Shown here piece after piece: positions 1 through 64,000 of a stretch of 64,000 bases of DNA. Every line of letters begins with the position of its first letter. Within the stretch, counting starts at the first letter, position 1. Under the pieces are notes generated by a model. The model did not search any database. It had not been told where the DNA came from and saw only the letters and a list, made by a program, of their open reading frames with translations. Source of the DNA: Holophagales bacterium (lineage in GTDB: Bacteria > Acidobacteriota > Thermoanaerobaculia > Multivoradales > Multivoraceae). The translations under genes and the position numbers were made by a program. The stretch covers positions 62,001-126,000 of the forward strand of contig VXVC01000004.1 of the NCBI GenBank assembly GCA_009836625.1, in the 5' to 3' direction.

Positions 1-2567
1 AGATCGCGACGCCGAACATCGACCGGATCGCTGCCGAGGGTGTGCGGCTGGAGCGCTTCTATAGCGCCCCCGTCTGTTCGCCGACCCGGGCCGGCCTGAT
101 GACCGGCCGCTATCCGATCCGCTTCGGCCTGATGCGGGCGGTGATCGCGCCCTGGCGCGACTACGGGATGGACACCTCGGAGGTCACGCTGCCGGAAGTG
201 CTCGCCAAGGCCGGCTACGAGCACCGCGGCATCTTCGGCAAGTGGCACCTTGGCCACTTCGACCGCAAGCACCACCCGCTGCGCCGCGGCTTCACTGAGT
301 TCGTGGGCCACAACACGGCGGTCGACTACTTCACGAAGGAGCGCGTCGGCGAGCGCGACTGGAGTCACGACTACGAATCGGTCGACGAGGAGGGGTACGT
401 GACGGACCTCCTCGCGGACCACGCGGTGCGGTTCATCGATCGCCACGCCGGCGGCGAGTCGCCGTTCTTTCTCTACGTTCCGTTCAGCGCACCGCACTCG
501 CCGCTGCAGGCGAAGGAGGAGGACCTGCCGCGCTACGCCGATCTGGAGCCGCTCGAACCTCCGCGCGGCTGGGAGGAGTCGACCGCCGGCCGGCCGCTTG
601 CTGCCGACGAGCGGCGGCGCAACGGGCGCCGGGTTCATGCGGCGATGGTCCATTCCCTCGACGAGGGCGTCGGCCGCATCCTCGACGCGATCGACGGTCA
701 CGGCCTTGCCGACAACACGCTCGTTCTGTTCTTCAGCGACAACGGCGGCTCCGTGGGAATCGGCGACAACGGACCGTACCGAGGCGCCAAGGGCAGCGTG
801 TTCGAGGGCGGCACCCGGGTGGCCGCGGCCGCGCGTTGGCCGGTCGGGAACATCGCAGGCGGCGGTCGGATCGAGGCGCCCATGTCCTACGTTGACGTCC
901 TGCCGACGTTCATGGGGATCGCAGGCATCGACGATCACGGTGGCAAGCCGCTCGACGGTGTCGACGTCGGCGACCTGCTGACGGGCGAGGCCGCCGCCGG
1001 ACCGGAACGTGACCTTTACTCCTTGATCGCCCAGCTCGACCCGGAGCGGGAGCAGGTCTCCGTGACAGAGGGCGAGTGGAAGCTGGTCGTCGTCGGGCCG
1101 CCGCTGGTCCGGGAGGGCGCCGCGGAGGCGTCGCGGATGATGCTGTTCCAGCTGGCTGAGGATCCGCTTGAAGAGCGTGACGTGGCGGCGGATCATCCCG
1201 ATCTGGTAGCGCGCCTCCTCGAGAAGGCCGCGGCGTTCCGGGCGTTGCAGCCTCCGAATCCGGTGGCGCCATTCTTCGCAGGCCGCGAGGGCTTCAAGCC
1301 GCCGCCCAACTGGCAGTTCCCGTCGGAGCGACCGAACATCCTCCTTGTCCTGATCGACGACCTCGGTTTCGAAGCGATCGGCGCCTACGGCGGCGCCTCG
1401 TACAAGACGCCGAACATCGACCAGCTGGCGGCGGAAGGAGTCCGTTTCACCCACGCCTACTCGACGCCCCTGTGCTCCCCGTCGCGGCTCAAGCTGATGA
1501 CGGGGCGGTACAACAGCCGGAACTACACGGAATGGGGCGTGCTGCCGCGGGACGAGCTCACGTTCGCGAACCTGCTGAGGGACGCCGGCTATGCCACCTT
1601 CCTTGCCGGGAAGTGGCAGCTCTCCGGATTTCAACTGGCCTGGAAGGAGGACTGCTGCGAGGGCCGGGGGCGGACGCCGGAGGAGGCCGGCTTCGACGAT
1701 TATCTGGTCTGGCACTACCATCAGAAGGGGGAGCGCTACGCGAATCCACAGCTCTGGGGATCGAGCGACGAAGGCGGGATCTTCGAGGGTGGGTACGGAC
1801 CGGACCTGTTCGCCGACTTCCTGCTCGAGAAGATCGGAGCACTCGTTCGCGAGGACTCCGACCGGCCGTTCTTCGCCTACCACTCGATGGCCCTGGTCCA
1901 CGCCCCGTTCGTGCCGACGCCTGACAGTGCGGACTGGAACGTCGATCGCAAGGCGGAGGACCCCGCCTACTTCGCCGACATGGTGGCCTACACGGACAAG
2001 CTGGTCGGCCGCATGCTCGACGGTCTGGAGGAACTGGGTGTTCTGGACGACACGCTGATTCTTCTGACTGCCGACAACGGCACGCCCAGACAGATCACCA
2101 GCACGCTGCTCGACGGCACCGTGATCCCCGGCGGCAAGGGCGGGACGATCGACTACGGCAGCCACGTCCCGTTCATCGCCTCCTGGCCGGCCGGCATCGA
2201 CAGCGGCTGGACCTCGGAGGCCCTGGTCGACCTCAGCGACTTTCTGCCGTCCATGGTCGAAGCTGCCGGCGCGGCGCTGCCGGACGACCGCACGATCGAC
2301 GGCAGGAGCTTCCTGCCTGTCCTCCGCGGCGAAACAGACTCCGCCCGCGACTCGATCTTCACCGACTTCCGGCCGCGCTTCCTGAACGTCCCGGAGGTAA
2401 CCTTCGTTCACGATCGCCGCTACAAGCTGTACGACGACGGCCGCTTCTTCGACTTCGAGAACGATGTGCGGGAACAGAGTCCGCTGGCCCGGGACGACCT
2501 GACGGAAGAGGCAGCCGCGGCCATGGCCAGACTGCGCGCCGCGATGGTGGAGGGCCTTGGCGGGTAA
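1..2567 (+). CDS. Two-domain sulfatase fusion, 5' end missing
   Basis: The reading frame is open from base 3 and continues past the left edge, so the signal peptide and first metal-binding strand are missing. Two formylglycine-type sulfatase domains lie in series. The first has CSPTR (Cys codon 75-77) and is close to the next gene. The second begins at about 1330 with 'RPNILLVLIDDLG', has CSPSR (Cys codon 1473-1475), and belongs to a different subfamily. The first domain ends in 'PPPNWQFP', nearly the same as the C-terminus of the next gene, so the junction is a clean head-to-tail fusion; the second domain has no signal peptide of its own. The likely role is exported sulfate ester hydrolysis on polysaccharide or similar substrates; the substrate is unknown. 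Cys oxidation by a maturase is required, and no maturase gene is in the window. Confidence 0.9.
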   Translation, partial: IATPNIDRIAAEGVRLERFYSAPVCSPTRAGLMTGRYPIRFGLMRAVIAPWRDYGMDTSEVTLPEVLAKAGYEHRGIFGKWHLGHFDRKHHPLRRGFTEFVGHNTAVDYFTKERVGERDWSHDYESVDEEGYVTDLLADHAVRFIDRHAGGESPFFLYVPFSAPHSPLQAKEEDLPRYADLEPLEPPRGWEESTAGRPLAADERRRNGRRVHAAMVHSLDEGVGRILDAIDGHGLADNTLVLFFSDNGGSVGIGDNGPYRGAKGSVFEGGTRVAAAARWPVGNIAGGGRIEAPMSYVDVLPTFMGIAGIDDHGGKPLDGVDVGDLLTGEAAAGPERDLYSLIAQLDPEREQVSVTEGEWKLVVVGPPLVREGAAEASRMMLFQLAEDPLEERDVAADHPDLVARLLEKAAAFRALQPPNPVAPFFAGREGFKPPPNWQFPSERPNILLVLIDDLGFEAIGAYGGASYKTPNIDQLAAEGVRFTHAYSTPLCSPSRLKLMTGRYNSRNYTEWGVLPRDELTFANLLRDAGYATFLAGKWQLSGFQLAWKEDCCEGRGRTPEEAGFDDYLVWHYHQKGERYANPQLWGSSDEGGIFEGGYGPDLFADFLLEKIGALVREDSDRPFFAYHSMALVHAPFVPTPDSADWNVDRKAEDPAYFADMVAYTDKLVGRMLDGLEELGVLDDTLILLTADNGTPRQITSTLLDGTVIPGGKGGTIDYGSHVPFIASWPAGIDSGWTSEALVDLSDFLPSMVEAAGAALPDDRTIDGRSFLPVLRGETDSARDSIFTDFRPRFLNVPEVTFVHDRRYKLYDDGRFFDFENDVREQSPLARDDLTEEAAAAMARLRAAMVEGLGG

Positions 2568-4095
2568 CCACAGTCTGCGGCCACTCGCTTCCCGCTGGTT
2601 CCGTGCGGGTCCGGCGGGCGCGCTGATCCTGCTAGCGGCCTGCGGGGCGCCGACGCCTCCACCGGAAACAAGGCTTCCGCACATCGTCCTGATCGTCCCG
2701 GACGACCTGGGCCGGCATGACGTCAGCTTCCACGGCGGGGACATCGCCACGCCGAACATCGACCGGATTGCGGCCGAGGGAGTGCTGCTCGAGCGCTTCT
2801 ACACGGCGCCGATCTGCTCGCCGACGCGGGCGGGACTGATGACGGGCCGCTATCCCATCCGCTACGGGCTGATGCGGAACGTCATCGCACCCTGGCAGGA
2901 CTTCGGGCTGGACACGGCGGAGGTCACGCTGCCTGAGGCGCTGGCAAGGGCCGGCTACGAGCACCGCGCCGTCTTCGGCAAGTGGCATCTGGGCCACGTC
3001 CGCCGGGAGCACCATCCGTTGCAGCGCGGCTTCACGGAGTTCGTCGGCCACAACACGTCGATCGACTACTTCACGAAGGAGCGGTTCGGTGAACGGGACT
3101 GGTTTCACGGCTACGAGCCGGCTGACGAAGAGGGCTACGTCACGGACCTAGTGGCCGAGCACGCGGTCCGGTTCATCGATCGGCGCGCAAGCGACGAGGC
3201 GCCGTTCTTCCTCTACGTTCCGTTCAACGCCGCCCACTCTCCGCTGCAGGCGAAGGAGGAGGACCTGCCGCGCTACGCGCACCTCGACGCGGTCGAGCCG
3301 CCACGCAGTTGGGAGGAAGTCACGGCCGGCTGGCCTCTGCCGCCGGAGGAGCAGCGCCGCGAAGACCGTCGAGTCCACGCCGCGATGGTTCACGCGCTGG
3401 ACGAGGGCGTGGGCCGCATCCTCCGGGCGCTCGACGATCGCGGCATCGCGGAGAACACTCTCGTCCTCTTCTTCAGCGACAACGGCGGCGGCCTCGGCGC
3501 CGCTGACAACGGGCCCTACCGGGGCACGAAGAGCACCGTCTTCGAGGGCGGCACGCGGGTCGCCGCGGCGGCTCGCTGGCCGGCGGGCGGCATCTCGGGC
3601 GGCGGGCGGGTGAAGTCGCCGGTCGCCTACATCGACGTCCTGCCGACCCTGATGGGCATCGTGGGCCTGAACGATCACGGTGGCAAGGAGCTCGACGGCC
3701 GAAACGTCCGCGACGTCCTCGCCGGCGCGGACTCGGATGGACCGGCGCGCGACCTGTACTCCTTCGTCGGCCAGAAGAACCCGGAGCGGGAGCAGGTCTC
3801 GGTGATGTCGGGCGCCTGGAAGCTCGTCGTCATCGGCCCGCCGCTCGACCGGCCGGGATCGGCGACGGCGTCCGACCAGCACCTGTACCGGATCGAGGAG
3901 GATCCCTTTGAGGAACGGAATCTGGCCGGGGATCGTCCGGACGTGGCGGCGCGTCTCCTCGACAAGGCCCGGGCGTTCCGCGCCCTGCAACCGCCGAACC
4001 CGGTGGGGTCCTTCGGCGTGGGTATGGAAGGGTTCGAGCCGCCGCCGAACTGGCGGTTCCCTGAAGCCGATACCACCGAATCAGGAGGATCCTGA
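2557..4095 (+). CDS. Lipoprotein sulfatase, arylsulfatase-B-like
   Basis: A 512-aa sulfatase starting at TTG and overlapping the previous gene by 11 nt. The N-terminus carries a lipoprotein signal with lipobox LAAC (Cys29), so it should be anchored in a membrane facing the periplasm or outside. Metal-ligand residues 'PDDLG' (D49, D50), the formylglycine motif CSPTR (C87-R91) and 'GKWHLGH' are all present. It is strongly similar to the first domain of the upstream fusion throughout its length, so the two are recent paralogues. It probably hydrolyses sulfate esters of polysaccharides or sterol-like compounds, but the substrate cannot be told. The TTG start is favoured because it begins directly ahead of the signal peptide and suggests translational coupling. 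Confidence 0.9.
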   Translation: MAGNHSLRPLASRWFRAGPAGALILLAACGAPTPPPETRLPHIVLIVPDDLGRHDVSFHGGDIATPNIDRIAAEGVLLERFYTAPICSPTRAGLMTGRYPIRYGLMRNVIAPWQDFGLDTAEVTLPEALARAGYEHRAVFGKWHLGHVRREHHPLQRGFTEFVGHNTSIDYFTKERFGERDWFHGYEPADEEGYVTDLVAEHAVRFIDRRASDEAPFFLYVPFNAAHSPLQAKEEDLPRYAHLDAVEPPRSWEEVTAGWPLPPEEQRREDRRVHAAMVHALDEGVGRILRALDDRGIAENTLVLFFSDNGGGLGAADNGPYRGTKSTVFEGGTRVAAAARWPAGGISGGGRVKSPVAYIDVLPTLMGIVGLNDHGGKELDGRNVRDVLAGADSDGPARDLYSFVGQKNPEREQVSVMSGAWKLVVIGPPLDRPGSATASDQHLYRIEEDPFEERNLAGDRPDVAARLLDKARAFRALQPPNPVGSFGVGMEGFEPPPNWRFPEADTTESGGS

Positions 4096-4097
4096 CC

Positions 4098-5054
4098 ATG
4101 CGTTCGAGTTACTGTGCCCTCGTTGGCGTCGCCCTGTTACTTGGTGGCTGCGCTGGTCCCACCGCCGACCAGTCGTCCGCCCCGGCCGCGGCCGGCGACG
4201 CGGGCGCGCCGTTTCACGGCGCCTGGGAGTTGGCTTCGATCGTTCGCTACTCGGGCGACGGCGAGGAACTGTCGCGCAACGAATCGTCGACCGGCTTCAT
4301 CATGTACGACCCGGCCGGAACGATGGGTGTCGTCATCCAGGGCGCCGATCGGGCGCCGTATGCGGGTGACGAGGCGACACCCGAGGAGATCCTGGCGGCC
4401 TACCGGTCGTACACGTCCTACTTCGGCGGCTTCACGGTGGACCCGGAGGCGGGTACGGTCACCCACCACCTGCGGGCGAGCATGAACCCGCGCGGCGCCG
4501 GCTCGGACTACGTGCGTCATTATGAACTCGGGGAGGACAGCCTGACGCTGCAGCCACCGGCCGGCGCCGACGGCGGCGTCGTGCGGCTGACCTGGAGGCG
4601 GCTGCCCGACCTGGCCGAACTCACGGACGAGCACCGCCGATTCATCGGCTTCTGGGAGTTCGCGCGGCTCGACCGCACGGACGACTCGGGCGCGGTGCTG
4701 CCGGTGCAGCGGACCTACGAGGACGGCTTCATCATCTACACGGCCTCCGGCCACATGGCGGTTCACCTGGTCCGTCCGGGTCGGGAACTCTTCGCCGACG
4801 GCCGCCCGACGGCGGAGGAGGCCGGCGCCGCGATGGGGACGTACGTCAGCTACTTCGGGCCGTACACGGTCTACGCGGACGAGGGATTCGTCGTCCACCA
4901 GCGGCCCGGTTGCTGGTTCCCCGGGTGTATCGGCTCGGACGCCCGGCGCGGCTACGAGTTCGGGGACGGCACGCTGACGCTCAAGCCGCCGGCGCGGGAA
5001 GTCGACGGGGGCCTGGTGCAGGACGCCCTGACGTGGGAGCGAATCAGCGACTAG
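4098..5054 (+). CDS. Duplicated lipocalin-like lipoprotein
   Basis: A 318-aa predicted lipoprotein (lipobox LGGC, Cys18) starting two bases after the sulfatase stop, with AGGAGG upstream of ATG. Two homologous halves, about residues 38-170 and 183-315, each contain a 'G-WE' strand, a 'GFI-Y' strand, a 'Y-SYFG' motif and a 'TL-L-PP' end. This pattern matches lipocalin-like domains (Lipocalin_5 type, from family knowledge). Each half would form a small beta-barrel for a hydrophobic ligand. Position after two exported sulfatases suggests one operon, but a shared pathway is inference. It ends convergently with the next gene; the two stop codons share a CTAG. Confidence 0.75.
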   Translation: MRSSYCALVGVALLLGGCAGPTADQSSAPAAAGDAGAPFHGAWELASIVRYSGDGEELSRNESSTGFIMYDPAGTMGVVIQGADRAPYAGDEATPEEILAAYRSYTSYFGGFTVDPEAGTVTHHLRASMNPRGAGSDYVRHYELGEDSLTLQPPAGADGGVVRLTWRRLPDLAELTDEHRRFIGFWEFARLDRTDDSGAVLPVQRTYEDGFIIYTASGHMAVHLVRPGRELFADGRPTAEEAGAAMGTYVSYFGPYTVYADEGFVVHQRPGCWFPGCIGSDARRGYEFGDGTLTLKPPAREVDGGLVQDALTWERISD

Positions 5055-6139
5055 GCGGTCGTCGCGATCTTCCGCCGCAGCCAGTCGATGAGCACCCGGT
5101 TGGTCTCTTCCGGTTTCTCCTGCTGCGTCCAGTGACCGCAGTCGGCGACGGTGTACTTCTCGAAGTCGTCGATGAAGTCCTCCATGCCGTCGGCGGAGGA
5201 GGGTCGCAGGATGACGTCGTTCTCCGCGCCGATGTAGAGGCACGGCACCTCGATCTCCCACTTCGCGTTCTCGATGCCCGGGAAGGGCCTTCCCGCCATG
5301 CGGTACCAGTTGAGGCCGCCGGTGAAGCCGGTGGTCTCGAAGGTCTCCGTGAAGTAGTCCAGGGCCTCTTCGGAAAGGAACACCTCGCCGGGGTAGTCCT
5401 CGCGGTCCAGCATCCGGAGCAGGTCCATCTGCCGTTCCGGTGAGTCTTCCGGCATCGCCTTGAACGCCTCGACGTCCCAGATGTAGCCGCGGCGCAGCAT
5501 CATCTGGAAGGTCTTGCGCACGTCGGCGGACAGCGCCTTCTCGGCGCGGCCGGGCTCCTGGAACTGGACCGTGTAGTAGTTCTCGGATCGGACGATGAGC
5601 GGCTCCTCGGTCGGCTGCCGGCGCGGCATCCCCGGGGGGCGCCCGCCCGGCGTGTTCACGCCGACGATGCCGAGACAGCGGTCCGGGTGCAGCCGCGCCA
5701 TCATCCACACGACCCCGCCGCCCCAGTCGTGGCCGACGAAGACGGCCTTGTCGATCTCGAGTGCGTCTAGCATTCCCGCCATGTCGTCGCAGAGGTGCCT
5801 CAGGCTGTACTCGGCCACGTCCTCGGGCCGGTCGGTCAGGCCGTAGCCGCGCTGATCGGGGGCGATGGCGCGGAAACTGGCATCGGCGAGGGCCGGAAGC
5901 TGGAACCGCCAGGAGAAGGCGAGTTCGGGGAAGCCGTGGCAGAGGACGACGGGGATTCCCGTTCCCTGCTCGTAGACCGCCATGCGGATGCCGTTCGTGT
6001 CCACGAAGCGGGGCGCAGGCATGCCCGGCGCGGGCCTCACTTCCGCACCCAGCGCGAGGCGCGGCAAGACCAGTGCACCGGCCAGGGAGCCGGTGGCCTG
6101 CAGGAAGCCGCGGCGGGAGAGTTGGGGATAACGGATCAT
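5051..6139 (-). CDS. Tat-exported epoxide hydrolase (alpha/beta hydrolase)
   Basis: A 362-aa protein with a twin-arginine signal 'SRRGFLQ' (R9-R10) followed by a hydrophobic stretch, so it should be exported folded. The alpha/beta hydrolase core has oxyanion motif HGFP (69-71), nucleophile elbow GHDWGG with Asp138, lid motifs 'YYTVQFQEPG' and 'LNWYR', an acidic residue in 'GAENDVIL', and catalytic His in 'DCGHWTQ'. The Asp nucleophile plus lid tyrosines are the hallmark of soluble epoxide hydrolases rather than haloalkane dehalogenases or esterases. GGAGGT lies 7 nt before ATG at 6139. An exported version of this normally cytosolic enzyme is somewhat unusual. Substrate unknown. Confidence 0.88.
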   Translation of the reverse strand: MIRYPQLSRRGFLQATGSLAGALVLPRLALGAEVRPAPGMPAPRFVDTNGIRMAVYEQGTGIPVVLCHGFPELAFSWRFQLPALADASFRAIAPDQRGYGLTDRPEDVAEYSLRHLCDDMAGMLDALEIDKAVFVGHDWGGGVVWMMARLHPDRCLGIVGVNTPGGRPPGMPRRQPTEEPLIVRSENYYTVQFQEPGRAEKALSADVRKTFQMMLRRGYIWDVEAFKAMPEDSPERQMDLLRMLDREDYPGEVFLSEEALDYFTETFETTGFTGGLNWYRMAGRPFPGIENAKWEIEVPCLYIGAENDVILRPSSADGMEDFIDDFEKYTVADCGHWTQQEKPEETNRVLIDWLRRKIATTA

Positions 6140-6225
6140 CGGGACCTCCGGAGTCCAGGGGCGGGTCGAGGCGCGTTGTACGGGAAGCGGGGGGAAGTAT
6201 TTCAGGCCGCGACAGCGTTCGGGAG

Positions 6226-6231
6226 TACAAT
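6226..6231 (+). promoter_or_regulatory. -10-like box TACAAT
   Basis: TACAAT ends 7 nt before the ATG at 6239. No clear -35 element is seen. If this is a real -10, the transcript would begin at or next to 6239 and the message would be leaderless, which would exclude the ATG at 6230 as the start. Confidence 0.4.
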
Positions 6232-6604
6232 GTTGGCAATGCGCGGCGCGTGTCGGCTCATCTCCGCATTCCTGGCTGTAGCGGTTCTGGCCGCTCCGGC
6301 GGCAGGACTGTGCGCGTCTCTGGCGGAGCCGGAAGACCCTTGCGCCATGCAGGAGACGAGCGAGATGGCTTCCTGCGGCCACACCGAGATGGTGATGACG
6401 GGCTGCTGCGCCGCAGAGTCGGTCGATCCGCCGGCCGAAGGGATCCTCCCCGGCCCCGCCGGCGACATCGAGCCGCCCGCCCTGACCGGGACCGGGCTGG
6501 ACGCGCCTGAACGCTGTGGCCTCGAGGCCGCGGTGCTCGCCTGCGACGGAGACCCGCCGCCCGCTGTCCCGCGCTACAGGCTGTACTCGGCCCTGTTGCT
6601 CTGA
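6230..6604 (+). CDS. Small exported Cys/His/Met-rich protein
   Basis: A 124-aa (or 121-aa from ATG 6239) exported protein with signal peptide 'CRLISAFLAVAVLAAPAAG'. The mature part has Cys residues at intervals, including 'CAMQETSEMASCGHTEM' and 'GCC', with nearby Met and His, which is a plausible soft-metal binding pattern. It lies 78 nt upstream of a CusCBA-type operon in the same orientation, so a periplasmic copper or silver buffering or sensing role is a reasonable guess. I do not recognise a named family. The start is ambiguous: 6230 has a close GGGAG, but a -10-like box overlaps it and points to 6239. Confidence 0.6.
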   Translation: MLAMRGACRLISAFLAVAVLAAPAAGLCASLAEPEDPCAMQETSEMASCGHTEMVMTGCCAAESVDPPAEGILPGPAGDIEPPALTGTGLDAPERCGLEAAVLACDGDPPPAVPRYRLYSALLL

Positions 6605-6650
6605 TCCTCCGCTGAAGCGAGTCGGAGCGGTCGCCCCCGAACGCGGGCGG

Positions 6651-6673
6651 CCGCGGAGAACACGTTTCCGCGG
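6651..6673 (+). promoter_or_regulatory. Leader hairpin abutting the cusC ribosome site
   Basis: Inverted repeat CCGCGGA (6651-6657) and TCCGCGG (6667-6673), 7 bp arms and 9-nt loop. The 3' arm shares its last two bases with the Shine-Dalgarno GGAGGAG (6672-6678) that serves ATG 6683. It could tune translation of the efflux operon or terminate some transcripts of the small upstream gene. No U-tract follows, so intrinsic termination is unlikely. Confidence 0.35.
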
Positions 6674-6682
6674 AGGAGTCAG

Positions 6683-8050
6683 ATGGTTCGACACACGCCT
6701 TGCCTGCTCGCTGCCGTCCTGCTGACGGTCGGCTGGGCAGGAACATCGATGGCCGAGACAGGCCAGCCGGCTTCGGATCGGGCGCCGGCGAACCGGGTCG
6801 CCCGGGGAATCGCTGACGAAGCGCTGCGCGCGCTCGTCGAGGAGGTGCTGGAGCGGAATCCGGGTTTGCGGGCCGGCTTCGCCAGGGTGCGGGCGGCGGC
6901 GCAGAAAGCGCCCCAGGTCGCCTCCCTGCCCGATCCGACGGCGGAGGCCACGGCTTTTCTCGCTCCGCCGGAAACGCGGGTCGGACCGCAGCGGCTCATG
7001 CTCGGCTACAGCCAGCCGCTGCCGTGGCTGGCCAAGCTGGATCTGCGGGAGGAAGCGGCGGTTCACGGCGCGGTCGCCCTGGAGCACGGTGTGCAAGCCG
7101 AGCGGCTGCGACTGGTCACGGAAGTCAGGCGGCTCTACCACGAACTGGCGTTCCTCGATCGTTCGAGGACCACGGCCGCGACCTTCCTCGAGCACCTCAT
7201 CCAGCACGAGGAGGTCGCCCAGGCGCGGTACGCGACCGGCGTGGGATCGACTCAGGCCGTGCTCAAGCTGCAGGCGGAGATCACGCGCGCCGAGCAGGCT
7301 CTCGTCGACCTGGATCTCGGTGAGGCCGCCCTGCGCGCGCGGCTCAATTCGCTGCGCGACCGGCCGGCCGCCACGCCGGTCGCGAGAGGTTCCCTTCCGG
7401 CGGCGATCGAGGAAGCCACGCTTGAGGCCGGGAGCCTCGCGGCTCTGGCTCGATCGTCGCGGCCGGAGCTGCGCGCGGCGGAGGCCGGACTCGCCCGGAC
7501 CGAGACGCTGGAGAGCCTGGCCCGGATGGCCTCGAAGCCCGACTTCAACGTCGGCGTGACGTACACGCTGGTGACCCCGCGCGACGACGAGGCCGCCCGC
7601 CTGCTGGCCCCGGCCGGCAACGGCAACGACGTCTTCGGTGTACGCGGCGGCATCACGCTGCCGCTGCGCCGGCGCAGCCGGGCGGCAGCGGTACAGGAGG
7701 CGCTCGACCTGCGCTCTCACGCGGTCGACGAGCGGCGCGCCGCCGAACTCACGGTGGAGTCGGAGGTTGGCGATCTGACCCAGCGGCTGCCGCTGGCCTG
7801 GCGACGGCTGCGGCTGCTCGAGGACCTGCTGGTCGTGCAGGCGGAGGAGGCGCTGGAGTCCGCCGAGGCGGGGTACATCGCCGGCTCGCTCAACACGCTC
7901 GACCTGTTCGACGCCGAGCACGTCCTGTTCGAGGCGCAGACGGCGACGGACCGGGCAAGGGCGGACTACCTGATCGGTCTCGCGGAACTGGAAGGGGCGA
8001 TCGGCAGACCGCTGGCCGCTGCCGCGGAGAGGGGAGGTTCGAAGAGATGA
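6683..8050 (+). CDS. cusC: CusC/CzcC-type outer-membrane efflux protein
   Basis: A 455-aa TolC-family protein with a cleavable signal peptide ending 'SMA' and two long alpha-helical repeats. The motif 'YSQPLPWLAKLDLREE' and the C-terminal 'YIAGSLNTLDLFDAEHVLFEAQ' are typical of the outer-membrane channel of heavy-metal RND pumps. It has no lipobox, unlike E. coli CusC. SD GGAGGAG precedes ATG. It overlaps the next gene by 4 nt (ATGA) and is the first gene of the three-gene pump operon, exporting periplasmic metal across the outer membrane. Confidence 0.88.
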   Translation: MVRHTPCLLAAVLLTVGWAGTSMAETGQPASDRAPANRVARGIADEALRALVEEVLERNPGLRAGFARVRAAAQKAPQVASLPDPTAEATAFLAPPETRVGPQRLMLGYSQPLPWLAKLDLREEAAVHGAVALEHGVQAERLRLVTEVRRLYHELAFLDRSRTTAATFLEHLIQHEEVAQARYATGVGSTQAVLKLQAEITRAEQALVDLDLGEAALRARLNSLRDRPAATPVARGSLPAAIEEATLEAGSLAALARSSRPELRAAEAGLARTETLESLARMASKPDFNVGVTYTLVTPRDDEAARLLAPAGNGNDVFGVRGGITLPLRRRSRAAAVQEALDLRSHAVDERRAAELTVESEVGDLTQRLPLAWRRLRLLEDLLVVQAEEALESAEAGYIAGSLNTLDLFDAEHVLFEAQTATDRARADYLIGLAELEGAIGRPLAAAAERGGSKR

Positions 8051-9564
8051 CGGACACGAACGGATTCGGCGGGGCGATCAGGACCTGGCTGCGCCCCTGG
8101 TTGGTTAGGACGGCCTGGGTTGTCGGGAGCTTCGCCGCCTTCTTCCTCCTGTTCTTCGATCCCCTTGACCTGCATCCGGCGGATTCGTGGCTCCAGCGAA
8201 CGGTCGGTTATCACGCTGGTCCGATGACCGCTGCCGGCCCGGACGGTGAGGTCGTGTCCTCCGTCGGCGAACGGGAGGTTCTCTTCTACCGGAATCCGAT
8301 GGACCCGACGATCACCTCGCCCGTGCCGGCCAAGGACGAGATGGGGATGGACTACGTGCCGGTCTACGCCGACGAGGCGGAGCGGGCGTTCGGCGCCGGC
8401 ACGACGATCTCGATCGACCCGGCCGTGGTCCAGAACATGAACGTCCGCACGGAAACGGCCACCCGGCGCGACCTGCGCCACGAGATTCGGACCGTCGGGT
8501 ACCTGGAGTACGACCAGGAACGGATGGTCACCGTGACGACGAAGTACGACGGCTGGGTGGAGAAGGTCCATGTGAATCACGTCGGCGAGCCGGTGGCCGA
8601 GGGCGCTGGCCTGTTCGAGGTCTACTCCCCCGAACTGGTCCAGACCGAGCAGGAGCTCCTCTCGGCGATCCGCTACGCGGCCCGATTCCGGGACGCGCCG
8701 GACAGCGCCCGGCTGCGGGCCGAGGCCCTGGTCGACGCGGCGCGGGCCCGGCTCGCGTTCTGGGACATCTCTCCGGCCCAGATCGCGCGGCTCGAGGAGA
8801 CGGGCGAGATCTTCCGCACCCTGACGGTTACCGCGCCGGCCGGCGGCCTGGTCATGAGGCGGATGCCGGGTCTCGAGGGAATGGCGGTGACGCCCGGAAT
8901 GGAGGCGTACCACATCGCCGACATCACCTCGCTGTGGCTTTCGGTCGAGGTGTTCGAGGACCAGGTGGTCTGGATCCGTCCGGGCACCGAAGCGGAGGTG
9001 ACGTTCACCTACTTCCCGGGCGAGACGATCCGGGGCACGGTCGAGTTCATCGAGCCGGAGCTTTCGGAGCGCACCCGCACGCTGACGGTGAAGATCGCGG
9101 TGCCGAATGCGGACGGCCGGCTGCGCAAGGGGATGTTCGCCACGGTCGTCTTCGATCCGGTCCTCGTTCCGGGAGCCCTGACCATTCCTACCGAGTCCGT
9201 CTTGCGGACGGGGCGGAGGAGCGTTGTCATCGTGGCCCTGGGCGGCGGCCGCTTCGAGCCGCGCGAGGTGGAGCTGGGCCAGACGTCGGGCGGTCTGGCC
9301 GAGGTCCGCTCGGGCGTCGCGGCGGGCGAGGACGTCGTCACGTCGTCGCAGTTCCTGCTCGACTCGGAGTCCAGGCTGCGGGCGGCGGTCCAGCAGATGC
9401 TGGATGCGGCCTCGGCGCCGGAGGGCGCAGCCCAGGGGCACGAAGGCCACGAGATGAGCCACGAGGGCCACGACATGGGCGGGATGAGCCACGAGGGCCA
9501 TGAGGCGGCCGAGCCCGAGGAGGCGGTCGACCCGCACGAAGCCCACGGCAACCACGGCCGGTGA
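8047..9564 (+). CDS. cusB: CusB-type periplasmic adaptor with metal-binding ends
   Basis: A 505-aa membrane-fusion protein. A single N-terminal membrane helix (about residues 22-42) is followed by a heavy-metal-binding segment 'YRNPMDP' to 'KDEMGMDYVPVY' (residues about 80-112), then barrel-sandwich, helical hairpin and beta-barrel parts typical of CusB/CzcB adaptors. The last 50 residues form a His/Met-rich tail with repeated 'SHEGH' and 'GHEMS' units (9437-9515), likely binding Cu or Ag. Translational coupling to cusC through ATGA. It would hand periplasmic metal ions to the pump and connect the pump to the outer-membrane channel. Confidence 0.9.
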   Translation: MTDTNGFGGAIRTWLRPWLVRTAWVVGSFAAFFLLFFDPLDLHPADSWLQRTVGYHAGPMTAAGPDGEVVSSVGEREVLFYRNPMDPTITSPVPAKDEMGMDYVPVYADEAERAFGAGTTISIDPAVVQNMNVRTETATRRDLRHEIRTVGYLEYDQERMVTVTTKYDGWVEKVHVNHVGEPVAEGAGLFEVYSPELVQTEQELLSAIRYAARFRDAPDSARLRAEALVDAARARLAFWDISPAQIARLEETGEIFRTLTVTAPAGGLVMRRMPGLEGMAVTPGMEAYHIADITSLWLSVEVFEDQVVWIRPGTEAEVTFTYFPGETIRGTVEFIEPELSERTRTLTVKIAVPNADGRLRKGMFATVVFDPVLVPGALTIPTESVLRTGRRSVVIVALGGGRFEPREVELGQTSGGLAEVRSGVAAGEDVVTSSQFLLDSESRLRAAVQQMLDAASAPEGAAQGHEGHEMSHEGHDMGGMSHEGHEAAEPEEAVDPHEAHGNHGR

Positions 9565-9568
9565 CCCG

Positions 9569-12500
9569 ATGCTGAACCGGATCATCGAATGGTCGCTCCG
9601 CAACCAGTTGCTGGTTGCCGGGGGCCTGATCGTGGCGGTGGCGGCCGGGGTCTGGTCGGTGCGGACGACCCGCATCGACGCGATACCGGACCTCTCGGAC
9701 GTGCAGGTCATCCTGTTCACCGAGTTCTCCGGGCAGGCGCCGCAGGTGGTCGAGGACCAGGTGACCTACCCGATCACCTCGACGATGCTCTCGGTGCCCT
9801 ACGCCAAGGTGGTCCGGGGCTACTCCTTCTTCGGCTTCTCCTTCGTCTACGTCATCTTCGAGGACGGCACGGATCTCTACTGGGCGCGTTCCCGGGTGCT
9901 CGAATCCGTGGCGGGACTCGAGGGCCGGCTGCCGCCGGGCGTCTCGCCGCAGCTCGGACCGGACGCGACCGGCGTCGGCTGGGCCTTCATGTACGTGCTG
10001 AACTCGGATTCGCGGTCCCTGGCGGAGCTTCGTTCGCTCCAGGACTGGTACCTGAAGTACGGCCTGCTGACCGTCGAGGGGGTCTCGGAGGTCGCCTCGA
10101 TCGGCGGCTTCGTGCGCCAGTACCAGGTCGAAGTGGACCCGGTCCGGCTGCGCGCCTACGGCCTCTCGCTTCCCGTCGTCCGGCAGGCGATCGAGGAGTC
10201 GAACGCCGACGTGGGCGGCCGGCTGATCGAGATGGCCGAGCGGGAGTACATGGTCCGCGGGCGAGGCTACGTCCAGGAGCTGCGGGACCTGGAGACGATC
10301 GTTCTCGCATCCGGTCCGGGCGGGGTGCCGGTACTGCTTCGGGACGTCGCGAACGTGACGATCGGGCCGGAGATCCGCCGGGGCCTGGCCGACTGGAACG
10401 GCGAGGGCGAGACGGTCGGCGGGATCGTTGTCGTCCGCTCGGGCGCCGACACCCGGGCCACGATCGAGCGGGTGAAGGAACGCCTGGACGAACTCGCCGG
10501 CGGCATGCCGGACGACGTGGAGATCTCGGTCGCCTACGACCGCAGCGGCCTGATTGAGCGGTCCATTGCGACGCTGACGGACACGTTGATCGTGGAGTCG
10601 ATCGTCGTGGCCGTCGTGTGCCTTCTCTTCCTGTTTCACTTCCGGTCCGCGCTGGTGGCGATCCTGCCGATTCCCATCTCCGTGCTGCTGGCCTTCGTCG
10701 TCATGAGAGCCCAGGGACTCGGTATGAACATCATGTCGCTGGGCGGCATCGCGATTTCGATCGGCGTGCTGGTCGACGCTTCGATCGTCATGGTCGAGAA
10801 CGTGCATCGTCACATCGAGGAGGACGTCGAGGCGGGCGGCAAGCGATCCCGCTTCGACCTCGTTCTGCGGGCGGCCCAGGAGGTCGGGCCGACCCTGTTC
10901 TTCTCGCTGCTGGTCGTCACTGTGTCCTTCCTGCCTGTGTTCACTCTCGAGGCCCAGGAAGGCCGGCTGTTCAAGCCGCTCGCCCTGACCAAGACCTACT
11001 CGATGGCGATGGCCTCGGTGGTCGCGGTGACCGTGGTGCCGGTGCTCATGTTCTGGCTCGTGCGCGGACGGATCGTCCGGACTCATCACATGGGCCGCTT
11101 CAAGCGAGTCGCCGATCTCCCCATCCACGTCTTGCTGCCCCGGCTCCTGCGCTTCGTCTACCGGCCGCTGGTCGCGGGAGCCGTGCGGCTTCGCTGGCTC
11201 GTCATCGTCCTGATGCTCGCCGTGCTGGGTTCGAGCCTCCTACCGCTCAAGCGGATCGGGTCCGAGTTCATGCCGCCGCTGTGGGAGGGCGACCTCCTCT
11301 ACATGCCGACGACCCTGCCCGGCGTGTCGATCACGAAGGCCAGGGAGATTGTCCAGCAGACGGACCGGATCATCCGCAGCTTCCCGGAGGTGGAGACCGT
11401 GTTCGGCAAGGTGGGTCGGGCGGAAACCGCGACCGATCCGGCGCCGCTGTCGATGCTGGAGACGACGATCGTGCTGAAGGACCAGGACGAGTGGCGTCCC
11501 GGCCTGACCCCGGACGACCTGATCGCCGAACTCGACCGGGCGCTCCAGTTCCCCGGCGTCACGAACTCCTGGACGATGCCGATCAAGACCCGGATCGACA
11601 TGCTGTCGACCGGAATCAAGACGCCGGTGGGGATCAAGCTGGGCGGCCCGGACCTCCAGACGCTGGAGCAGCTCGCGGAACAGGTCGAGGCGGTGGTCAA
11701 GCCGCTCCCGGGCACGCTGACGGCCTACGCCGAACGGGTGATGGGCGGCGCCTACCTCGACTTCGACATCGACCGGGAGGCGGCCGCGCGCTTCGGCCTG
11801 CGGATCGCCGACATCCAGGACACGATTCAGTCGGCGGTCGGTGGCATGAACGTCTCCTGGACCGTCGAGGGCCTGGAGCGCTATCCGATCAACCTGCGCT
11901 ATCCACGGGAACTGCGGGACGACCCGGAAGCCCTGGAGCAGATCCTCGTGACCGCGCCGGGCGGCGTCCAGGTGCCGCTGGCCCAGGTGGCGGCGATCGA
12001 GTTCCGGGACGGACCGCCGGGAATCAAGTCCGAGGGCGCCAGGCCGAACGCATGGGTCTACGTCGACCTGGAGAGCAGCGACATCGGCGGCTGGATCCGT
12101 CGCGCCCGCGAGGAGGTTGCCGACAAGGTGGCGCTGCCCCCGGGCTACACGCTCCTCTGGTCGGGGCAGTACGAGTACATGGAGCGGGCTCGCGACCGGT
12201 TCCTGCTCATCGTGCCGCTCACCTTCGTGCTGACCTTCGCGCTGCTGTACCTGAGCACGCGCTCGGTGATCAAAACCGCGTTCGTCGTTTCGGCGGTGCC
12301 GTTCTCGCTCGTCGGCTCGGTCTGGCTGCTCGATCAGCTCAACTACAACTGGTCGGTCGCCGTGTGGGTCGGGATGATCGCTCTCGCGGGACTCGCGGCC
12401 GAGACCGGGTCCGTGATGTTGCTCTACCTCGATCTCGTCTATGGCGAGCGACGGAGTGCGGGGACGATGAACACCTTGCGCGATCTGCGGGAAGCCGTGA

Positions 12501-12751
12501 CCGAGGCCGCCGTCCGGCGGGTGCGGCCGATCACGATGACCGTGCTGACGACCTTCGTCGCCCTGGTGCCCATCCTGTGGTCGACCGGCACCGGCGCCGA
12601 CGTGATGAAGCGGATCGCCGCGCCGATGGTCGGCGGTCTGGTGACGGTGTTCCTCGGCGTGACGTTCGTGTTTCCGGCGATGTACTTCGTGTGGCGGTCG
12701 TTCGGTCTGCCTCAGGCAGGTTCGATCAGGGACGAGTCGTCGTTGCGGTAG
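9569..12751 (+). CDS. cusA: CusA-type heavy-metal RND pump
   Basis: A 1060-aa inner-membrane proton/metal antiporter of the HME-RND group with two sets of membrane segments and two large periplasmic loops. TM4 carries the proton-relay Asp in 'SIGVLVDASIVMVENVH'. Three methionines in the periplasmic cleft, M629 ('PLSMLETT'), M678 ('RIDMLSTG') and M725 ('ERVMGGAY'), are spaced much like the E. coli CusA Cu(I)/Ag(I) triad M573/M623/M672. This favours monovalent copper or silver over zinc or cobalt; the match is by eye. The start is ATG 9569, five bases after the cusB stop. The last 40 nt overlap the convergent SRAP gene. No CusRS- or CueR-type regulator is in view. Confidence 0.92.
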   Translation: MLNRIIEWSLRNQLLVAGGLIVAVAAGVWSVRTTRIDAIPDLSDVQVILFTEFSGQAPQVVEDQVTYPITSTMLSVPYAKVVRGYSFFGFSFVYVIFEDGTDLYWARSRVLESVAGLEGRLPPGVSPQLGPDATGVGWAFMYVLNSDSRSLAELRSLQDWYLKYGLLTVEGVSEVASIGGFVRQYQVEVDPVRLRAYGLSLPVVRQAIEESNADVGGRLIEMAEREYMVRGRGYVQELRDLETIVLASGPGGVPVLLRDVANVTIGPEIRRGLADWNGEGETVGGIVVVRSGADTRATIERVKERLDELAGGMPDDVEISVAYDRSGLIERSIATLTDTLIVESIVVAVVCLLFLFHFRSALVAILPIPISVLLAFVVMRAQGLGMNIMSLGGIAISIGVLVDASIVMVENVHRHIEEDVEAGGKRSRFDLVLRAAQEVGPTLFFSLLVVTVSFLPVFTLEAQEGRLFKPLALTKTYSMAMASVVAVTVVPVLMFWLVRGRIVRTHHMGRFKRVADLPIHVLLPRLLRFVYRPLVAGAVRLRWLVIVLMLAVLGSSLLPLKRIGSEFMPPLWEGDLLYMPTTLPGVSITKAREIVQQTDRIIRSFPEVETVFGKVGRAETATDPAPLSMLETTIVLKDQDEWRPGLTPDDLIAELDRALQFPGVTNSWTMPIKTRIDMLSTGIKTPVGIKLGGPDLQTLEQLAEQVEAVVKPLPGTLTAYAERVMGGAYLDFDIDREAAARFGLRIADIQDTIQSAVGGMNVSWTVEGLERYPINLRYPRELRDDPEALEQILVTAPGGVQVPLAQVAAIEFRDGPPGIKSEGARPNAWVYVDLESSDIGGWIRRAREEVADKVALPPGYTLLWSGQYEYMERARDRFLLIVPLTFVLTFALLYLSTRSVIKTAFVVSAVPFSLVGSVWLLDQLNYNWSVAVWVGMIALAGLAAETGSVMLLYLDLVYGERRSAGTMNTLRDLREAVTEAAVRRVRPITMTVLTTFVALVPILWSTGTGADVMKRIAAPMVGGLVTVFLGVTFVFPAMYFVWRSFGLPQAGSIRDESSLR

Positions 12752-13341
12752 TTGCCGACCCGCGTCGAGACGGGGAAGAACTCGAGTTCGCCGGTGTAGG
12801 TCTCGAGTTGCTCTTCCAAGGCGTCGGGATCCTGCAGCGGACCGTCCAGCCACCGCTCGTACGGGGGTTGGGCGATGACGGGCATCCGGTCGTGGATCGC
12901 TGCGATCGGCGCACTGGCGGGGCAGGTCATGATCGTGCAAGCAAGACCGTTAGGCGTGTGGTTCCATACTCCGGCGAAGCCGAAGGGACCGCCGCCGGGC
13001 ATGCGGAGGTAGTGGGGAAGCCGCGAGCCGTCGGGCTGCACCTGCCACTCGTACCAGCCGTCGGCGACGACGAGGCAACGCCTCCGACTCAGGAGGTTTC
13101 GGAACCGAGGCGCTTCGACGGCGGTGTCGTCGCGTAGGTTGATCTGGGGACCGCCGCGCTTTCGTGGGAAGCCCCAGCGCATCGTGCCGAGGGCGCGTTG
13201 GCCTTTGCGGTTCAGTGCGACTACGGGAACGTCCTGGGTCGGCGCGATGTTGTAGCGCGGTTCCAGGTCCGGCAGCTCATCGAGCTCGAAATGCGCGGCT
13301 ACGGACCGAGCCTTCGAGCGGAGCGTGTAGCGGCCGCACAT
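12712..13341 (-). CDS. SRAP-family abasic-site protein (HMCES/YedK type)
   Basis: A 209-aa protein starting MCGRY, so Cys2 becomes the N-terminal catalytic residue. Other family residues are present: Asn68 in 'INLRDDT', Glu98 in 'ADGWYEW', and His150 in 'HDRMP'. In known members Cys2 forms a stable crosslink with abasic sites in single-stranded DNA, shielding them during replication. The usual Glu in the 'NARAET' segment is Asp here. The 3' end runs 40 nt into cusA from the opposite strand. The upstream TATCAT box sits 8 nt before ATG without a Shine-Dalgarno, suggesting a leaderless transcript. Confidence 0.93.
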   Translation of the reverse strand: MCGRYTLRSKARSVAAHFELDELPDLEPRYNIAPTQDVPVVALNRKGQRALGTMRWGFPRKRGGPQINLRDDTAVEAPRFRNLLSRRRCLVVADGWYEWQVQPDGSRLPHYLRMPGGGPFGFAGVWNHTPNGLACTIMTCPASAPIAAIHDRMPVIAQPPYERWLDGPLQDPDALEEQLETYTGELEFFPVSTRVGNYRNDDSSLIEPA

Positions 13342-13349
13342 GGGAACGG

Positions 13350-13355
13350 ATGATA
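13350..13355 (-). promoter_or_regulatory. -10-like box TATCAT for the SRAP gene
   Basis: On the minus strand TATCAT is followed by 8 nt and then the ATG of the SRAP gene. No Shine-Dalgarno lies between, so the transcript would be leaderless. It is divergent from the box at 13414. Confidence 0.45.
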
Positions 13356-13413
13356 CGGATCCGCCGACTCATCGCGGCCATCGGGCGATTGACGGAGGCT
13401 CCCTGCCTCGTGC

Positions 13414-13419
13414 TACGGT
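13414..13419 (+). promoter_or_regulatory. -10-like box TACGGT with TTGACG upstream
   Basis: TACGGT is followed by 8 nt and ATG 13428, with no Shine-Dalgarno. TTGACG (13389-13394) is a -35-like element 19 nt upstream, and TGC directly precedes the box (extended -10). Together with the minus-strand box at 13350 this forms a compact divergent promoter region. Confidence 0.45.
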
Positions 13420-13427
13420 GCCGTGCC

Positions 13428-13910
13428 ATGAGTCTCGCGGCTACCACCTACCCACTGCTCTTCACCCTCCAGGTTCCGGTGGAGGTAGGCGACTTTGTCG
13501 TCGGCGTCGAGATGCGCGGAGGAGCCGTCGTCACGGTCGAGGACGACGACGGTACGGAGGTGTACCTCGCCCACGGCCTTCAGCCGGGCGGGATCTCCGG
13601 TACAGGCGGAACCCTCCAGGATGCCTACGGGGATCTGCGCCGAGGCATCGAACTGGTGCTCGACGACATTGCGGACGAATCGCCGAACTTCAGGGCGTTC
13701 AAGCGAGATGTGGAGGAGTTCTTCACCGACACCGACCGATGGGCCGAGGAGACCTTCGAGTCTGCGCGCAGGGAAGTGGCCGCCGGCAAGGTTCAAAGCG
13801 ATCTGCCCCGCGTCGCGAACCCGAAGTTCAGGTGCGACGTGGTCAAGTTTCACCAGCCCCTGTCCGAGCTCGCTCCCGAGCCGGACGCGATGTGGCTGGC
13901 GGCCGCTTGA
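13428..13910 (+). CDS. Candidate HicB-like antitoxin
   Basis: A 160-aa acidic protein with no clear name. The N-terminal part predicts strands ('YPLLFTLQVPVEVGDFVVGVEM'-type), followed by 'GGTLQDAYGDLRRGIELVLDDI', which resembles the 'G-TLEEAL-N-KEALEL-LE' helix of HicB antitoxins. A charged helical tail (about residues 90-125) and a C-terminal extension follow. The next gene, 18 nt downstream, looks HicA-like, so an antitoxin role is inferred from both context and pattern. Antitoxin-first order is the reverse of canonical hicAB. It could also be an unrelated small conserved protein. Confidence 0.5.
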   Translation: MSLAATTYPLLFTLQVPVEVGDFVVGVEMRGGAVVTVEDDDGTEVYLAHGLQPGGISGTGGTLQDAYGDLRRGIELVLDDIADESPNFRAFKRDVEEFFTDTDRWAEETFESARREVAAGKVQSDLPRVANPKFRCDVVKFHQPLSELAPEPDAMWLAAA

Positions 13911-13928
13911 GCCCCGGCTGGCCGACGG

Positions 13929-14177
13929 GTGGCGCAGATCCAGCTCAGGAAGATCTTCGCCATGCTTAAGGTGTGCGCCCCGGGCCATGAGAGAACGGAG
14001 ACGAAGCACCACTGGGCGATCCGGTACCGGGGAAGCGCGTATCGCAGGCTGCCCAAGGGCCAGCACAGCAGGCAACGCTCTCTACGGGGCGACGTGAACT
14101 CGTTCCATGTCAAGGCGATGTGCCGCCGCCTCGGCATCCTGGACTGCGCCAGACGGGAACTGGAACAACTGTCGTGA
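13929..14177 (+). CDS. Candidate HicA-like toxin
   Basis: An 82-aa basic protein (GTG start 13929; an internal ATG at 13962 would remove 11 residues). It has an N-terminal helix, 'HHWAIRYRGSAYRRLPKGQH', which predicts a beta hairpin with His, and a C-terminal 'FHVKAMCRRLGI' helix that resembles the 'G--RKI-K-LGI' end of HicA-type double-stranded RNA-binding folds. The size fits HicA mRNA interferases. A classic 'KGSHR' motif is not exact; 'LPKGQHSRQR' is the nearest. Its stop overlaps the next gene as GTGA. The function is inferred, not shown. Confidence 0.5.
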   Translation: MAQIQLRKIFAMLKVCAPGHERTETKHHWAIRYRGSAYRRLPKGQHSRQRSLRGDVNSFHVKAMCRRLGILDCARRELEQLS

Positions 14178-15568
14178 GAGGAGCCGTGATCGCGCTTGTC
14201 GGCCTGATGTTGGTGGGAGCGGCGTGCTTCGGTATCCAGTCCGCGGGTTCGGTGCCGTCGGACGAAGAACTCCGCCAGATCCTGGCGGAGCGGGTCGACG
14301 AGCAGAAGCGGAGCGTCGGCATAGTCGTCGGCGTTGTCGACCCGGGCGGCCGCCGCGTGGTCGCCCATGGTCAGCTTGCGACCGACAGTCCGACCGCAGT
14401 GAATGGCGACACCGTGTTCGAGATCGGCTCGATCACCAAGGTGTTCACGGCGATCTTGCTGGCGGACCTGGCGGGGGAGGGCGCCCTCGAGCTCGAGACG
14501 CCGGTGCAGCGGCTGCTCGGGCCGGACGTCAATGTACCGACGCGGAACGGCGCAGAGATCACGTTGCTGCACCTGACGACGCATAGCTCGGGACTGCCGC
14601 GCATGCCGAACAACTTCCGGCCGGCCGATGCGGGGAACCCGTACGCCGACTACACGGTCGCCCAGCTCTACGAGTTCCTCGCGTCTCACGAGCTGGAGCG
14701 GGACATCGGTGCGGAGGTCGAATACTCGAATCTCGGCACCGGTCTCCTGGGACACGCCCTCGCTCTGAGCCAGGGGATGGGCTACGAGAGGCTGGTCTCC
14801 GAACGGCTTCTCGAACCGCTCGGGATGTCCGACACCTCGATCACCCTCTCGCCGTACCACCGGGAACGGCTGGCCATCGGCCACAGCGTGCAGCTCAGGA
14901 GGGTCGCGAACTGGGATCTTCCAACCCTCGCGGGCGCTGGTGCCCTGCGCTCCACGGTGAACGACATGCTGACCTTCGCCGAGGCCAATCTCGGTCTGCG
15001 CGAGTCGCCGTTGCAGGAGGAGATGGCAGAAACCCATCAGTCACGCCGTGACTTTCCGGCGCCCGGTATGCGCATCGGACTTGGCTGGGTCATCCGAGGC
15101 GGGCACGGCCGCGACCTCCACTGGCACAACGGCGGCACGGGCGGCTACCGCTCGTTTCTCGGCTTCGATCTCGAGTCGCGGACCGGTGTCGTCGTGCTGT
15201 CGAACTCCGGCGACAGCGTCGACGACCTCGGATTCCACCTCCTGGACTCGCGCTACCGGCTGGTCGTGCCTCCGGCGCTACGGACCGCGGTCGAAGTCGA
15301 TCCGGCGACCTACGACGACTACGCCGGCCGCTATCGGCTCACCGAGGAGCTGGTCTTCACCGTAACGCGGCAGGGCGACCGGCTGTTCGTCCAGCTAACC
15401 GGTCAGCCGCGGTTCGAGGTGTTCCCGGAGTCGGAGACGAAGTTCTTCCTGCGGGTCGTCGACGCGCAGATTACGTTCGGGCGAGGCGAAGACGGTGCCG
15501 TCGACCATCTGGTGCTGCACCAGAACGACATGGATCAGCGGGCCGACCGGCTTGCCGGCCCGGACTGA
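14174..15568 (+). CDS. Exported serine hydrolase, beta-lactamase/DD-peptidase fold
   Basis: A 464-aa class-C-type serine hydrolase. Motifs are SITK (Ser86-Lys89), Tyr-Ser-Asn (184-186) and 'HNGGTGG', the equivalent of the KTG/HTG motif. The last about 100 residues form a separate beta domain similar to DUF3471-type tails. GTG 14174 is preferred over GTG 14186 because it gives a signal peptide with an Arg in the n-region and overlaps the preceding stop as GTGA. Likely a periplasmic esterase or D-amino peptidase. Such proteins are seldom true beta-lactamases; substrate unknown. Confidence 0.85.
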   Translation: MRGAVIALVGLMLVGAACFGIQSAGSVPSDEELRQILAERVDEQKRSVGIVVGVVDPGGRRVVAHGQLATDSPTAVNGDTVFEIGSITKVFTAILLADLAGEGALELETPVQRLLGPDVNVPTRNGAEITLLHLTTHSSGLPRMPNNFRPADAGNPYADYTVAQLYEFLASHELERDIGAEVEYSNLGTGLLGHALALSQGMGYERLVSERLLEPLGMSDTSITLSPYHRERLAIGHSVQLRRVANWDLPTLAGAGALRSTVNDMLTFAEANLGLRESPLQEEMAETHQSRRDFPAPGMRIGLGWVIRGGHGRDLHWHNGGTGGYRSFLGFDLESRTGVVVLSNSGDSVDDLGFHLLDSRYRLVVPPALRTAVEVDPATYDDYAGRYRLTEELVFTVTRQGDRLFVQLTGQPRFEVFPESETKFFLRVVDAQITFGRGEDGAVDHLVLHQNDMDQRADRLAGPD

Positions 15569-15575
15569 GTGAGGC

Positions 15576-15632
15576 CTCGGGCTCGCCGCTCCGAGACATC
15601 GCGCCTGGTGCCGGCGAGGAAGCCGGCGCACC
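15576..15632. terminator. Two hairpins between convergent genes, second is a repeat copy
   Basis: First hairpin: CTCGG (15576-15580) with CCGAG (15591-15595). Second: a GCCGGC-type stem around GAGGAA at 15609-15632, which matches another copy at 16614-16637 in 23 of 24 positions. Both lie between the convergent serine hydrolase and nucleoside hydrolase genes and could stop transcription from either side. No U-tract is present. Confidence 0.4.
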
Positions 15633-15638
15633 CAGTAG

Positions 15639-16571
15639 CTAGTACGCCAGCACCGCCTCCACGATCAACTCCCTGACCGCGTCGACGTCGGTGTCCCACA
15701 CGATGTCGCTGGCGGCGACCCGTGCCGGGCCGATTGCCTCGATCAGCGCTGGTGGCCGGAGGTCGGCCACGGTCATGCCGCGGGTGATCTCGCCGCCCAC
15801 CTCGACCGCGACGGGATGACGCGAACGCTCGAACAGATGGGGGTGCGTCACCGCGATGACGGCAGTCGCGTCGTGCAGCGGAACGACGGACTGTCCGACG
15901 TACTGCCGGAAGCGGTCGCGCAGGAAGTCGGTGACATCGGCGGCGAGGTCGGCTGCCGGCGTTCCGGCGGCGCGCATCCGCGCAGTCTCTTCGGCGCCGA
16001 CAACAACCTGGTTCGTGACGTCGAGACCAACCATCGTGACCGGGGCGGCCTTCTCGAAGACGATGGCTGCGGCCTCCGGGTCGGCCCAGATGTTGAACTC
16101 CGCGACGGATGTGATGTTGCCGGCGCTCGCGCTGCCGCCCATGATCGTGAGCCCGGCGAGATGGCGGCGCAGATCGGGATCGCGCTGTAGCGCCAGAGCG
16201 ACGTTGGTCAGCGGGCCGATGGCCAGCAGGTGCAGGTCGTCGACGGAGCGGGCGGTGTCGCAAAGGTAGGCGACGGCATCGTCCGACGCTTCGGATCGGT
16301 CCAGGTCGGGTAGAACCGCGTTGCCCAGACCGGTCTCGCCGTGAATCCGGCTGCCGTCGACGGGCTCCCCGGCGAGCGGTTTCCCGGCGCCACGGTGGAC
16401 CGGCACGTCCAGACCGGCGAGTTGCGCGACGACGAGCGCGTTCCGGGTGGTTCGGTTGATCCCGACGTTGCCGGCGACGGTCGTGATCCCGATCAAGTCG
16501 GCGTAGCGCGCCGCGACCAGGATCGCGACCGCGTCGTCGAGTCCGGGATCGCAGTCGAGGACTAGGTTCAT
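15639..16571 (-). CDS. Inosine-uridine-type nucleoside hydrolase
   Basis: A 310-aa protein with the family signature 'DCDPGLDDA' (D6, D8, D12, D13), which holds the catalytic calcium, plus 'GNVGINRTTRNAL', 'LAIGPLTNVALAL', 'MGGSASAGNITSVAEFNIWADPEAA' (in parts) and a late 'HDATAVIAVTHP' calcium ligand. It cleaves the N-glycosidic bond of ribonucleosides in purine or pyrimidine salvage. Cytosolic, no signal peptide. The start is ATG 16571, with a TACGCT box 8 nt upstream and no Shine-Dalgarno. Flanked by two copies of a 24-bp palindromic repeat. Confidence 0.92.
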   Translation of the reverse strand: MNLVLDCDPGLDDAVAILVAARYADLIGITTVAGNVGINRTTRNALVVAQLAGLDVPVHRGAGKPLAGEPVDGSRIHGETGLGNAVLPDLDRSEASDDAVAYLCDTARSVDDLHLLAIGPLTNVALALQRDPDLRRHLAGLTIMGGSASAGNITSVAEFNIWADPEAAAIVFEKAAPVTMVGLDVTNQVVVGAEETARMRAAGTPAADLAADVTDFLRDRFRQYVGQSVVPLHDATAVIAVTHPHLFERSRHPVAVEVGGEITRGMTVADLRPPALIEAIGPARVAASDIVWDTDVDAVRELIVEAVLAY

Positions 16572-16579
16572 CGGACCTG

Positions 16580-16585
16580 AGCGTA
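16580..16585 (-). promoter_or_regulatory. -10-like box TACGCT for the nucleoside hydrolase
   Basis: On the minus strand TACGCT is followed by 8 nt and ATG 16571. No ribosome site is visible, in keeping with a leaderless message. No -35 consensus seen. Confidence 0.4.
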
Positions 16586-16613
16586 TGGCTTGCCGCTTGG
16601 CGGCTCGCCCGGA

Positions 16614-16637
16614 TGCCGGCGAGGACGCCGGCGCACC
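16614..16637. repeat. Second copy of 24-bp palindromic repeat
   Basis: Identical at 23 of 24 positions to 15609-15632. The core is GCCGGC, a short spacer, GCCGGCGC. It lies just downstream of the quinoprotein gene on the minus strand and could act as a terminator or be a REP-like interspersed element. Confidence 0.6.
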
Positions 16638-16653
16638 GAGTGGCCGGCTTGAG

Positions 16654-18777
16654 CTACTGTGCGTCCTGCAGCTCCATCGCCTTCGAGATGACGAATTGGT
16701 GGATCGCGGTCGTCGCGTCCTCGTCGAAGAGTTCGGCGTAGCCGGGCATGCCGAGCGGCAGCAGGCCGTCCTGGACGATCGCCATGAAGTCCGCGTGGAC
16801 CTCCGGTGACATCCGGCGCAGCTCGGGGGAGGCGGCGGCGACGATCGAGGTCTGGCCGAGTCCGCGGTGGCAGAGGGCGCAGTGCTCGTGGTAGAGCGTG
16901 TTGCCGCGTTCGATCGTCTCGGCGGAGGCCGTGAGCGGCGGCAGCTCGGGGATGGAGTAGTCGCGCTCCGGCGGTTCGGCCAGGGTCGCCTCGCCGTCCG
17001 GCGAGAAGACCAGCAACTCTCCGGGCCGGTCGTACCGGGTGCTGCCGCTCACCATCGTGGCGACGTACTGTGTGCCGCCCTCCATGTACGTGATGATCGA
17101 CGAGGTGAACGACCCGTAGGCGTCGAACTCCCACAGCTCTTCGCCAGTGTCCTTGTCGTAGGCGTTGAAGTCGCCGCCGCCGCCGCCGTGGAACAGCACA
17201 CCGGTGGTCGTGGCGAGAACGCCGCCGTTGAAGATTGAGGGCAAGCGGTTCTCCCACACTTTTTGGCCCGACAGGGGGTCGAAGGCGACCAGAAAGCCCC
17301 TGTTCTCAGGTTGCGGCCCGGCCTCCTGCTCCAGTTTGCTGCGGTAAGCGCCGACGGCGACACCGAGGCTGAGCCCCCACGGCCGGATCGTGTAGGTCCC
17401 CGTCTCCACGAACTCCTCGGGCAGGGCGTAGAAGTTCGCGTAGTCGTGGTAATAGAAGTACATGACGCCCTTGTCCTCGTCCCAGGACATGGGCTCCCAG
17501 TTGTGGGCGCCGGCGTTCGCGGGCGTAATCCACTGGGGCTTCTCTTCGAAGACCACATCCATGTTCTCGATCGGACGCCCGGTCTCCATGTCGACGTGGG
17601 TCGCCCAGTCGATCCTGTCCGTGTAGGGGTGGGCGCGCAGTAACTCGCCGCTCTCGCGGTCGATGACGTAGAAGAAGCCGTTCTTCGGCGCTTGCAGCAG
17701 GACCTTTCGTTCCACGCCGTCGACAGTCAGTTCGCCGAGGGCGATGTCCATCGCCGAGCTGTAGTCCCAGTTGTCGCCCGGAACCGTCTGGTAGTACCAC
17801 CTCATCTCGGCGGTGTCGGCGTCGACGGCCACGATCGCGGTCAGGAAGAGGTCGTCCCCGCCGCCGGGTGAGCGAACCTGGCGCGACCAGGGGGCGCCGT
17901 TGCCGACGCCGATGTAGAGCAGGTTGAGCTCCTCGTCGTAGACGAGCGAGTTCCAGGCGGTGCCGCCGCCGCCCATCTTCCACCACTCCCCGCCCCAGGT
18001 CCTGGCCGCCATCTCCATCTCGGGGTGCTCGAACGGCTTGGACGGGTCGCCGGGGACGAGGTAGAAGCGCCAGGCGAGTTCGCCGGTCTCGGCGTCGTAG
18101 GCGGAGACGTAGCCGCGCCGCTTGCCGCTCTCGGAGCTGCCCTGGCCGATGAACACCTTGCCCCCGGCGGCGCGAGGGGCGCCAGTGATGTTGAAGCGAC
18201 CGAGCGCCGAAGGATGCCAGGTGTCGACGTCCCAGACCTCTTCGCCGGTCGCCGCGTCGACCGCCACGAGCCGGCCGTCGAACAGGGCGACGTAGACCTT
18301 GCCCCTGTACACCGCGACGCCGCGGTTCGCGACACCGCCGCAGCAGGAGTACTTGACGTAGGTGCGGTCCGTCTGCGGGTCGTGCGTCCAGATCTCCTCG
18401 CCCGTGGCCGGGTCCAGCGCATAGATCACGCCCCAGCCGTTCGTCGCGTACATGACCCCGTCGACGACCAGCGGCGTGCCCTGCATCCGCTCGGAGCGGC
18501 CGCCGATCGGTTTGGACCAGGCGAGCTTGAGGCCGCCGACGTTCTCGCGGGTGATCTGGTCGAGGGTGGAGAAGCGCTGCTCCTTGTAGGTCTGGCCGTA
18601 GGTCAGCCAGCTCCCGGGCTCGTCCGCGGCGGCGCGCATGATCCGCTCATCGTCGACGTTGCCGGCGGTCGGGACGACATCGGCGTCCCCGCCGCGGTCG
18701 CTGCAGCCGACTGCCAGCAGGACAAGGAGAAGGGGGGCGCACGCTGCCCACCGTGACGTTGCGGTCGCTTCGCTCAT
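16654..18777 (-). CDS. PQQ alcohol dehydrogenase with C-terminal cytochrome c
   Basis: A 707-aa quinohaemoprotein. The N-terminus is lipoprotein-like (Cys25, 'LAVGC', a weak lipobox). An eight-bladed propeller carries repeated 'D--TGE--W' blades, the adjacent-cysteine ring Cys145-Cys146, and catalytic Asp338 in 'GDNWDYS'. The residue two after it is Ser, not the Asp that marks lanthanide-dependent enzymes, so calcium is expected. The C-terminal haem domain has CALCH (633-637) and a probable Met677 ligand in 'LGMPG'. It oxidises an alcohol in the periplasm and passes electrons to its own haem. SD GAGGAA precedes ATG. PQQ synthesis genes are not in the window. Confidence 0.92.
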   Translation of the reverse strand: MSEATATSRWAACAPLLLVLLAVGCSDRGGDADVVPTAGNVDDERIMRAAADEPGSWLTYGQTYKEQRFSTLDQITRENVGGLKLAWSKPIGGRSERMQGTPLVVDGVMYATNGWGVIYALDPATGEEIWTHDPQTDRTYVKYSCCGGVANRGVAVYRGKVYVALFDGRLVAVDAATGEEVWDVDTWHPSALGRFNITGAPRAAGGKVFIGQGSSESGKRRGYVSAYDAETGELAWRFYLVPGDPSKPFEHPEMEMAARTWGGEWWKMGGGGTAWNSLVYDEELNLLYIGVGNGAPWSRQVRSPGGGDDLFLTAIVAVDADTAEMRWYYQTVPGDNWDYSSAMDIALGELTVDGVERKVLLQAPKNGFFYVIDRESGELLRAHPYTDRIDWATHVDMETGRPIENMDVVFEEKPQWITPANAGAHNWEPMSWDEDKGVMYFYYHDYANFYALPEEFVETGTYTIRPWGLSLGVAVGAYRSKLEQEAGPQPENRGFLVAFDPLSGQKVWENRLPSIFNGGVLATTTGVLFHGGGGGDFNAYDKDTGEELWEFDAYGSFTSSIITYMEGGTQYVATMVSGSTRYDRPGELLVFSPDGEATLAEPPERDYSIPELPPLTASAETIERGNTLYHEHCALCHRGLGQTSIVAAASPELRRMSPEVHADFMAIVQDGLLPLGMPGYAELFDEDATTAIHQFVISKAMELQDAQ

Positions 18778-18873
18778 CTTGAAGTTCCTCAGAGGTTCGC
18801 GGGCAACCTAAGCGTCCGAGGTCGGTGTGTCAACGCTGGCGCGCCTGGGGTACGGTCTCGGTGAGGTTTGCGG

Positions 18874-19090
18874 ATGGCGTCCCGCGGTGCCGATGTGGCT
18901 TCTACGATCACGCTCCGGGCTCGGGTTCAGCGGCACCAACCAGACCTGCCGCGGTATGTCGTCGTACCGGACTCGGCCGTGGCGTCGTGGAAGCTCGGGG
19001 ACACCACGGTCGCTGCGAGAGCATGTGCTGGCCGCAAAGCGATCGGAGACTCGTGTGCGCCGGGCTCGACGGGGGTTGGGTCTGGCCTGA
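18874..19090 (+). pseudogene. Deleted and frameshifted YdeI/OmdA-family remnant
   Basis: The 334-nt gap between two minus-strand genes holds this remnant. One frame reads 'TLRARVQRHQPDLPRYVVVP' through 'LGDTTV' up to about 19009, the usual N-terminal DUF1905-like part. Immediately after, another frame reads 'SLREHVLAAKRSETRVRRAR' to a TGA at 19088-19090, the usual C-terminal 'AKRPETRARR' end of YdeI/OmpD-associated proteins. The middle 70 or so codons are missing and the frame shifts at the joint. The family assignment is from memory of the motifs. Confidence 0.6.
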
Positions 19091-19111
19091 ACGGGAGGAC
19101 GGCGCTGTTGC

Positions 19112-20158
19112 CTATTGACCCTCGCCGCCCTCGATCAGCGCCTTGTCCACCTCGTAGTGGTCAGCCTCGGTGAGTCGTCGCTTGAGCGGATCGATCCGCC
19201 GACGGGTCGCTTCGACACCCGGGTCGGGCTCGGGATCGGACAGCGTGCCGCCGAGGAAACGGTAGGCCTCCTCGGTCCGTGGGCCGAGGGTTCGACCGAC
19301 GTGATCGGCGCCGTAGTAGAGGCGGTACTCGTGGCGGATCTTCTGGTCCCAGAGCACCTGGTGGAGGAACTCGGTGCCCTCATAGAGCCAGAACAGGTCT
19401 TCGTCGCCGGCCTCGAGGAAGATCTTCAGCCCTGACTCGCGGATGACGTCGGCGCTGGCCCTGGCGATCGTCGCGGGGTTGTTGGCGTTCCAGTACTCGC
19501 GGTCGACCGGGCTGCCGTAGATCGACTCCATCAGGTCGTTGCCGCGCCAGAAGCGGTGCTTGGGACGCATGTCGTTCCAGTCGTCGATCGGGGCGATGCC
19601 GGGTTCCATCGAGGCGACGGCGCCGAAGGTCTCCGGGTACTTGAAGGCGAGTCGCAGCGAGCCCATGCCGCCCATCGAGATGCCGGTGACCAGGGTGCCG
19701 CGGCGATTGGTGCGCACGTTGTAGGTATCCCGCAGGTGGGCGAGGAACGGCCCGATCAGGAAGGACTCCCAGTTCTGCGAGCCGTCCCTGTAGTCCATGT
19801 AGAAGCAGCGTCCGGTGGCGCTCGGCGTGACGATGACCATCGGCGGCAGGGTTCCGGCCTCCCACATACCGACGAAGATCGGCTGCTGCCGCACCCCCAG
19901 CACATCGCGGCTGCCGCCGCCGCCGTGGAGGTTCAGCACGAGCGGAACGGGTTCCTCCAGATCGTCGTAGCCGGGTGGCAGCAGGGCGTAGTACTCGACC
20001 GGCGACGGCACGAGGTCGGACTCGAGTTGGCCATCGACCAGGCGTGGTCCTTGAGCCTGGGCGGCGGCCGCGAGCAGGCAGACGGCGGTCGCGATCAGGA
20101 CCCGCGTTGCGTACTTCGGGTACTCGCCCTCGGTCGTCCTCGCTGCGTCTACTGCCAC
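19112..20158 (-). CDS. Exported esterase D-like alpha/beta hydrolase
   Basis: A 348-aa protein with a signal peptide ('LIATAVCLLAAAAQAQG', cleavage after about residue 36). Oxyanion motif 'LNLHGGGG' (77-82), nucleophile GISMGG with Ser161, a late Asp in 'EAGDEDLF', and His in 'YYGADHVGR' complete a triad. It resembles the esterase D / feruloyl esterase / PHB-depolymerase-like group, acting on esters outside the cytoplasm. Substrate unknown. The start is GTG 20158, overlapping the preceding gene's stop by 10 nt, so the two genes are co-transcribed. Confidence 0.85.
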   Translation of the reverse strand: MAVDAARTTEGEYPKYATRVLIATAVCLLAAAAQAQGPRLVDGQLESDLVPSPVEYYALLPPGYDDLEEPVPLVLNLHGGGGSRDVLGVRQQPIFVGMWEAGTLPPMVIVTPSATGRCFYMDYRDGSQNWESFLIGPFLAHLRDTYNVRTNRRGTLVTGISMGGMGSLRLAFKYPETFGAVASMEPGIAPIDDWNDMRPKHRFWRGNDLMESIYGSPVDREYWNANNPATIARASADVIRESGLKIFLEAGDEDLFWLYEGTEFLHQVLWDQKIRHEYRLYYGADHVGRTLGPRTEEAYRFLGGTLSDPEPDPGVEATRRRIDPLKRRLTEADHYEVDKALIEGGEGQ

Positions 20159-21051
20159 AACGGACTCGCCGCCTTCATCGTGCGGATCATCATCAGCATG
20201 CGGGCGCGGTCCTCGCCGCCGGACGGCTCGGAGACCGTGCTCTCGTACCAGAAGTACTCGGTCTTGGGTGTCTCGCCGACCGCGACGACACGCCCCCGTA
20301 CTTCGTAGTCGTGCTCGACGAAGCAGGGCCCGGCGAGATGTTCGACCTCGATGGCGCCGTAGAGGCCGACGCCGAGGTTCGGCCAGTCCTCGAGCAGCAC
20401 GCGCTGGTAGCGCGTCAGCAGGCGGACGATCAGGCTCGGCGGCAGGACGGCCTCGCCGTAGCGGTCCGCGGAGCGGTAGTGATCGAACGGCTCGACGATG
20501 ACGGAGAGGCGCTGGTCGAGGTCCTCCTGTCCGACCCGCGCGTCGATCCCGTCGAGTTCACGGCCGGTGCCGAGGGACTCGAAGATGCGGAGGTCGGTGG
20601 GTTGGGGCATGGTCTCGATCCGCTGTTCGAGGGGTGTCTTCTCCGCGGTGGAGCCCACCCAGGCGGTGCCTTCCGCGACCCGGCGGCCGTCCTCCATGTC
20701 CATCCACACCGGGATCTGCTCGCCTGCCTGGCCGTTCAGGGGCCAGCGGCCGAAGCACTGGACGCCCTCGCCGTCGGTGGTGGCGTACGTGAAGTAGAGC
20801 GACAGGCCGCCGGTTCGCCACCAGGCCTCTCCAAGCGCCTCGACCAGGAGCGGCGGGAACTGCTCCATGTGGAGCGATCCGGCGACCGTGCCGCCGCGCA
20901 GGCCGAGCTTTCGCGCCGTGCTGTCCTCGTGGATCGAGCCCAGGATCGACTGTTCCAGGTTGCGGGGATGGCGGAGCGGCCCGGCGATCACGCCGTCGGC
21001 GATCGGCAGCGGTTCGAAGGGAGTGTGCTTGAGGACCTGTTCGTCGACCAT
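20149..21051 (-). CDS. Hot-dog (MaoC-like) domain protein
   Basis: A 300-aa cytosolic protein starting at ATG 21051, with AGGAG about 10 nt upstream. The segments 'LRGGTVAGSLHMEQFPPLLV' and 'EHLAGPCFVEHDYEVRGRVV' with 'GETPKTEYFWYE' resemble MaoC-like hydratase and thioesterase hot-dog domains, probably two fused in one chain. The classic catalytic Asp-His dyad of MaoC hydratases is not obvious. Co-transcribed with the esterase downstream. A role in acyl-thioester or small-molecule metabolism is possible but not established. Confidence 0.5.
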   Translation of the reverse strand: MVDEQVLKHTPFEPLPIADGVIAGPLRHPRNLEQSILGSIHEDSTARKLGLRGGTVAGSLHMEQFPPLLVEALGEAWWRTGGLSLYFTYATTDGEGVQCFGRWPLNGQAGEQIPVWMDMEDGRRVAEGTAWVGSTAEKTPLEQRIETMPQPTDLRIFESLGTGRELDGIDARVGQEDLDQRLSVIVEPFDHYRSADRYGEAVLPPSLIVRLLTRYQRVLLEDWPNLGVGLYGAIEVEHLAGPCFVEHDYEVRGRVVAVGETPKTEYFWYESTVSEPSGGEDRARMLMMIRTMKAASPLWQ

Positions 21052-21088
21052 TCGTTGAAGTCTCCTGGGTTTCGGCCTGAGGTCGTTG

Positions 21089-21745
21089 CTACTCCTCGGC
21101 GCCGACCCACTCGTCGGTCGGGCCGACCAAGGCGAAGTGGCCGGGCGCGCTGCGTCCGCCGTCCTCGGTCTCGGTGGTGCCGACGCCGAGGTAGACACCC
21201 TCGTCCAGCTTGCGGATCTCGTCGACGAGAGTGGTGTCGCTGAACGCGCTGTAGTCCATGATGTACGAGGGTTGCCCATCGATGAGCGACGGACCCATGC
21301 GGGTGGCGAAGCGGCCGTTGCGGACGATCTCGCCGTCCGGGAAGCGCCAGCGGTTGTAGCCCTCGCCCTCGGTCTCGGCCAGGGGCCGGTACGCCTTGCC
21401 GAGCCAGTAGCCGCGGACCGAGTCCTCGGCGTACATGAAGTCGGAGGTGCGCGTCTGGCGCTCATGGTCGCCGGCGTTCGGGATGACCCCCTGGTAGTGG
21501 CCGTCGAGTTCCGCCATGCCGGCGGCGGGGAGGGTCTTCCACAGGGCGACCGTGCTCTCGTGATCGAGCGCCAGCAACCGCTCCATGGTCCACGCGCCCT
21601 TCGCGCTCAGCGGAAAGCTCGCGTCTTCAGGCGGCGCTTCGCCGGCGAGGTCGGCGTCCGTCGCTTCGGCCTGCGGCGAGCAGGCGACTACAGCGAGCGC
21701 CAGGAGAGGGAGGGCGGCGAGTACGAGAAACCGGTGCAGCCTCAT
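21089..21745 (-). CDS. Hypothetical lipoprotein, GXWXG/DUF4334-like
   Basis: A 218-aa lipoprotein (lipobox VVAC, Cys22) with GGAGGTGA just before ATG 21745. The mature part contains 'ELDGHYQGVIP', 'YWLGKAYRPL', 'NGRFATRMGPSLIDGQPSYI' and 'DEGVYLGVG', a pattern like the GXWXG / DUF4334 beta-rich fold. I cannot assign a function. It lies 37 nt ahead of the hot-dog gene and probably shares its transcript, giving an operon of lipoprotein, hot-dog protein and exported esterase. Confidence 0.6.
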   Translation of the reverse strand: MRLHRFLVLAALPLLALAVVACSPQAEATDADLAGEAPPEDASFPLSAKGAWTMERLLALDHESTVALWKTLPAAGMAELDGHYQGVIPNAGDHERQTRTSDFMYAEDSVRGYWLGKAYRPLAETEGEGYNRWRFPDGEIVRNGRFATRMGPSLIDGQPSYIMDYSAFSDTTLVDEIRKLDEGVYLGVGTTETEDGGRSAPGHFALVGPTDEWVGAEE

Positions 21746-21809
21746 GGGGTCACCTCCTCGATTTGGGGGAAGCTCTTGAGAAGCTACCACGCAGCCTGTC
21801 GAGTCGAAC

Positions 21810-21884
21810 TGGAGCCGACGAGCGGATTTGAACCGCTGACCTGCTGATTACGAATCAGCTGCTCTGCCACTGAGCTACGTCGGC
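21810..21884 (-). tRNA. tRNA-Thr (anticodon CGU)
   Basis: A complete cloverleaf on the minus strand. Acceptor stem GCCGACG (21884-21878) pairs with CGTCGGC (21820-21814). D-arm 'GCTCAGTGGCAGAGC', anticodon loop TTCGTAA with anticodon CGT (21852-21850), and T-loop 'GGTTCAAATCC' are all present. The discriminator base is U and a CCA end is encoded (21812-21810). Reads ACG codons, common in this G+C-rich genome. Confidence 0.97.
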
Positions 21885-21984
21885 ATCACCGGGCGAAACG
21901 GCCGGTCTCAGCGCGAGGACGCCGGAGTGTAGCAGCGCGTAGTCCAGGCATGAGCGGCTGCTCCGTGATAGTCCTGCCGGGCCG

Positions 21985-23334
21985 ATGACGGTCCAACAGT
22001 TCCCCCGAGCGCAGGGGCCGCCGCCAGACCGTGGCGGCCTGGCGGGCCTCTTCAGCGAGCGGCAGTTCCGCTGGCTCTACATTTCGAACACGACGTTCTT
22101 CCTGGCCATGCAGGGCCAGTTGGTCGTGCGCGCGTGGCTGGTGTTCTCGATCACCGGCCGCGAGCTGGCGCTCGGGTTGGTGACCCTCATGGTGGCCCTG
22201 GCCATGCTGAGCCTCGGGCCGGTGGGAGGCGTGGTCGCGGACCGGTTCGAGCGGCGGTCGTTGGTCGTGGCCGGCCAGACCACCGTTGTCGTGGCCGAGC
22301 TCGTCGTTCTCTCGCTGCTCCTCGGAGGCCGGCTGGAGTTCTGGCACATCCTGGTTCAGGTCGCGTTCGTCGGCGCCGTCTTTCCGTTCGTGATGCCGGC
22401 CCGCAACGCGATCATCGCGAACGTGGTCGGCCGTCGCCGGCTGACCGGCGCGATGGCGCTCACGATGACCGCGATGAACGTTACGCGCGTCGTGGGCCCG
22501 GCGCTGGCCGGGGCTCTGATCGGCGCGGCCGGCGTGACGGTGGCGTACTCCACGAACGTTGCTCTCTACGCCCTGGCCCTGGCCGGGATGATGGCGGTGG
22601 GACGGGCGCCGGCGGCGGATCGCACGGACAGCTCCCTGCTGCAGAACATGGCGGAGGGCTTCCGCTACGTGAGGGAAAACCGTCTGGTCCTGGTGCTCTT
22701 GTTCTTCGGTCTGGTGCCGATGTTCCTGGTCATGCCGTTCCAGACGCTTCTGGTCGTGTTCGCCGAGGAGATCTGGGAGGTCGGGCCGCGTGGCTTCGGC
22801 CTGTTGAGCGGAGCGGCGGGCATCGGCGGCGTGGTGGGGGCGGCGTTCGTCGCCTGGCGAAGCAACACGAGCCGGCGACTGCGGCTGATGATGGTGAGCG
22901 TGTTTGCGTTCGGTCTGCTGATGATGGGGTTCGCGCTCAGCCCCTGGTTCTGGCTCGCCTTGCCCCTGCTGCTTGCCGGCAGCGCATTCCAGGCTATCTA
23001 CACGACTCTGAACAACACCGCGATCCACGTGCTGATCCCGGACTCGGTGCGCGGCCGGGTTTCCGGCTTCCTGACGATGTCGTTCTCGCTGCCGATGCTT
23101 GGCGCGGTGCCGATCAGCGCGCTTGCCGAGGTGTGGGGCGCGCCGCTCTCGGTGGGTCTGGCCTCGCTGCTGGCGGTCGTGGTGGCTGTCGTGTTCTATC
23201 TGGCGAGTCCTGACCTGCGACGGATGGACCTGTCGATCTTGAAGGCGTTTCGCGAAGCGATCGTGCTCGATTCGGAACGTGCCACCCGGGTCCCCGACCG
23301 CGGGAAGCGAGCACGGGGAGGACTCGGATGCTGA
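21985..23334 (+). CDS. MFS exporter, EntS-like
   Basis: A 449-aa membrane protein with about 12 hydrophobic helices. 'FRWLYISNTTFFLAMQGQLV', the loop motif 'GGVVADRFERR' (the MFS A-motif after helix 2) and 'MPARNAIIANVV' match the EntS / DHA3-type exporters that release siderophores, macrolides or other small molecules. Substrate unknown. It overlaps the next gene by 7 nt, and the last about 50 residues are a charged cytosolic tail. Confidence 0.85.
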   Translation: MTVQQFPRAQGPPPDRGGLAGLFSERQFRWLYISNTTFFLAMQGQLVVRAWLVFSITGRELALGLVTLMVALAMLSLGPVGGVVADRFERRSLVVAGQTTVVVAELVVLSLLLGGRLEFWHILVQVAFVGAVFPFVMPARNAIIANVVGRRRLTGAMALTMTAMNVTRVVGPALAGALIGAAGVTVAYSTNVALYALALAGMMAVGRAPAADRTDSSLLQNMAEGFRYVRENRLVLVLLFFGLVPMFLVMPFQTLLVVFAEEIWEVGPRGFGLLSGAAGIGGVVGAAFVAWRSNTSRRLRLMMVSVFAFGLLMMGFALSPWFWLALPLLLAGSAFQAIYTTLNNTAIHVLIPDSVRGRVSGFLTMSFSLPMLGAVPISALAEVWGAPLSVGLASLLAVVVAVVFYLASPDLRRMDLSILKAFREAIVLDSERATRVPDRGKRARGGLGC

Positions 23335-23954
23335 TCACGATCTCGAGACAGTACGCCTCCGGCGGCACCCAGGTGGCCAAGCTGGTGGCGGATCGGCTTG
23401 GATGGCAACTCGTTGGCAACGCACTGATCGACGAAGTCGCCCGCCGCGCCGGCATTCCGCCAGAAGAGGTCCAGGCTCGGGAAGACCGGCCTCCAAGCTT
23501 CGTCGAGCGCCTCGCCCGGGTGGCCAGCGCTCAGCTTCCCGACCTTTTCCTGCCAGCTCCGCCGATCGGTCAGCCGATCGGCGAGGGCAACCTGGTTCGC
23601 GTGACCCGCAGCGTCGTTTGCGAGATCGCGGCGCAGGGCCACTGCGTCTTCGTCGGCCGCGCTTCGGCGGCGGTGCTGGCGTGGCGCGAGGATGCGCTCC
23701 ACGCGCGGCTCGTGGCGGGCCCCGAGTTCCGGCGCCGGGTCGCCGTCGAGGTCGTGGGCGTTCCGGAGAAGGACGCCATCACCACGGTCGAGCGACGCGA
23801 CGCGAACCGCATCCGCTATCACCGCGAGTACTACGCCCGGGACTGCGACGATCCGCGTCACTACGACCTGGTCCTGAATACGGAACGGCTTGGCTTCCCG
23901 GGCGCGGCGGACCAGATCGTCCATCGAGCCAGGGCGCTCGGCTGGGCGGACTGA
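23328..23954 (+). CDS. Cytidylate-kinase-like protein
   Basis: A 208-aa protein beginning 'MLITISRQYASGGTQVAKLV', the N-terminus of the cytidylate-kinase-like family (PF13189 type). The nucleotide-binding loop is 'SRQYASGGT' rather than a strict GxxGxGKS/T. A later basic helix 'RRDANRIRYHREYYARD' matches the lid region, and 'YDLVLNTERLG' the final strand. Phosphoryl transfer is likely, but the natural acceptor of this family is unknown. Overlap with the MFS gene shows coupling. Confidence 0.8.
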   Translation: MLITISRQYASGGTQVAKLVADRLGWQLVGNALIDEVARRAGIPPEEVQAREDRPPSFVERLARVASAQLPDLFLPAPPIGQPIGEGNLVRVTRSVVCEIAAQGHCVFVGRASAAVLAWREDALHARLVAGPEFRRRVAVEVVGVPEKDAITTVERRDANRIRYHREYYARDCDDPRHYDLVLNTERLGFPGAADQIVHRARALGWAD

Positions 23955-24010
23955 CGCGACGGTACGCTTTCCGGGCGACTCCAGGAACCAGAGACAGGAA
24001 CGGAACGATC

Positions 24011-25045
24011 ATGACGCGATCCACCACAGTCCTTCTTTCCCTGTGTGCGGCCAGCCTCCTGGTATCGGGAGTTGCCGCCGAAGAGCACGCCATCGAAACG
24101 GAAACCCACCGGTTCGAGGAAGTGGCCGACGGGGTCTACTTCGTCTCCGGGACCGGGGCCATGGTGACGAGGAGCAACGCGATGGTCGTGGTCACCGAGG
24201 AGGACGTGCTGGTGGTGGATTCCCACATCACGCCGGCCGCGGCGCGGGCGTTGATCGAGGGCATCGAACGGATCACGGACAAACCGATCCGCACGCTGGT
24301 CAACACCCACTTCCACTACGACCACTCTCACGGCAACCAGGCGTTCGGGCCGGACGTTCGGGTTGTCGGACACGAGTACACGCGCCACAAGATGGCCACT
24401 GCGCCGCTCGAGGAGCACACGTTCAAGGGTTCCTCCGAACGGGACAAGCTGGCGCTCGAGGAGCTGCGCGCCGCCCTGGAAACGGCTTCAGAAGAGGAGC
24501 GGGAGGACCTGGAGACGCAGATCAGCATCCAGGCCGCCCACGTCGAGTCGACCGCCGAGATCCATCCCGTGCCTCCGGACACGACGCTGGCGGAGAAGAT
24601 GAGCTTCTTCAGCGGCGGCCGGGAGATCCAGCTCCACTTCCTCGGCCGCGCCCACACCGGCGGCGACGTCGTCGTCTACCTGCCGGCGGAGCGGCTGGTG
24701 TTCACCGGCGACATGATGCTCGGCGGGCCGCCCTGGCCGGGAGACGGCTGGGTCAACGAGTGGCCGGCCACCCTGGAGCGGCTGAAGCAGCTCGACTTCG
24801 ACCTCATCCTGCCGGGTCACGGTCCGTACTTCCGCGACCGGGAGCTGATCGACCATGTCCAGGCCTTCCACCGGGAGCTGTGGGAGGTCGTTTCCGGGCT
24901 TCACGCCCAGGGAGTCCCGGCGGAGGATGCGGTGGAGCGGATCGACCTCTCCCACCACGCCGAGAACCTGCCCCCGGCACGAGTCCGCGTTGACCTCCGC
25001 GGTGTGCAGAGGATGTACATGGTGCTGGACGGAACGGCCAACTAG
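24011..25045 (+). CDS. Exported metallo-beta-lactamase-fold hydrolase
   Basis: A 344-aa protein with a signal peptide ending 'SGVAA'. The zinc motif is 'HFHYDHSHG' (H100, H102, D104, H105), with further ligands in 'GRAHTGGD' (His), 'VFTGDMM' (Asp) and 'LPGHGP' (His). A charged helical insertion (residues about 135-180) separates the two halves. Start ATG 24011 with AGGAAC upstream; a possible -10 TACGCT lies at 23965-23970. It belongs to the diverse periplasmic MBL group (quinoprotein-relay SoxH-like or cyclase-like members exist). True beta-lactamase activity is not implied. Confidence 0.85.
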   Translation: MTRSTTVLLSLCAASLLVSGVAAEEHAIETETHRFEEVADGVYFVSGTGAMVTRSNAMVVVTEEDVLVVDSHITPAAARALIEGIERITDKPIRTLVNTHFHYDHSHGNQAFGPDVRVVGHEYTRHKMATAPLEEHTFKGSSERDKLALEELRAALETASEEEREDLETQISIQAAHVESTAEIHPVPPDTTLAEKMSFFSGGREIQLHFLGRAHTGGDVVVYLPAERLVFTGDMMLGGPPWPGDGWVNEWPATLERLKQLDFDLILPGHGPYFRDRELIDHVQAFHRELWEVVSGLHAQGVPAEDAVERIDLSHHAENLPPARVRVDLRGVQRMYMVLDGTAN

Positions 25046-25058
25046 CGGCCCTGGCCCT

Positions 25059-25078
25059 CGCCGGTTTCCGAGCCGGCG
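25059..25078. terminator. Possible bidirectional hairpin between convergent genes
   Basis: CGCCGG (25059-25064) pairs with CCGGCG (25073-25078) around an 8-nt loop in the 37-nt gap between the convergent MBL and carboxylase genes. Short stem and no U-tract, so support is weak. Confidence 0.3.
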
Positions 25079-25082
25079 CCGT

Positions 25083-28000
25083 CTACCAGGTATCGATGTA
25101 CGGCCGCTTCTTGCCGGTCCGGGGAGGCGGCTTGGGCAGCCGCTTCATGCTCTCCGTGATCCAGGAACGCGTTTCAGCCGGGTCGATCACGTCGTCGAGC
25201 CCGCCGCCGGTGGCGGCGTTGACGGCCTTGGCGCGTTCGTACGAGGCTTCGACCCGGCGCTCGAACTCGAGCCTGCGCTCTTCGGGATCCTCGATCGCGG
25301 CCAGTTCCTTCCGGTAGCCGAGCTTGACCGCGCCCTCGATGTTCATGCCGGCGAACTCGGCTGTCGGCCAGCCGACAGTGAAGAAACCGACCAGGGCGCT
25401 CGCGCCGCACATCGCCTGGACGCCCAGGCCGTAGGCCTTGCGCACGACGACGCCGAACAGGGGCACCGAGAGGTTCGCGCCGGTGTTGAACATGCGCGCG
25501 CAGTGGCGGACCAGGGCGGTCTTCTCGTGGTCGGGGCCGACCATGATTCCGGGGCAGTCCATCAGGCTCAGCACGGGGATGTCGAAGGCGTCGCAGAGCT
25601 GAAGGAAGCGGGCGCCCTTGTCGGAACCGTCGGAGTCGATCGCTCCGGCGAGGTGGTGCGGGTTGTTCGCGATGACTCCCATCGGCCTGCCCTCGACGCG
25701 GATGAGTGCCGTGATCACGCCGATTCCGAACTTCGGACGGATCTCCAGCACGGATCCAACGTCGGCGATCGTGTGGACGATCTCCTGCATGTCGTAGAGG
25801 CGGAGCCGGTTCTCCGGGACCACGTGGCGCAGCGGGCGCTGGTCATGGGCCTCCCAGTCGGAGATCGGCCCCTGGAAGTAGGAGAGGTACTTCTTCGCCA
25901 CGTCGACCGCTTCTTCCTCGTCCTCGACCAGGATGTCGACGACGCCGTTCGGTACCTGGAAAGACATCGGGCCGACTTCTTCCGGGGTGTAGATGCCCAG
26001 GCCGCCGCCCTCGATCATGGCGGGCCCACCCATGGCGATGGTCGAGGCCTTGGTGGCGATGATCACGTCGCAGCAGGCGAGCAGGGCGGTGTTGCCGGCG
26101 AAGCAACGGCCGTTGTTCACGCCGACCAGCGGAATGAGGCCGGAGAGCTTGGAGAACTGGGTGAAGGTGTAGGTGTCGAACGCGACCCGGGGCCCGGTGT
26201 AGTCATCGCCCGGCCGGCCGCCGCCGCCCTCCGTAAAGAAGACGAGCGGCAGCATGTACCGGTTCGCGAGGTCGAAGAGGCGGTCCTGCTTGTAGTGGTT
26301 GCGCCCGCCCTGCGTGCCGGCGAGGACGGTGTAGTCGTACGAGAGCACCATCGCGCGCGACCTCTCGTCGTCGAACAGGTCGCCGTTGATCGAGGCGGTA
26401 CCGGCGACCACGCCGTCGGCGGGCGTGTACTGGCGCAGTTTCTCGTCGCTGAACTTCTGGTGCTGGCGGGCGACGATCAGCGGCCAGTACTCCTTGAAGG
26501 ACCCGGAGTCGACGAGCTGCTCGATGTTCTCGCGCGGCGTCCGGAAGCCGAAGCGGCGCCGCCGGGCGACCGCCTCCGGACGGTTCTCGTCCAGGGTGTA
26601 GTCGTGGCGCCGGATGTTCTCCTCAAGATCCGGCCGGATGTAGTCCGGGTCGATCTCGACGGCGGCATCCGCCGCCTCGCCGCCCTCGGCCCCTTCCACG
26701 AGAACGAGGGGATAGCCCTCCCGGATCGTGTCGCCCACGGCCATCGTGACCCGGAGCACCGTGCCGCTCGTATCGGAGCGGAGCACGTGCTCCATCTTCA
26801 TCGCTTCGATCACGGCCATCTGTTGCCCGCGCAGGACTTCGTCGCCCTCGGCAACGTCGATGCTGACGATCGTGCCCTGGATCGGCGCGGCGATGCCGGT
26901 GGCTCCCTCGGCGCCCAGCGCCGACGCGGGCAAGTCGCTGCCATCACCCGTCGGTTCAGCCTGCGCTGCCTTCGTCTCCTGGTCGTAGGCGAACAGGGCC
27001 AGGGGATCGGCCGTGTCGACACGGGCGCCGGCGAAGCCGCTGTCACGGGCGCTGCTTTCGGTCGAGGCCGCCTCACCGCTGGCGCCGGGACCGGCTGCAG
27101 GGACGAAACGGGGCCTGCGTCCGTTGCCGGCTGCCGCCGCCAGCTCCCCGGCGTTGTCGTCCAGCCAGCGGGTGTACAGGCGACCCGCCTCGAAGTCCGG
27201 ATGGGCGAGGACGCTCTGGAGCCAGGGGATGTTCGTCGAAGGTCCGCCGATGCGGAATTCGTCGAGGGCCCGGGAGGCCCGCTTGACGGCGGCGGCGAAG
27301 TCGTCCGAGGGCGAGTGGGCGATCACTTTCGCGAGCAGCGAATCGAACGCGGGGTTCGGCTCGTAGCCGGCGTAGCCGCAGCCGTCTATTCGCACACCGG
27401 GACCGCTCGGCGGTTCGTAGGCGGCGAGGACGCCGGAGGACGGCCGCACGTTGCCGGCGGCGTCCAGGGTCTCCAGATTGACGCGGGCCTGAATCGCGAA
27501 GCCGCGCGTCCGCCGCGCGTCCGGGTCGTCGAGCCCGAGGTCCGCGAGTGACTCGCCGCGGGCCACCTGAAGTTGCGCTTGCACCAGGTCCACGCCGGTT
27601 ACGGCTTCGGTCACCGTGTGCTCGACCTGGAGGCGCGCGTTCGTTTCGATGAAGGCGAAGCGGCCGCCCCTCTCTTCATGTGGACTGCCGTTGTCTCCGC
27701 CTGCGCCATCGCCGGCATCGACCAGGAACTCGAAGGTGCCGAGACTGTTGTACTTGGCGGCGCCGCCCAGGCGCAGCGCCGCGTCGATGATCGCCTGGCG
27801 GACGGCGGATTCCAGGTTCGGCGCCGGCGCCGTTTCGACCACCTTTTGGTGTCGGCGCTGGGCGCTGCACTCCCGTTCGCCGAAGTCGATCAGGCCGCCG
27901 ACCTCGTCGCCGAGGAGCTGGACCTCGATGTGACGGGCGCGCGGGATGAGTTCCTCGACGTAGAGACCGCCGTTGCCGAAGGCGCGTTCGGCTTCGGACC

Positions 28001-28550
28001 CGCAGCGTTCGTAGGCCTGTTCGATGTCGCCGGCCTGGGTGACGATGCGAGCCCCGCGGCCGCCGCCGCCGGCGAGCGCCTTGATGATGATCGCCCCGCC
28101 GTCGCCGAGGGCGGCAAAGAACTCGCGAGTCTCCTCCAGGGTCGTGACGTGGTCGGTGCCCCGCAGCACAGGCACGTCCGCGGCGCTCGCGGCCGCGCGC
28201 GCTCGCCCCTTGTCGCCGAACAGCTCCAGAACCTCCGGCCGCGGGCCGACGAAGGTGATGCCGGCCGCGGCACAGGCAGCGGCGAAGTCCGCGTTCTCGG
28301 CCAGGAAGCCGTATCCCGGGTGGACCGCGTCGCAGTTCGCGTCGGCGGCCCTTGCCACCACGTCCTCGATGTCGAGGTAGGCCCGGACTCCGCGTCCGCC
28401 GAGGGCTACGGCCTCGTCGGCGATCCGCAGATGGAGTCCGTTGGCGTCGTCCTCGGAGTAAATGGCGACCGTGGCGATCCCGAGGTCCATCGCCGCGCGG
28501 GCGATCCGGACCGCGATCTCGCCCCGGTTGGCGATCAGCAACCGCTGCAT
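25083..28550 (-). CDS. Single-chain acyl-CoA carboxylase (BC-BCCP-CT)
   Basis: A 1155-aa biotin-dependent carboxylase with all functions on one polypeptide. Residues 1-450 are biotin carboxylase ('ANRGEIAVRI', ATP loop 'KALAGGGGRGAR', 'FIETNARLQVEHTVTE'). A linker/BT-like region follows. The biotinyl domain has 'EAMKMEH' with the biotin Lys near residue 584. Residues about 640-1155 are a fused beta/alpha carboxyltransferase. The layout matches the long-chain acyl-CoA carboxylases described from mycobacteria and Rhodopseudomonas. It makes malonyl- or substituted malonyl-CoAs; chain preference cannot be read here. A TATAAT box lies 9 nt before ATG and overlaps the stop of the upstream gene. Confidence 0.92.
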   Translation of the reverse strand: MQRLLIANRGEIAVRIARAAMDLGIATVAIYSEDDANGLHLRIADEAVALGGRGVRAYLDIEDVVARAADANCDAVHPGYGFLAENADFAAACAAAGITFVGPRPEVLELFGDKGRARAAASAADVPVLRGTDHVTTLEETREFFAALGDGGAIIIKALAGGGGRGARIVTQAGDIEQAYERCGSEAERAFGNGGLYVEELIPRARHIEVQLLGDEVGGLIDFGERECSAQRRHQKVVETAPAPNLESAVRQAIIDAALRLGGAAKYNSLGTFEFLVDAGDGAGGDNGSPHEERGGRFAFIETNARLQVEHTVTEAVTGVDLVQAQLQVARGESLADLGLDDPDARRTRGFAIQARVNLETLDAAGNVRPSSGVLAAYEPPSGPGVRIDGCGYAGYEPNPAFDSLLAKVIAHSPSDDFAAAVKRASRALDEFRIGGPSTNIPWLQSVLAHPDFEAGRLYTRWLDDNAGELAAAAGNGRRPRFVPAAGPGASGEAASTESSARDSGFAGARVDTADPLALFAYDQETKAAQAEPTGDGSDLPASALGAEGATGIAAPIQGTIVSIDVAEGDEVLRGQQMAVIEAMKMEHVLRSDTSGTVLRVTMAVGDTIREGYPLVLVEGAEGGEAADAAVEIDPDYIRPDLEENIRRHDYTLDENRPEAVARRRRFGFRTPRENIEQLVDSGSFKEYWPLIVARQHQKFSDEKLRQYTPADGVVAGTASINGDLFDDERSRAMVLSYDYTVLAGTQGGRNHYKQDRLFDLANRYMLPLVFFTEGGGGRPGDDYTGPRVAFDTYTFTQFSKLSGLIPLVGVNNGRCFAGNTALLACCDVIIATKASTIAMGGPAMIEGGGLGIYTPEEVGPMSFQVPNGVVDILVEDEEEAVDVAKKYLSYFQGPISDWEAHDQRPLRHVVPENRLRLYDMQEIVHTIADVGSVLEIRPKFGIGVITALIRVEGRPMGVIANNPHHLAGAIDSDGSDKGARFLQLCDAFDIPVLSLMDCPGIMVGPDHEKTALVRHCARMFNTGANLSVPLFGVVVRKAYGLGVQAMCGASALVGFFTVGWPTAEFAGMNIEGAVKLGYRKELAAIEDPEERRLEFERRVEASYERAKAVNAATGGGLDDVIDPAETRSWITESMKRLPKPPPRTGKKRPYIDTW

Positions 28551-28559
28551 GGGGCGGCG

Positions 28560-28565
28560 ATTATA
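28560..28565 (-). promoter_or_regulatory. Consensus -10 TATAAT before the carboxylase
   Basis: A perfect TATAAT on the minus strand, 9 nt upstream of ATG 28550, sharing bases with the TAA stop of the upstream ATPase gene. In a G+C-rich region this is unlikely by chance. No Shine-Dalgarno follows, so the carboxylase may be translated from a leaderless message independent of the upstream genes. Confidence 0.5.
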
Positions 28566-31470
28566 GAAGGGAGTGCTGGCGTTCCGGGTCGGGTGCGGGC
28601 TCGTCGGCGTCCGCCGCCGCGGGCTCGGAGTCGGTTCTCGCCTGTAGAGGAAGACCGTCCGGGCCGAGTTCGATCAGGCGATGGCGTGGATCTTCCGGGA
28701 GGCGCCGCTCGGCCCACGCCCGCACCTCTTCCTCTTGGCTGAGGGCGACAATCTGCCGCTCCTTGCTCAGCACGAGGAGCAGCTCCAGAAAGCGCATCGT
28801 GCGATCGGTATCGATATGCACCGTGGCGTCGTCCAGGAACAGAGGCGCGGATTCCCTCTTGTCGCCGAGTGCCTCGGCAAGGCCGATGCGAAGCAGCAGA
28901 TAGACCTGATCGATCGTGCCGTGGGACAGTTCCGAGGCTGAGCGGTACTCGCCGTCCTCGACCTCGAGTTGGACTTCGAGACCCTCCTCCGGGTCGATTC
29001 GCACGGCCGAGTACCGTCCGTCGGTCACCAGGTTCAAGCGCTCGGCCAGTCCTTGGCGGAGGTCAGGAGCGAGCATCCGATGGACCTCTTCCTGGGCCGC
29101 TTCCAGGTGCGTGGTGGCGATGTCGACGATTTCGCCGGCCCTGCGCAGGAGCTTGACCTCGTGCTCGGCGGCGGCGAGTTCCTCCTCGAGTTCAGCGAGT
29201 GCCGGGAGGTCGGCGTCGGCGGCGAGTTGACCTTCAAAGCGGCTGACTTCTCTTCCGGCCCGTCCGGCCTCCTTCCGCGTCGTCGCCAGCTTGCGTTCCA
29301 GTTCCGTGGAAGTCAGCGCCTGGAGTGCTGCTGCCGCTTCGGATTCCGCGCCGGCGATGGCCGCGATGCGGCCGGCCGTTTCCGCGCGTTCGTCCTGAAG
29401 GCTCTGGCGATCGCGGCCATCGAGCAGGTGCTGCAGACGGTCCCAGTCTCTCTGTCGTTGTCCTGTTCGGCGTTCGCGGTCGGAAAGCCAATCGTCTGCC
29501 CAGAGTTCCGGGTCGTCGGTCGCGTCGCCGGGGAAACCGGCCGCCGTCAGTGCGGTGCGAAAGCGTTCCTCGGCCGCTTCGCGGTTCTGCCGCTGCGTCG
29601 CCGCCGCCCGTTCCGCCTGCCGCCGGGCCTCCAGCCGCGCGGCCAGGGCTTCGCGCCGGTCGGTTCCGGCGGCAAGCTCGGCGCTTCGCCGACAGGCCTG
29701 CTCGTAGCGGTGGAACAGATCGTCGACTCCTGCCTGGGCGTCTTCGAAGCCGCGACCGGTCAAGGCGTCGCGCAGCGTTTTCTCGGCTATTGCCTCGTCG
29801 GTGCGGGCCGACGCCATCCACCGTTCCCAGGTCTCACGTTCCCGGTCCCACGCGTTCCGCCTCTCGCGCGCCTCGAGGGCGGCGCGCACGGCGTCCGGAT
29901 CGGTTTCGATGCCGAGTTCCGCAAGCTCGCGGGTCGCGGCTTCGATCTGTCGCCGCCTGGCCTCGTGCTGCCGCTTCAGGTCCCGGAGTTCGGCTCTGGC
30001 GTCGGCCAGTGCCGCCCCTCGGTCAGCCTGCTCGTACGGGCGGGGACGGGAGGTGCGCCGCTGTGCGCGGTACATGAGAGCGAAGCAGACGATGGCAAGA
30101 AGCCACCCACCGGCGCCGACCAGCCGTGGGAGCAGATCGAGAACACCCAGCACACCCAGCAGACCGCCGGCGGGTGCGCCGATCCAGGGCCACTTTCCGA
30201 AACCGGAGTTGGCTTCGAGCTGAGCCATGAGCGCCTTCTGCTCGTTGAGAAGCTCCTGAACGCGTCGTTCGAGGTCCACGGACGACCCGAGCGGCGGCAG
30301 CTCCAGGACCGTCAGAGCACGCCGCGCGATGAGCTCGGCAGCCTTCGTGAGAGTCGCCTCCGGGGCGTCGCCGGGTCCGAGCCGCTCCCGGACGGCCCGG
30401 GCTTCACGCGCCTCCCGCCATCCTCGTGCGGCAGCGGCGACTTCGGGCGCAATCTCGCGATCTCCCACCGCCGCCTTTGGGAGTTCGGACAGTTCGCGCG
30501 CCATCTCGTCCGCTCCGGGTCCCCGAAGTTCCGCGGGTTCCTCGGGGCGGATCCGGTAGGCGAGGAGAGCGGTCCGAAGCTCACGTTCGATCGCGGCGTC
30601 TGGTCCCTCACCCGGAGCCTCCGGCGGTTTGCCGTCACGGAACTGGGTTGCCAGCTTCTCGATGTTCTTCAGGCGCGCGTCGAGGCAACGCAGTTCGCGC
30701 TCCGCCAACGCACGTTCGCAACTCCGGACGAGCGTTGCCGTACTCGCGGCCTCTTCCCTGGCTGCCGCCAGAGTGTTCTCCAGGCGGTCGCGCTCCAGTT
30801 GGCGGTTCCTGCCCGCGTCGAGTTCCGTGTTCGCCTGGCTGAGACGCTCGACCGCTCTCTGCAGCGGCTTGGTCGAGTTGCGGCGTTCAGTGCCGATCTG
30901 ATCGCGGGCGTAGCTCTTGAGCAGGCGGATCGCCTCGACCGCGGTGGCGGCGCCGCCGGCAGAGGCAGCGGCTCGTTGCAGCTCTTTCTTGAGCGCCGAG
31001 GCCTCGTCGCCCTTCGTCTGGCGCAGGCGCTGGATGTCCCCCTGGCCGATCACCAGGGTCGATGGCATGACCTGGCGATTGAGTCCCAGAAAGCGCGAAC
31101 CATCGATGCTGCCGCGGTAGATCAACTCGTCGCCGATCTGACGCCCGGTGTCGGCGTCGTGGGCGACGCTCTCCTTTGCTTTCAGATCGCGCTGCTGGAT
31201 CTCGATTCTGCGACCATCGTCGAGTTGGAGCTTCACCGTCGCACGCCACGGCTTGCCGCTCCAGGGCTCGTACTGGCGCTCGAACTCGCGTTCCTCCAAA
31301 GTGTTCGCACCGCGTCCGCGGCGCCGACCGCAGAGAGCGGCGAAGATCGCCTGCAGCCAGGTGGACTTGCCGGCTTCGTTGTCGCCGTGGATCACGGTCA
31401 TGCCGGGGGCCAGATCGAATTCGCCGTTCAGCTTGCCGAACTCGTGGGCGCGGATACGGAGGATCTTCAC
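28561..31470 (-). CDS. YhaN/SbcC-like coiled-coil ATPase with membrane segment
   Basis: A 969-aa ABC/SMC-type ATPase. Walker A 'GDNEAGKST' (29-37), long coiled-coil arms, a signature-like 'SELSHGTIDQVYLLLRI', and Walker B 'PLFLDDATVHID' near the C-terminus. In the middle of the arms (about residues 415-460) is a hydrophobic stretch 'GVLGVLDLLPRLVGAGGWLL' that predicts one or two membrane helices, as in Bacillus YhaN-type proteins. It pairs with the phosphoesterase gene via GTGA overlap; together they should form an Mre11-Rad50-like nuclease complex, possibly membrane-tethered. The start is GTG 31470. Confidence 0.88.
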   Translation of the reverse strand: MKILRIRAHEFGKLNGEFDLAPGMTVIHGDNEAGKSTWLQAIFAALCGRRRGRGANTLEEREFERQYEPWSGKPWRATVKLQLDDGRRIEIQQRDLKAKESVAHDADTGRQIGDELIYRGSIDGSRFLGLNRQVMPSTLVIGQGDIQRLRQTKGDEASALKKELQRAAASAGGAATAVEAIRLLKSYARDQIGTERRNSTKPLQRAVERLSQANTELDAGRNRQLERDRLENTLAAAREEAASTATLVRSCERALAERELRCLDARLKNIEKLATQFRDGKPPEAPGEGPDAAIERELRTALLAYRIRPEEPAELRGPGADEMARELSELPKAAVGDREIAPEVAAAARGWREAREARAVRERLGPGDAPEATLTKAAELIARRALTVLELPPLGSSVDLERRVQELLNEQKALMAQLEANSGFGKWPWIGAPAGGLLGVLGVLDLLPRLVGAGGWLLAIVCFALMYRAQRRTSRPRPYEQADRGAALADARAELRDLKRQHEARRRQIEAATRELAELGIETDPDAVRAALEARERRNAWDRERETWERWMASARTDEAIAEKTLRDALTGRGFEDAQAGVDDLFHRYEQACRRSAELAAGTDRREALAARLEARRQAERAAATQRQNREAAEERFRTALTAAGFPGDATDDPELWADDWLSDRERRTGQRQRDWDRLQHLLDGRDRQSLQDERAETAGRIAAIAGAESEAAAALQALTSTELERKLATTRKEAGRAGREVSRFEGQLAADADLPALAELEEELAAAEHEVKLLRRAGEIVDIATTHLEAAQEEVHRMLAPDLRQGLAERLNLVTDGRYSAVRIDPEEGLEVQLEVEDGEYRSASELSHGTIDQVYLLLRIGLAEALGDKRESAPLFLDDATVHIDTDRTMRFLELLLVLSKERQIVALSQEEEVRAWAERRLPEDPRHRLIELGPDGLPLQARTDSEPAAADADEPAPDPERQHSLL

Positions 31471-32636
31471 GTGGCTGCTCCGTCCGTCGGCACATCCTGA
31501 AGCTGCTCTCCGGAGGAGTCCGCCTCGATGCCGGCCATTCGGAGGTCGTCCAGGACGCCGACGTCCCGGTCGTCGAGTGCGCGCAGTCCGGCGAGCAGGA
31601 CGATGCGCTCCGTTTCGCGGTCGAGGTCGGCGTCTCGAACTCGCCTCACGAACATGCCACGTACCGTCGGCTCGTCCTCGATCTGCTCGAGATCGTAGGG
31701 GGAGGTCAGACCCGAAGTGTCAACCAACACCTGGTCGATGCCCTCGGGAGGCTCGAATGAGGCCGCGCCGAAGTCTTCGGCGTGCAGGTGCAGGTTGTCC
31801 GGCTCGCCGATCAGGCGGACGCGCGCGGCCCCGGCCAGGCCGTCGAGGGCCTTCCCGATCCGCTTCCTTGCCTCGTCGGCGCTCTCCGCTTCCGTCAGGT
31901 CGACGGTCAGACTGTGGAGCGCGGGAGGGCGGGGATCGAGGCGTCGTCGTTTGACCTCGCCGTTTTCGGCCTCCAACACCACGGCGTTGCCATACTCCTC
32001 GTTGAATTTGAGCCGTTCGAGGGAACCGAGCCGAGTCCAGGTCGGACGATCGGCGGGCTTGTGGGAATGGCCGACGACGGCGTGGTCGAACCCGGCGGCC
32101 GCGATCTGGTCGCTTTCGAACGGGGCATGCCGGTACTGAGCCTGGAACGCGGCGTTTCGTTCCTCGCCGTGGAACACGGCGATGTGAACACCCGAGCCCT
32201 CGACCTGGAATCCGTCGTCGAAGAAGCCGGGCGTGTCCGCGGGCTTGCGATGGGCGGCGCCCCAGATGGTCACCCCGTCGGCGAGCTGCTTCGACGTGAA
32301 GTGCGTCTCCCGGAAGATGTGGACGTTGTCCGGCCAGTCGATCCGCCGGTACGGGCTCTCGGTATCCGCGTAGTCGTGGTTGCCGGGAGCGGCGAGGACC
32401 TGGAGGCCTGATCGTTCGAAGGTCCGGCGCAGGAAGTCGACCGTGTCCGGCGACACGAGCTCATGCTCGAACAGGTCGCCGCCGATCAACACGGCGGCAG
32501 CACCCTCCTGGCGGGCCTGTTCGAAGGTCCAGGTCACGCCGTCCCGCAGCCGCTGGCGCTGCCGGCGGGCGACTTCCCGGGTTGCCCAGCCGAACTTCGA
32601 GTCCAGGTGAACGTCGCTGAAGGCGAGGAGCTTCAC
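31467..32636 (-). CDS. YhaO/SbcD-like metallophosphoesterase
   Basis: A 389-aa calcineurin-like phosphoesterase. Motifs in order are D8 and H10 in 'FSDVHLD', 'IGGDLFEH', 'GNHDYAD', a His in 'AVFHGEE', and 'VVGHSHKP', enough for a two-metal site. The C-terminal 150 residues form the partner-binding region seen in Mre11/SbcD proteins. It is a likely DNA exo/endonuclease subunit working with the adjacent ATPase in double-strand break processing. Start GTG 32636 with no strong Shine-Dalgarno. Confidence 0.88.
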   Translation of the reverse strand: MKLLAFSDVHLDSKFGWATREVARRQRQRLRDGVTWTFEQARQEGAAAVLIGGDLFEHELVSPDTVDFLRRTFERSGLQVLAAPGNHDYADTESPYRRIDWPDNVHIFRETHFTSKQLADGVTIWGAAHRKPADTPGFFDDGFQVEGSGVHIAVFHGEERNAAFQAQYRHAPFESDQIAAAGFDHAVVGHSHKPADRPTWTRLGSLERLKFNEEYGNAVVLEAENGEVKRRRLDPRPPALHSLTVDLTEAESADEARKRIGKALDGLAGAARVRLIGEPDNLHLHAEDFGAASFEPPEGIDQVLVDTSGLTSPYDLEQIEDEPTVRGMFVRRVRDADLDRETERIVLLAGLRALDDRDVGVLDDLRMAGIEADSSGEQLQDVPTDGAAT

Positions 32637-32682
32637 GCCCCGGGCTTCCCGGACGGGACGCTGGCGGCGCGGGCGGGGCGCG

Positions 32683-33171
32683 TCACTCCTCGAGAACCGC
32701 GGGCCAGTTTTCGTCGGCCTGCTCGATGTTCCGGTCGCGGTCCTCGAGCCACTGATTCATGACCCTCTTGTTGTAGTTCAGGTAGAGCTTGCCGTCCACG
32801 AGGGTGAACGCATCTGGGTCGGTGGGAGCCGTGTAGTCGCGGCTCACCGCCCAGGCGCAGTAGCCGCCGTACTGGGGCGCGTACTTCTCCGGATCTTCGG
32901 AGAAGCGATCCCGGTTCCCGGCGCTGGCGAAACGCCAGTCGGCGCCCTGCCAGCCGAGCGTGAAGTCCTTGTCGCCTTTGACAGCCTTCCCTTCCGTGAA
33001 GTAGGCGACCGGGTCGTAGCCGCGGATGGCCAGGTTGCCGCGGCTGGTGAAGACAGGGTCCTTCTCGGCGGCGGCGGGAACCGCGGCCAGTGCGGCACTG
33101 ATGATGAACGCGGCGAGGGCCGTCTCGCGAGCGAATCGGGCGCGACGACCGCGGTGCTGTGGCGTAGACAT
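32683..33171 (-). CDS. Exported YHS-domain protein
   Basis: A 162-aa protein with a signal peptide ('AAFIISAALAAVPAAAE') and GAGGAGG before ATG. The mature part is a single YHS domain: 'IRGYDPVAYFTEGKAVKG', 'WRFASAGNRDRFSEDPEKYA', 'YGGYCAWAVS'. Such proteins are usually small periplasmic metal- or ligand-binding modules and often accompany redox or metal genes. The single Cys in 'GGYCAWA' is the conserved family position. Specific role unknown. Confidence 0.85.
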   Translation of the reverse strand: MSTPQHRGRRARFARETALAAFIISAALAAVPAAAEKDPVFTSRGNLAIRGYDPVAYFTEGKAVKGDKDFTLGWQGADWRFASAGNRDRFSEDPEKYAPQYGGYCAWAVSRDYTAPTDPDAFTLVDGKLYLNYNKRVMNQWLEDRDRNIEQADENWPAVLEE

Positions 33172-33248
33172 GAGGCGAGTCCTCCTCGGGCGAGTCTATT
33201 CAGTCGCCGTGCCGGTTCCTCCGGCTCCGGACAGGCGAGACCAGGAGT

Positions 33249-33680
33249 TCAGATCTCGAGTCTTTCCGTCTGAAATCCCCTGAACCGGTCGAAGTCGCGG
33301 TCGTGCGTCAACAGCCTGGAGACGCCGTGCTCACGGCAGAGCGCGACGATCTGCGCGTCGAAGACCAGGTTGCCCGTGGCGCTCACTTCGCGGATGGCCT
33401 CGAGCAGGAGTTCCGCATAGTGCGGGCCGGGCCGCAGCAGTGTCAGGCTCGGTGAGGCGAGGATGCGCTCGACGTTCGCGCTGGCTTCATCAACCGTGTA
33501 CGGCGGACTGAGGATCCTGGGATGCGTCGCTACACGAAGAAACTCGACCAGGCACGGTGCCGGAAGGGACCAATTGAACAGGGCACCGGAGAGCGCCTCA
33601 AGGTAGCCGCAGGCGGCCTTGTGCATGCGCGAACTCGGGTCGTGGGCATAGACGAGGATGTTCGTGTCGACGGCGATCAA
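33249..33680 (-). CDS. vapC: VapC-family PIN-domain toxin
   Basis: A 143-aa PIN ribonuclease starting at TTG 33680 and overlapping vapB as TTGA. The acidic metal site is complete: Asp5 ('AVDTNILVYAH'), Glu46 ('LVEFLRV'), Asp108 ('VFDAQIVALC') and Asp127 ('LTHDRDFDRF'). VapC toxins cleave specific RNAs (tRNAs or 23S rRNA) when their antitoxin is degraded. The target is unknown here. All active-site residues are intact, so the module is likely functional. Confidence 0.92.
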   Translation of the reverse strand: MIAVDTNILVYAHDPSSRMHKAACGYLEALSGALFNWSLPAPCLVEFLRVATHPRILSPPYTVDEASANVERILASPSLTLLRPGPHYAELLLEAIREVSATGNLVFDAQIVALCREHGVSRLLTHDRDFDRFRGFQTERLEI

Positions 33681-33916
33681 TCCAGACCGTCCATGATGTC
33701 GTAGAGGGAGTTGCGGTCGGCGACGTCAACGCCCGGCAGGGTGCGCGTCTTCTTCGTGACGAGCTTCAGCTTGAACGGCTCCTCGGTTCGCCGTGGTGGC
33801 TGCAGGTACTGCCGGATAGCCCGCTCGATCAGGCGAGTCAGCGGTTCGCCATCCTCGGCAGCGCGTACTTTGGCCGCCTTGATCAGGCGGTCGTCGAAGT
33901 TCAGCGTGGTCTTCAT
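33677..33916 (-). CDS. vapB: VapB-type ribbon-helix-helix antitoxin
   Basis: A 79-aa protein with an N-terminal ribbon-helix-helix domain ('MKTTLNFDDRLIKAAKVRAA' and 'PLTRLIERAIRQYL') and a C-terminal tail 'RNSLYDIMDGLD' that should thread through the VapC active site. It binds DNA to repress its own operon and neutralises VapC. The perfect 7+7 inverted repeat over its start codon is the probable operator. Confidence 0.9.
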   Translation of the reverse strand: MKTTLNFDDRLIKAAKVRAAEDGEPLTRLIERAIRQYLQPPRRTEEPFKLKLVTKKTRTLPGVDVADRNSLYDIMDGLD

Positions 33917-33930
33917 ACAGAAATCTGTAT
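33915..33930 (-). promoter_or_regulatory. vapBC operator palindrome over the start codon
   Basis: Perfect inverted repeat ATACAGA-AA-TCTGTAT (7-bp arms, 2-bp spacer). It overlaps the first two bases of the vapB start codon, and its A/T content is far above the surroundings. This is where a ribbon-helix-helix dimer pair would bind to block both the promoter and initiation. Confidence 0.7.
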
Positions 33931-33992
33931 CACCTGCGGTGGATTCCTGTCAACGGAGCGGCCCGGTCTCGCGGATAGTGTCTGCTGCGGCC

Positions 33993-35732
33993 ATGTGGCG
34001 TTCTTCTACCTTCGCCCTAGTCCTTCTGGTTGCGGTTCTCTTGGCGTGCGCCGAAGCGGATGGCGGCGCGGACGTGTCGACGGCGGTTCCCTCGACGGAG
34101 CCGGTCTTCGTCGAGCGCGCGTCCGAGGCGGGACTCGACTTCGTTCATCGCAACGGCGGGGCGGGCGAGTACAACTACCCGGAACTCCTGGTGGGAGGCG
34201 GAGCGCTGCTCGACTTCGACGACGACGGACTGCTGGACGTCTACCTCGTACAGAGCGGGCCGGTTCCCGGAGCACCGGAAGCCGCGATGTCGGCGGGCGC
34301 GGTCGCCGACCGGCCGGGCAACGGCCTCTACCGCAACCTGGGTGACGGCGCGTTGGAGGACGTGACGGACGCCGCGGGCGTCGGCGACACGGGCTACGGC
34401 GCCGGGGCGACCGCGGCCGACTACGACCGGGACGGACTGGTCGATCTCTACGTGACGAACGTCGGCCCGAATCGGCTCTATCGCAACCTCGGCGACGGCA
34501 GCTTCGAGGACGTAACCGAACGTGCCGGCGTAGGCGACCCGGCCTGGTCGTCCAGCAGCGTGTTCTTCGACTACGACGGCGACCTGGACCTGGATCTCTT
34601 CGTCGCCAACTACGTGGTCTGGAGCGCCGGCCGGGAGCGCCCATGCCTGGGGCCCAACGGCCTCCGCAACTACTGCAATCCGGCGGAGTACCCGCCGGCC
34701 CCGGACAGCCTGTACCGCAACGACGGCGGCGGCCGGTTCACCGACGTGAGCGAGGTTGCCGGTATCCGCTCGGTTGCTGGGCCGGGCCTGGGGGTCGTCG
34801 CGGCGGACTTCGACGGCGACGACCTAGTCGATCTCTACGTGGCGAACGACCAGGCGGCGAACCACTTGTGGCTGAACCGGGGCGACGGTACGTTCCGCGA
34901 GGACGCGCTGGCGCGGGGCGCGGCACTCAACGAACTCGGCCAGCCCGAGGCCGGCATGGGCATTGCCGTCGCCGACCCCGACGGCGACGGCGATCTCGAC
35001 CTGTTCCTGACTCACCTGAGCGGCGAGACGAACACTTCCTACCGCAACGACGGCGGTGGCTTCTTTCGCGACGTGACCGACGAGGCAAGGCTCGGCGGCG
35101 TGAGCAAGCCGTACACCGGCTTCGGCACCTCCTGGTTCGACTACGACGGCGACGGCGTTCTCGACCTGTTCGTCGCCAACGGCAAGGTGACGCCGGGAGA
35201 TACCGCCGCCTTCGATTATCGCGAGCCGAACCAGTTGTTGCGGGGCATGCCGTCCGGCCGCTACGAGGACGTTTCGAGCCGGGCAGGCCCCGCCCTGGAG
35301 TTACTCGAGGTGAGCCGCGGTGCGGCCTTCGGTGACCTGGACAACGACGGCGACGTCGACGTCCTGCTCGTCAACAACGAAGGACCGGTGAGGTTGTTCC
35401 GGAACGACGTCGGCAACGCCCGCTCGTGGCTGGTCGTCGACCTCTGCGGCGGCGGAGTCTTCGACCGCTCGGCGATCGGCGCCCGGGTTACCGTCGAGGC
35501 GGCGGGGCGAAGCTGGACCCGCGAGGTCCGAGCGGCCTACAGCTTCGCGGTCGGCAACGACCCGCGGGTCCACTTCGGGCTTGGCGATGCGGAACAGGTA
35601 GACCGGCTGGAGGTGCGCTGGCCGGACGGCACCGTTACCGACCGCACCAACGTCGAGGTGAACCGCATCCTGCGCCTGCTGGCGCCGGGCGGGGAGCGAC
35701 CCGCGGAAGGGGTGTGTCGTGACGCGGAGTGA
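33993..35732 (+). CDS. CRTAC1-type lipoprotein with FG-GAP and ASPIC/UnbV
   Basis: A 579-aa lipoprotein (lipobox LLAC, Cys19) made of FG-GAP/VCBS-like calcium-binding blades ('DFDDDGLLDVYL', 'DYDRDGLVDLYV', 'DYDGDLDLDLFV', 'DFDGDDLVDLYV', 'DPDGDGDLDLFL', 'DYDGDGVLDLFV', 'DLDNDGDVDVLL'), ending in an ASPIC/UnbV domain ('GARVTVEAAGRSWTREV' and 'VHFGLGDAEQVDRLEVRWPDG'). The beta-propeller probably mediates binding at the cell surface. A TPR lipoprotein overlaps its end by 14 nt, a pairing common in Acidobacteria and Planctomycetes (family knowledge). Exact role unknown. Confidence 0.88.
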   Translation: MWRSSTFALVLLVAVLLACAEADGGADVSTAVPSTEPVFVERASEAGLDFVHRNGGAGEYNYPELLVGGGALLDFDDDGLLDVYLVQSGPVPGAPEAAMSAGAVADRPGNGLYRNLGDGALEDVTDAAGVGDTGYGAGATAADYDRDGLVDLYVTNVGPNRLYRNLGDGSFEDVTERAGVGDPAWSSSSVFFDYDGDLDLDLFVANYVVWSAGRERPCLGPNGLRNYCNPAEYPPAPDSLYRNDGGGRFTDVSEVAGIRSVAGPGLGVVAADFDGDDLVDLYVANDQAANHLWLNRGDGTFREDALARGAALNELGQPEAGMGIAVADPDGDGDLDLFLTHLSGETNTSYRNDGGGFFRDVTDEARLGGVSKPYTGFGTSWFDYDGDGVLDLFVANGKVTPGDTAAFDYREPNQLLRGMPSGRYEDVSSRAGPALELLEVSRGAAFGDLDNDGDVDVLLVNNEGPVRLFRNDVGNARSWLVVDLCGGGVFDRSAIGARVTVEAAGRSWTREVRAAYSFAVGNDPRVHFGLGDAEQVDRLEVRWPDGTVTDRTNVEVNRILRLLAPGGERPAEGVCRDAE

Positions 35733-36864
35733 CGCCGCGACCGTTGGCGGTGCGCCGGCCGTCTGGCCGGCATGGGGCGCCGCCATCGTCTTCCTGGGGT
35801 TCGTCCTCGGCTGTAGCGACCCGGGAGCCGACGTTCCCAACGAACCAGACCCGGCGACAACCGCCGACATCCCCCGCATCCCCAACCTCTCCGAACTCGA
35901 CCCGGGCTTCGCCACAGCTGTTCGTGACGCTCTCTCAATCGTCGACCGCGACCCGTCCAACGGCGCCGCGATTGGCGCCCTGGGCCGCCTCTACCAGGCG
36001 CACCGCTACGTCGACCAGGCCCGGCATTGCTACGAGCGGGCGGAGAAACTCGATCCATCGAGCCCCGACTGGCCTTACTACCTTGGTTTTCTCGCCGCCA
36101 GCCGCGGCGCTCATGACGAAGCGGCGCGCCGCTTCGAGCGCGCCCTGGAACTCCGTCCGTCGTACTGGGCGGCGCGCGTCCGGCTCGGTAACGTGCTGCT
36201 GGCCGCAGGCGACGCGGACGGATCGGAAGAAGCGTTCCGCGCGGTTCGGGCGGCGTCGCCCGGCACGCCCTGGGGCGAACTCGGGCTGGGCAAGGCGGCC
36301 CGGCGCCGGGGCCAGCCGGAAACCGCGGCTGAGCATCTGCGCACGGCGCTGGCGCTTGACCCCGCCCATCGGGAAACCCGCTACCTGCTGGCGATGACAG
36401 AGCGGCAACTCGGCAACCCGGAGCGCGCCGAGGAACTGCTGGCCGACCTGGCGGACGCGGAAGTCTCGAGCCTCGACGATCCGATGCTGGAGGCCGTGTT
36501 CGAGCTGGTACGGGACACCCAGACCATGATCCGGACGGCGAACCAGCGGCTGGCGGAAGGGGACTACCTCGCTGCGGATCGCCTCTACCGCGAAGTCCTG
36601 CGGCTCGATCCCGACTCCTACGATGCACACCTCAACCTGGGCGTGCTACTCGGCCTGGCCGACCGCAACCAGGAGGCCGCCACGGCTCTGGAAAGGGCGA
36701 TCGCGATCGACCCGGATCGGGCCGACGCCTACGCGCTACTCACGATCGCCTACATCAGGACGGGGCGAGCCGAAGAGGGCCTGCGGCAGTTGGAGAAGGC
36801 GCTCGAGATCGATCCGAATCACCCCAGAGCGCGTGAGATTCTCCAGAACCTGAGCGGAAACTGA
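35719..36864 (+). CDS. TPR lipoprotein
   Basis: A 381-aa protein starting at GTG 35719 within the previous gene. The signal sequence ends in lipobox VLGC (Cys32). From residue 75 on there are at least six tetratricopeptide-type repeats ('GRLYQAHRYVDQARHCYERA', 'FLAASRGAHDEAARRFERAL', and similar), separated by a stretch (about 245-275) with weaker repeats. Likely an outer- or inner-membrane-anchored scaffold for the CRTAC1 protein encoded just upstream. Confidence 0.88.
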   Translation: MTRSDAATVGGAPAVWPAWGAAIVFLGFVLGCSDPGADVPNEPDPATTADIPRIPNLSELDPGFATAVRDALSIVDRDPSNGAAIGALGRLYQAHRYVDQARHCYERAEKLDPSSPDWPYYLGFLAASRGAHDEAARRFERALELRPSYWAARVRLGNVLLAAGDADGSEEAFRAVRAASPGTPWGELGLGKAARRRGQPETAAEHLRTALALDPAHRETRYLLAMTERQLGNPERAEELLADLADAEVSSLDDPMLEAVFELVRDTQTMIRTANQRLAEGDYLAADRLYREVLRLDPDSYDAHLNLGVLLGLADRNQEAATALERAIAIDPDRADAYALLTIAYIRTGRAEEGLRQLEKALEIDPNHPRAREILQNLSGN

Positions 36865-36875
36865 CGCTGGCTGGC

Positions 36876-39554
36876 ATGAAAGGGAGGCTTGACGGCTTCG
36901 GACGCCTGATGCGGTACCTGATGGCCAGTCTCGCGGTGGCGTCGACCTGCCCGCCGGCGGTGCTTGGGCAGGGAGAGGTCCATGAGATCCACGAGATCCA
37001 GGGCCGCGGGTTGTCCAGTCCCCGGGCCGGCATGACAGTCACGACGAACGACAACGTGGTCACCGCAGTCGGCGCCGGCGGGTTCTTCATCCAGACTCCG
37101 TCCGCGCGCAGCGACAACGATGTCGACACCTCGGACGGTGTGTTCGTCCTCCACGGCGGGGCGCCGCCCGTGAGCGTCGGTGACCAGGTTGATGTCGTCG
37201 GTGAGGTCGAAGAGTTCTTCGGCTTCACGCGGATCGACGCGACGGTCGCGGGGGGCTCGGTAGCCATCGACGCCAGCAACCAGGCGTTGCCCGCGGCGGT
37301 GGAGTTCAACGCCGCTCGACCGTCGCCAAACCCCGCGCGTCCAAGTTGCGCCAGGGAGTACGAGTGCTACGAGGGCATGCGCATCCGGATCGCGACCGGA
37401 ACGGTGTCCGGCGGCAGCCAGCACTTCAGGTCGGATCCGGTCGCCGAGATGTACATCACGTCGACTTCTTCGCGCGGCTTCCGCGAGCCCGGCATCGAGT
37501 ATCCGGGCCGACCGGGACTGCCGGTCTGGGATGGAAACCCCGAGGTGTTCGAACTGGACCCCGACAAGATCCGTTTGGAGAACGAATCCTGGGTGCCAGG
37601 CACCACATTCACGGCCACCGGCGTGCTCGGCTACGAGTTCGGCGGCTACGAGATCTGGCCGACCGAACTGACGGTCCGGAGCGCGGCGGAGGCGTTGCCG
37701 CGCGCGGTGCGCGCGAAGGCGCCGGGCGAGATCACGGTGGCGTCGCAGAACCTGCTGAACCTGCGGGAGAACGCCGGTTCGGCCAAGCTCGGCAAGTTGT
37801 CGCGTCTGATCCGGGAGGTTCTTGGTTCCCCCGACATCGTCGCCGTGCAGGAAGTCCAGGGCCGGACCGCGCTCCAGGACCTGGCCGCGCGCATTCGAAG
37901 CGACGACCCGAGCGTGCGCTACACGGCCCATGTCGAGGCGCCGGGCAGGTCGCAGGCTGTGGGTTTTCTGGTGCGCTCGGGAGTAGCGGTTGACCGCGTG
38001 ACTGAACATGGCCGGAGTGAGACGTTCGTAGACCCGCGGGACGGGACTGTCGACCGGCTTCACGATCGGCCGCCGCTCGTGCTCGAGGCGACGGCCGGCG
38101 GCTTGGCGTTCTCGGTGGTGGCCGTCCACAACCGCTCGTTGATCGATGTCGACGACGCGGCACGGGGGGAGTGGGTCCGTACCAAGCGCCTGGAGCAGGC
38201 GCAGTCCGTGGCACGACTCGTCGAGTCGCTTCAGGATGGGAACGCGATCGTCGTGGGCGACTTCAACGCCTTCCAGTTCACCGACGGCTACGTCGACGTC
38301 GTGGGCCAGATCAGGGGGCGTGTAGCGCCGGCCGAGAACCTGATGTTCGGCCCCGACCTCGTCACCAGGGACCTGTGCAACCTGATCGACCGGGCACCGG
38401 CCGCCGAGAAGTACTCGTTTGTCTTTGACGGCAACGCGCAGGCACTCGACCATGCGCTGGTGAACCAGTCGTTGGAACGGCACGTCGTGGGCGTCGAGTA
38501 CGCCCGCGGCAACGCGGACGCCGCGCGGAACCACGAGGACGATGCAACGAACGTGCTCTTCGCCGCGGACCATGACGGCCTGGTCGTGTACCTGACGCCG
38601 GCCGCCAAGCCGCCAGTGAATCCATCGCCCTGCGAGGCCGCGGCGCCCGACCCGGATCCCGGTCCGGACCCTGACCCGGACCCTGACCCCGAACCCGAAC
38701 CCGAACCTGATCCTGACCCCGAGCCGCCGCCGGACCTGGCGGAGTGCGGCGATGACGATGTCCTGTGTGTGGGGCACTTCGACGTCCAGGTCGACTGGCG
38801 TACACACGACGGCAGGACCGGCCGCGGCGTTGCCCACAAGTTGACCGCGGAGAGCGGAGACTTCTGGTTCTTCGAGCCGGCGAACATCGAGATGGTCGTC
38901 AAGGTGCTCGACGGGTGTGCGAACAACGGCCACTTCTGGTTCTTCGCGGCCGGTCTGACGGACATCGAAGTGACGACGACGGTTCGGGACCGGAGGAACG
39001 GAGTCCGGAACACGTGGGTGAATCCCCTGGGCCGGCTGTTCGAGCCGATCAGTGACACCAGGGCGTTCGCGACCTGCACTCCTGAATCGAGCGCGGTGGG
39101 GCTGCGCCGACCGACGCCGGAAGGCGCTACGGCGGAAGCGGCGGAACTCTCGCACCCGGTCTGGCTCGCCGACGCCGTTCAGGCGGTTGCGGCGGTCGGC
39201 ACCTGCGTCGCCGGTGAGACGTCCCTCTGTCTCCAGGACGCACGCTTCGAAGTCCGGGCGAACTGGCAGGCCGGAGAAGGAAGCGGCGTCGGTACGGCTG
39301 TCCCCCGCACGTCGGACACGGGCATGTTCTGGTTCTTCAGCCCCGGCAACGTCGAACTGGTGGTCAAGGTCCTGGACGGTTGCCGTCTGGGAGGGTACCG
39401 GTGGGTGCTGATGGGCGGGTTGACCGACGTCGGCGTTGAGATCACGGTGACGGACAGCGAGTCCGACGCCGTGAAGACCTACCGGAATCCCGAGGGCTCG
39501 CCCTTCGCGACGAGGTTCGATCTCATGGCGTTCCCGTGCAGCGCCGACGGATGA
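36876..39554 (+). CDS. Exported ExeM-like nuclease with duplicated C-terminal domain
   Basis: An 892-aa exported protein. Parts in order: signal peptide (about 1-32); OB-fold-like nuclease accessory region (33-265) as in ExeM/YhcR-type extracellular nucleases; an endonuclease/exonuclease/phosphatase domain (about 285-585) with 'VASQNLLNL', 'VAVQEVQG', 'VVGDFNAF' and 'ALDHALVN'; an Asp-Pro/Glu-Pro linker (about 590-620); and two copies of a domain with 'FWFF', 'VKVLDGC' and 'GLTD' motifs. It probably degrades extracellular DNA or phosphoesters, with the tail binding a surface or substrate. It starts 11 nt after the TPR gene. Confidence 0.82.
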   Translation: MKGRLDGFGRLMRYLMASLAVASTCPPAVLGQGEVHEIHEIQGRGLSSPRAGMTVTTNDNVVTAVGAGGFFIQTPSARSDNDVDTSDGVFVLHGGAPPVSVGDQVDVVGEVEEFFGFTRIDATVAGGSVAIDASNQALPAAVEFNAARPSPNPARPSCAREYECYEGMRIRIATGTVSGGSQHFRSDPVAEMYITSTSSRGFREPGIEYPGRPGLPVWDGNPEVFELDPDKIRLENESWVPGTTFTATGVLGYEFGGYEIWPTELTVRSAAEALPRAVRAKAPGEITVASQNLLNLRENAGSAKLGKLSRLIREVLGSPDIVAVQEVQGRTALQDLAARIRSDDPSVRYTAHVEAPGRSQAVGFLVRSGVAVDRVTEHGRSETFVDPRDGTVDRLHDRPPLVLEATAGGLAFSVVAVHNRSLIDVDDAARGEWVRTKRLEQAQSVARLVESLQDGNAIVVGDFNAFQFTDGYVDVVGQIRGRVAPAENLMFGPDLVTRDLCNLIDRAPAAEKYSFVFDGNAQALDHALVNQSLERHVVGVEYARGNADAARNHEDDATNVLFAADHDGLVVYLTPAAKPPVNPSPCEAAAPDPDPGPDPDPDPDPEPEPEPDPDPEPPPDLAECGDDDVLCVGHFDVQVDWRTHDGRTGRGVAHKLTAESGDFWFFEPANIEMVVKVLDGCANNGHFWFFAAGLTDIEVTTTVRDRRNGVRNTWVNPLGRLFEPISDTRAFATCTPESSAVGLRRPTPEGATAEAAELSHPVWLADAVQAVAAVGTCVAGETSLCLQDARFEVRANWQAGEGSGVGTAVPRTSDTGMFWFFSPGNVELVVKVLDGCRLGGYRWVLMGGLTDVGVEITVTDSESDAVKTYRNPEGSPFATRFDLMAFPCSADG
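38757..39540 (+). repeat. Two copies of a 'FWFF...VKVLDGC' domain
   Basis: Copy 1 spans about 38757-39075 and copy 2 about 39222-39540. Each begins with 'LC', then 'F-V-W', 'FWFF-P-N-E-VVKVLDGC', 'GLTD' and ends with a 'NP-G' loop and a final Cys. The first and last Cys could pair. I do not recognise a named domain. The copies have diverged at many positions, so the duplication is not recent. Confidence 0.7.
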
Positions 39555-39651
39555 GTCGGATCGCCCGGCCACTACTCAAGCTTGAACCAGATCGATGGCG
39601 TGTAGTCTGCCGCCCGCCGGAGGCGTCACAAGGAGCCGGGGAGGTGAGCAG

Positions 39652-40701
39652 ATGAGTCAGGCCGGGAACACGTTGAAGGCGGTTCAGCTTGGGGAGAAGT
39701 GCGGACTCCGGGTGTCGGAGCTGTGCCTGGGAACGATGAACTTCGGCGAACCGGGCAGAGGTCACCAGGGTGACTGGACGCTCGACATCGACGCCTCTCG
39801 GCCGATCTTCCAGGCCGCCATCGAGCGCGGCCTTTTCTACTTCGACTGCGCGGACATCTACGGCATCGGCGCATGCGAACGGGTGGTCGGCGCGCTGCTC
39901 CGCGAACTCCTGCCACGCGACGAGTACGTGATCTCGACCAAGGTGTCCATGCCGATGGGCCGGTCGCCGAACCAGGGCGGGCTGTCCCGCAAGCACATCA
40001 TGGAGGGGGTCGACGGCTGCCTGCAGCGGCTGGGCCTCGACTACATCGATCAGTTGATCATCCATCGGCACCCGCACGCCATTCCCGGCCAGGTCCAGGC
40101 GCCGATCGAGGAGACGCTGGAGGCGCTGCACGACGTGGTCAAGGCTGGCAAGGCGCTCTACCTGGGCGCGTCGTCCATGTTCGCGTGGCAGTTCACGGAG
40201 CTCCAGATGACGGCTCAGCGGAACGGCTGGACCGAGTTCGTGTCGATGCAGAACCACTACAACCTCGTCTACCGCGAGGAAGAGCGGGAGATGAACCCGT
40301 ACTGCGCCCGGACCGGCGTGGCCCTGACACCCTGGTCGCCGCTGGCGCGCGGCATTCTCACGGGCTCGTACAAGGGCAGCTTCGACGAGGGCGGCACGGA
40401 TCGCTCGAAGGGCGGCGACCGGATCCGCACCGAGATGCTCTACGGCGGCGTCGCCACCTTCGACATCGCCGACCGGGTGGTCGAAGTGGCCGGGAAGTAC
40501 GGCCGCACGCCGGCGCAGATCTCGCTCGCCTGGCTGGTCAACAAGCCCGAGGTCACCTCGCCCGTCGTCGGAGTGTCCAAGATCTCCCAGATCGAGCAAC
40601 TCGTCGAGGCGACGACGATCGAACTCGACGAAGAGGACGTCGCCTATCTGGAGGAGTTGTACCAGCCGGTCGAGAACCTGCTGTCACTGGGCCATTCCTG
40701 A
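39652..40701 (+). CDS. Aldo/keto reductase
   Basis: A 349-aa NADPH-dependent oxidoreductase with the AKR tetrad: Asp65 and Tyr70 ('FDCADIYG'), Lys97 ('ISTKVSM') and His138 ('LIIHRHPH'). The C-terminal 'GRTPAQISLAWL' and 'VVGVSKISQIEQLVEA' bind the cofactor. It resembles the YajO / Gfo-type reductases acting on sugars or aldehydes. GGGAGGTGA lies 5 nt before ATG 39652. The 97-nt space upstream contains a possible -10 TAGTCT at 39604-39609 and nothing else I can identify. Confidence 0.9.
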   Translation: MSQAGNTLKAVQLGEKCGLRVSELCLGTMNFGEPGRGHQGDWTLDIDASRPIFQAAIERGLFYFDCADIYGIGACERVVGALLRELLPRDEYVISTKVSMPMGRSPNQGGLSRKHIMEGVDGCLQRLGLDYIDQLIIHRHPHAIPGQVQAPIEETLEALHDVVKAGKALYLGASSMFAWQFTELQMTAQRNGWTEFVSMQNHYNLVYREEEREMNPYCARTGVALTPWSPLARGILTGSYKGSFDEGGTDRSKGGDRIRTEMLYGGVATFDIADRVVEVAGKYGRTPAQISLAWLVNKPEVTSPVVGVSKISQIEQLVEATTIELDEEDVAYLEELYQPVENLLSLGHS

Positions 40702-40734
40702 GGGTTCGTGGCCGGCTGCCGGGCGACCAGGCGC

Positions 40735-40740
40735 TATCAT
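40735..40740 (+). promoter_or_regulatory. -10-like box TATCAT
   Basis: TATCAT 11 nt before the TTG start of the DUF1800 gene. No clear -35. Spacing allows a very short 5' leader. Confidence 0.3.
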
Positions 40741-40751
40741 CGGCGGCGATC

Positions 40752-42590
40752 TTGAAACCTCGCGTTCATCCCGGAAGCTGCGTGGCGGCGGCGATCGCCT
40801 GGTGCATCGCTCTGCCTGCGGCCGCCATCGGCGCGCCGGTCGATTCGGCCGGCCACGCGTGGGTCGGGGATCTGGCGCCGCTGGCCGAGTCGGATTTCGG
40901 CTATGAGCAGGCTGCGCACCTGCTGGAACGGGCCGGTTTCGGCGGCACGCCGGCGGAGATCGAGGAACTCGTCGCGCTCGGTCTCGAGGGAGCGGTCGCC
41001 CGGCTCGTGGACTACGAGGCGGTCGACGACTCGGCGCTTGCGCCGTTCGACGAGTCCGGGATCTGGGATCCGGGAATGGACCCGTTCCCGCCTAGCCGGG
41101 CGGCGGCGGTGCGGCGTGCGCGGCGCCACGGGCGGTCGCTCGGCGTCGACGTCCTCCCCGAGGGTGCGTCGCGACCGATCCAGCCGGTGGTCGACAAGTT
41201 CTTCTACGGGCTTCGCAGCAACGTGCTGGAGACCCGGCGGCTGGCGCTGTGGTGGGCCGACCGGATGGTGGTGACCCCGCGGCCGCTCGAGGAGAAGATG
41301 ACTCTCTTCTGGCACGACCACTTCGCGACCTCCGAGGTGAAGGTCCGCGACGCCCGGAAGATGCATCTGCAGAACCGGACCCTGCGGAGTCACGCCACGG
41401 CTGACTTCAAGAGCCTGGTGCTCGCGGTCATGCGCGATCCGGCGATGCTGGTCTATCTCGACAACCGGGAGAACGTGAAGGACCACCCGAACGAGAACTT
41501 CGGCCGCGAGCTGCTCGAGCTGTTCACGATGGGGGTCGGCAATTACACCGAGCAGGACATCCGCGAGGCGTCGCGGGCGTTCACCGGCTGGACGAACGAC
41601 GTGCTCGACTACCGGTTCGACGCCGAACTCCACGACGACGGTCCGAAGACCTTCCTGGGGCGCGAGGGCAACCTGGGCGGCGAGGAAGTCCTGGACATCA
41701 TCCTCGAGCAGCCGGCGACCGGTGAGTTCCTCGCCGGCAAGGTCTACCGCTACCTGGTGCGGGAGGAACTCGACCCGGCGCTCCAGGTCGAACTGGGCCG
41801 TCGCCTGCGCGAATCGGGATACGAACTGAAGGCGCTGCTGCGGACGATCCTCTCGTCGCGGGACTTCTACAGTCCGCCGTCGGTCGCCACCCAGATCAAG
41901 AGCCCGGTCGCGCTGTTCGTCTCGACCTACCGCAAGCTTGGCGTGCCGCGGGCGCCCACGGTGCCCGACATGAACAGCGTCGCGGGCCGCCTGGGCCAGC
42001 AACTGCTCTACCCGCCGAACGTGGCCGGCTGGGCGGGCGGCCGCACCTGGATCACGCCGGCGACGTTGCTCGAGCGTGGCAACGCGATGCGCTCGGTCCT
42101 CTTCCCGCCGGCGCTCGAGGAGTTCGGCCATCCGGACCGGCGGATGCCCGGGATCTACCGCCAGGTCGGCGAGCGGCTGGCGCGGGGCATGACGATCACG
42201 GCGGCGACGAAACAGGGCGACGCCGCGTCCAACACGCTGGCCGACGCGGACGAGGAGTACAACACCCGCTACGGCGGATATCGCGGCTACGTCGTGGCCT
42301 ACGAGCGGGTCAAGCTCGTGCCGCGCCACGTCCTCGACGTCGACGTGCGGGCCATGGTGCTGGCGGCCGGCGCCACGGATGTCGAGGGAGCGGTCGACCA
42401 CCTCCTGCACCGGTTCCTGCGCGTTCCGCTGACCGAGCCGGGGCGCGCGGCGCTGGTGCGGCACCTCGAGCGCGAACTGGAGTCGACAGGTCTTGAAGCA
42501 CAAGACCCCGGCTCGGTGGAGAAAGTCGAGGAAGCGCTACGCTCGACGCTCTACGTCGTCTTCAGTTCGCCCGAATATCAGTTGGGCTGA
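40752..42590 (+). CDS. Exported DUF1800 protein
   Basis: A 612-aa protein. TTG 40752 is taken as the start because it gives a signal peptide with Lys, Arg and His ahead of 'CVAAAIAWCIALPAAAIGA'. DUF1800 motifs are all present: 'LLERAGFGGTPAEIEEL', 'LFWHDHFATS', 'NRENVKDHPNENFGRELLEL', 'EASRAFTGW' and 'PPNVAGWAGGRTWI'. The next gene is DUF1501. These two families are almost always neighbours and are thought to act together in the periplasm or at the surface; the biochemical role is unknown. Confidence 0.88.
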   Translation: MKPRVHPGSCVAAAIAWCIALPAAAIGAPVDSAGHAWVGDLAPLAESDFGYEQAAHLLERAGFGGTPAEIEELVALGLEGAVARLVDYEAVDDSALAPFDESGIWDPGMDPFPPSRAAAVRRARRHGRSLGVDVLPEGASRPIQPVVDKFFYGLRSNVLETRRLALWWADRMVVTPRPLEEKMTLFWHDHFATSEVKVRDARKMHLQNRTLRSHATADFKSLVLAVMRDPAMLVYLDNRENVKDHPNENFGRELLELFTMGVGNYTEQDIREASRAFTGWTNDVLDYRFDAELHDDGPKTFLGREGNLGGEEVLDIILEQPATGEFLAGKVYRYLVREELDPALQVELGRRLRESGYELKALLRTILSSRDFYSPPSVATQIKSPVALFVSTYRKLGVPRAPTVPDMNSVAGRLGQQLLYPPNVAGWAGGRTWITPATLLERGNAMRSVLFPPALEEFGHPDRRMPGIYRQVGERLARGMTITAATKQGDAASNTLADADEEYNTRYGGYRGYVVAYERVKLVPRHVLDVDVRAMVLAAGATDVEGAVDHLLHRFLRVPLTEPGRAALVRHLERELESTGLEAQDPGSVEKVEEALRSTLYVVFSSPEYQLG

Positions 42591-42601
42591 GGAGTTCCCC
42601 T

Positions 42602-43858
42602 ATGGCTGAACGACTACCCTGCGGCTGTTCGCGGCGCGACTTCCTGCACCGCGGTCTCCTTGGACTCGGCGTCGCCGCCGGTCTGCCGGCGGTTCTCGGC
42701 CGCACGTCCGCGGCGCTCGCGCTGGAGGAACTGCGATCCGGGATCTCCGATGCCTCGGGACGCATCCTGGTCGTGGTGGAGCTTTCCGGCGGCAACGATG
42801 GACTGAACACCGTCATCCCGTTCCGGAACGACGAGTACTACCGGGTGCGCCCGAACCTGGGCATTCGCCCCAAGCGAGCGATCGCGCTTACCGAGGAGGC
42901 CGGGTTCCACCCGTCGCTGGTCGGCATGGAGGGCCTCTACAAGGACGGGAACCTGGCGGTGGTCGAGGGCTGCGGCTACCCGAACCCGAGCCTGTCCCAC
43001 TTCTCGTCGATGGGCTTCTGGCACACCGGCGTGCCGAACGGCGGCGAGGCGCTCGGCTGGCTCGGCCGTCTCGCCGACGACCACGGGCCGGACGGCACGC
43101 CCAACTACATCGTCAACGTGGCCAGCTCGCAGTCCCTGGCGGTGCGCGCGGCGCGGCACTCGCCGCTGGTGTTCGACGACCCGGGCCGCCTCCGGCGCCA
43201 GGGCACGCCGGGCGAGAAACAGGCGCTCGGCCAGCTCGGCGCGGACGAGGCGAGCGGCAACGACGCCCTCGACTTCCTGCGCGGCACGGCCGCCAACGCC
43301 GCTTCCAGCGCGGCGCTCGTGCGCGACGCCTGGTCGGGCTACCGCACGCCGGTCGACTACGGCATCGGCGGCCTCGGCGCCGACCTGCGCAAGGTCGCGG
43401 CCCTGATCGAGGCCGAGCTGCCCACCCGCATCTACTACGTGAGCTTCCGCGGCAACTCGTTCGACACCCACGTCCACCAGGCGGACACGCACGCCCGGCT
43501 GCTGATGTACATGTCCGACGCGGTCGCCGGCTTCCTGCGCGACGTTGGCCGCATCGGCCGGGCTGACGATGTGGCGGTCCTCATGTTCACCGAGTTCGGC
43601 CGGCGGGTGGAGGAGAACGCGAGCCTCGGCACCGATCACGGCACCGCGGGCCCGATGTTCGTCGCCGGCAAGGGCGTCGCCGGCGGCTTCTACGGCGACA
43701 CGCCTGATCTCACCGACCTCGACGACGGCAACCTGAAGATGACGACCGACTTCCGGCGCGTCTACGCGTCGATGATCGAGGGCTGGATGGGGATGGACGA
43801 CGCCTCTGCCGTCCTCAAGGGCGAGTTCCCGGCGCTGCCGGTGTTCGGACCGACGTAG
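42602..43858 (+). CDS. Tat-exported DUF1501 protein
   Basis: A 418-aa protein with a twin-arginine signal 'CSRRDFLHRG' (Arg11-Arg12) and GAGGAG before ATG. The DUF1501 sulfatase-like fold is seen in 'VVVELSGGNDGLNTVIPF', 'FRGNSFDTHVHQADTH', 'MFTEFGRRVEENASLGTDHG' and 'MFVAGKGVAGGFYG'. Its Asp/His residues resemble the alkaline-phosphatase superfamily metal site, but no catalytic Cys/Ser is certain. Partner of the DUF1800 gene 11 nt upstream. Confidence 0.9.
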   Translation: MAERLPCGCSRRDFLHRGLLGLGVAAGLPAVLGRTSAALALEELRSGISDASGRILVVVELSGGNDGLNTVIPFRNDEYYRVRPNLGIRPKRAIALTEEAGFHPSLVGMEGLYKDGNLAVVEGCGYPNPSLSHFSSMGFWHTGVPNGGEALGWLGRLADDHGPDGTPNYIVNVASSQSLAVRAARHSPLVFDDPGRLRRQGTPGEKQALGQLGADEASGNDALDFLRGTAANAASSAALVRDAWSGYRTPVDYGIGGLGADLRKVAALIEAELPTRIYYVSFRGNSFDTHVHQADTHARLLMYMSDAVAGFLRDVGRIGRADDVAVLMFTEFGRRVEENASLGTDHGTAGPMFVAGKGVAGGFYGDTPDLTDLDDGNLKMTTDFRRVYASMIEGWMGMDDASAVLKGEFPALPVFGPT

Positions 43859-43860
43859 GG

Positions 43861-44220
43861 CCTACCGGATCTCGACGTAGCGGGCGAGGCGCTCGACTTC
43901 GTCGTCGTCGACGTACTTGCCGATCTCGCGGCGGAACTGGGACATCGCCTCGTACGGGCGGTACTCCTCGAACTCGTGCCGCATCCTGCGGCCGACGCCG
44001 GGGATGCTCAGGATGTCGTCGCCTGACGCCGTGTTCAGGTCGATCCGGACGTAGACGTACTGGGCCAGCCGCGCCACCTCATCGTCGTCGACGTACTTGC
44101 CGATCTCCCGGTGGAACTGGGCCAGCGCGGTGTAGGGACGGTACTCCTCGAACTCGTGGGTCATCCGCCGGCCGACACCCGGGATGAGGCCGATCTCCTC
44201 GGAGGTCGCGTCGTTCAGGT
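43861..44220 (-). repeat. 180-bp tandem duplication inside the HhH gene
   Basis: Two units, 43861-44040 and 44041-44220, line up base for base at a 180-bp offset with long identical blocks (for example around 43907-43927 and 44087-44107). Each unit encodes one 60-residue HhH module. High similarity at the DNA level suggests a fairly recent duplication or conversion. Confidence 0.8.
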
Positions 44221-44494
44221 CGATGGGAACCCAGATTACGCCGTAGATGGCGTCGTACTCGTCCTCGGCCGCGTGGGCGGAGACGACGGCGTGAAGGTCG
44301 GCTGCGCGGAGGAACGGGCGGCCGTCCACGATGGCGGCGACCGCGTCTCCGTCGAGCCCGTTGACTGAGGAGAGTTCCTCCTCGCTGGCGAGGTTCGGGT
44401 TGAGGAGACCGTCGTTGGCGCCGACCTGAGCCGCGGCCGGTATCGTGAGGAGGAACAGGACTGACGCGGTCCAGATTAGTTTGTGTCGATTCAT
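43862..44494 (-). CDS. Exported helix-hairpin-helix protein with tandem repeat
   Basis: A 210-aa protein with a signal peptide ('WTASVLFLLTIPAAAQ') followed by three ComEA-like helix-hairpin-helix units: 'NPNLASEEELSSVNGLDGD', 'DLNDATSEEIGLIPGVGR' and 'DLNTASGDDILSIPGVGR'. The last two are part of a 60-residue tandem duplication (unit ends 'IGKYVDDDEV-RLA-YV'). HhH modules bind DNA backbone, so a periplasmic DNA-binding role (as for ComEA) is possible; competence partners are not in view. It ends 3 nt from the convergent DUF1501 gene. Confidence 0.85.
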   Translation of the reverse strand: MNRHKLIWTASVLFLLTIPAAAQVGANDGLLNPNLASEEELSSVNGLDGDAVAAIVDGRPFLRAADLHAVVSAHAAEDEYDAIYGVIWVPIDLNDATSEEIGLIPGVGRRMTHEFEEYRPYTALAQFHREIGKYVDDDEVARLAQYVYVRIDLNTASGDDILSIPGVGRRMRHEFEEYRPYEAMSQFRREIGKYVDDDEVERLARYVEIR

Positions 44495-44544
44495 CGAGGA
44501 TCCTCAGTTCCAGGTGGCAGTGTCGGGCCGGCGGGGACCGCGGG

Positions 44545-44988
44545 TTAGTCGTTCGACGACGAAACGGCGGAGCCGCCGCCGGCAGCCGGGTGCTGGAGGG
44601 CGATGAGTATACCGAGCAGCCCCAGCATGATCATCGCTCCCGGAGCCAGTGTCGGCATGGCGCCGCCGAGACTCTCCGTGACGAGTTCGAGCCCGCGGGA
44701 GTTCGGGTGCAGTTCCTGCTCGAACTCGACGTTCGACTGGAAGTGGAAGTAGATGCCCAGCAATCCAGCGGGCACGAAGGCCGCCAGCAGGATCCGGAAC
44801 GTTCGGACTGCCCGCCGGGAAGGCCGCGCCGCCAGCCAGCCGCCTGCGGTCGTACCGGCGACGATGAGCACCAGCGGGATCCACTGCCGCCAGTCTTCGT
44901 AGTGGTCCAGCAGATACAACTCCGCCAGTAACCCCACCGCCCCGAAGAGCAGGATGTACAGCAGGTACCGTCGCCAGGTCTCGATCAC
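44545..44988 (-). CDS. Small four-helix membrane protein of the quinoprotein operon
   Basis: A 147-aa integral membrane protein with four hydrophobic segments (about residues 8-25, 37-55, 65-85, 115-135) and a 'FHFQSNVEFEQELHP' loop on one face. It starts at GTG 44988, overlapping the quinoprotein stop as GTGA, so the two are translated together. I do not recognise the family. From context it may anchor the quinoprotein or carry electrons onward. Confidence 0.7.
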   Translation of the reverse strand: MIETWRRYLLYILLFGAVGLLAELYLLDHYEDWRQWIPLVLIVAGTTAGGWLAARPSRRAVRTFRILLAAFVPAGLLGIYFHFQSNVEFEQELHPNSRGLELVTESLGGAMPTLAPGAMIMLGLLGILIALQHPAAGGGSAVSSSND

Positions 44989-47132
44989 GGCGCCGCCGCG
45001 GCCTGTTCGTCGGCGAGCATGTTGCGGCGGTGGAGGACGTAGGCCTTGAGCAGGGCGACATCGTCGCGGTCGAGGACGGGGGCGAAGCTGGGCATGCCGA
45101 GGTCGACCAGGGCCCCCTCGAGCAGGGCGGCCTCGTAGGAGTCGAAGACCCGCTGTGACGACTGTCGCAGGTCCGGGGTGACGCCGCCGGAGACGGCGCC
45201 GTAGCCGTGGCAGACGAGGCAGTACTGGTTGAACAGGCGGCGGCCGGCGTCGATGTCTTCGGTCGAGGCGCCGTGGTCGACGCGAGTGACCCGGATCTCG
45301 CGCCGCTCCTGTCGCTCGATCGGCCGGCCGGTGGCGCCGAGGGCATAGACGACGATCCGGCCTTCGGACTCCACGGCCTGCCGGGCCGAACGGCTGCCGA
45401 CGATGCCGAAGGCGCCGCCCCAGCCGGACATGACGGCGATGTACTGGGTGCCGCCGGACTCGAACGTGATCGGCGGCGCGATGACGCCGCTGCCGGTGTA
45501 GCTCTCCCAGAGCTTCTCGCCGTCGTCGGCTCGGTAGGCGGTCAACTGGCCGAAGGGCGTGCCCTGGAAGACGAGGTTGCCGGCGGTGGCTAGCGTGCCG
45601 CCCGACCACGGCATCGTGTACTGGGCCCGCCAGGCCTCGCGCTGGGCGACCGGATCCCAGGCCAGGAGGTGGCCGGAGAGCAGGGCGGGCGGCGCGTCCT
45701 CCGCCAGCATCTGACCCGAGAGGCCGGTGGCGTCGACGATTGCCTGCGGAATGTCCTCGGGAGACGCCGCGCGCACTCCCAGGTTCCACTGCCCCGGGGT
45801 GTACTCGTAGTTGGGATCCGGGACGTAGAAGTTCCCCATCTCCATCGCCGGGATGTAGACGAGGCCGGTCTTCGGGCTGAACGCCATCGGATGCCAGTTG
45901 TGGCCGCCGAGCGGCCCCGGCATCACGTTGACGGTCTGGTCGGTGTAGCGCGCTCCCGCGAGCTCGACCGGCCGGCCGCTGGCCAGATCGACGTGGCTGG
46001 CCCAGGTGACGGTGACGAACTCCTCGGCCGAGATCAGTTCGCCGGTGCGGCGGTCGAGGACGTAGAAGAAGCCGTTCTTCGGCGCCTGCATGAGCACCTG
46101 ACGCACCCGGCCACCGATCGGCAGTTCGGCGAGCATGATCGGCTGGGTCGCGGTGTAGTCCCAGGTGTCGCCGGGCGTCGTCTGGTAGTGCCAGACGTAC
46201 TCGCCCGTGTCGGGGCGGAGCGCGACGATCGACGACAGGAACAGGTTGTCGCCGCCGCCGGGGCTGCGCAGGTTGCGGTCCCACGGTGCGCCGTTGCCGA
46301 CGCCGATGTAGAGCAGGTCGAGTTCCGGGTCGTAGACGATCGAGTCCCAGACCGTGCCGCCTGCTCCTCCGGTCCACCACTCGCCGGTCCAGGTCTCGGC
46401 GGCCATCCGCATCGCCTCGTTCTCGAAGCCGTCCGCCGGGTTGCCGGGCACGGTGTAGAAGCGCCAGGCGCGCTCGCCCGTCTCCGCGTCGTAGGCGTCG
46501 ACGTAGCCGCGCACGCCGTACTCGGCGCCGCTGTTGCCGATGATCACCTTGCCCTTGGCGATCCGGGGCGCGCCGGTGATCGTGTACATCGAGTCCTCGG
46601 GGACGGTCATCGTCGACCAGGCGAGTTCTCCGGTCTCGGCGTCGATGGCGATCAGCCGTCCGTCGAGCGTGGCGGAGATCACCTTGCCGCGGTAGAGGGC
46701 GGCGCCGCGGTTGACCGCGTCGCAGCAGGTCTTCATCGCGATGGAGCGTGGCACTTCCGGGTCGTAGGTCCACAGCGGTTCGCCGGTCACCGCGTCGAGG
46801 GCGTAGATGACGTTCCAGGCGCCGGTCGCGTACATCACGCCGTCGACGATCAGCGGCGTGGCCTCGAGGCCCCGCTTGGTGTTCGTTTCCTGGACCCAGG
46901 CGATGCCGAGCTGGTCCACGTTGCCGTCGTTGATCTGGTCGAGCACGCTGTAGCGCTGCTCCTTGTAGGTGCCGCCGTAGGTCAGCCAGTCGGCGGTGCG
47001 GCCGGCGGCGCCGACCAGCGCGGCGTCGTCGACTCCGTATGCGGCCTCGGCCCGCCGCGGCGGCGGTTGGGAGGCCGCGGCAGTGGCCAGCAGGAGCGCC
47101 GCGAGCGTGGCGATCGGAGTGTGGATCTTCAT
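44985..47132 (-). CDS. PQQ alcohol dehydrogenase with C-terminal cytochrome c
   Basis: A 715-aa quinohaemoprotein with a signal peptide ('IATLAALLLATAAAS'). The propeller contains Cys136-Cys137 and catalytic Asp325 in 'GDTWDYT'; position +2 is Thr, so a calcium-type enzyme is predicted. C-terminal haem motif CLVCH (638-642) with a possible Met680 ligand ('LGMPS'). About half of positions look shared with the paralogue at 16.7 kb. Oxidises a periplasmic alcohol and delivers electrons to its haem, perhaps on to the cytochrome encoded at 50.2 kb. Start ATG 47132 overlaps the previous gene as ATGA. Confidence 0.92.
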   Translation of the reverse strand: MKIHTPIATLAALLLATAAASQPPPRRAEAAYGVDDAALVGAAGRTADWLTYGGTYKEQRYSVLDQINDGNVDQLGIAWVQETNTKRGLEATPLIVDGVMYATGAWNVIYALDAVTGEPLWTYDPEVPRSIAMKTCCDAVNRGAALYRGKVISATLDGRLIAIDAETGELAWSTMTVPEDSMYTITGAPRIAKGKVIIGNSGAEYGVRGYVDAYDAETGERAWRFYTVPGNPADGFENEAMRMAAETWTGEWWTGGAGGTVWDSIVYDPELDLLYIGVGNGAPWDRNLRSPGGGDNLFLSSIVALRPDTGEYVWHYQTTPGDTWDYTATQPIMLAELPIGGRVRQVLMQAPKNGFFYVLDRRTGELISAEEFVTVTWASHVDLASGRPVELAGARYTDQTVNVMPGPLGGHNWHPMAFSPKTGLVYIPAMEMGNFYVPDPNYEYTPGQWNLGVRAASPEDIPQAIVDATGLSGQMLAEDAPPALLSGHLLAWDPVAQREAWRAQYTMPWSGGTLATAGNLVFQGTPFGQLTAYRADDGEKLWESYTGSGVIAPPITFESGGTQYIAVMSGWGGAFGIVGSRSARQAVESEGRIVVYALGATGRPIERQERREIRVTRVDHGASTEDIDAGRRLFNQYCLVCHGYGAVSGGVTPDLRQSSQRVFDSYEAALLEGALVDLGMPSFAPVLDRDDVALLKAYVLHRRNMLADEQAAAAP

Positions 47133-49120
47133 GACTTCGGTTCCCCTAAGGCTGCAGGCAGGGCAAGCGCGACGAGTTCGGGGGGCGTGCCGCCGCCGCC
47201 GATGCCGAAGCGGCCGCCGCCGGTGGCGACGGCCAGGTACTGCCGGCCGTCGTGTTCGTAGATGATGGGGTTCGAGTTCGGGGTGCCCGGTAACTCGATT
47301 CCACCGAGGTACTCGCCGGTCTTCTTGTCGTAGACGCTGATCTCCGGCGGCACGTCGGGTTCGTCGGCCTCGGGATCGGCGGTGCGTTCCGGGGCGGCCG
47401 TGACGAAGAGCAGGGTGGGCGTGACCAGGGGAGCCGCGGTGTGATTGGCGACCCCGAGCCGTCCGAGTTCGAGGTCGGCGATGGCTGGATGGTTCACCGG
47501 ACCGACGCCGTGCGGGACCATCCACAGGTGTTCGCCGGTGTTCAGATCGATCGCCGTGATCCGCCCGTATGGCGGCTTGACCAGGGGCAGCCCACGCGGC
47601 CCCTCGACGGTCCGGTACCAACGATCCGGCACGAAGTTCAGGTCGGAGCGGTTCGGATCCGGCCTGGTCAGGGAGACGCTGGCCGCACGGGTATGCGAGA
47701 CGACGTAGAGGATCCCGGTTTCGGGATCGACCGCGGCGCCGGTCCAGTTCGCGCCGCCGCCGTCGGCCGGCAACTGGATCGTCGGCTTGCCCGACTCTTC
47801 GAAGCGCGGCGGCGTGTAGAGCGGCACCAGGTCGTAGTCGGCTGCGATCTCGATCGCCTCGGTGCGGAGTTCGGGAGTCCAGTCGATCAGGTCGTCTTCG
47901 GTGATGCCCTGGCGGTCGAAGGCGGCCGGCCGGGTCGGGAAGGGCTGGGTTGGCGCGGCACGCTCGCCCGGCACGTCGCTTGGCGGCACCTCGCGCTCCT
48001 CGATCTCCCACACCGGCTTGCCGGTTACCCGGTCGAAGACGAAGGCGAAGGCCTGCTTGGTGACCTGGGCCACGCCGCGCACCCGTTCGCCCTTCACGGT
48101 CGCCTCGAACAGGTTGGGTGCGGTCGGGGGGTCGTAGTCCCAGAGGCCGTGGTGGACGAACTGATAGTGCCACTGCCGCTCACCGGTCTTGCAGTCGGCG
48201 GCGACGATGCTCTCGGCGTACAGGTTGTCGCCGAGGCGATGGCCGCCGTAGAGATCGTTCGTCGGCGTGCCGACCGGCAGGTAGGCGGTTCCCGCTTCCT
48301 CGTCGACTGCGATCATGGACCAGACGTTCGTGTTACCGCTGTAGCGCCACGACTCGTCCTCCCAGGTCTCGACGCCGAGTTCGTCGTTCTGCGGGATGGT
48401 GTGGAAGACCCAGGCGAGCTCGCCGGTCGGGATGTCATAGGCACGCACGAACCCGGGCGGCGCCTCCTTGTGAGTGGCGAAGTCCGCCACGATCGAGCCC
48501 ACGATCACCGTGTTGCCGCAGACTGCCGGCGGCGAACTGTGCGTCGTCAGGCGCTCCATCACCTTGCGGCCCAGATGGGGCGTCATCTCGACCGCGCCGC
48601 CGTCGCCGAAGTCGGGATCGGGCTCTCCGGTTGCTGCATCGAGTGAAACGAGACGCCGGTCGTGGGTGGGGATCAGCACCCGCTCCCGTTCGCCGTCCGT
48701 CCACCAGGCGACGCCGCGGTGGTGGAAGCCGAGGTTCGCCGGGCGGCCGGCCCGCCAGCTCTCCGGGTCGTACGTCCAGATCGTCTCGCCGCTGCCGGCA
48801 TCGATCGCGGCGACCTGGCTGAGCGAGGTCGAGACGAAGATCCGGCCGCCGACCTCGAGTGGAATCGCCTTGAACTGGCCGCGTCGCACGCTGCTCGGGA
48901 CTTCGGTGTCCGCGGCGATCGAGCGCCAGCGCCAGACGACCTCGACTTCCTGGAAGTTGTCACGGTCGATCTCGTCGAGCGTGGAGTACTTGCTGTTGCC
49001 GGGATCGCCACCGAAGGCCGGCCAGTCGCCGGAGGCTCCGGTCTGGGCCGTGAGCGGCGAGCTCGCAAGTGAGGCGGCGAGCGCCGCCACAGCCACGGCG
49101 AGGCTGTAACGGGTGCTCAG
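47129..49120 (-). CDS. Quinoprotein dehydrogenase, glucose-dehydrogenase-like, no haem
   Basis: A 663-aa exported propeller protein. CTG 49120 is proposed as the start: it overlaps the preceding TGA as CTGA and restores an n-region Arg to the signal peptide 'SLAVAVAALAASLASSPLTA'. GTG 49096 is the fallback. Motifs 'DWPAFGGDPGNSKYSTLDEI', 'LGFHHRGVAWW', 'HSSPPAVCGNTVIVGS' and 'HHGLWDYDPPTAPNL' match the membrane-type PQQ glucose dehydrogenase / related polyol dehydrogenase propeller. It lacks both membrane helices and a haem domain, so it needs a separate acceptor, most likely the cytochrome or the membrane proteins of this operon. Confidence 0.85.
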   Translation of the reverse strand: MSTRYSLAVAVAALAASLASSPLTAQTGASGDWPAFGGDPGNSKYSTLDEIDRDNFQEVEVVWRWRSIAADTEVPSSVRRGQFKAIPLEVGGRIFVSTSLSQVAAIDAGSGETIWTYDPESWRAGRPANLGFHHRGVAWWTDGERERVLIPTHDRRLVSLDAATGEPDPDFGDGGAVEMTPHLGRKVMERLTTHSSPPAVCGNTVIVGSIVADFATHKEAPPGFVRAYDIPTGELAWVFHTIPQNDELGVETWEDESWRYSGNTNVWSMIAVDEEAGTAYLPVGTPTNDLYGGHRLGDNLYAESIVAADCKTGERQWHYQFVHHGLWDYDPPTAPNLFEATVKGERVRGVAQVTKQAFAFVFDRVTGKPVWEIEEREVPPSDVPGERAAPTQPFPTRPAAFDRQGITEDDLIDWTPELRTEAIEIAADYDLVPLYTPPRFEESGKPTIQLPADGGGANWTGAAVDPETGILYVVSHTRAASVSLTRPDPNRSDLNFVPDRWYRTVEGPRGLPLVKPPYGRITAIDLNTGEHLWMVPHGVGPVNHPAIADLELGRLGVANHTAAPLVTPTLLFVTAAPERTADPEADEPDVPPEISVYDKKTGEYLGGIELPGTPNSNPIIYEHDGRQYLAVATGGGRFGIGGGGTPPELVALALPAALGEPKS

Positions 49121-49590
49121 GACAGCAGCCCGATCAGGCGAGCGTAGACCGAAACGCTGGTCCAGATGCCGATCGAGAGGAATCCGACCACCTTCGGCCA
49201 GTGTCCGAGCGTTCCTTCTTCCGCGAAAGCGACCCGGCGGCGGATCGTGAAGTTGAAGAGCAGTCCGATGACGATGATCTGCATCTTCCACCAGAAGAAG
49301 GGGCTGTAGTACTGCTTGAGCGCCGTCGACAGGACCTGGGGCGCCCCGGTCACGAACAGGGCGACGAAGCTCCAGATCATCCACCGGTCCAGCTCGCGGG
49401 CGAGCTGGTTGAGAGGCGTCTTGATCAGGCCGCGGCCGAGGAGCCGCATGTCGACCACCAGGACGGCGCCGGCGAAGCCGACCAGCGCCACCAGGTGGGC
49501 GCACTGGATGATCGGCGACGCCCAGGTTTCCTCCAGCATCCAGGCGCTGAAGGGCAACCCCTGCATCCACTCGAAGAAGGACTGCATCAT
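49117..49590 (-). CDS. DUF6644-like membrane protein B
   Basis: A 157-aa protein with four predicted helices. The N-terminus 'FFEWMQGLPFSAWMLEETWA' and 'VVDMRLLGRGLIKTPLNQLA' align with the next upstream gene (paralogue A). A His sits in the first helix ('QCAHLVALVG'), a possible haem b ligand. GGAGGGT precedes the double ATG at 49590. It lies between a c-type cytochrome and a quinoprotein, so a role in passing electrons to the membrane is inferred. Confidence 0.72.
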   Translation of the reverse strand: MMQSFFEWMQGLPFSAWMLEETWASPIIQCAHLVALVGFAGAVLVVDMRLLGRGLIKTPLNQLARELDRWMIWSFVALFVTGAPQVLSTALKQYYSPFFWWKMQIIVIGLLFNFTIRRRVAFAEEGTLGHWPKVVGFLSIGIWTSVSVYARLIGLLS

Positions 49591-49612
49591 GAGACGACCC
49601 TCCGCGGCCTCG

Positions 49613-50137
49613 TCAGGCGCCGATGTTCAAGTTGTTCCACCAGCCGGGCATCAGGCCGCTGTAGGCCATCATCCGGCCGGTGACCACGACGGCCGCCCAC
49701 AGCACCAGGGACACGATGCCGGCGAGCCGGGCGTTCAGCGGGATCTCCCGGCCCTGGTCCCACGCCTGGACCGACTTGTAGGTCGCGTAGTGGAACCAGA
49801 ACATGTTGATGCCGGCAATCAGCATCAGCGCCATCTTGGCCCAGAAGTAGAAGTTGCCGTAGTAGCGCATCGGCTGGCTGTAGAGCAGCAGACCGCCGGT
49901 GATCAGGTTGATGCCGTAGCCGGTCAGAGCCCACGGGAAGAGGCGGGTCGGGATGTTGGACACCGGCACCTTCCTGAGCGTGAGCCCGACGAGACGCATG
50001 TCCCAGTACGCGATCAGGCCGGCGAACAGGCACATGCTGACGACGTGGATCGTCAGCATGGTCGGGTACGCGTTCAGCGACTCCCGCAGCGCGATGCTGC
50101 TGGGAAGCGCATCGACCCACTCGAAGAGGCTACGCAT
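49613..50137 (-). CDS. DUF6644-like membrane protein A
   Basis: A 174-aa four-helix membrane protein. The layout is 'LFEWVDALPSSIALRESLNA', a first helix with 'TIHVVSMCLFAGL', 'YWDMRLVGLTLRKVPVSNI', a helix with 'FWFHYATYKSV', and a final 'LVLWAAVVVTGRMMAYS'. His31 in helix 1 is shared with paralogue B; a second His in 'WFHYA' is not. The family name is from memory. Probable partner of the quinoproteins downstream. Confidence 0.72.
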   Translation of the reverse strand: MRSLFEWVDALPSSIALRESLNAYPTMLTIHVVSMCLFAGLIAYWDMRLVGLTLRKVPVSNIPTRLFPWALTGYGINLITGGLLLYSQPMRYYGNFYFWAKMALMLIAGINMFWFHYATYKSVQAWDQGREIPLNARLAGIVSLVLWAAVVVTGRMMAYSGLMPGWWNNLNIGA

Positions 50138-50197
50138 GAGATTCGAGTGCCTGTCCGGCTGCCGGCGCGATGGAGGCTGTCCGGCGCCGCGTCAGCG

Positions 50198-50731
50198 TTA
50201 CCGGCGGCAGCGGTCCTGGTACTTGCGGTAGACGGCGTGGCAATCCTCGCAGGCGCCAGCGAGGTTGTTCGTCAGATCGCTGACCTTCTCTTGATCCTCC
50301 TCGTGCGCCGCGGCGTAGATCTGCTTGGCGACCTCGGTCAACTGCCTGGCCCACTTCTGGTAGTCCTCGTTGGCGACCGGAGCGTCGCGTCCGTTCTCGC
50401 ACTTGCGGTCGGCGTTCATGATCAGCGGCTCGACCTCGGCCAGCGCCAGCGCCGCCTGCTGCGGCACCTGCCAGCCGGTGTAGATGCCGGAGAAGAGGGC
50501 CGACGCGGAACGGTCGTCCTCGCTGCCCGGCTCGGGCGGGGTGCCGGGGTCCGTCGTCTGGACGTCGAACAGGAAGTTGGAGTTCGGGAACAGGATGGCG
50601 CGCATCAGCTCGGCCAGGTTGCCGACCGGCTCCTCGTGCTCGGAGGCGGCGACCGGCGCTGCGACGACGGACGAGAAGGCCGTGAGCACAACGGCTGCGG
50701 CCAGGATCGTCGTCAGGTTCTTCGAACGCAT
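50198..50731 (-). CDS. Exported c-type cytochrome, class II-like
   Basis: A 177-aa protein with a signal peptide ending 'VAAPVAAS'. A single haem motif CEDCH (161-165) lies almost at the C-terminus after four predicted helices, the layout of class II (cytochrome c'-like) cytochromes. AAGGAGA precedes ATG 50731. First gene of the quinoprotein operon and the most obvious soluble electron acceptor for the dehydrogenases. Confidence 0.85.
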   Translation of the reverse strand: MRSKNLTTILAAAVVLTAFSSVVAAPVAASEHEEPVGNLAELMRAILFPNSNFLFDVQTTDPGTPPEPGSEDDRSASALFSGIYTGWQVPQQAALALAEVEPLIMNADRKCENGRDAPVANEDYQKWARQLTEVAKQIYAAAHEEDQEKVSDLTNNLAGACEDCHAVYRKYQDRCRR

Positions 50732-50838
50732 ATCCGGAATCTCCTTCACCTTTGCGGGGTACTCGTGAGGACTGTCTGCGGCGGGTTTGAGCCCGCGCGA
50801 GTGTAACTCAGAGAGCGAGCAGCCCGCTGGCGGGTTCC

Positions 50839-51339
50839 CTAGTCGTCCGCCCCCTCCTCCGAGGGGGCCTGGGCAAGTTCGGCCGTCGTCGTTGTCGCGA
50901 TCAGCCACTGCATATCGAGCCCCGCGGTGCGGTGGACCGAGTACTCGGCGACGCGCGGGTCGCTGATGATGCGCAGGAACTCGGCCCGCGAGGGGTACTC
51001 CATCAGGGCGATCGCGTGGAAGTACTCGTCCGTGTCGCCGATCACCATCGAATCGACCTGGCCGGACCAGATCAGACGGGCGCCCTGCGAGGTGACCCAC
51101 TGGACCATCTGGGCGCCATACCTGCCGTAGGCCTCCTGGCCGGACAGGCCCTCGTCGGGGGCGTCGGCCTCCTTCTTGAAGCGCAGCAGGTTGACCATGA
51201 CGACCGGTCCCTCGGCCGGCCCCTTCAGGAGTTCCTCGATCTGTTCGGGTTCGGGTGCGATCTGGGCCATGGCGCCTCCTGCGGCCAGCAAGGCCACGGT
51301 GAAGGTGATGAACGTAGCGGCGGAAAGGGGTCGGATCAT
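50839..51339 (-). CDS. Exported DUF1330-like protein
   Basis: A 166-aa protein with a signal peptide ('FTVALLAAGGAMAQ') and AAAGGAAC before ATG. The core 'VVMVNLLRFKKEA', 'YGRYGAQMVQWVTSQGARLIWSG' and 'HAIALMEYPSRAEFLRIISD' matches the dimeric ferredoxin-like alpha-beta barrel of DUF1330 proteins, here unusually with an export signal. It lies 107 nt upstream of the cytochrome gene and could be co-transcribed with it. Function unknown. Confidence 0.78.
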   Translation of the reverse strand: MIRPLSAATFITFTVALLAAGGAMAQIAPEPEQIEELLKGPAEGPVVMVNLLRFKKEADAPDEGLSGQEAYGRYGAQMVQWVTSQGARLIWSGQVDSMVIGDTDEYFHAIALMEYPSRAEFLRIISDPRVAEYSVHRTAGLDMQWLIATTTTAELAQAPSEEGADD

Positions 51340-51363
51340 GGCAGGTTCCTTTCTGGTGGAAGC

Positions 51364-52629
51364 TCAGGCGGGCGAGCGCACCGCCATGGGCTGGAACTTC
51401 ATGTAGGTGAGCGACCGCCACAGCCACTCGAGCGGCCCGAAGCGGAAGCGGGCGAGCCACCAGGGCGACCAGGCCAGTTGCGCTGCCCAGATCGCGATGA
51501 CGATGCCGAACTGGCCCAGGCGGCTGACCTGCTCGAACTGGCCAAGGCCGTGGCCGTAGAAGATGAGCGTGCAGATCACGCTCTGGCTGATGTAGTTCGA
51601 CAGCGCCATCCGGCCGGCCGCCTGCAGCCGGCGCTGGAGGCCGGGCAGCCAGCCGTGCAGAACGGCCAGCATGACGAGCGCGACGTAGCCGAGAAAGACG
51701 ATCGTCGCTCCGACGAGGTTGAAGACCATCCCCTGGAACATGGAGTGCTCGAAGGCGAAACCGTGCCGCGTGTTGAACACGACGCCGAGGATGACGATCG
51801 GCAGGCCGGCGCCGAAGCTGACGGCCAGAAGGCGGCGGTAGAAGGCTGGCGAGCGGCGGGCGGAGAACACGCCGAGCTTGTACAGGCCCATGCCCACGAG
51901 CATCAGGCCTCCGCTGCGCCAGAAGAACAGCACGAGGAACACGAAGGTCTCCGCGCCCAGGGCCGTGGCGCTCCGGTGCGGAAGCTGGGTGAGCCAGCTT
52001 CCGCGGTAGGTGGCGATCTCGGCCTCGATGGCGGCCGCCGCCGGCGCCCAGTCGCCGGCGAGCTGGGCCTGGTCTTCCGCCGGAATGAAGGGTATCGACA
52101 GGCCGGTCAGCAGAAAGAACACCGCCGGCACGGCGGTCATCGCGAAGCCGCCGATCAGCAGCTTCGTCGGGCTCAGGTTGCGAAGGCTATAGAGCAGGAA
52201 GCCGCACAGTGCGTAGGGCACCAGGATGTCGCCGTACCAGATCAGGTGGGCGTGGGCGAGGCCGATGAGCAGCAGCCAGAACTGCCGGCGATAGTGAACG
52301 CCCGTCGCCGAGGCGCCTCGGGCGGCGGCCCGCTCGGCCATCAGCGCCATCCCGGCGCCGAACAGGGCGGAGAAGATGGAGATGAACTTCATGTCGAAGA
52401 ACACGTGCGCGACGAGCCAGGCCCAGTAGCCGGCGCCGTCGATCCAGTCGTTGGCGGCCGGGTTCAGATACGCCGCCTCGATCATCGAGTAGCTCTGCAC
52501 GTTCATCGCCAGGATGCCGAGCACGGCGAAGCCGCGCAGGACGTCCAGCGCCGCGATGCGCTCGCCGGCGCGGACGGGCGCCGCCCTGGGCGGAGAGGCG
52601 GTTTCGGTGGATGAGTCGGCGGTCGTCAC
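51364..52629 (-). CDS. DUF418 (YeiB-like) membrane protein
   Basis: A 421-aa protein with about nine to ten helices. 'ERIAALDVLRGFAVLGILAM' near the N-terminus and the C-terminal DUF418 block 'RMALSNYISQSVICTLIFYG' are diagnostic. The GTG start 52629 is 17 nt after the hydrolase stop. YeiB-like proteins are thought to be membrane transport or acyltransferase-like proteins; function not established. Confidence 0.85.
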   Translation of the reverse strand: MTTADSSTETASPPRAAPVRAGERIAALDVLRGFAVLGILAMNVQSYSMIEAAYLNPAANDWIDGAGYWAWLVAHVFFDMKFISIFSALFGAGMALMAERAAARGASATGVHYRRQFWLLLIGLAHAHLIWYGDILVPYALCGFLLYSLRNLSPTKLLIGGFAMTAVPAVFFLLTGLSIPFIPAEDQAQLAGDWAPAAAAIEAEIATYRGSWLTQLPHRSATALGAETFVFLVLFFWRSGGLMLVGMGLYKLGVFSARRSPAFYRRLLAVSFGAGLPIVILGVVFNTRHGFAFEHSMFQGMVFNLVGATIVFLGYVALVMLAVLHGWLPGLQRRLQAAGRMALSNYISQSVICTLIFYGHGLGQFEQVSRLGQFGIVIAIWAAQLAWSPWWLARFRFGPLEWLWRSLTYMKFQPMAVRSPA

Positions 52630-52646
52630 GGGGCTCGGCTGCTGCG

Positions 52647-53552
52647 TCAGTCGGCGAGAAAGGCCCGCGCCGCGGCGACGAACTCGTCGAGCTGGTCGTG
52701 GTGGACCCAGTGGCCGGCGCCTTCGAAGTTGCGCAGCTCCGCGTTCTGGAACGCCTCGATCCGGCCGTCCTCGACCGGGTCGCTGGCCCAGCTCTCGGTA
52801 CCGCGTACCAGCAGGGTGGGACAGGCGATCCGGCCCCAGATGCTGCGGAGTTCCTCCTCGTCGTAGCGGTAGGGCGGGAAGGAGCGGACGTAGTTGTCGA
52901 ACTTCCAGGTGTAGGTGCCGTCCTCGTTGCGCGCCATGCCGTTGACGGTGAGGTGCCGGGCCTGCTCGGGGCTGAGGAAGCTGTTCACCTCCTGCATCCG
53001 CTCGGCCGCGGCGTCGAGCGACGGGTAGCGCCGGGGCTGCCGCCCCGCGAGCTTCTGCATGTTGCCGACCCAGCCTCGCATGCGTTCGTCGACTGCCGCG
53101 TTGACCCGATCGCTGAGAACGCGGGGAGGCGGCCCCATGCCTTCGATCGCCACCAGCTTGTGGACGTTGTCGGGGTAGAAGCCGGTGTAGTGCAGAGCGA
53201 TGTTCGCGCCCAGCGAGTGGGCGACGATGCGGACCGGAAAACGGTCGAGCGCCTCGAGCAGTTGGGCGATGTCGAGAACGAAGTCGGTGATCGCGTACAT
53301 GCCGCCGATCGCCCACTCGCTGTCGCCGTGCCCGCGCAGGTCGGGAGCGACGATGTGGTAGTCGTGGCGGAGCGCGTTTGCCACCCAGTCCCAGTTGTGC
53401 GCGTGATCCCGACCGCCGTGGATCAGCACCAGGGGCGGCTTGTCCTCGTTGCCCCAGTTCAGGTAGTGGAGCCGCAGCCGCTGCGAGATGTAGAACTGGG
53501 AGGACGGCCCGACGATGTCCCGGAAGCGACTGTCGCTGAAGGCGGTGCTCAC
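52647..53552 (-). CDS. Alpha/beta hydrolase
   Basis: A 301-aa cytosolic hydrolase. Oxyanion 'LIHGGRDHAHNW', 'DLRGHGDSEW', nucleophile Ser113 in 'AHSLGAN', and catalytic His281 in 'GAGHWVHHD'. The cap insertion is about 60 residues. A Ser nucleophile suggests esterase, lipase-like or C-C hydrolase action rather than epoxide hydrolysis. Start GTG 53552 overlaps the preceding stop as GTGA. Confidence 0.88.
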   Translation of the reverse strand: MSTAFSDSRFRDIVGPSSQFYISQRLRLHYLNWGNEDKPPLVLIHGGRDHAHNWDWVANALRHDYHIVAPDLRGHGDSEWAIGGMYAITDFVLDIAQLLEALDRFPVRIVAHSLGANIALHYTGFYPDNVHKLVAIEGMGPPPRVLSDRVNAAVDERMRGWVGNMQKLAGRQPRRYPSLDAAAERMQEVNSFLSPEQARHLTVNGMARNEDGTYTWKFDNYVRSFPPYRYDEEELRSIWGRIACPTLLVRGTESWASDPVEDGRIEAFQNAELRNFEGAGHWVHHDQLDEFVAAARAFLAD

Positions 53553-54160
53553 TGATCGGCGTCAGGGCGGGGTGGGTTGATCATGATGTGCGCTCCCGCG
53601 GTGCCGGGAAACATCAGCCAGGGCGCGCCGGGAACCGGCCGGGTGGTCAGTCCGGTCGACTCCGCGGTCGCGTAGGGGGTGTAGATCACCCAGCGCAGGT
53701 AGGCGTTGTTCACCTCGCCGGTGGCGGCGTCGAAGCCGCTGCCGTGAAGCACGTAGAGGGTACGGGGCTCGCGCGGCATCGGTAGCTTGCCCTCGGCGAT
53801 CTCCCGTTCGCGAATGTCGATCCGTTCCTGGCCTTCGATGCCCTGAGCCGTCAGTTCGCGGCCGCGGGCCATGAAGGGCTCCAGCGACTCGTGGTAGCAG
53901 GCGACGCTCCACTGGGCGTCGCCCGGCCGGGCGGCCAGGCAGACGAGGTCGTTGCTGCCGGCGCGGAGTTCCACCACCTTGCGGTCGGCCGTCCAGCCAA
54001 GCACGCGCGCGCCGTCCCGCCGGTCTTCCGGCGCCGCCTGGATTGCGGCGGCAAGCTGTGCTTCGGCGTCATCCGGCTCCGCCGCCGGCGCCGCGGCGGC
54101 CAGACAGCCGAGCGCGAGCGCGGCGATCGTTGCTTTCGATGTCCTCGTCCTGAAGTGCAC
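53549..54160 (-). CDS. Hypothetical exported protein
   Basis: A 203-aa protein with a signal peptide ('ATIAALALGCLAAAAPAAE'). GGAGGAAC precedes GTG 54160. The mature protein has 'ELRAGSNDLVCLAARPGDAQ' followed by 'VACYHESLEPFMARGRELTA', and a C-terminal 'APWLMFPGTAGAHIMINPP'. Two cysteines could pair. I do not recognise the family. It heads a minus-strand operon with the hydrolase and the DUF418 protein. Confidence 0.65.
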   Translation of the reverse strand: MHFRTRTSKATIAALALGCLAAAAPAAEPDDAEAQLAAAIQAAPEDRRDGARVLGWTADRKVVELRAGSNDLVCLAARPGDAQWSVACYHESLEPFMARGRELTAQGIEGQERIDIREREIAEGKLPMPREPRTLYVLHGSGFDAATGEVNNAYLRWVIYTPYATAESTGLTTRPVPGAPWLMFPGTAGAHIMINPPRPDADQ

Positions 54161-54190
54161 TCTGTTCCTCCTGTCTCGCAGGCGAGCTGC

Positions 54191-54221
54191 TCGCGGGCGG
54201 GGTGAGCGTATCGCGGGCGGG
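54191..54221. promoter_or_regulatory. Two 11-bp direct repeats in a divergent promoter region
   Basis: TCGCGGGCGGG occurs at 54191-54201 and again at 54211-54221, a spacing of exactly 20 bp (about two helical turns). The repeats sit in the 111-nt gap between divergent genes, as expected of a regulator binding two sites on the same face of DNA. Confidence 0.4.
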
Positions 54222-54271
54222 CCGGCGAGTCGGCTAACCTCCGGGCGTTTCATTCCCGAGGGAGCATCGCG

Positions 54272-55006
54272 ATGATCGATCTGCACTACTGGCCGACGCC
54301 GAACGGCAAGAAGGTCACGATCCTGCTCGAGGAGTGCGGGTTGTCCTACCGCATCGTGCCCTGCCGGATCGGCTTCGGCGACCAGTTCAAGGAGGAGTTC
54401 CTGGCCATCTCGCCGAACAACCGGATGCCGGCGATGGTCGATCACGAGCCGACCGACGGCGGCGAGCCGATCGCGCTGTTCGAGTCGGGCGCGATCATGA
54501 TGTACATCGCCGAGAAGGCGGGCCAGTTCTACCCCCAGGATCTCCGTGCCCGCCACGAAGTGAACCAGTGGCTCATCTGGCAGATGGCGAACCAGGGGCC
54601 GAAGTCCGGCGAGTGCGGTCACTTCCGTCGCCTCCGCGACACGGAGGGCGACCAGGGCTACGCTGTGCGCCGCTTCACCGACGAAGTGAACCGCCTTTAC
54701 GGCGTGATGAACAACCGGCTTTATGACCGGCGCTTTCTCATCGGCGACGAGTACACGATCGCCGACATGATCTGCTATCCGTGGACGGTCCGCTGGGAGG
54801 ACCAGCAGCAGGACATCGAGGACTTCCCGTACTTCAAGCGCTGGTTCGAGGAGGTCGGCGCCCGTCCGGCGGTTCAGCGTGGCATGGACGTCTCGAGCGG
54901 CGAGGCGATCGACTACGCGAACCTCTCCGACGAAGAACGCGAACGCCTGAAGAAGCTGCTCTACAACCAGCGCGCCCGGCCCGCGCCCGAGGGCGGCCTG
55001 CTGTAG
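54272..55006 (+). CDS. YfcG-like glutathione S-transferase
   Basis: A 244-aa Nu-class-type GST. The thioredoxin-like domain has 'YWPTPNGKKVTILLEECG', the cis-Pro in 'SPNNRMPAMVDHEP', and the glutathione-binding 'ALFESGAIMMYIAEK'. The helical domain has 'NRLYGVMNNRLYDRRFLIGD' and 'YTIADMICYPW'. It is very close to E. coli YfcG in motif order, an enzyme with disulfide reductase and organic peroxide activity. GAGGGAG precedes ATG. It ends 2 nt from the convergent sulfotransferase gene. Confidence 0.92.
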   Translation: MIDLHYWPTPNGKKVTILLEECGLSYRIVPCRIGFGDQFKEEFLAISPNNRMPAMVDHEPTDGGEPIALFESGAIMMYIAEKAGQFYPQDLRARHEVNQWLIWQMANQGPKSGECGHFRRLRDTEGDQGYAVRRFTDEVNRLYGVMNNRLYDRRFLIGDEYTIADMICYPWTVRWEDQQQDIEDFPYFKRWFEEVGARPAVQRGMDVSSGEAIDYANLSDEERERLKKLLYNQRARPAPEGGLL

Positions 55007-55008
55007 CG

Positions 55009-55911
55009 CTAGCCGACCGCGGCGCGCAGCTCGGCGTAGGACCGGTGGTCCGTGGCCGGTGTCACGATCCGCTGCCACTCGCGATCCCACACCTCGAGGA
55101 CTTCGGGCGGCACTTCACGAGAGCCCTCGCCGGACTTGCCCTTGCGGACCTTGGAGGTGGTGCCGGAGGCGGGCAGGCCGCAGGCGGCGTTGCGGGCGTT
55201 GCGGACCAGGTGGTCGTCGAACCTCGAGCCGTGTTGGCGCATGAAGTCGATCGACGCCTGGCGGGTGGCGATCTCGACGTTCGGGTGCTCCGGGTCGAGG
55301 TCGAGGAAGGCGGCGACGCGGGCGGTGGCGGCGGGGAGGTCGGCGACGATGTCCTCGAAGCAGAGCCAGAGCGTGTCCGGGTCGAGGCGCTTCGGCCACC
55401 AGGACACGAGGTGCTCCCAGTAGCGGCCGCTGCGGGTGCCGTGGAACACGAAGTCGAGGGCGAAGTCGCGGACCGAGACGGTCCCGGGCTCGAACACCCA
55501 GCCGCTGAAGAAGTGGAAGAAGGAGACGAGCGAATCGACCGGGTCGCGGACGACGAAGATGTTGCGTCTGCCCTTCGGGGCCAGGTCCCGGCTCAGGTGA
55601 GTCTTGAAAGCTCGTGGATCGGCGCGCTGGGGTGCGTCGAGGTCGAGGCCGACGTCGTGGGCGACTTCGATCCAGGGGACGACTTCCGTGATCTCGTCGA
55701 AGTCCATGTCGCCGCCGGTTCGGAGACCGTGGACGATCTGCTGCATGAGCGTCGTGCCGGCCTTGGGGTAGGTGGCGATCAGGATGTCGCTGGGCCGCAG
55801 ACTGAAGTCGAGACCTCGCCGAACCCCTTCCCGTGTGGCGAAGCCGGCCATGCGGCGCTGGATTCCCTCGACCGTGATGGCCCGGCGCGGCGTCGCGTCG
55901 GTGTCGGTCAC
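55009..55911 (-). CDS. PAPS-dependent sulfotransferase
   Basis: A 300-aa cytosolic-type sulfotransferase. 'ATYPKAGTT' (47-54) is the 5'-phosphosulfate loop, 'FVVRDPVDSLVSF' the 3'-phosphate binding site, and 'KVRKGKSGE' the 'RKG' segment near the C-terminus that caps the cofactor. It transfers sulfate to a small alcohol, phenol or amine. Interesting next to the sulfatases at the window start, but they are 50 kb apart. Start GTG 55911 overlaps the exonuclease stop as GTGA. Confidence 0.9.
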   Translation of the reverse strand: MTDTDATPRRAITVEGIQRRMAGFATREGVRRGLDFSLRPSDILIATYPKAGTTLMQQIVHGLRTGGDMDFDEITEVVPWIEVAHDVGLDLDAPQRADPRAFKTHLSRDLAPKGRRNIFVVRDPVDSLVSFFHFFSGWVFEPGTVSVRDFALDFVFHGTRSGRYWEHLVSWWPKRLDPDTLWLCFEDIVADLPAATARVAAFLDLDPEHPNVEIATRQASIDFMRQHGSRFDDHLVRNARNAACGLPASGTTSKVRKGKSGEGSREVPPEVLEVWDREWQRIVTPATDHRSYAELRAAVG

Positions 55912-56717
55912 CCGAGCACCTCGGCCGACAGGTCGACGCCGACCGGGCAGTGGTCCGAGCCGGTCACGTTGGTCAGGATGAACGCCCGTTCAACGAAGCG
56001 CATCGCGGCCTCCGAGGCGAGCACGAGGTCGATGCGCCAGCCGACGTTGCGTTCGCGGGCATTGAAGGCCTGCTTCCACCAGCTGTAGCGCACCGTGTCG
56101 GGGTGCAGGGTCCGGAAGGTGTCGATCCAGCCGGCGTCGAGCCACCGCTGGAGTTCGTCGCGTTCCTCCGGCAGGAAACCGGAGTTCCTCACGTTGTCCT
56201 TCGGGCGAGCCAGGTCGATCGGCTGCGGCGCCGTGTTGAAGTCGCCCATGACGAGGACGCGATAGCCGGCTTGGCGCGCCCGGTCGACCTGGTCGAACAG
56301 GGCGCGGTAGAAGTCGAGCTTGTAGGGCACTCGGCTGTTGTCGCGCTTGCTGCCGCTCCCCTTCGGGAAGTAGACGTTCGCCACCAGAAGTTGGCCGAAG
56401 AGAGCGAGTTGGAGGCGGCCCTCGGCGTCGAAGCGTTGTTCCCCGAGCGAAGTGCGGACCCAGGCGGGCTTCAGGCGCGAGTAGAGGCCGACGCCGGAGT
56501 AGCCGGGTCGTTCGGCGCTCGAGAAGGAGGTGTGCCAGCGCGTGGGCCGGCGCAGTTCCGGCGCCAGTTGCTCGGCGCGGGCTTTCGTCTCCTGCAGGCC
56601 GACGATCTGGGCACGGCTCTCTCCCAGCCAGTCGAGGAAGCCCTTGCGGCCGGCGGCGCGCAGGCCGTTCACGTTCCAGGAGACGACGCGAAGGCGCCGG
56701 CGCTTCCGGGGGCTCAG
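55908..56717 (-). CDS. xthA: Exonuclease III-type AP endonuclease, CTG start
   Basis: A 269-aa enzyme of the endonuclease/exonuclease/phosphatase superfamily that cuts at abasic sites. From CTG 56717 it reads 'MSPRKRRRLRVVSWNVNGLR', then 'VGLQETKA' (Glu43), 'VMGDFNTAPQPIDLA' and 'TGSDHCPVGVDL', all expected active-site motifs. No ATG, GTG or TTG in frame gives this N-terminus: the next is GTG 56672, which would remove the metal-binding Asn15 and the first strand. CTG overlaps the GNAT stop as CTGA. Confidence 0.9.
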   Translation of the reverse strand: MSPRKRRRLRVVSWNVNGLRAAGRKGFLDWLGESRAQIVGLQETKARAEQLAPELRRPTRWHTSFSSAERPGYSGVGLYSRLKPAWVRTSLGEQRFDAEGRLQLALFGQLLVANVYFPKGSGSKRDNSRVPYKLDFYRALFDQVDRARQAGYRVLVMGDFNTAPQPIDLARPKDNVRNSGFLPEERDELQRWLDAGWIDTFRTLHPDTVRYSWWKQAFNARERNVGWRIDLVLASEAAMRFVERAFILTNVTGSDHCPVGVDLSAEVLG

Positions 56718-57271
56718 GTGCGGCTCCGCTTCCCGGCGCCCAGGTCGTAGGACATGATCATCATGTCGCGGGTGCGCCCGGAGCGGTCGATGACCCAGTC
56801 GGTGAGCAGGGCTTCGGGCGAGAACCCGAGCCGCTCGAACACCCGCCGCGCGCCGATCTGCTCACGCGTCATCTGCGCGACCAGCTTGAGCAGGCCCAGC
56901 TCTCTGGCCGTCTCGAACACGCGCTCGGTCAGCACGTGGCCGAGTCCGCAGCGGCGGTGGGCCTCGGCGATGATCACGCGGATCTCGCCCAGGTGACTCA
57001 TCCACTGCAGGCCGCGCAGGTTCAGGCTGCCGTAGCCGACGAGCTCGCCCTGATAGTGGGCCAGGGTAGTGAAGCGGCTGCCGGTGTCGGCGTCGTGGAT
57101 CCATCCCTCCACCACGTCCGGATCGGTCAGGTCCGAGCGCAGGAACTGGAGGTCGATCTCGGGCAGGGCGCTGGCGAGCGAGACGATGTCGTCCCGGTCG
57201 GCCGGCCGCAGGCGGCGCAACTCGTAGGTGCGGTCGCCGCACTGGACCTGGTCAACGGATTCGGTGTTCAC
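56714..57271 (-). CDS. GNAT-family acetyltransferase
   Basis: A 185-aa GCN5-related N-acetyltransferase. 'LGEIRVIIAEAHRRCGLGHV' contains the acetyl-CoA loop (R-x-x-G-x-G-type), followed by 'LTERVFETARELGLLKL' and 'ARRVFERLGFSPEALLTDWV'. Substrate unknown. GTG 57271 is taken as start; ATG at 57337 or 57355 would run the code through a 24-bp perfect palindrome and give a Pro/Arg-rich N-terminus unlike the family. First gene of a three-gene coupled set with exonuclease III and sulfotransferase. Confidence 0.85.
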   Translation of the reverse strand: MNTESVDQVQCGDRTYELRRLRPADRDDIVSLASALPEIDLQFLRSDLTDPDVVEGWIHDADTGSRFTTLAHYQGELVGYGSLNLRGLQWMSHLGEIRVIIAEAHRRCGLGHVLTERVFETARELGLLKLVAQMTREQIGARRVFERLGFSPEALLTDWVIDRSGRTRDMMIMSYDLGAGKRSRT

Positions 57272-57289
57272 GGCCGGCTCGGTCGTGCC

Positions 57290-57313
57290 CGGGTGGCGCG
57301 GCCGCGCCACCCG
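57290..57313. promoter_or_regulatory. 24-bp perfect palindrome upstream of the GNAT gene
   Basis: A perfect palindrome of twelve plus twelve bases centred between 57301 and 57302 (half site CGGGTGGCGCGG). As RNA it would form a strong stem with no loop bases unless the central pairs open; as DNA it could bind a dimeric regulator. It lies 19 bp upstream of GTG 57271 and about 110 bp before the divergent epimerase gene. Confidence 0.5.
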
Positions 57314-57422
57314 TGCCCCAGTCCGCGCGCCCGTCATCGGGTGCGCGGATGGCAACCTGTAAAGCTAGCAGGTTCGCCGTCGGGTATCGTCGCGCGCGAA
57401 ACGATCAGGGAGGGTAGGCGAT

Positions 57423-58484
57423 ATGGCTCCGATACCCAAGGGCGGCACGGTCGCGGTTACGGGCAGCGCCGGCTTCGTCGGCGGCTGGACGGTCCGGCTG
57501 TTACTGGACAAGGGTTACCGGGTGCGTGCATGCGTGCGCGACGCGAACGATCCGGAGAAGACGACCTTCCTGCGGGAGATGCCGGGCTACGCTTCGGGTC
57601 GGCTCACGATCCACTCGGCGAACCTGGACGAGACGGGTTGCTTCGACGAGATCTTCGCTGGCTGCCACGGCGTTGCCCACATCGCCCACGTCAGCGACTA
57701 CAACGACTTCGACTACGTGAAGAACGTCTGCGACCACATCGTCGGGAGCATCGAGAAGTCGGGGTCGGTGACTCGCGTGGTCGTCACTTCGAGCATCGCC
57801 GCCGTCATCATGGAGGCCGACATCTACGAGTTCGTCCGGCGTCCGGTCCTGTACGAGGACCGCTACCCGGACGAGTCGAATCCGAAGCGGACGCCGGAGC
57901 GCGGCCACGGCTACTCGATGAGCAAGATCTACGCCCAGCAGGCGTTCACCAAGGCCGCGGAGAAGAGCGGGCGCTGGGACGCGATCACATGCTGCCCGGG
58001 CGACAACGTGGGTCCGATCCTGTCGGCGCACCAGAAGGAGAAGGGGCCCTGGCAGCACAACATCGAGCTGATGCTGCTGGGCGAGTGCAAGCAGACACAG
58101 GCCTACCGGCCCTGGATGACGGTCGACGTGCGCGACGATGCCGAGTGCCACATCCGTCTGCTTGAGAGCATCAGCGTGAGAAACGGCGAACGCTTCATTG
58201 CCTGGTCGGCGGACGCGGTGCCGGTGGAGGAAATCAACGCCGGGATCGACCGGCTGCTGCCAGAGATCCGCCATGACACGCCTTCGGTCACCGAAATCCA
58301 CCCCGAGCACATCCAGGAGCGGGAAGAGGAACTACGTGGCATCTGGGCCGGCGTCGAACTGCGCAACGACCGGATGCGGGCCGCGACGGGCATCACGTTC
58401 CGCCCCTTCGACGAGTCCCTGCGCGACTGCGTGGAGTCCCTGATCTCCGTGGCCGGGGTGGAGCCGAAGAGAGCGGAGGAGTAG
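57423..58484 (+). CDS. NAD(P)-dependent epimerase/reductase, extended SDR
   Basis: A 353-aa protein with an N-terminal Rossmann motif 'TGSAGFVGG' (13-21), 'VTSSIAAV' (Ser123/124) and the catalytic pair 'YSMSK' (Tyr164, Lys168). Motif order resembles dihydroflavonol-reductase / cinnamoyl-CoA-reductase-like extended SDRs. Substrate unknown. GGGAGGG lies 8 nt before ATG. A -10-like TATCGT is at 57385-57390. Confidence 0.88.
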   Translation: MAPIPKGGTVAVTGSAGFVGGWTVRLLLDKGYRVRACVRDANDPEKTTFLREMPGYASGRLTIHSANLDETGCFDEIFAGCHGVAHIAHVSDYNDFDYVKNVCDHIVGSIEKSGSVTRVVVTSSIAAVIMEADIYEFVRRPVLYEDRYPDESNPKRTPERGHGYSMSKIYAQQAFTKAAEKSGRWDAITCCPGDNVGPILSAHQKEKGPWQHNIELMLLGECKQTQAYRPWMTVDVRDDAECHIRLLESISVRNGERFIAWSADAVPVEEINAGIDRLLPEIRHDTPSVTEIHPEHIQEREEELRGIWAGVELRNDRMRAATGITFRPFDESLRDCVESLISVAGVEPKRAEE

Positions 58485-58526
58485 GGTCCGGGCTGGTCGG
58501 CGCGAACCGGGCGGAGGTTTCGGGAG

Positions 58527-61133
58527 ATGGGAGTTCCTTGCTGGCGTCTTGCGGCGCGCGGGCTGTTGCTTGCCCTGTTCCTGGCTGGTCCGTTGTCCAG
58601 CCAGCAGGACGGCGAGGCGGAAGCGGCGGATGCCGCGCACGCTGAAGCCGACTCCGACGAACCCGCGGCACACGTCGACGAGGAGATCGTCGTCACCGGC
58701 AGCCGGGCTCGGGAGCGTTCAGTAACGAAGTCGATGGTGCCCATCGACGTGATCTCCGCCGAGCACGTGGCGCATCAGGGGGAGACGAACCTCGACCAGC
58801 TTCTGCGCACGGTGGTGCCGTCGCTGAACATCAGTTCGATCAGCGGCGACGCGGCGACGATCGTGCGGCCGACGAACCTGCGCGGCCTGGCGCCCGACCA
58901 CACCCTGGTGCTGGTGAACGGCAAGCGACGGCATCGCGGGGCCGTGATCCTGTGGTCGCGAATCGGTGTCTCCCACGGCGCTCAGGGACCGGACCTGTCC
59001 GCGATTCCGGCCATCGCGCTTCGTCAGGTCGAGGTCCTGAGGGACGGCGCTTCGGCGCAGTACGGCTCCGACGCGATCGCGGGGATCATGAACTTCCGGC
59101 TCAAGGAGGCACGGGCCGGCGGTTCACTGGAGGTGCTGACCGGCCTGCACGACGCGGGCGACGGCGAGTCCGTCGCCGTTGCCGGCAACGTCGGCCTGCC
59201 CTGGGGCGAGAGCGGTTTCGCGAATCTGAGCCTCGAGGTCGGCGGCGCGAACCCGACGAATCGCGCCGTCCAGCGAGCCGACGCGGCGGCCCTGGTCGCC
59301 GTGGGGAACACCCATGTGGCCGATCCCGCTCAGCGGTGGGGCAAGGCCGAGGTCGACGACGACGTGAAGTTCTTCATCAACTTCGGCCGGCCCCTGGGTA
59401 GCAGCGGGACGGTGCGGTTGTACGGCTGGGCGAACTACGCCGACCGCAACGTGACGGCGAGGAATTTCTTCTTCCGGAACCCGAACACCCGGGATGCGGT
59501 CTACAGCGGCGACGGCGGCGCGACGCTGCTGATCGGCGACGCCCTGGATGCGGCCGATGGGACGCCGGACGGCTCGGCCGGATGCCCCGTCGTCGCGGTG
59601 ACGGACGCGCTGCCGGATCAGGACGCGCTCGCCCGGGTGTTCGACGATCCGAACTGCTTCAGTTTCCAGGAGCTCTTCCCGGGGGGCTTCCAGCCGGTGT
59701 TCGGCGGCGACCGCGTGGATTCGTCGCTCGTCCTCGGAGTGCGCGGGTTCACCGCGTCCGGGACCGTATGGGACGTGAGCGTCAGCACCGGCCGGAACGA
59801 GATCGACTTCCTGCTGTTCGACAGCGTGAACGCGTCGCTCGGGCCGCTCAGCCCGACATCCTTCGAGCCCGGCCTCTACGGCCAGCGCGACGTGAGCGCG
59901 AACGTCGATCTGTTGCGTCAGCTCGGCGAGCGCCTCTATCTGGCCGGCGGGGTGGAGTGGCGCGAGGAGCGGTTCGAGATCGGCCTCGGCGACCCCGCCT
60001 CCTGGCAGATCGGCCCCTACGCCCAGCAGGGATTCAGCTCCGGCTCGAACGGCTTCCCCGGGTTCAGCCCGGTCGCCGCGGGAGACTGGACCCGTTCCAA
60101 CGCGGCGGTCTACGGCGACCTGGAGTACGGGCCGCCGGACGAGTCCTGGAACCTGGGCCTGGCGCTGCGCTTCGAGGACTACGAGGACTTCGGCTCGACG
60201 CTCAACGGCAAGATCGCGGGCCGCCGCCAGGTCGCCGAGGCCCTCGCCCTGCGCGCGAGTGCATCGACGGGATTCCGGGCGCCGACTCCCGGCCAGCAGA
60301 ACGCGTTCAACGTCTCCACGCAGTGGGACGCGGAGCGGTTCGAACTGGTGAACAACGGCACCATCCCGCCGGCCTCCAGGGTGGCGGAGCTACGCGGAGG
60401 CAAGGCGCTCGACGCGGAGAAGTCGGTCAACCTGGCCGCCGGCGCGGTCCTCGAGCGCGGTCCGTTGACGCTCACGGCGGACGTGTTCCGCGTCGACGTG
60501 AGCGATCGCCTGGGGGTCACCGGCCTGTTCGCTCTTCAGCCCTTCGAGGTAGAGCAACTGCTGGCGGAAGGCATCACCAGCGCCGCCAACATCACGAACT
60601 TCCGTTTCTTCGCCAACGACTTCGAGACCCGCACCGAGGGCCTGGACCTGGTCGTCACCTGGCGGCCGCCCCAGGCCGGCGGGCACACGACGCTCGACCT
60701 CGCGCTCAACGTGACCTCGACCGAGGTCGTGGACTTCAACCCGCTGACCCTGGACCGGCAGCGCATCCGCGAGCTGGAGGAGGCCCTGCCGGGCGTGCGC
60801 TGGAACGCGACGCTGCACCACGAACTGGGCCGTCACACCGCGACCCGGCAGCCGGTCGAGCTGCTCGCGCGGCTCGGCTACTACGACGGCTGGTACGACC
60901 CGTTCATCGCCGTCGACTTCAGCGGCGTGTACCTGTTGGACGCCGAGGTCGGCATTCCGCTGCGGGACGGCGCCCGCCTGGCGATCGGCGCCCGCAACGC
61001 CCTGGGCGAAACCGGCAAGGGCAACCCGACGCCGACCCGGCTGGGCAACCTCTACAGCACCCGCGCGCCGTTCGACGTCAGCGGCGGGTACTACTACGCC
61101 CGGCTGCAGTACCGCTGGGGCGGCGGCGAGTGA
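58527..61133 (+). CDS. TonB-dependent outer-membrane receptor
   Basis: An 868-aa receptor. Signal peptide (about 1-26), an acidic His-containing linker, a TonB-box-like 'EEIVVTG' at about 52, a plug domain (about 60-190: 'DQLLRTVVPSLNISSI', 'RGLAPDHTLVLVNGKRRHR', 'VEVLRDGASAQYGSDAIAGI'), and a 22-strand barrel ending 'YYARLQYRWGGGE'. Imports a large ligand such as a siderophore, cobalamin or glycan using TonB energy. GGAGG is 8 nt before ATG. Ligand unknown; no obvious partner genes. Confidence 0.92.
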   Translation: MGVPCWRLAARGLLLALFLAGPLSSQQDGEAEAADAAHAEADSDEPAAHVDEEIVVTGSRARERSVTKSMVPIDVISAEHVAHQGETNLDQLLRTVVPSLNISSISGDAATIVRPTNLRGLAPDHTLVLVNGKRRHRGAVILWSRIGVSHGAQGPDLSAIPAIALRQVEVLRDGASAQYGSDAIAGIMNFRLKEARAGGSLEVLTGLHDAGDGESVAVAGNVGLPWGESGFANLSLEVGGANPTNRAVQRADAAALVAVGNTHVADPAQRWGKAEVDDDVKFFINFGRPLGSSGTVRLYGWANYADRNVTARNFFFRNPNTRDAVYSGDGGATLLIGDALDAADGTPDGSAGCPVVAVTDALPDQDALARVFDDPNCFSFQELFPGGFQPVFGGDRVDSSLVLGVRGFTASGTVWDVSVSTGRNEIDFLLFDSVNASLGPLSPTSFEPGLYGQRDVSANVDLLRQLGERLYLAGGVEWREERFEIGLGDPASWQIGPYAQQGFSSGSNGFPGFSPVAAGDWTRSNAAVYGDLEYGPPDESWNLGLALRFEDYEDFGSTLNGKIAGRRQVAEALALRASASTGFRAPTPGQQNAFNVSTQWDAERFELVNNGTIPPASRVAELRGGKALDAEKSVNLAAGAVLERGPLTLTADVFRVDVSDRLGVTGLFALQPFEVEQLLAEGITSAANITNFRFFANDFETRTEGLDLVVTWRPPQAGGHTTLDLALNVTSTEVVDFNPLTLDRQRIRELEEALPGVRWNATLHHELGRHTATRQPVELLARLGYYDGWYDPFIAVDFSGVYLLDAEVGIPLRDGARLAIGARNALGETGKGNPTPTRLGNLYSTRAPFDVSGGYYYARLQYRWGGGE

Positions 61134-61146
61134 GTCTGGTCCGCGT

Positions 61147-64000
61147 TCAGGCCTGAACCCGTGATCGCTGCATCGCCGGCGCGGCTTGGGGGAAATGCAC
61201 GCCGGCCTTCCGCGCCGCTTTCCGCCGGCCGCGGATGGCCCGTCGCCGTTCCCGCCCGCGTTCGACCAGCAGATAGAGCGAGGGCACGAAGATCAGGGTG
61301 ATCAGCGTCGAGGCGAGCAGGCCACCGACGACGACCCGCGCCAGCGGCGCCTGGAGTTCGGAGCCTTCGCCGATTCCGAGGGTCAGCGGCAGCAGGCCGA
61401 GGGCGGTGGTCAGCGTCGTCATCAGGATCGGTCGCAGGCGGCGGCGCGAACCGCGGATCAGAGCCTCGTGGAGCGTGCAGCCGACGTCCCGGCGCATGCG
61501 GTTCACGTTGTCGACCAGGACGATCGCGTTGTTAACCACGATGCCGACCAGGACGACGAGGCCGAGGAAGGAGTTCATGTTCAGGGTCGTGCCGGTGACC
61601 GCCAGGGTCAGCAGCACGCCGAGCAATGAGAACGGCACCGCGGTCATGATGACCAGGGGCTGGACCAGGGACTCGAACTGGACCGCCATCACCGTGTAGA
61701 CGAGGAAGACCGCGAGCAGCACGCCGATCAGAAGCTCCACGAAGACCTGGCGCTGTTCTTCCAGCTCGCCGCCCATCTCGATGGTGAAGCCGTAGGGCGT
61801 CTCGACCCGCGCCAGCGCGGCCTCGACCTCGCTCGCCACGTCGCTGAACCGCCTGCCGTCAATGCCGGCGAGGACCTGCATGTAGCGTTCCTGGTTCTCG
61901 CGGTTGATGGACAGGGGCCCCTCTCCCGGATTGATGCTGGCGACCGAACCCAGGGGCACGATGTCACCGCGCGGAGTGACGATGGGGAGCTGCGGCAACT
62001 GCTCGATGCGCAGCCGATCCTCCGGCTGGAGCTGGACCCGGATGTCGAACTCGTCGCCCTGGTCGCGGAACTTGGTGGCCACCCGTCCGAGGACGTAGTG
62101 CTCGACGGCGTCGGCGACCTGGCTGCCGTTGAGGCCGAGTTCAGCGAGGCGGGCGCGATCGACCCGCAGGGTTCGCTCGAGCTGGCCGGATTCGCGATCT
62201 AGCCGCGGGTGAACGACCCCGGGGACCGAGGCCATCGCATCGATCACGCGCCGGGCGAGGTCGTTGCCCTGCTCCAGGTCGTGGCCGCGGATCTCGACCA
62301 CGAGACGGGCGTCCTGGCCGCCGCGCATCATCCGCATCATCATGTTGTTCGACGACGCGAACAGCTGGATCTGGGCCGCCGGGACGTCGGCGACGGCATG
62401 GCGGATCGACGCGAGGATCTCCTCCTGGCCGCGGCTTCGATCGGTCAGCGGGGTGAGCATGACCTCCATCGTGCCCTGGTTGGACTGGGCGGGCCGCCAC
62501 CAGCTCTCAGGGCCGGCGGTGGTGATCAGGCTGTCGAGTTCGCCCGGTCTGAGCGCGCTCTCGACCCGGTCTTCGATCTCCTTCATCGTTCCGGTGGTGG
62601 CCTCGAGGGGGGCGCCAACGGGCATCTCGACCCTCATGTTGAGCTGGCCCTCATCGCTCTCGGGCATCAGCTCGAGACCGATGATGGGCACCAGGGCGAA
62701 GGACCCGAGCAGGAGCACGACGGCCGTGGCCATCACCAGGCCGGGCCTGCCGAGGGCCCACTCGATCATCCGGCCGTAGGCCATGTCGACCGGCCCGAGG
62801 GCGGCGACGCACTCGTCCGTCACCTGGCGGCTCTTCGGCACCTCCCGCAGCCAGCGGGCGGCGGCGGCCGGAATCAGCGTGAGGGCGACGAACAGCGCGC
62901 AGAGCAGGGCGAAGCTGACCGTGATCGCCAACTGGTTGAAGAAGATGCCGGCGAACCCGGAAATGAAGACCACCGGCAGGAAGACGGCCACGGTGGTCAG
63001 CGTTCCGGCGGCGATCGCCATCGCCACCTCGTTCGTGCCGGCGATCGCCGCCGCGGTGGGACGTTCGCCCTCGTGGAGCCGGCGGTAGATGCTCTCGAGC
63101 ACGACGATCGAGCCGTCGACCAGCATGCCGACGCCGAGCGCGATGCCCGCCAGGGAGATCACGTTCAGCGTGAAGCCGTTGAAGTACATCAGGGCGACCG
63201 TCGCCAGCACCGAAATGGGAATCGCCGCGCCGACGATCAGGGTCGCCCGCATGTCGCGCAGGAAGAACATCAGCACGAGCACCGCCAGCGCGGCACCGAA
63301 CAGGGCCCCCAACTGGACGTTGTTGACCGCCTGGCGGATGAACTCCGCGCCGTCCATGAGGATCGTGATCTCGGCGCGGCCGGCGTAGTCGCGGTTGATC
63401 GCGTCGATCTCCCGCTTCAACCGGTCCACGACCTCGACCGTGTTGGAGCCGGACTGCTTCATCACGTACATCCGCATGCCCGGATCGCCGTTGATCCACA
63501 GCTCGTTCGTCATCTCGCGGATGCCGTCGTCGACCCGCCCGACATCCCGCACCAGGATCGGCCTGCCGTCGCGGATGGCGACGATCGTGTTTTCGACGTC
63601 CACCTTGCGCTCGAACTCGCCGATCGCGCGGATGAGGACCTCGCGCCCCGTCTCCAGCATGTCGCCGGCCGAGACGTTGCGGTTCTCGCGGGACAGGGCG
63701 CTGGTGACTTCGCTCGGCGTGATTCCGAGAGCGGCCATCCTGTCGGCGGCGAGCTGGACCTGGATCTCCCGTACGCGGCCGCCCTGGATATCCACCGAGG
63801 CGACGCCGGGCAGGCGCTCCAGCCGCCGGCTGATCGTCTGTTCCGCCATGTGACGGACCTGGCGCGCGTCGCCCGTGCCCGACAGGCCCAGGAAAACGAC
63901 CGGCATGTCGGAGAGGTTGAACTTGAACAGGGTCGGTTCGGAGGCGTCTTCGGGCAGCATGCCGCGCACGAAGTCGAGTTGCTCGCGGATGTCGTTCACG
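61147..64000 (-). CDS. RND efflux pump permease, 5' end beyond window
   Basis: The C-terminal 950 residues of an RND transporter, open to the right edge. 'LAGIALGVGMLVDGSIVVLE' is the TM4 proton-relay region (one Asp; the second motif residue is Gly), with 'FLGLVVLVGIVVNNAIVLVD' in TM10 and two large periplasmic domains. Motif order fits the HAE-1-like or AcrB/SwrC-like multidrug and hydrophobe group rather than the metal group. The tail is Arg/Lys-rich. The adaptor and channel genes are probably upstream, off the window. Confidence 0.9.
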   Translation of the reverse strand, partial: VNDIREQLDFVRGMLPEDASEPTLFKFNLSDMPVVFLGLSGTGDARQVRHMAEQTISRRLERLPGVASVDIQGGRVREIQVQLAADRMAALGITPSEVTSALSRENRNVSAGDMLETGREVLIRAIGEFERKVDVENTIVAIRDGRPILVRDVGRVDDGIREMTNELWINGDPGMRMYVMKQSGSNTVEVVDRLKREIDAINRDYAGRAEITILMDGAEFIRQAVNNVQLGALFGAALAVLVLMFFLRDMRATLIVGAAIPISVLATVALMYFNGFTLNVISLAGIALGVGMLVDGSIVVLESIYRRLHEGERPTAAAIAGTNEVAMAIAAGTLTTVAVFLPVVFISGFAGIFFNQLAITVSFALLCALFVALTLIPAAAARWLREVPKSRQVTDECVAALGPVDMAYGRMIEWALGRPGLVMATAVVLLLGSFALVPIIGLELMPESDEGQLNMRVEMPVGAPLEATTGTMKEIEDRVESALRPGELDSLITTAGPESWWRPAQSNQGTMEVMLTPLTDRSRGQEEILASIRHAVADVPAAQIQLFASSNNMMMRMMRGGQDARLVVEIRGHDLEQGNDLARRVIDAMASVPGVVHPRLDRESGQLERTLRVDRARLAELGLNGSQVADAVEHYVLGRVATKFRDQGDEFDIRVQLQPEDRLRIEQLPQLPIVTPRGDIVPLGSVASINPGEGPLSINRENQERYMQVLAGIDGRRFSDVASEVEAALARVETPYGFTIEMGGELEEQRQVFVELLIGVLLAVFLVYTVMAVQFESLVQPLVIMTAVPFSLLGVLLTLAVTGTTLNMNSFLGLVVLVGIVVNNAIVLVDNVNRMRRDVGCTLHEALIRGSRRRLRPILMTTLTTALGLLPLTLGIGEGSELQAPLARVVVGGLLASTLITLIFVPSLYLLVERGRERRRAIRGRRKAARKAGVHFPQAAPAMQRSRVQA

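Follow-up and report, generated by a model that had tools for sequence, protein, structure and literature searches.

The pair of Cys-bounded domains that the earlier note had described as a feature of a nuclease is indeed carried by that nuclease, but it belongs to a large portable family with 60 matches in the fetched stretches of the same genome. We tentatively read this domain (the module) as a portable extracytoplasmic binding or retention module that would act as a shared address for many secreted enzymes of the Thermoanaerobaculia, and for which we infer the binding role. The nuclease gene lies in the 64,000-nucleotide stretch of DNA that was analyzed (the window) and has the following parts.

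36876..39554, + strand: exported EEP nuclease gene with a C-terminal module pair; single ORF, ATG start, 892 aa (codons)
36876..36968, + strand: probable signal peptide, aa 1-31; recognized by eye from a basic start followed by a hydrophobic stretch (no call from a crude script)
36984..37226, + strand: N-terminal region, aa 37-117; resembles the start of the EEP-containing PDB entries 9sf8 and 9sf9 (phmmer E of 1.5e-13)
37770..38510, + strand: EEP nuclease domain, aa 299-545; Pfam PF03372, 37.2 bits (cut-off, 24.5), and NCBIfam ExeM_NucH model NF033681, 129.1 bits (below its cut-off of 300)
38646..38735, + strand: Asp-Pro/Glu-Pro linker, aa 591-620 (about), from the translation
38745..39077, + strand: module copy 1, aa 624-734, Cys to Cys; from HMM, alignment, and AlphaFold2 model
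39078..39203, + strand: inter-copy linker, aa 735-776; predicted to be mostly disordered, under relaxed selection
39204..39539, + strand: module copy 2, aa 777-888, its last residue 4 aa before the stop; from HMM, alignment, and AlphaFold2 model

The two models of the catalytic domain bear out the ExeM-like type assigned to it earlier, as does the translation for the order of an Asp-Pro/Glu-Pro linker followed by two Cys-bounded copies. Because the score against NF033681 is far below 300, we regard the enzyme as a relative of ExeM and not as a filed member of that group. The region aa 37-117 is probably the OB-like part of ExeM/NucH nucleases. The protein resembles these enzymes (Shewanella ExeM and Vibrio Xds) in having a signal peptide, a probable OB-like region, an EEP domain, a proline-rich linker, and a C-terminal element. 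It differs in two respects: ExeM carries a lamin tail domain (LTD) and ends in GG, a hydrophobic helix, and four arginines, whereas the window nuclease has no N-terminal LTD (Pfam, E up to 1) and terminates in module copy 2, with no C-terminal GG, hydrophobic helix, or basic end. Toward its C terminus, Shewanella ExeM carries a proline-rich stretch and then GG, a segment of hydrophobic residues, and four Arg, and the protein is located with the inner membrane (PMC6085458). The rhombosortase model TIGR03902 had no match in the genome of the window, and all 14 of the 14 controls matched it below the cut-off.

The module is about 111 residues in length. Its two copies in the window are 41% identical, and copy 1, used as a query against the whole genome, retrieves copy 2 at an E of 8e-22. 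The blocks FWFF, VKVLDGC, and GLTD, which had been called strict, are each present in both window copies, but FWFF and GLTD are strict in those two copies only. The residues that are nearly invariant across the family are G, FF, N-x-E, K, L, W, V, D, and F, and the conserved core reads FF-x-x-x-N-x-E-x-x-x-K-V-L-D-G, together with a Cys pattern. In the 208 near-full copies counted (out of 220 distinct rows, which are related and hence are not independent events), E56 occurs in 206, F50 in 201, N54 in 200, K60 in 200, W72 in 199, F115 in 198, G45 in 197, and D111 in 197. The cysteine of the DGC segment and the C-terminal cysteine are both present in 154 of these 208 copies, with the end cysteine alone in 2, the DGC cysteine alone in 14, and neither in 38; no copy has both the second N-terminal cysteine (169 copies) and the cysteine of the strand that follows (24 copies). 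The simplest reading of these patterns is that each module would hold two disulfides, one from the first cysteine to the second or the strand cysteine and the other from the DGC cysteine to the end cysteine, which fits export into an oxidizing space; a subset of 17 copies with three cysteines falls outside this scheme. Both copies are under purifying selection (dN/dS of 0.18 to 0.35 against five orthologues, compared with 0.12 to 0.17 for the EEP core), and selection on the inter-copy linker is relaxed (0.28 to 1.11).

Nothing described in Pfam-A or NCBIfam matches the module, so the earlier view of it as unrecognized holds for these libraries. Among 82 copies compared with Pfam at E up to 1, no family was recovered (best E, 0.0081 for CarboxypepD_reg in one copy and 0.051 for Big_13 in two), and the models of the PPC, PKD, fn3, and Big families gave no real match. 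The best E in NCBIfam was 0.023, for one copy, and PHROGs returned a single weak match (E of 0.21). Sequence matches in the PDB (best E of 0.79 with a single sequence and 0.14 with a profile) were attributed to chance. In the accessible portions of the literature on Thermoanaerobaculia, or containing the motif strings of the module, a description of it was not found.

Structure prediction, which had been proposed as a check, yielded a confident all-beta AlphaFold2 model of the single domain (82 copies), with a mean pLDDT of 93.4 and a pTM of 0.86; its one helix is short and falls at the DGC segment. Modeled together with the linker, the two copies (275 aa, 44 rows) gave a pTM of 0.82, with residues 128 to 154 falling under a pLDDT of 50; by our own arithmetic, two freely tumbling domains of such size are expected to give a pTM of about 0.4 to 0.5, so the model fixes the mutual arrangement of the copies. 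In this prediction the copies are packed against each other, although AlphaFold2 may overrate the packing of similar domains. Foldseek returned no row with an E below 0.001 from either the PDB (best, 0.051) or BFVD (best, 0.013), and none of the Foldseek or VIA-align comparisons gave a fold match pointing to binding. The best VIA-align row, the PP7 coat protein, had a Z of 5.6 and an rmsd of 3.7 over 72 aligned residues; the top rows of that search (levivirus coat proteins, Mxra8, and antibody domains, with Z at most 5.6) were set aside as common beta arrangements. The best Foldseek row for the pair (E of 0.0016 yet a TM of 0.14 and an rmsd of 24) was rejected as meaningless. For a predicted model, the lack of a confident match would not in itself make the fold new, and the module may yet belong to an Ig-like or other known beta-sandwich family.

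The frequency of the module in its own genome (4.32 Mb, 98.75% complete) is high. Copy 1 alone finds 60 matches in the whole genome at E up to 1, 56 of them at E up to 0.001, and an iterated HMM finds 60 matches with E < 1e-5 in 38 ORFs within the 24 fetched stretches and the window (L050, a repeat of L049, being left out, and copies elsewhere that were missed by copy 1 standing outside the count). There is one copy in 20 of these ORFs, two in 16, four in 2, and three in none, so pairing is not obligatory; L053:6317 and L053:6937, counted here as two ORFs, make up one gene, which a frame break within a copy splits in two. By our estimate from 38 ORFs in a 4.3-Mb genome, the module is present on roughly one in a hundred proteins per genome.

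The proteins that carry the module are diverse. A Pfam scan of 37 of the 38 host ORFs and of L054:1033, a weak candidate with an E above 1e-5 (the nuclease was scanned separately), identified peptidases of the reprolysin/M12B, M10, astacin M12A, and M14 types, along with alkaline phosphatase, beta-lactamase fold, PQQ propeller, GSDH, Spondin_N, LRR, and Cache domains. Accessory fn3, PKD, Calx-beta, and CARDB domains also occurred, and several hosts had no Pfam domain at all. The hosts in related genomes were sampled by taking a single ORF from each locus, 60 in all out of the 104 that reach 250 aa, and leaving out the nuclease loci L055-L064, six repeats of one protein, and very long ORFs. Their range of domains was similar, the most frequent being Calx-beta (13), PQQ (7), fn3 (7), CarboxypepD_reg (5), beta-lactamase (4), and M10 (4).

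Beyond this genome, the module is widespread. Among 21 related genomes (own included), 20 have 19 to 63 copies each at E up to 0.001, the exception being G014, without copies. In a sample of the class Thermoanaerobaculia it was detected in 76 of 147 genomes at E up to 1e-5 (up to 31 candidates being scored in each); the genus had it in all 21 of its genomes, whereas family f3 of the same order had it in only 5 of 18, with a single copy each. A sample of the phylum, with at most 20 candidates scored per genome, contained it in 29 of 247 genomes, 11 of these beyond the class. One peptide pattern, run against 84,980 species genomes, picked out 231 stretches, of which 183 were confirmed. The best 80 of these 183 represent 78 loci, all from Acidobacteriota by record name except one from a "Deltaproteobacteria" MAG (L074, JAHZIX010000039.1), whose label is probably wrong because the contig coordinates of its matches coincide with those in G015, a module-rich genome of the window's own order. 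With this correction, the suggestion that the domain is specific to its lineage holds in broad terms for the Acidobacteriota, the origin of the 78 loci being judged by record title only and the phylum limit resting on the best 80 of the 183. A role specific to sponge hosts was set aside, since records titled as soil and other sources also carry the module.

Within the genus, the module is a constant feature of the nuclease. All 21 orthologues with a readable 3' part have it, in two copies in 15 and one copy in 6 (L162, a broken and cut locus, was dropped from this count); none of eight orthologues from other families of the order does. The tails of these eight are, as we take them to be, calcium-repeat-like followed by a CSCEQI motif in five, DUF11-like repeats in one, calcium-repeat-like with an IPTL-CTERM-like anchor in one, and plain in one. 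The nuclease 3' ends of L153, L154, L155, L156, and L157 share a motif around CSCEQI and GCS...W, and this tail is possibly another unnamed C-terminal module of the class. The L163 nuclease, from a genome rich in the module, ends in IPTL followed by hydrophobic and then basic residues, like the IPTL-CTERM sorting signal. A module-rich genome (G015) can thus have a nuclease that lacks the module. The window's genome has a single nuclease match. Some relatives have two: at L160 and L161 (G012 and G007), an additional ExeM-like gene, longer than the first and lying near it, encodes a nuclease with the paired tail as well.

In the mechanism that we propose, a disulfide-stabilized all-beta module, often paired with its copies packed together, has spread through the Thermoanaerobaculia secretome, placed mostly at the C terminus and also at the mature N terminus or internally. 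By binding one abundant envelope or matrix component, it would keep secreted enzymes at the surface or in the extracellular matrix of the cell that made them. Adhesion and carbohydrate binding, as suggested in the earlier note, are possible functions of the module. Because the hosts act on different substrates (DNA, protein, phosphate esters, and others), a shared address is the simplest function that they could have in common. In the nuclease, the pair behind the proline-rich linker occupies the position of the C-terminal membrane anchor of ExeM, and retention near the cell could make the products of DNA digestion available for uptake there.

The main rival is substrate binding of the CBM type, in which different copies would bind different polymers (glycans, DNA, or a collagen-like host matrix), thereby placing every enzyme at its substrate. 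Proline-rich linkers ahead of the module, as in the window nuclease, would suit this role, as would the conserved aromatic residues, the strong divergence of copies from each other, and the presence of the module at the ends of two viral-contig proteins. However, its strictest positions (N-x-E, K, L, and W) are common to hosts with unrelated substrates, no CBM model in Pfam matches it, and in parts of the tree the copies track their position in the pair and not the type of enzyme; we consider this explanation unlikely. A tree of 54 copies from the own genome, built on 100 columns and leaving many forks unresolved, groups copies from several pairs of hosts by their rank, first with first and second with second (L041/L052 and L038/L047), and window copy 1 groups with copy 1 of a metallopeptidase-LRR protein (L043; support, 97/89). 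The first-copy state changes 10 times on this tree compared with 13.3 times in shuffles, and the grouping is not clean. Such grouping by position suggests that a pair has probably moved as one piece from one kind of enzyme to another.

The viral proteins come from two IMG/VR contigs, each of which encodes a protein of its own ending in the module. The first (L133; 31,481 bp) encodes this protein at 3961-4821, with a weak match to a terminase small subunit nearby (E of 0.0028) and, by eye, a ThyX-like gene as a neighbor, and the second (L164; 7,405 bp) encodes its protein at 1-1158, along with helicase, DNA methyltransferase, and HNH genes recognized by eye. The module was not found in GenBank phage records, and tblastn gave no match to it in the phage and plasmid collections. 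On the basis of these two contigs, viral use favors a binding role over a bacterial export signal.

A structural accessory role, resembling that of PPC or PKD domains, seems rather improbable. Here, a ligand-free module would stabilize or space the enzymes or keep them latent outside the cell, perhaps being cleaved. Its occurrence beside PKD, fn3, and Calx-beta domains and its all-beta model with two probable disulfides agree with this, and like PPC (PF04151), PKD, and Calx-beta, it is appended to exported enzymes, peptidases among them, and in some cases to the very enzymes that carry those domains. Unlike them, it has its own core and Cys pattern and matches nothing in Pfam, and the conservation of N, E, K, and D near the aromatic core seems more than a spacer needs, although these residues could serve folding alone.

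Least probable is a C-terminal sorting or secretion signal that, like the CTD of the type IX secretion system (T9SS), would be read by a dedicated outer-membrane machine. The T9SS C-terminal domain is a similar-sized domain that ends many unrelated secreted proteins of one lineage. In 29 of the 38 own ORFs, no more than 15 aa separate the last copy of the module from the stop, as a sorting signal would give, and we count this against the shared address; the same applies to 91 of 106 ORFs in relatives (some cut at locus ends), and the more distant nuclease of L163 has its IPTL-CTERM-like anchor at the same place. The strict C-terminal form of the surface-sorting signal raised in the earlier note, with the module always the last domain, is not supported, given the remaining 9 of the 38 ORFs, in which the last copy is more than 15 aa before the stop (up to three of the nine could be genes that are broken or cut, L035 and L042 appearing truncated and L033 possibly so). 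Two proteins have the pair directly behind the signal peptide and 855 aa after it, with a HEKAH (HExxH) motif downstream of the pair in the one L054 protein read through; other exceptions have 202 to 980 aa beyond the last copy. An obligatory C-terminal sorting signal is unlikely because such N-terminal and internal copies exist, and tandem and fourfold copies also speak against it. Moreover, unlike the T9SS domain (Por_Secre_tail, PF18962), to which it has no sequence match, the module is bounded by cysteines. Por_Secre_tail had no matches in the own genome, G000 (one control genome matches below the cut-off), and is absent from the 17 Pfam families listed for the 82 copies. A search for SprA was silent in the own genome and in the control genomes too, and T2SSK had no match in the own genome, a model that the controls show is not specific to type II secretion.

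A stronger version of the shared address, which we hold to be unlikely, is a dedicated surface-display system of the Thermoanaerobaculia, in which a new beta fold, as an intramolecular pair, would dock tens of mutually unrelated secreted enzymes on a single dedicated partner in the envelope or matrix, and would have been adopted by phages for their own proteins. Cohesin/dockerin and T9SS tails are the docking and display counterparts elsewhere. None of the libraries searched names the module, and naming it would flag exported proteins and annotate a large share of what this widespread class, most of it uncultured, secretes. If the address is common to its hosts, one binding experiment would explain the working place of dozens of enzymes.

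In the own genome, two adjoining genes, L054:8141-11773 and L054:11769-15272, resemble each other and both place their module pair at the mature N terminus, and L048:7131-11318 has four divergent copies without the FWFF block, with CARDB domains behind them. The frame break within a module copy at L053:6317-9450 may be an assembly error or real. In the whole window, the only RNA family detected was one tRNA. Just upstream of the nuclease are genes for an FG-GAP/ASPIC-UnbV protein (33711-35732) and a TPR protein (35719-36864), whose ends overlap, and downstream are genes for an aldo-keto reductase (39595-40701) and a DUF1800 protein (40737-42590).
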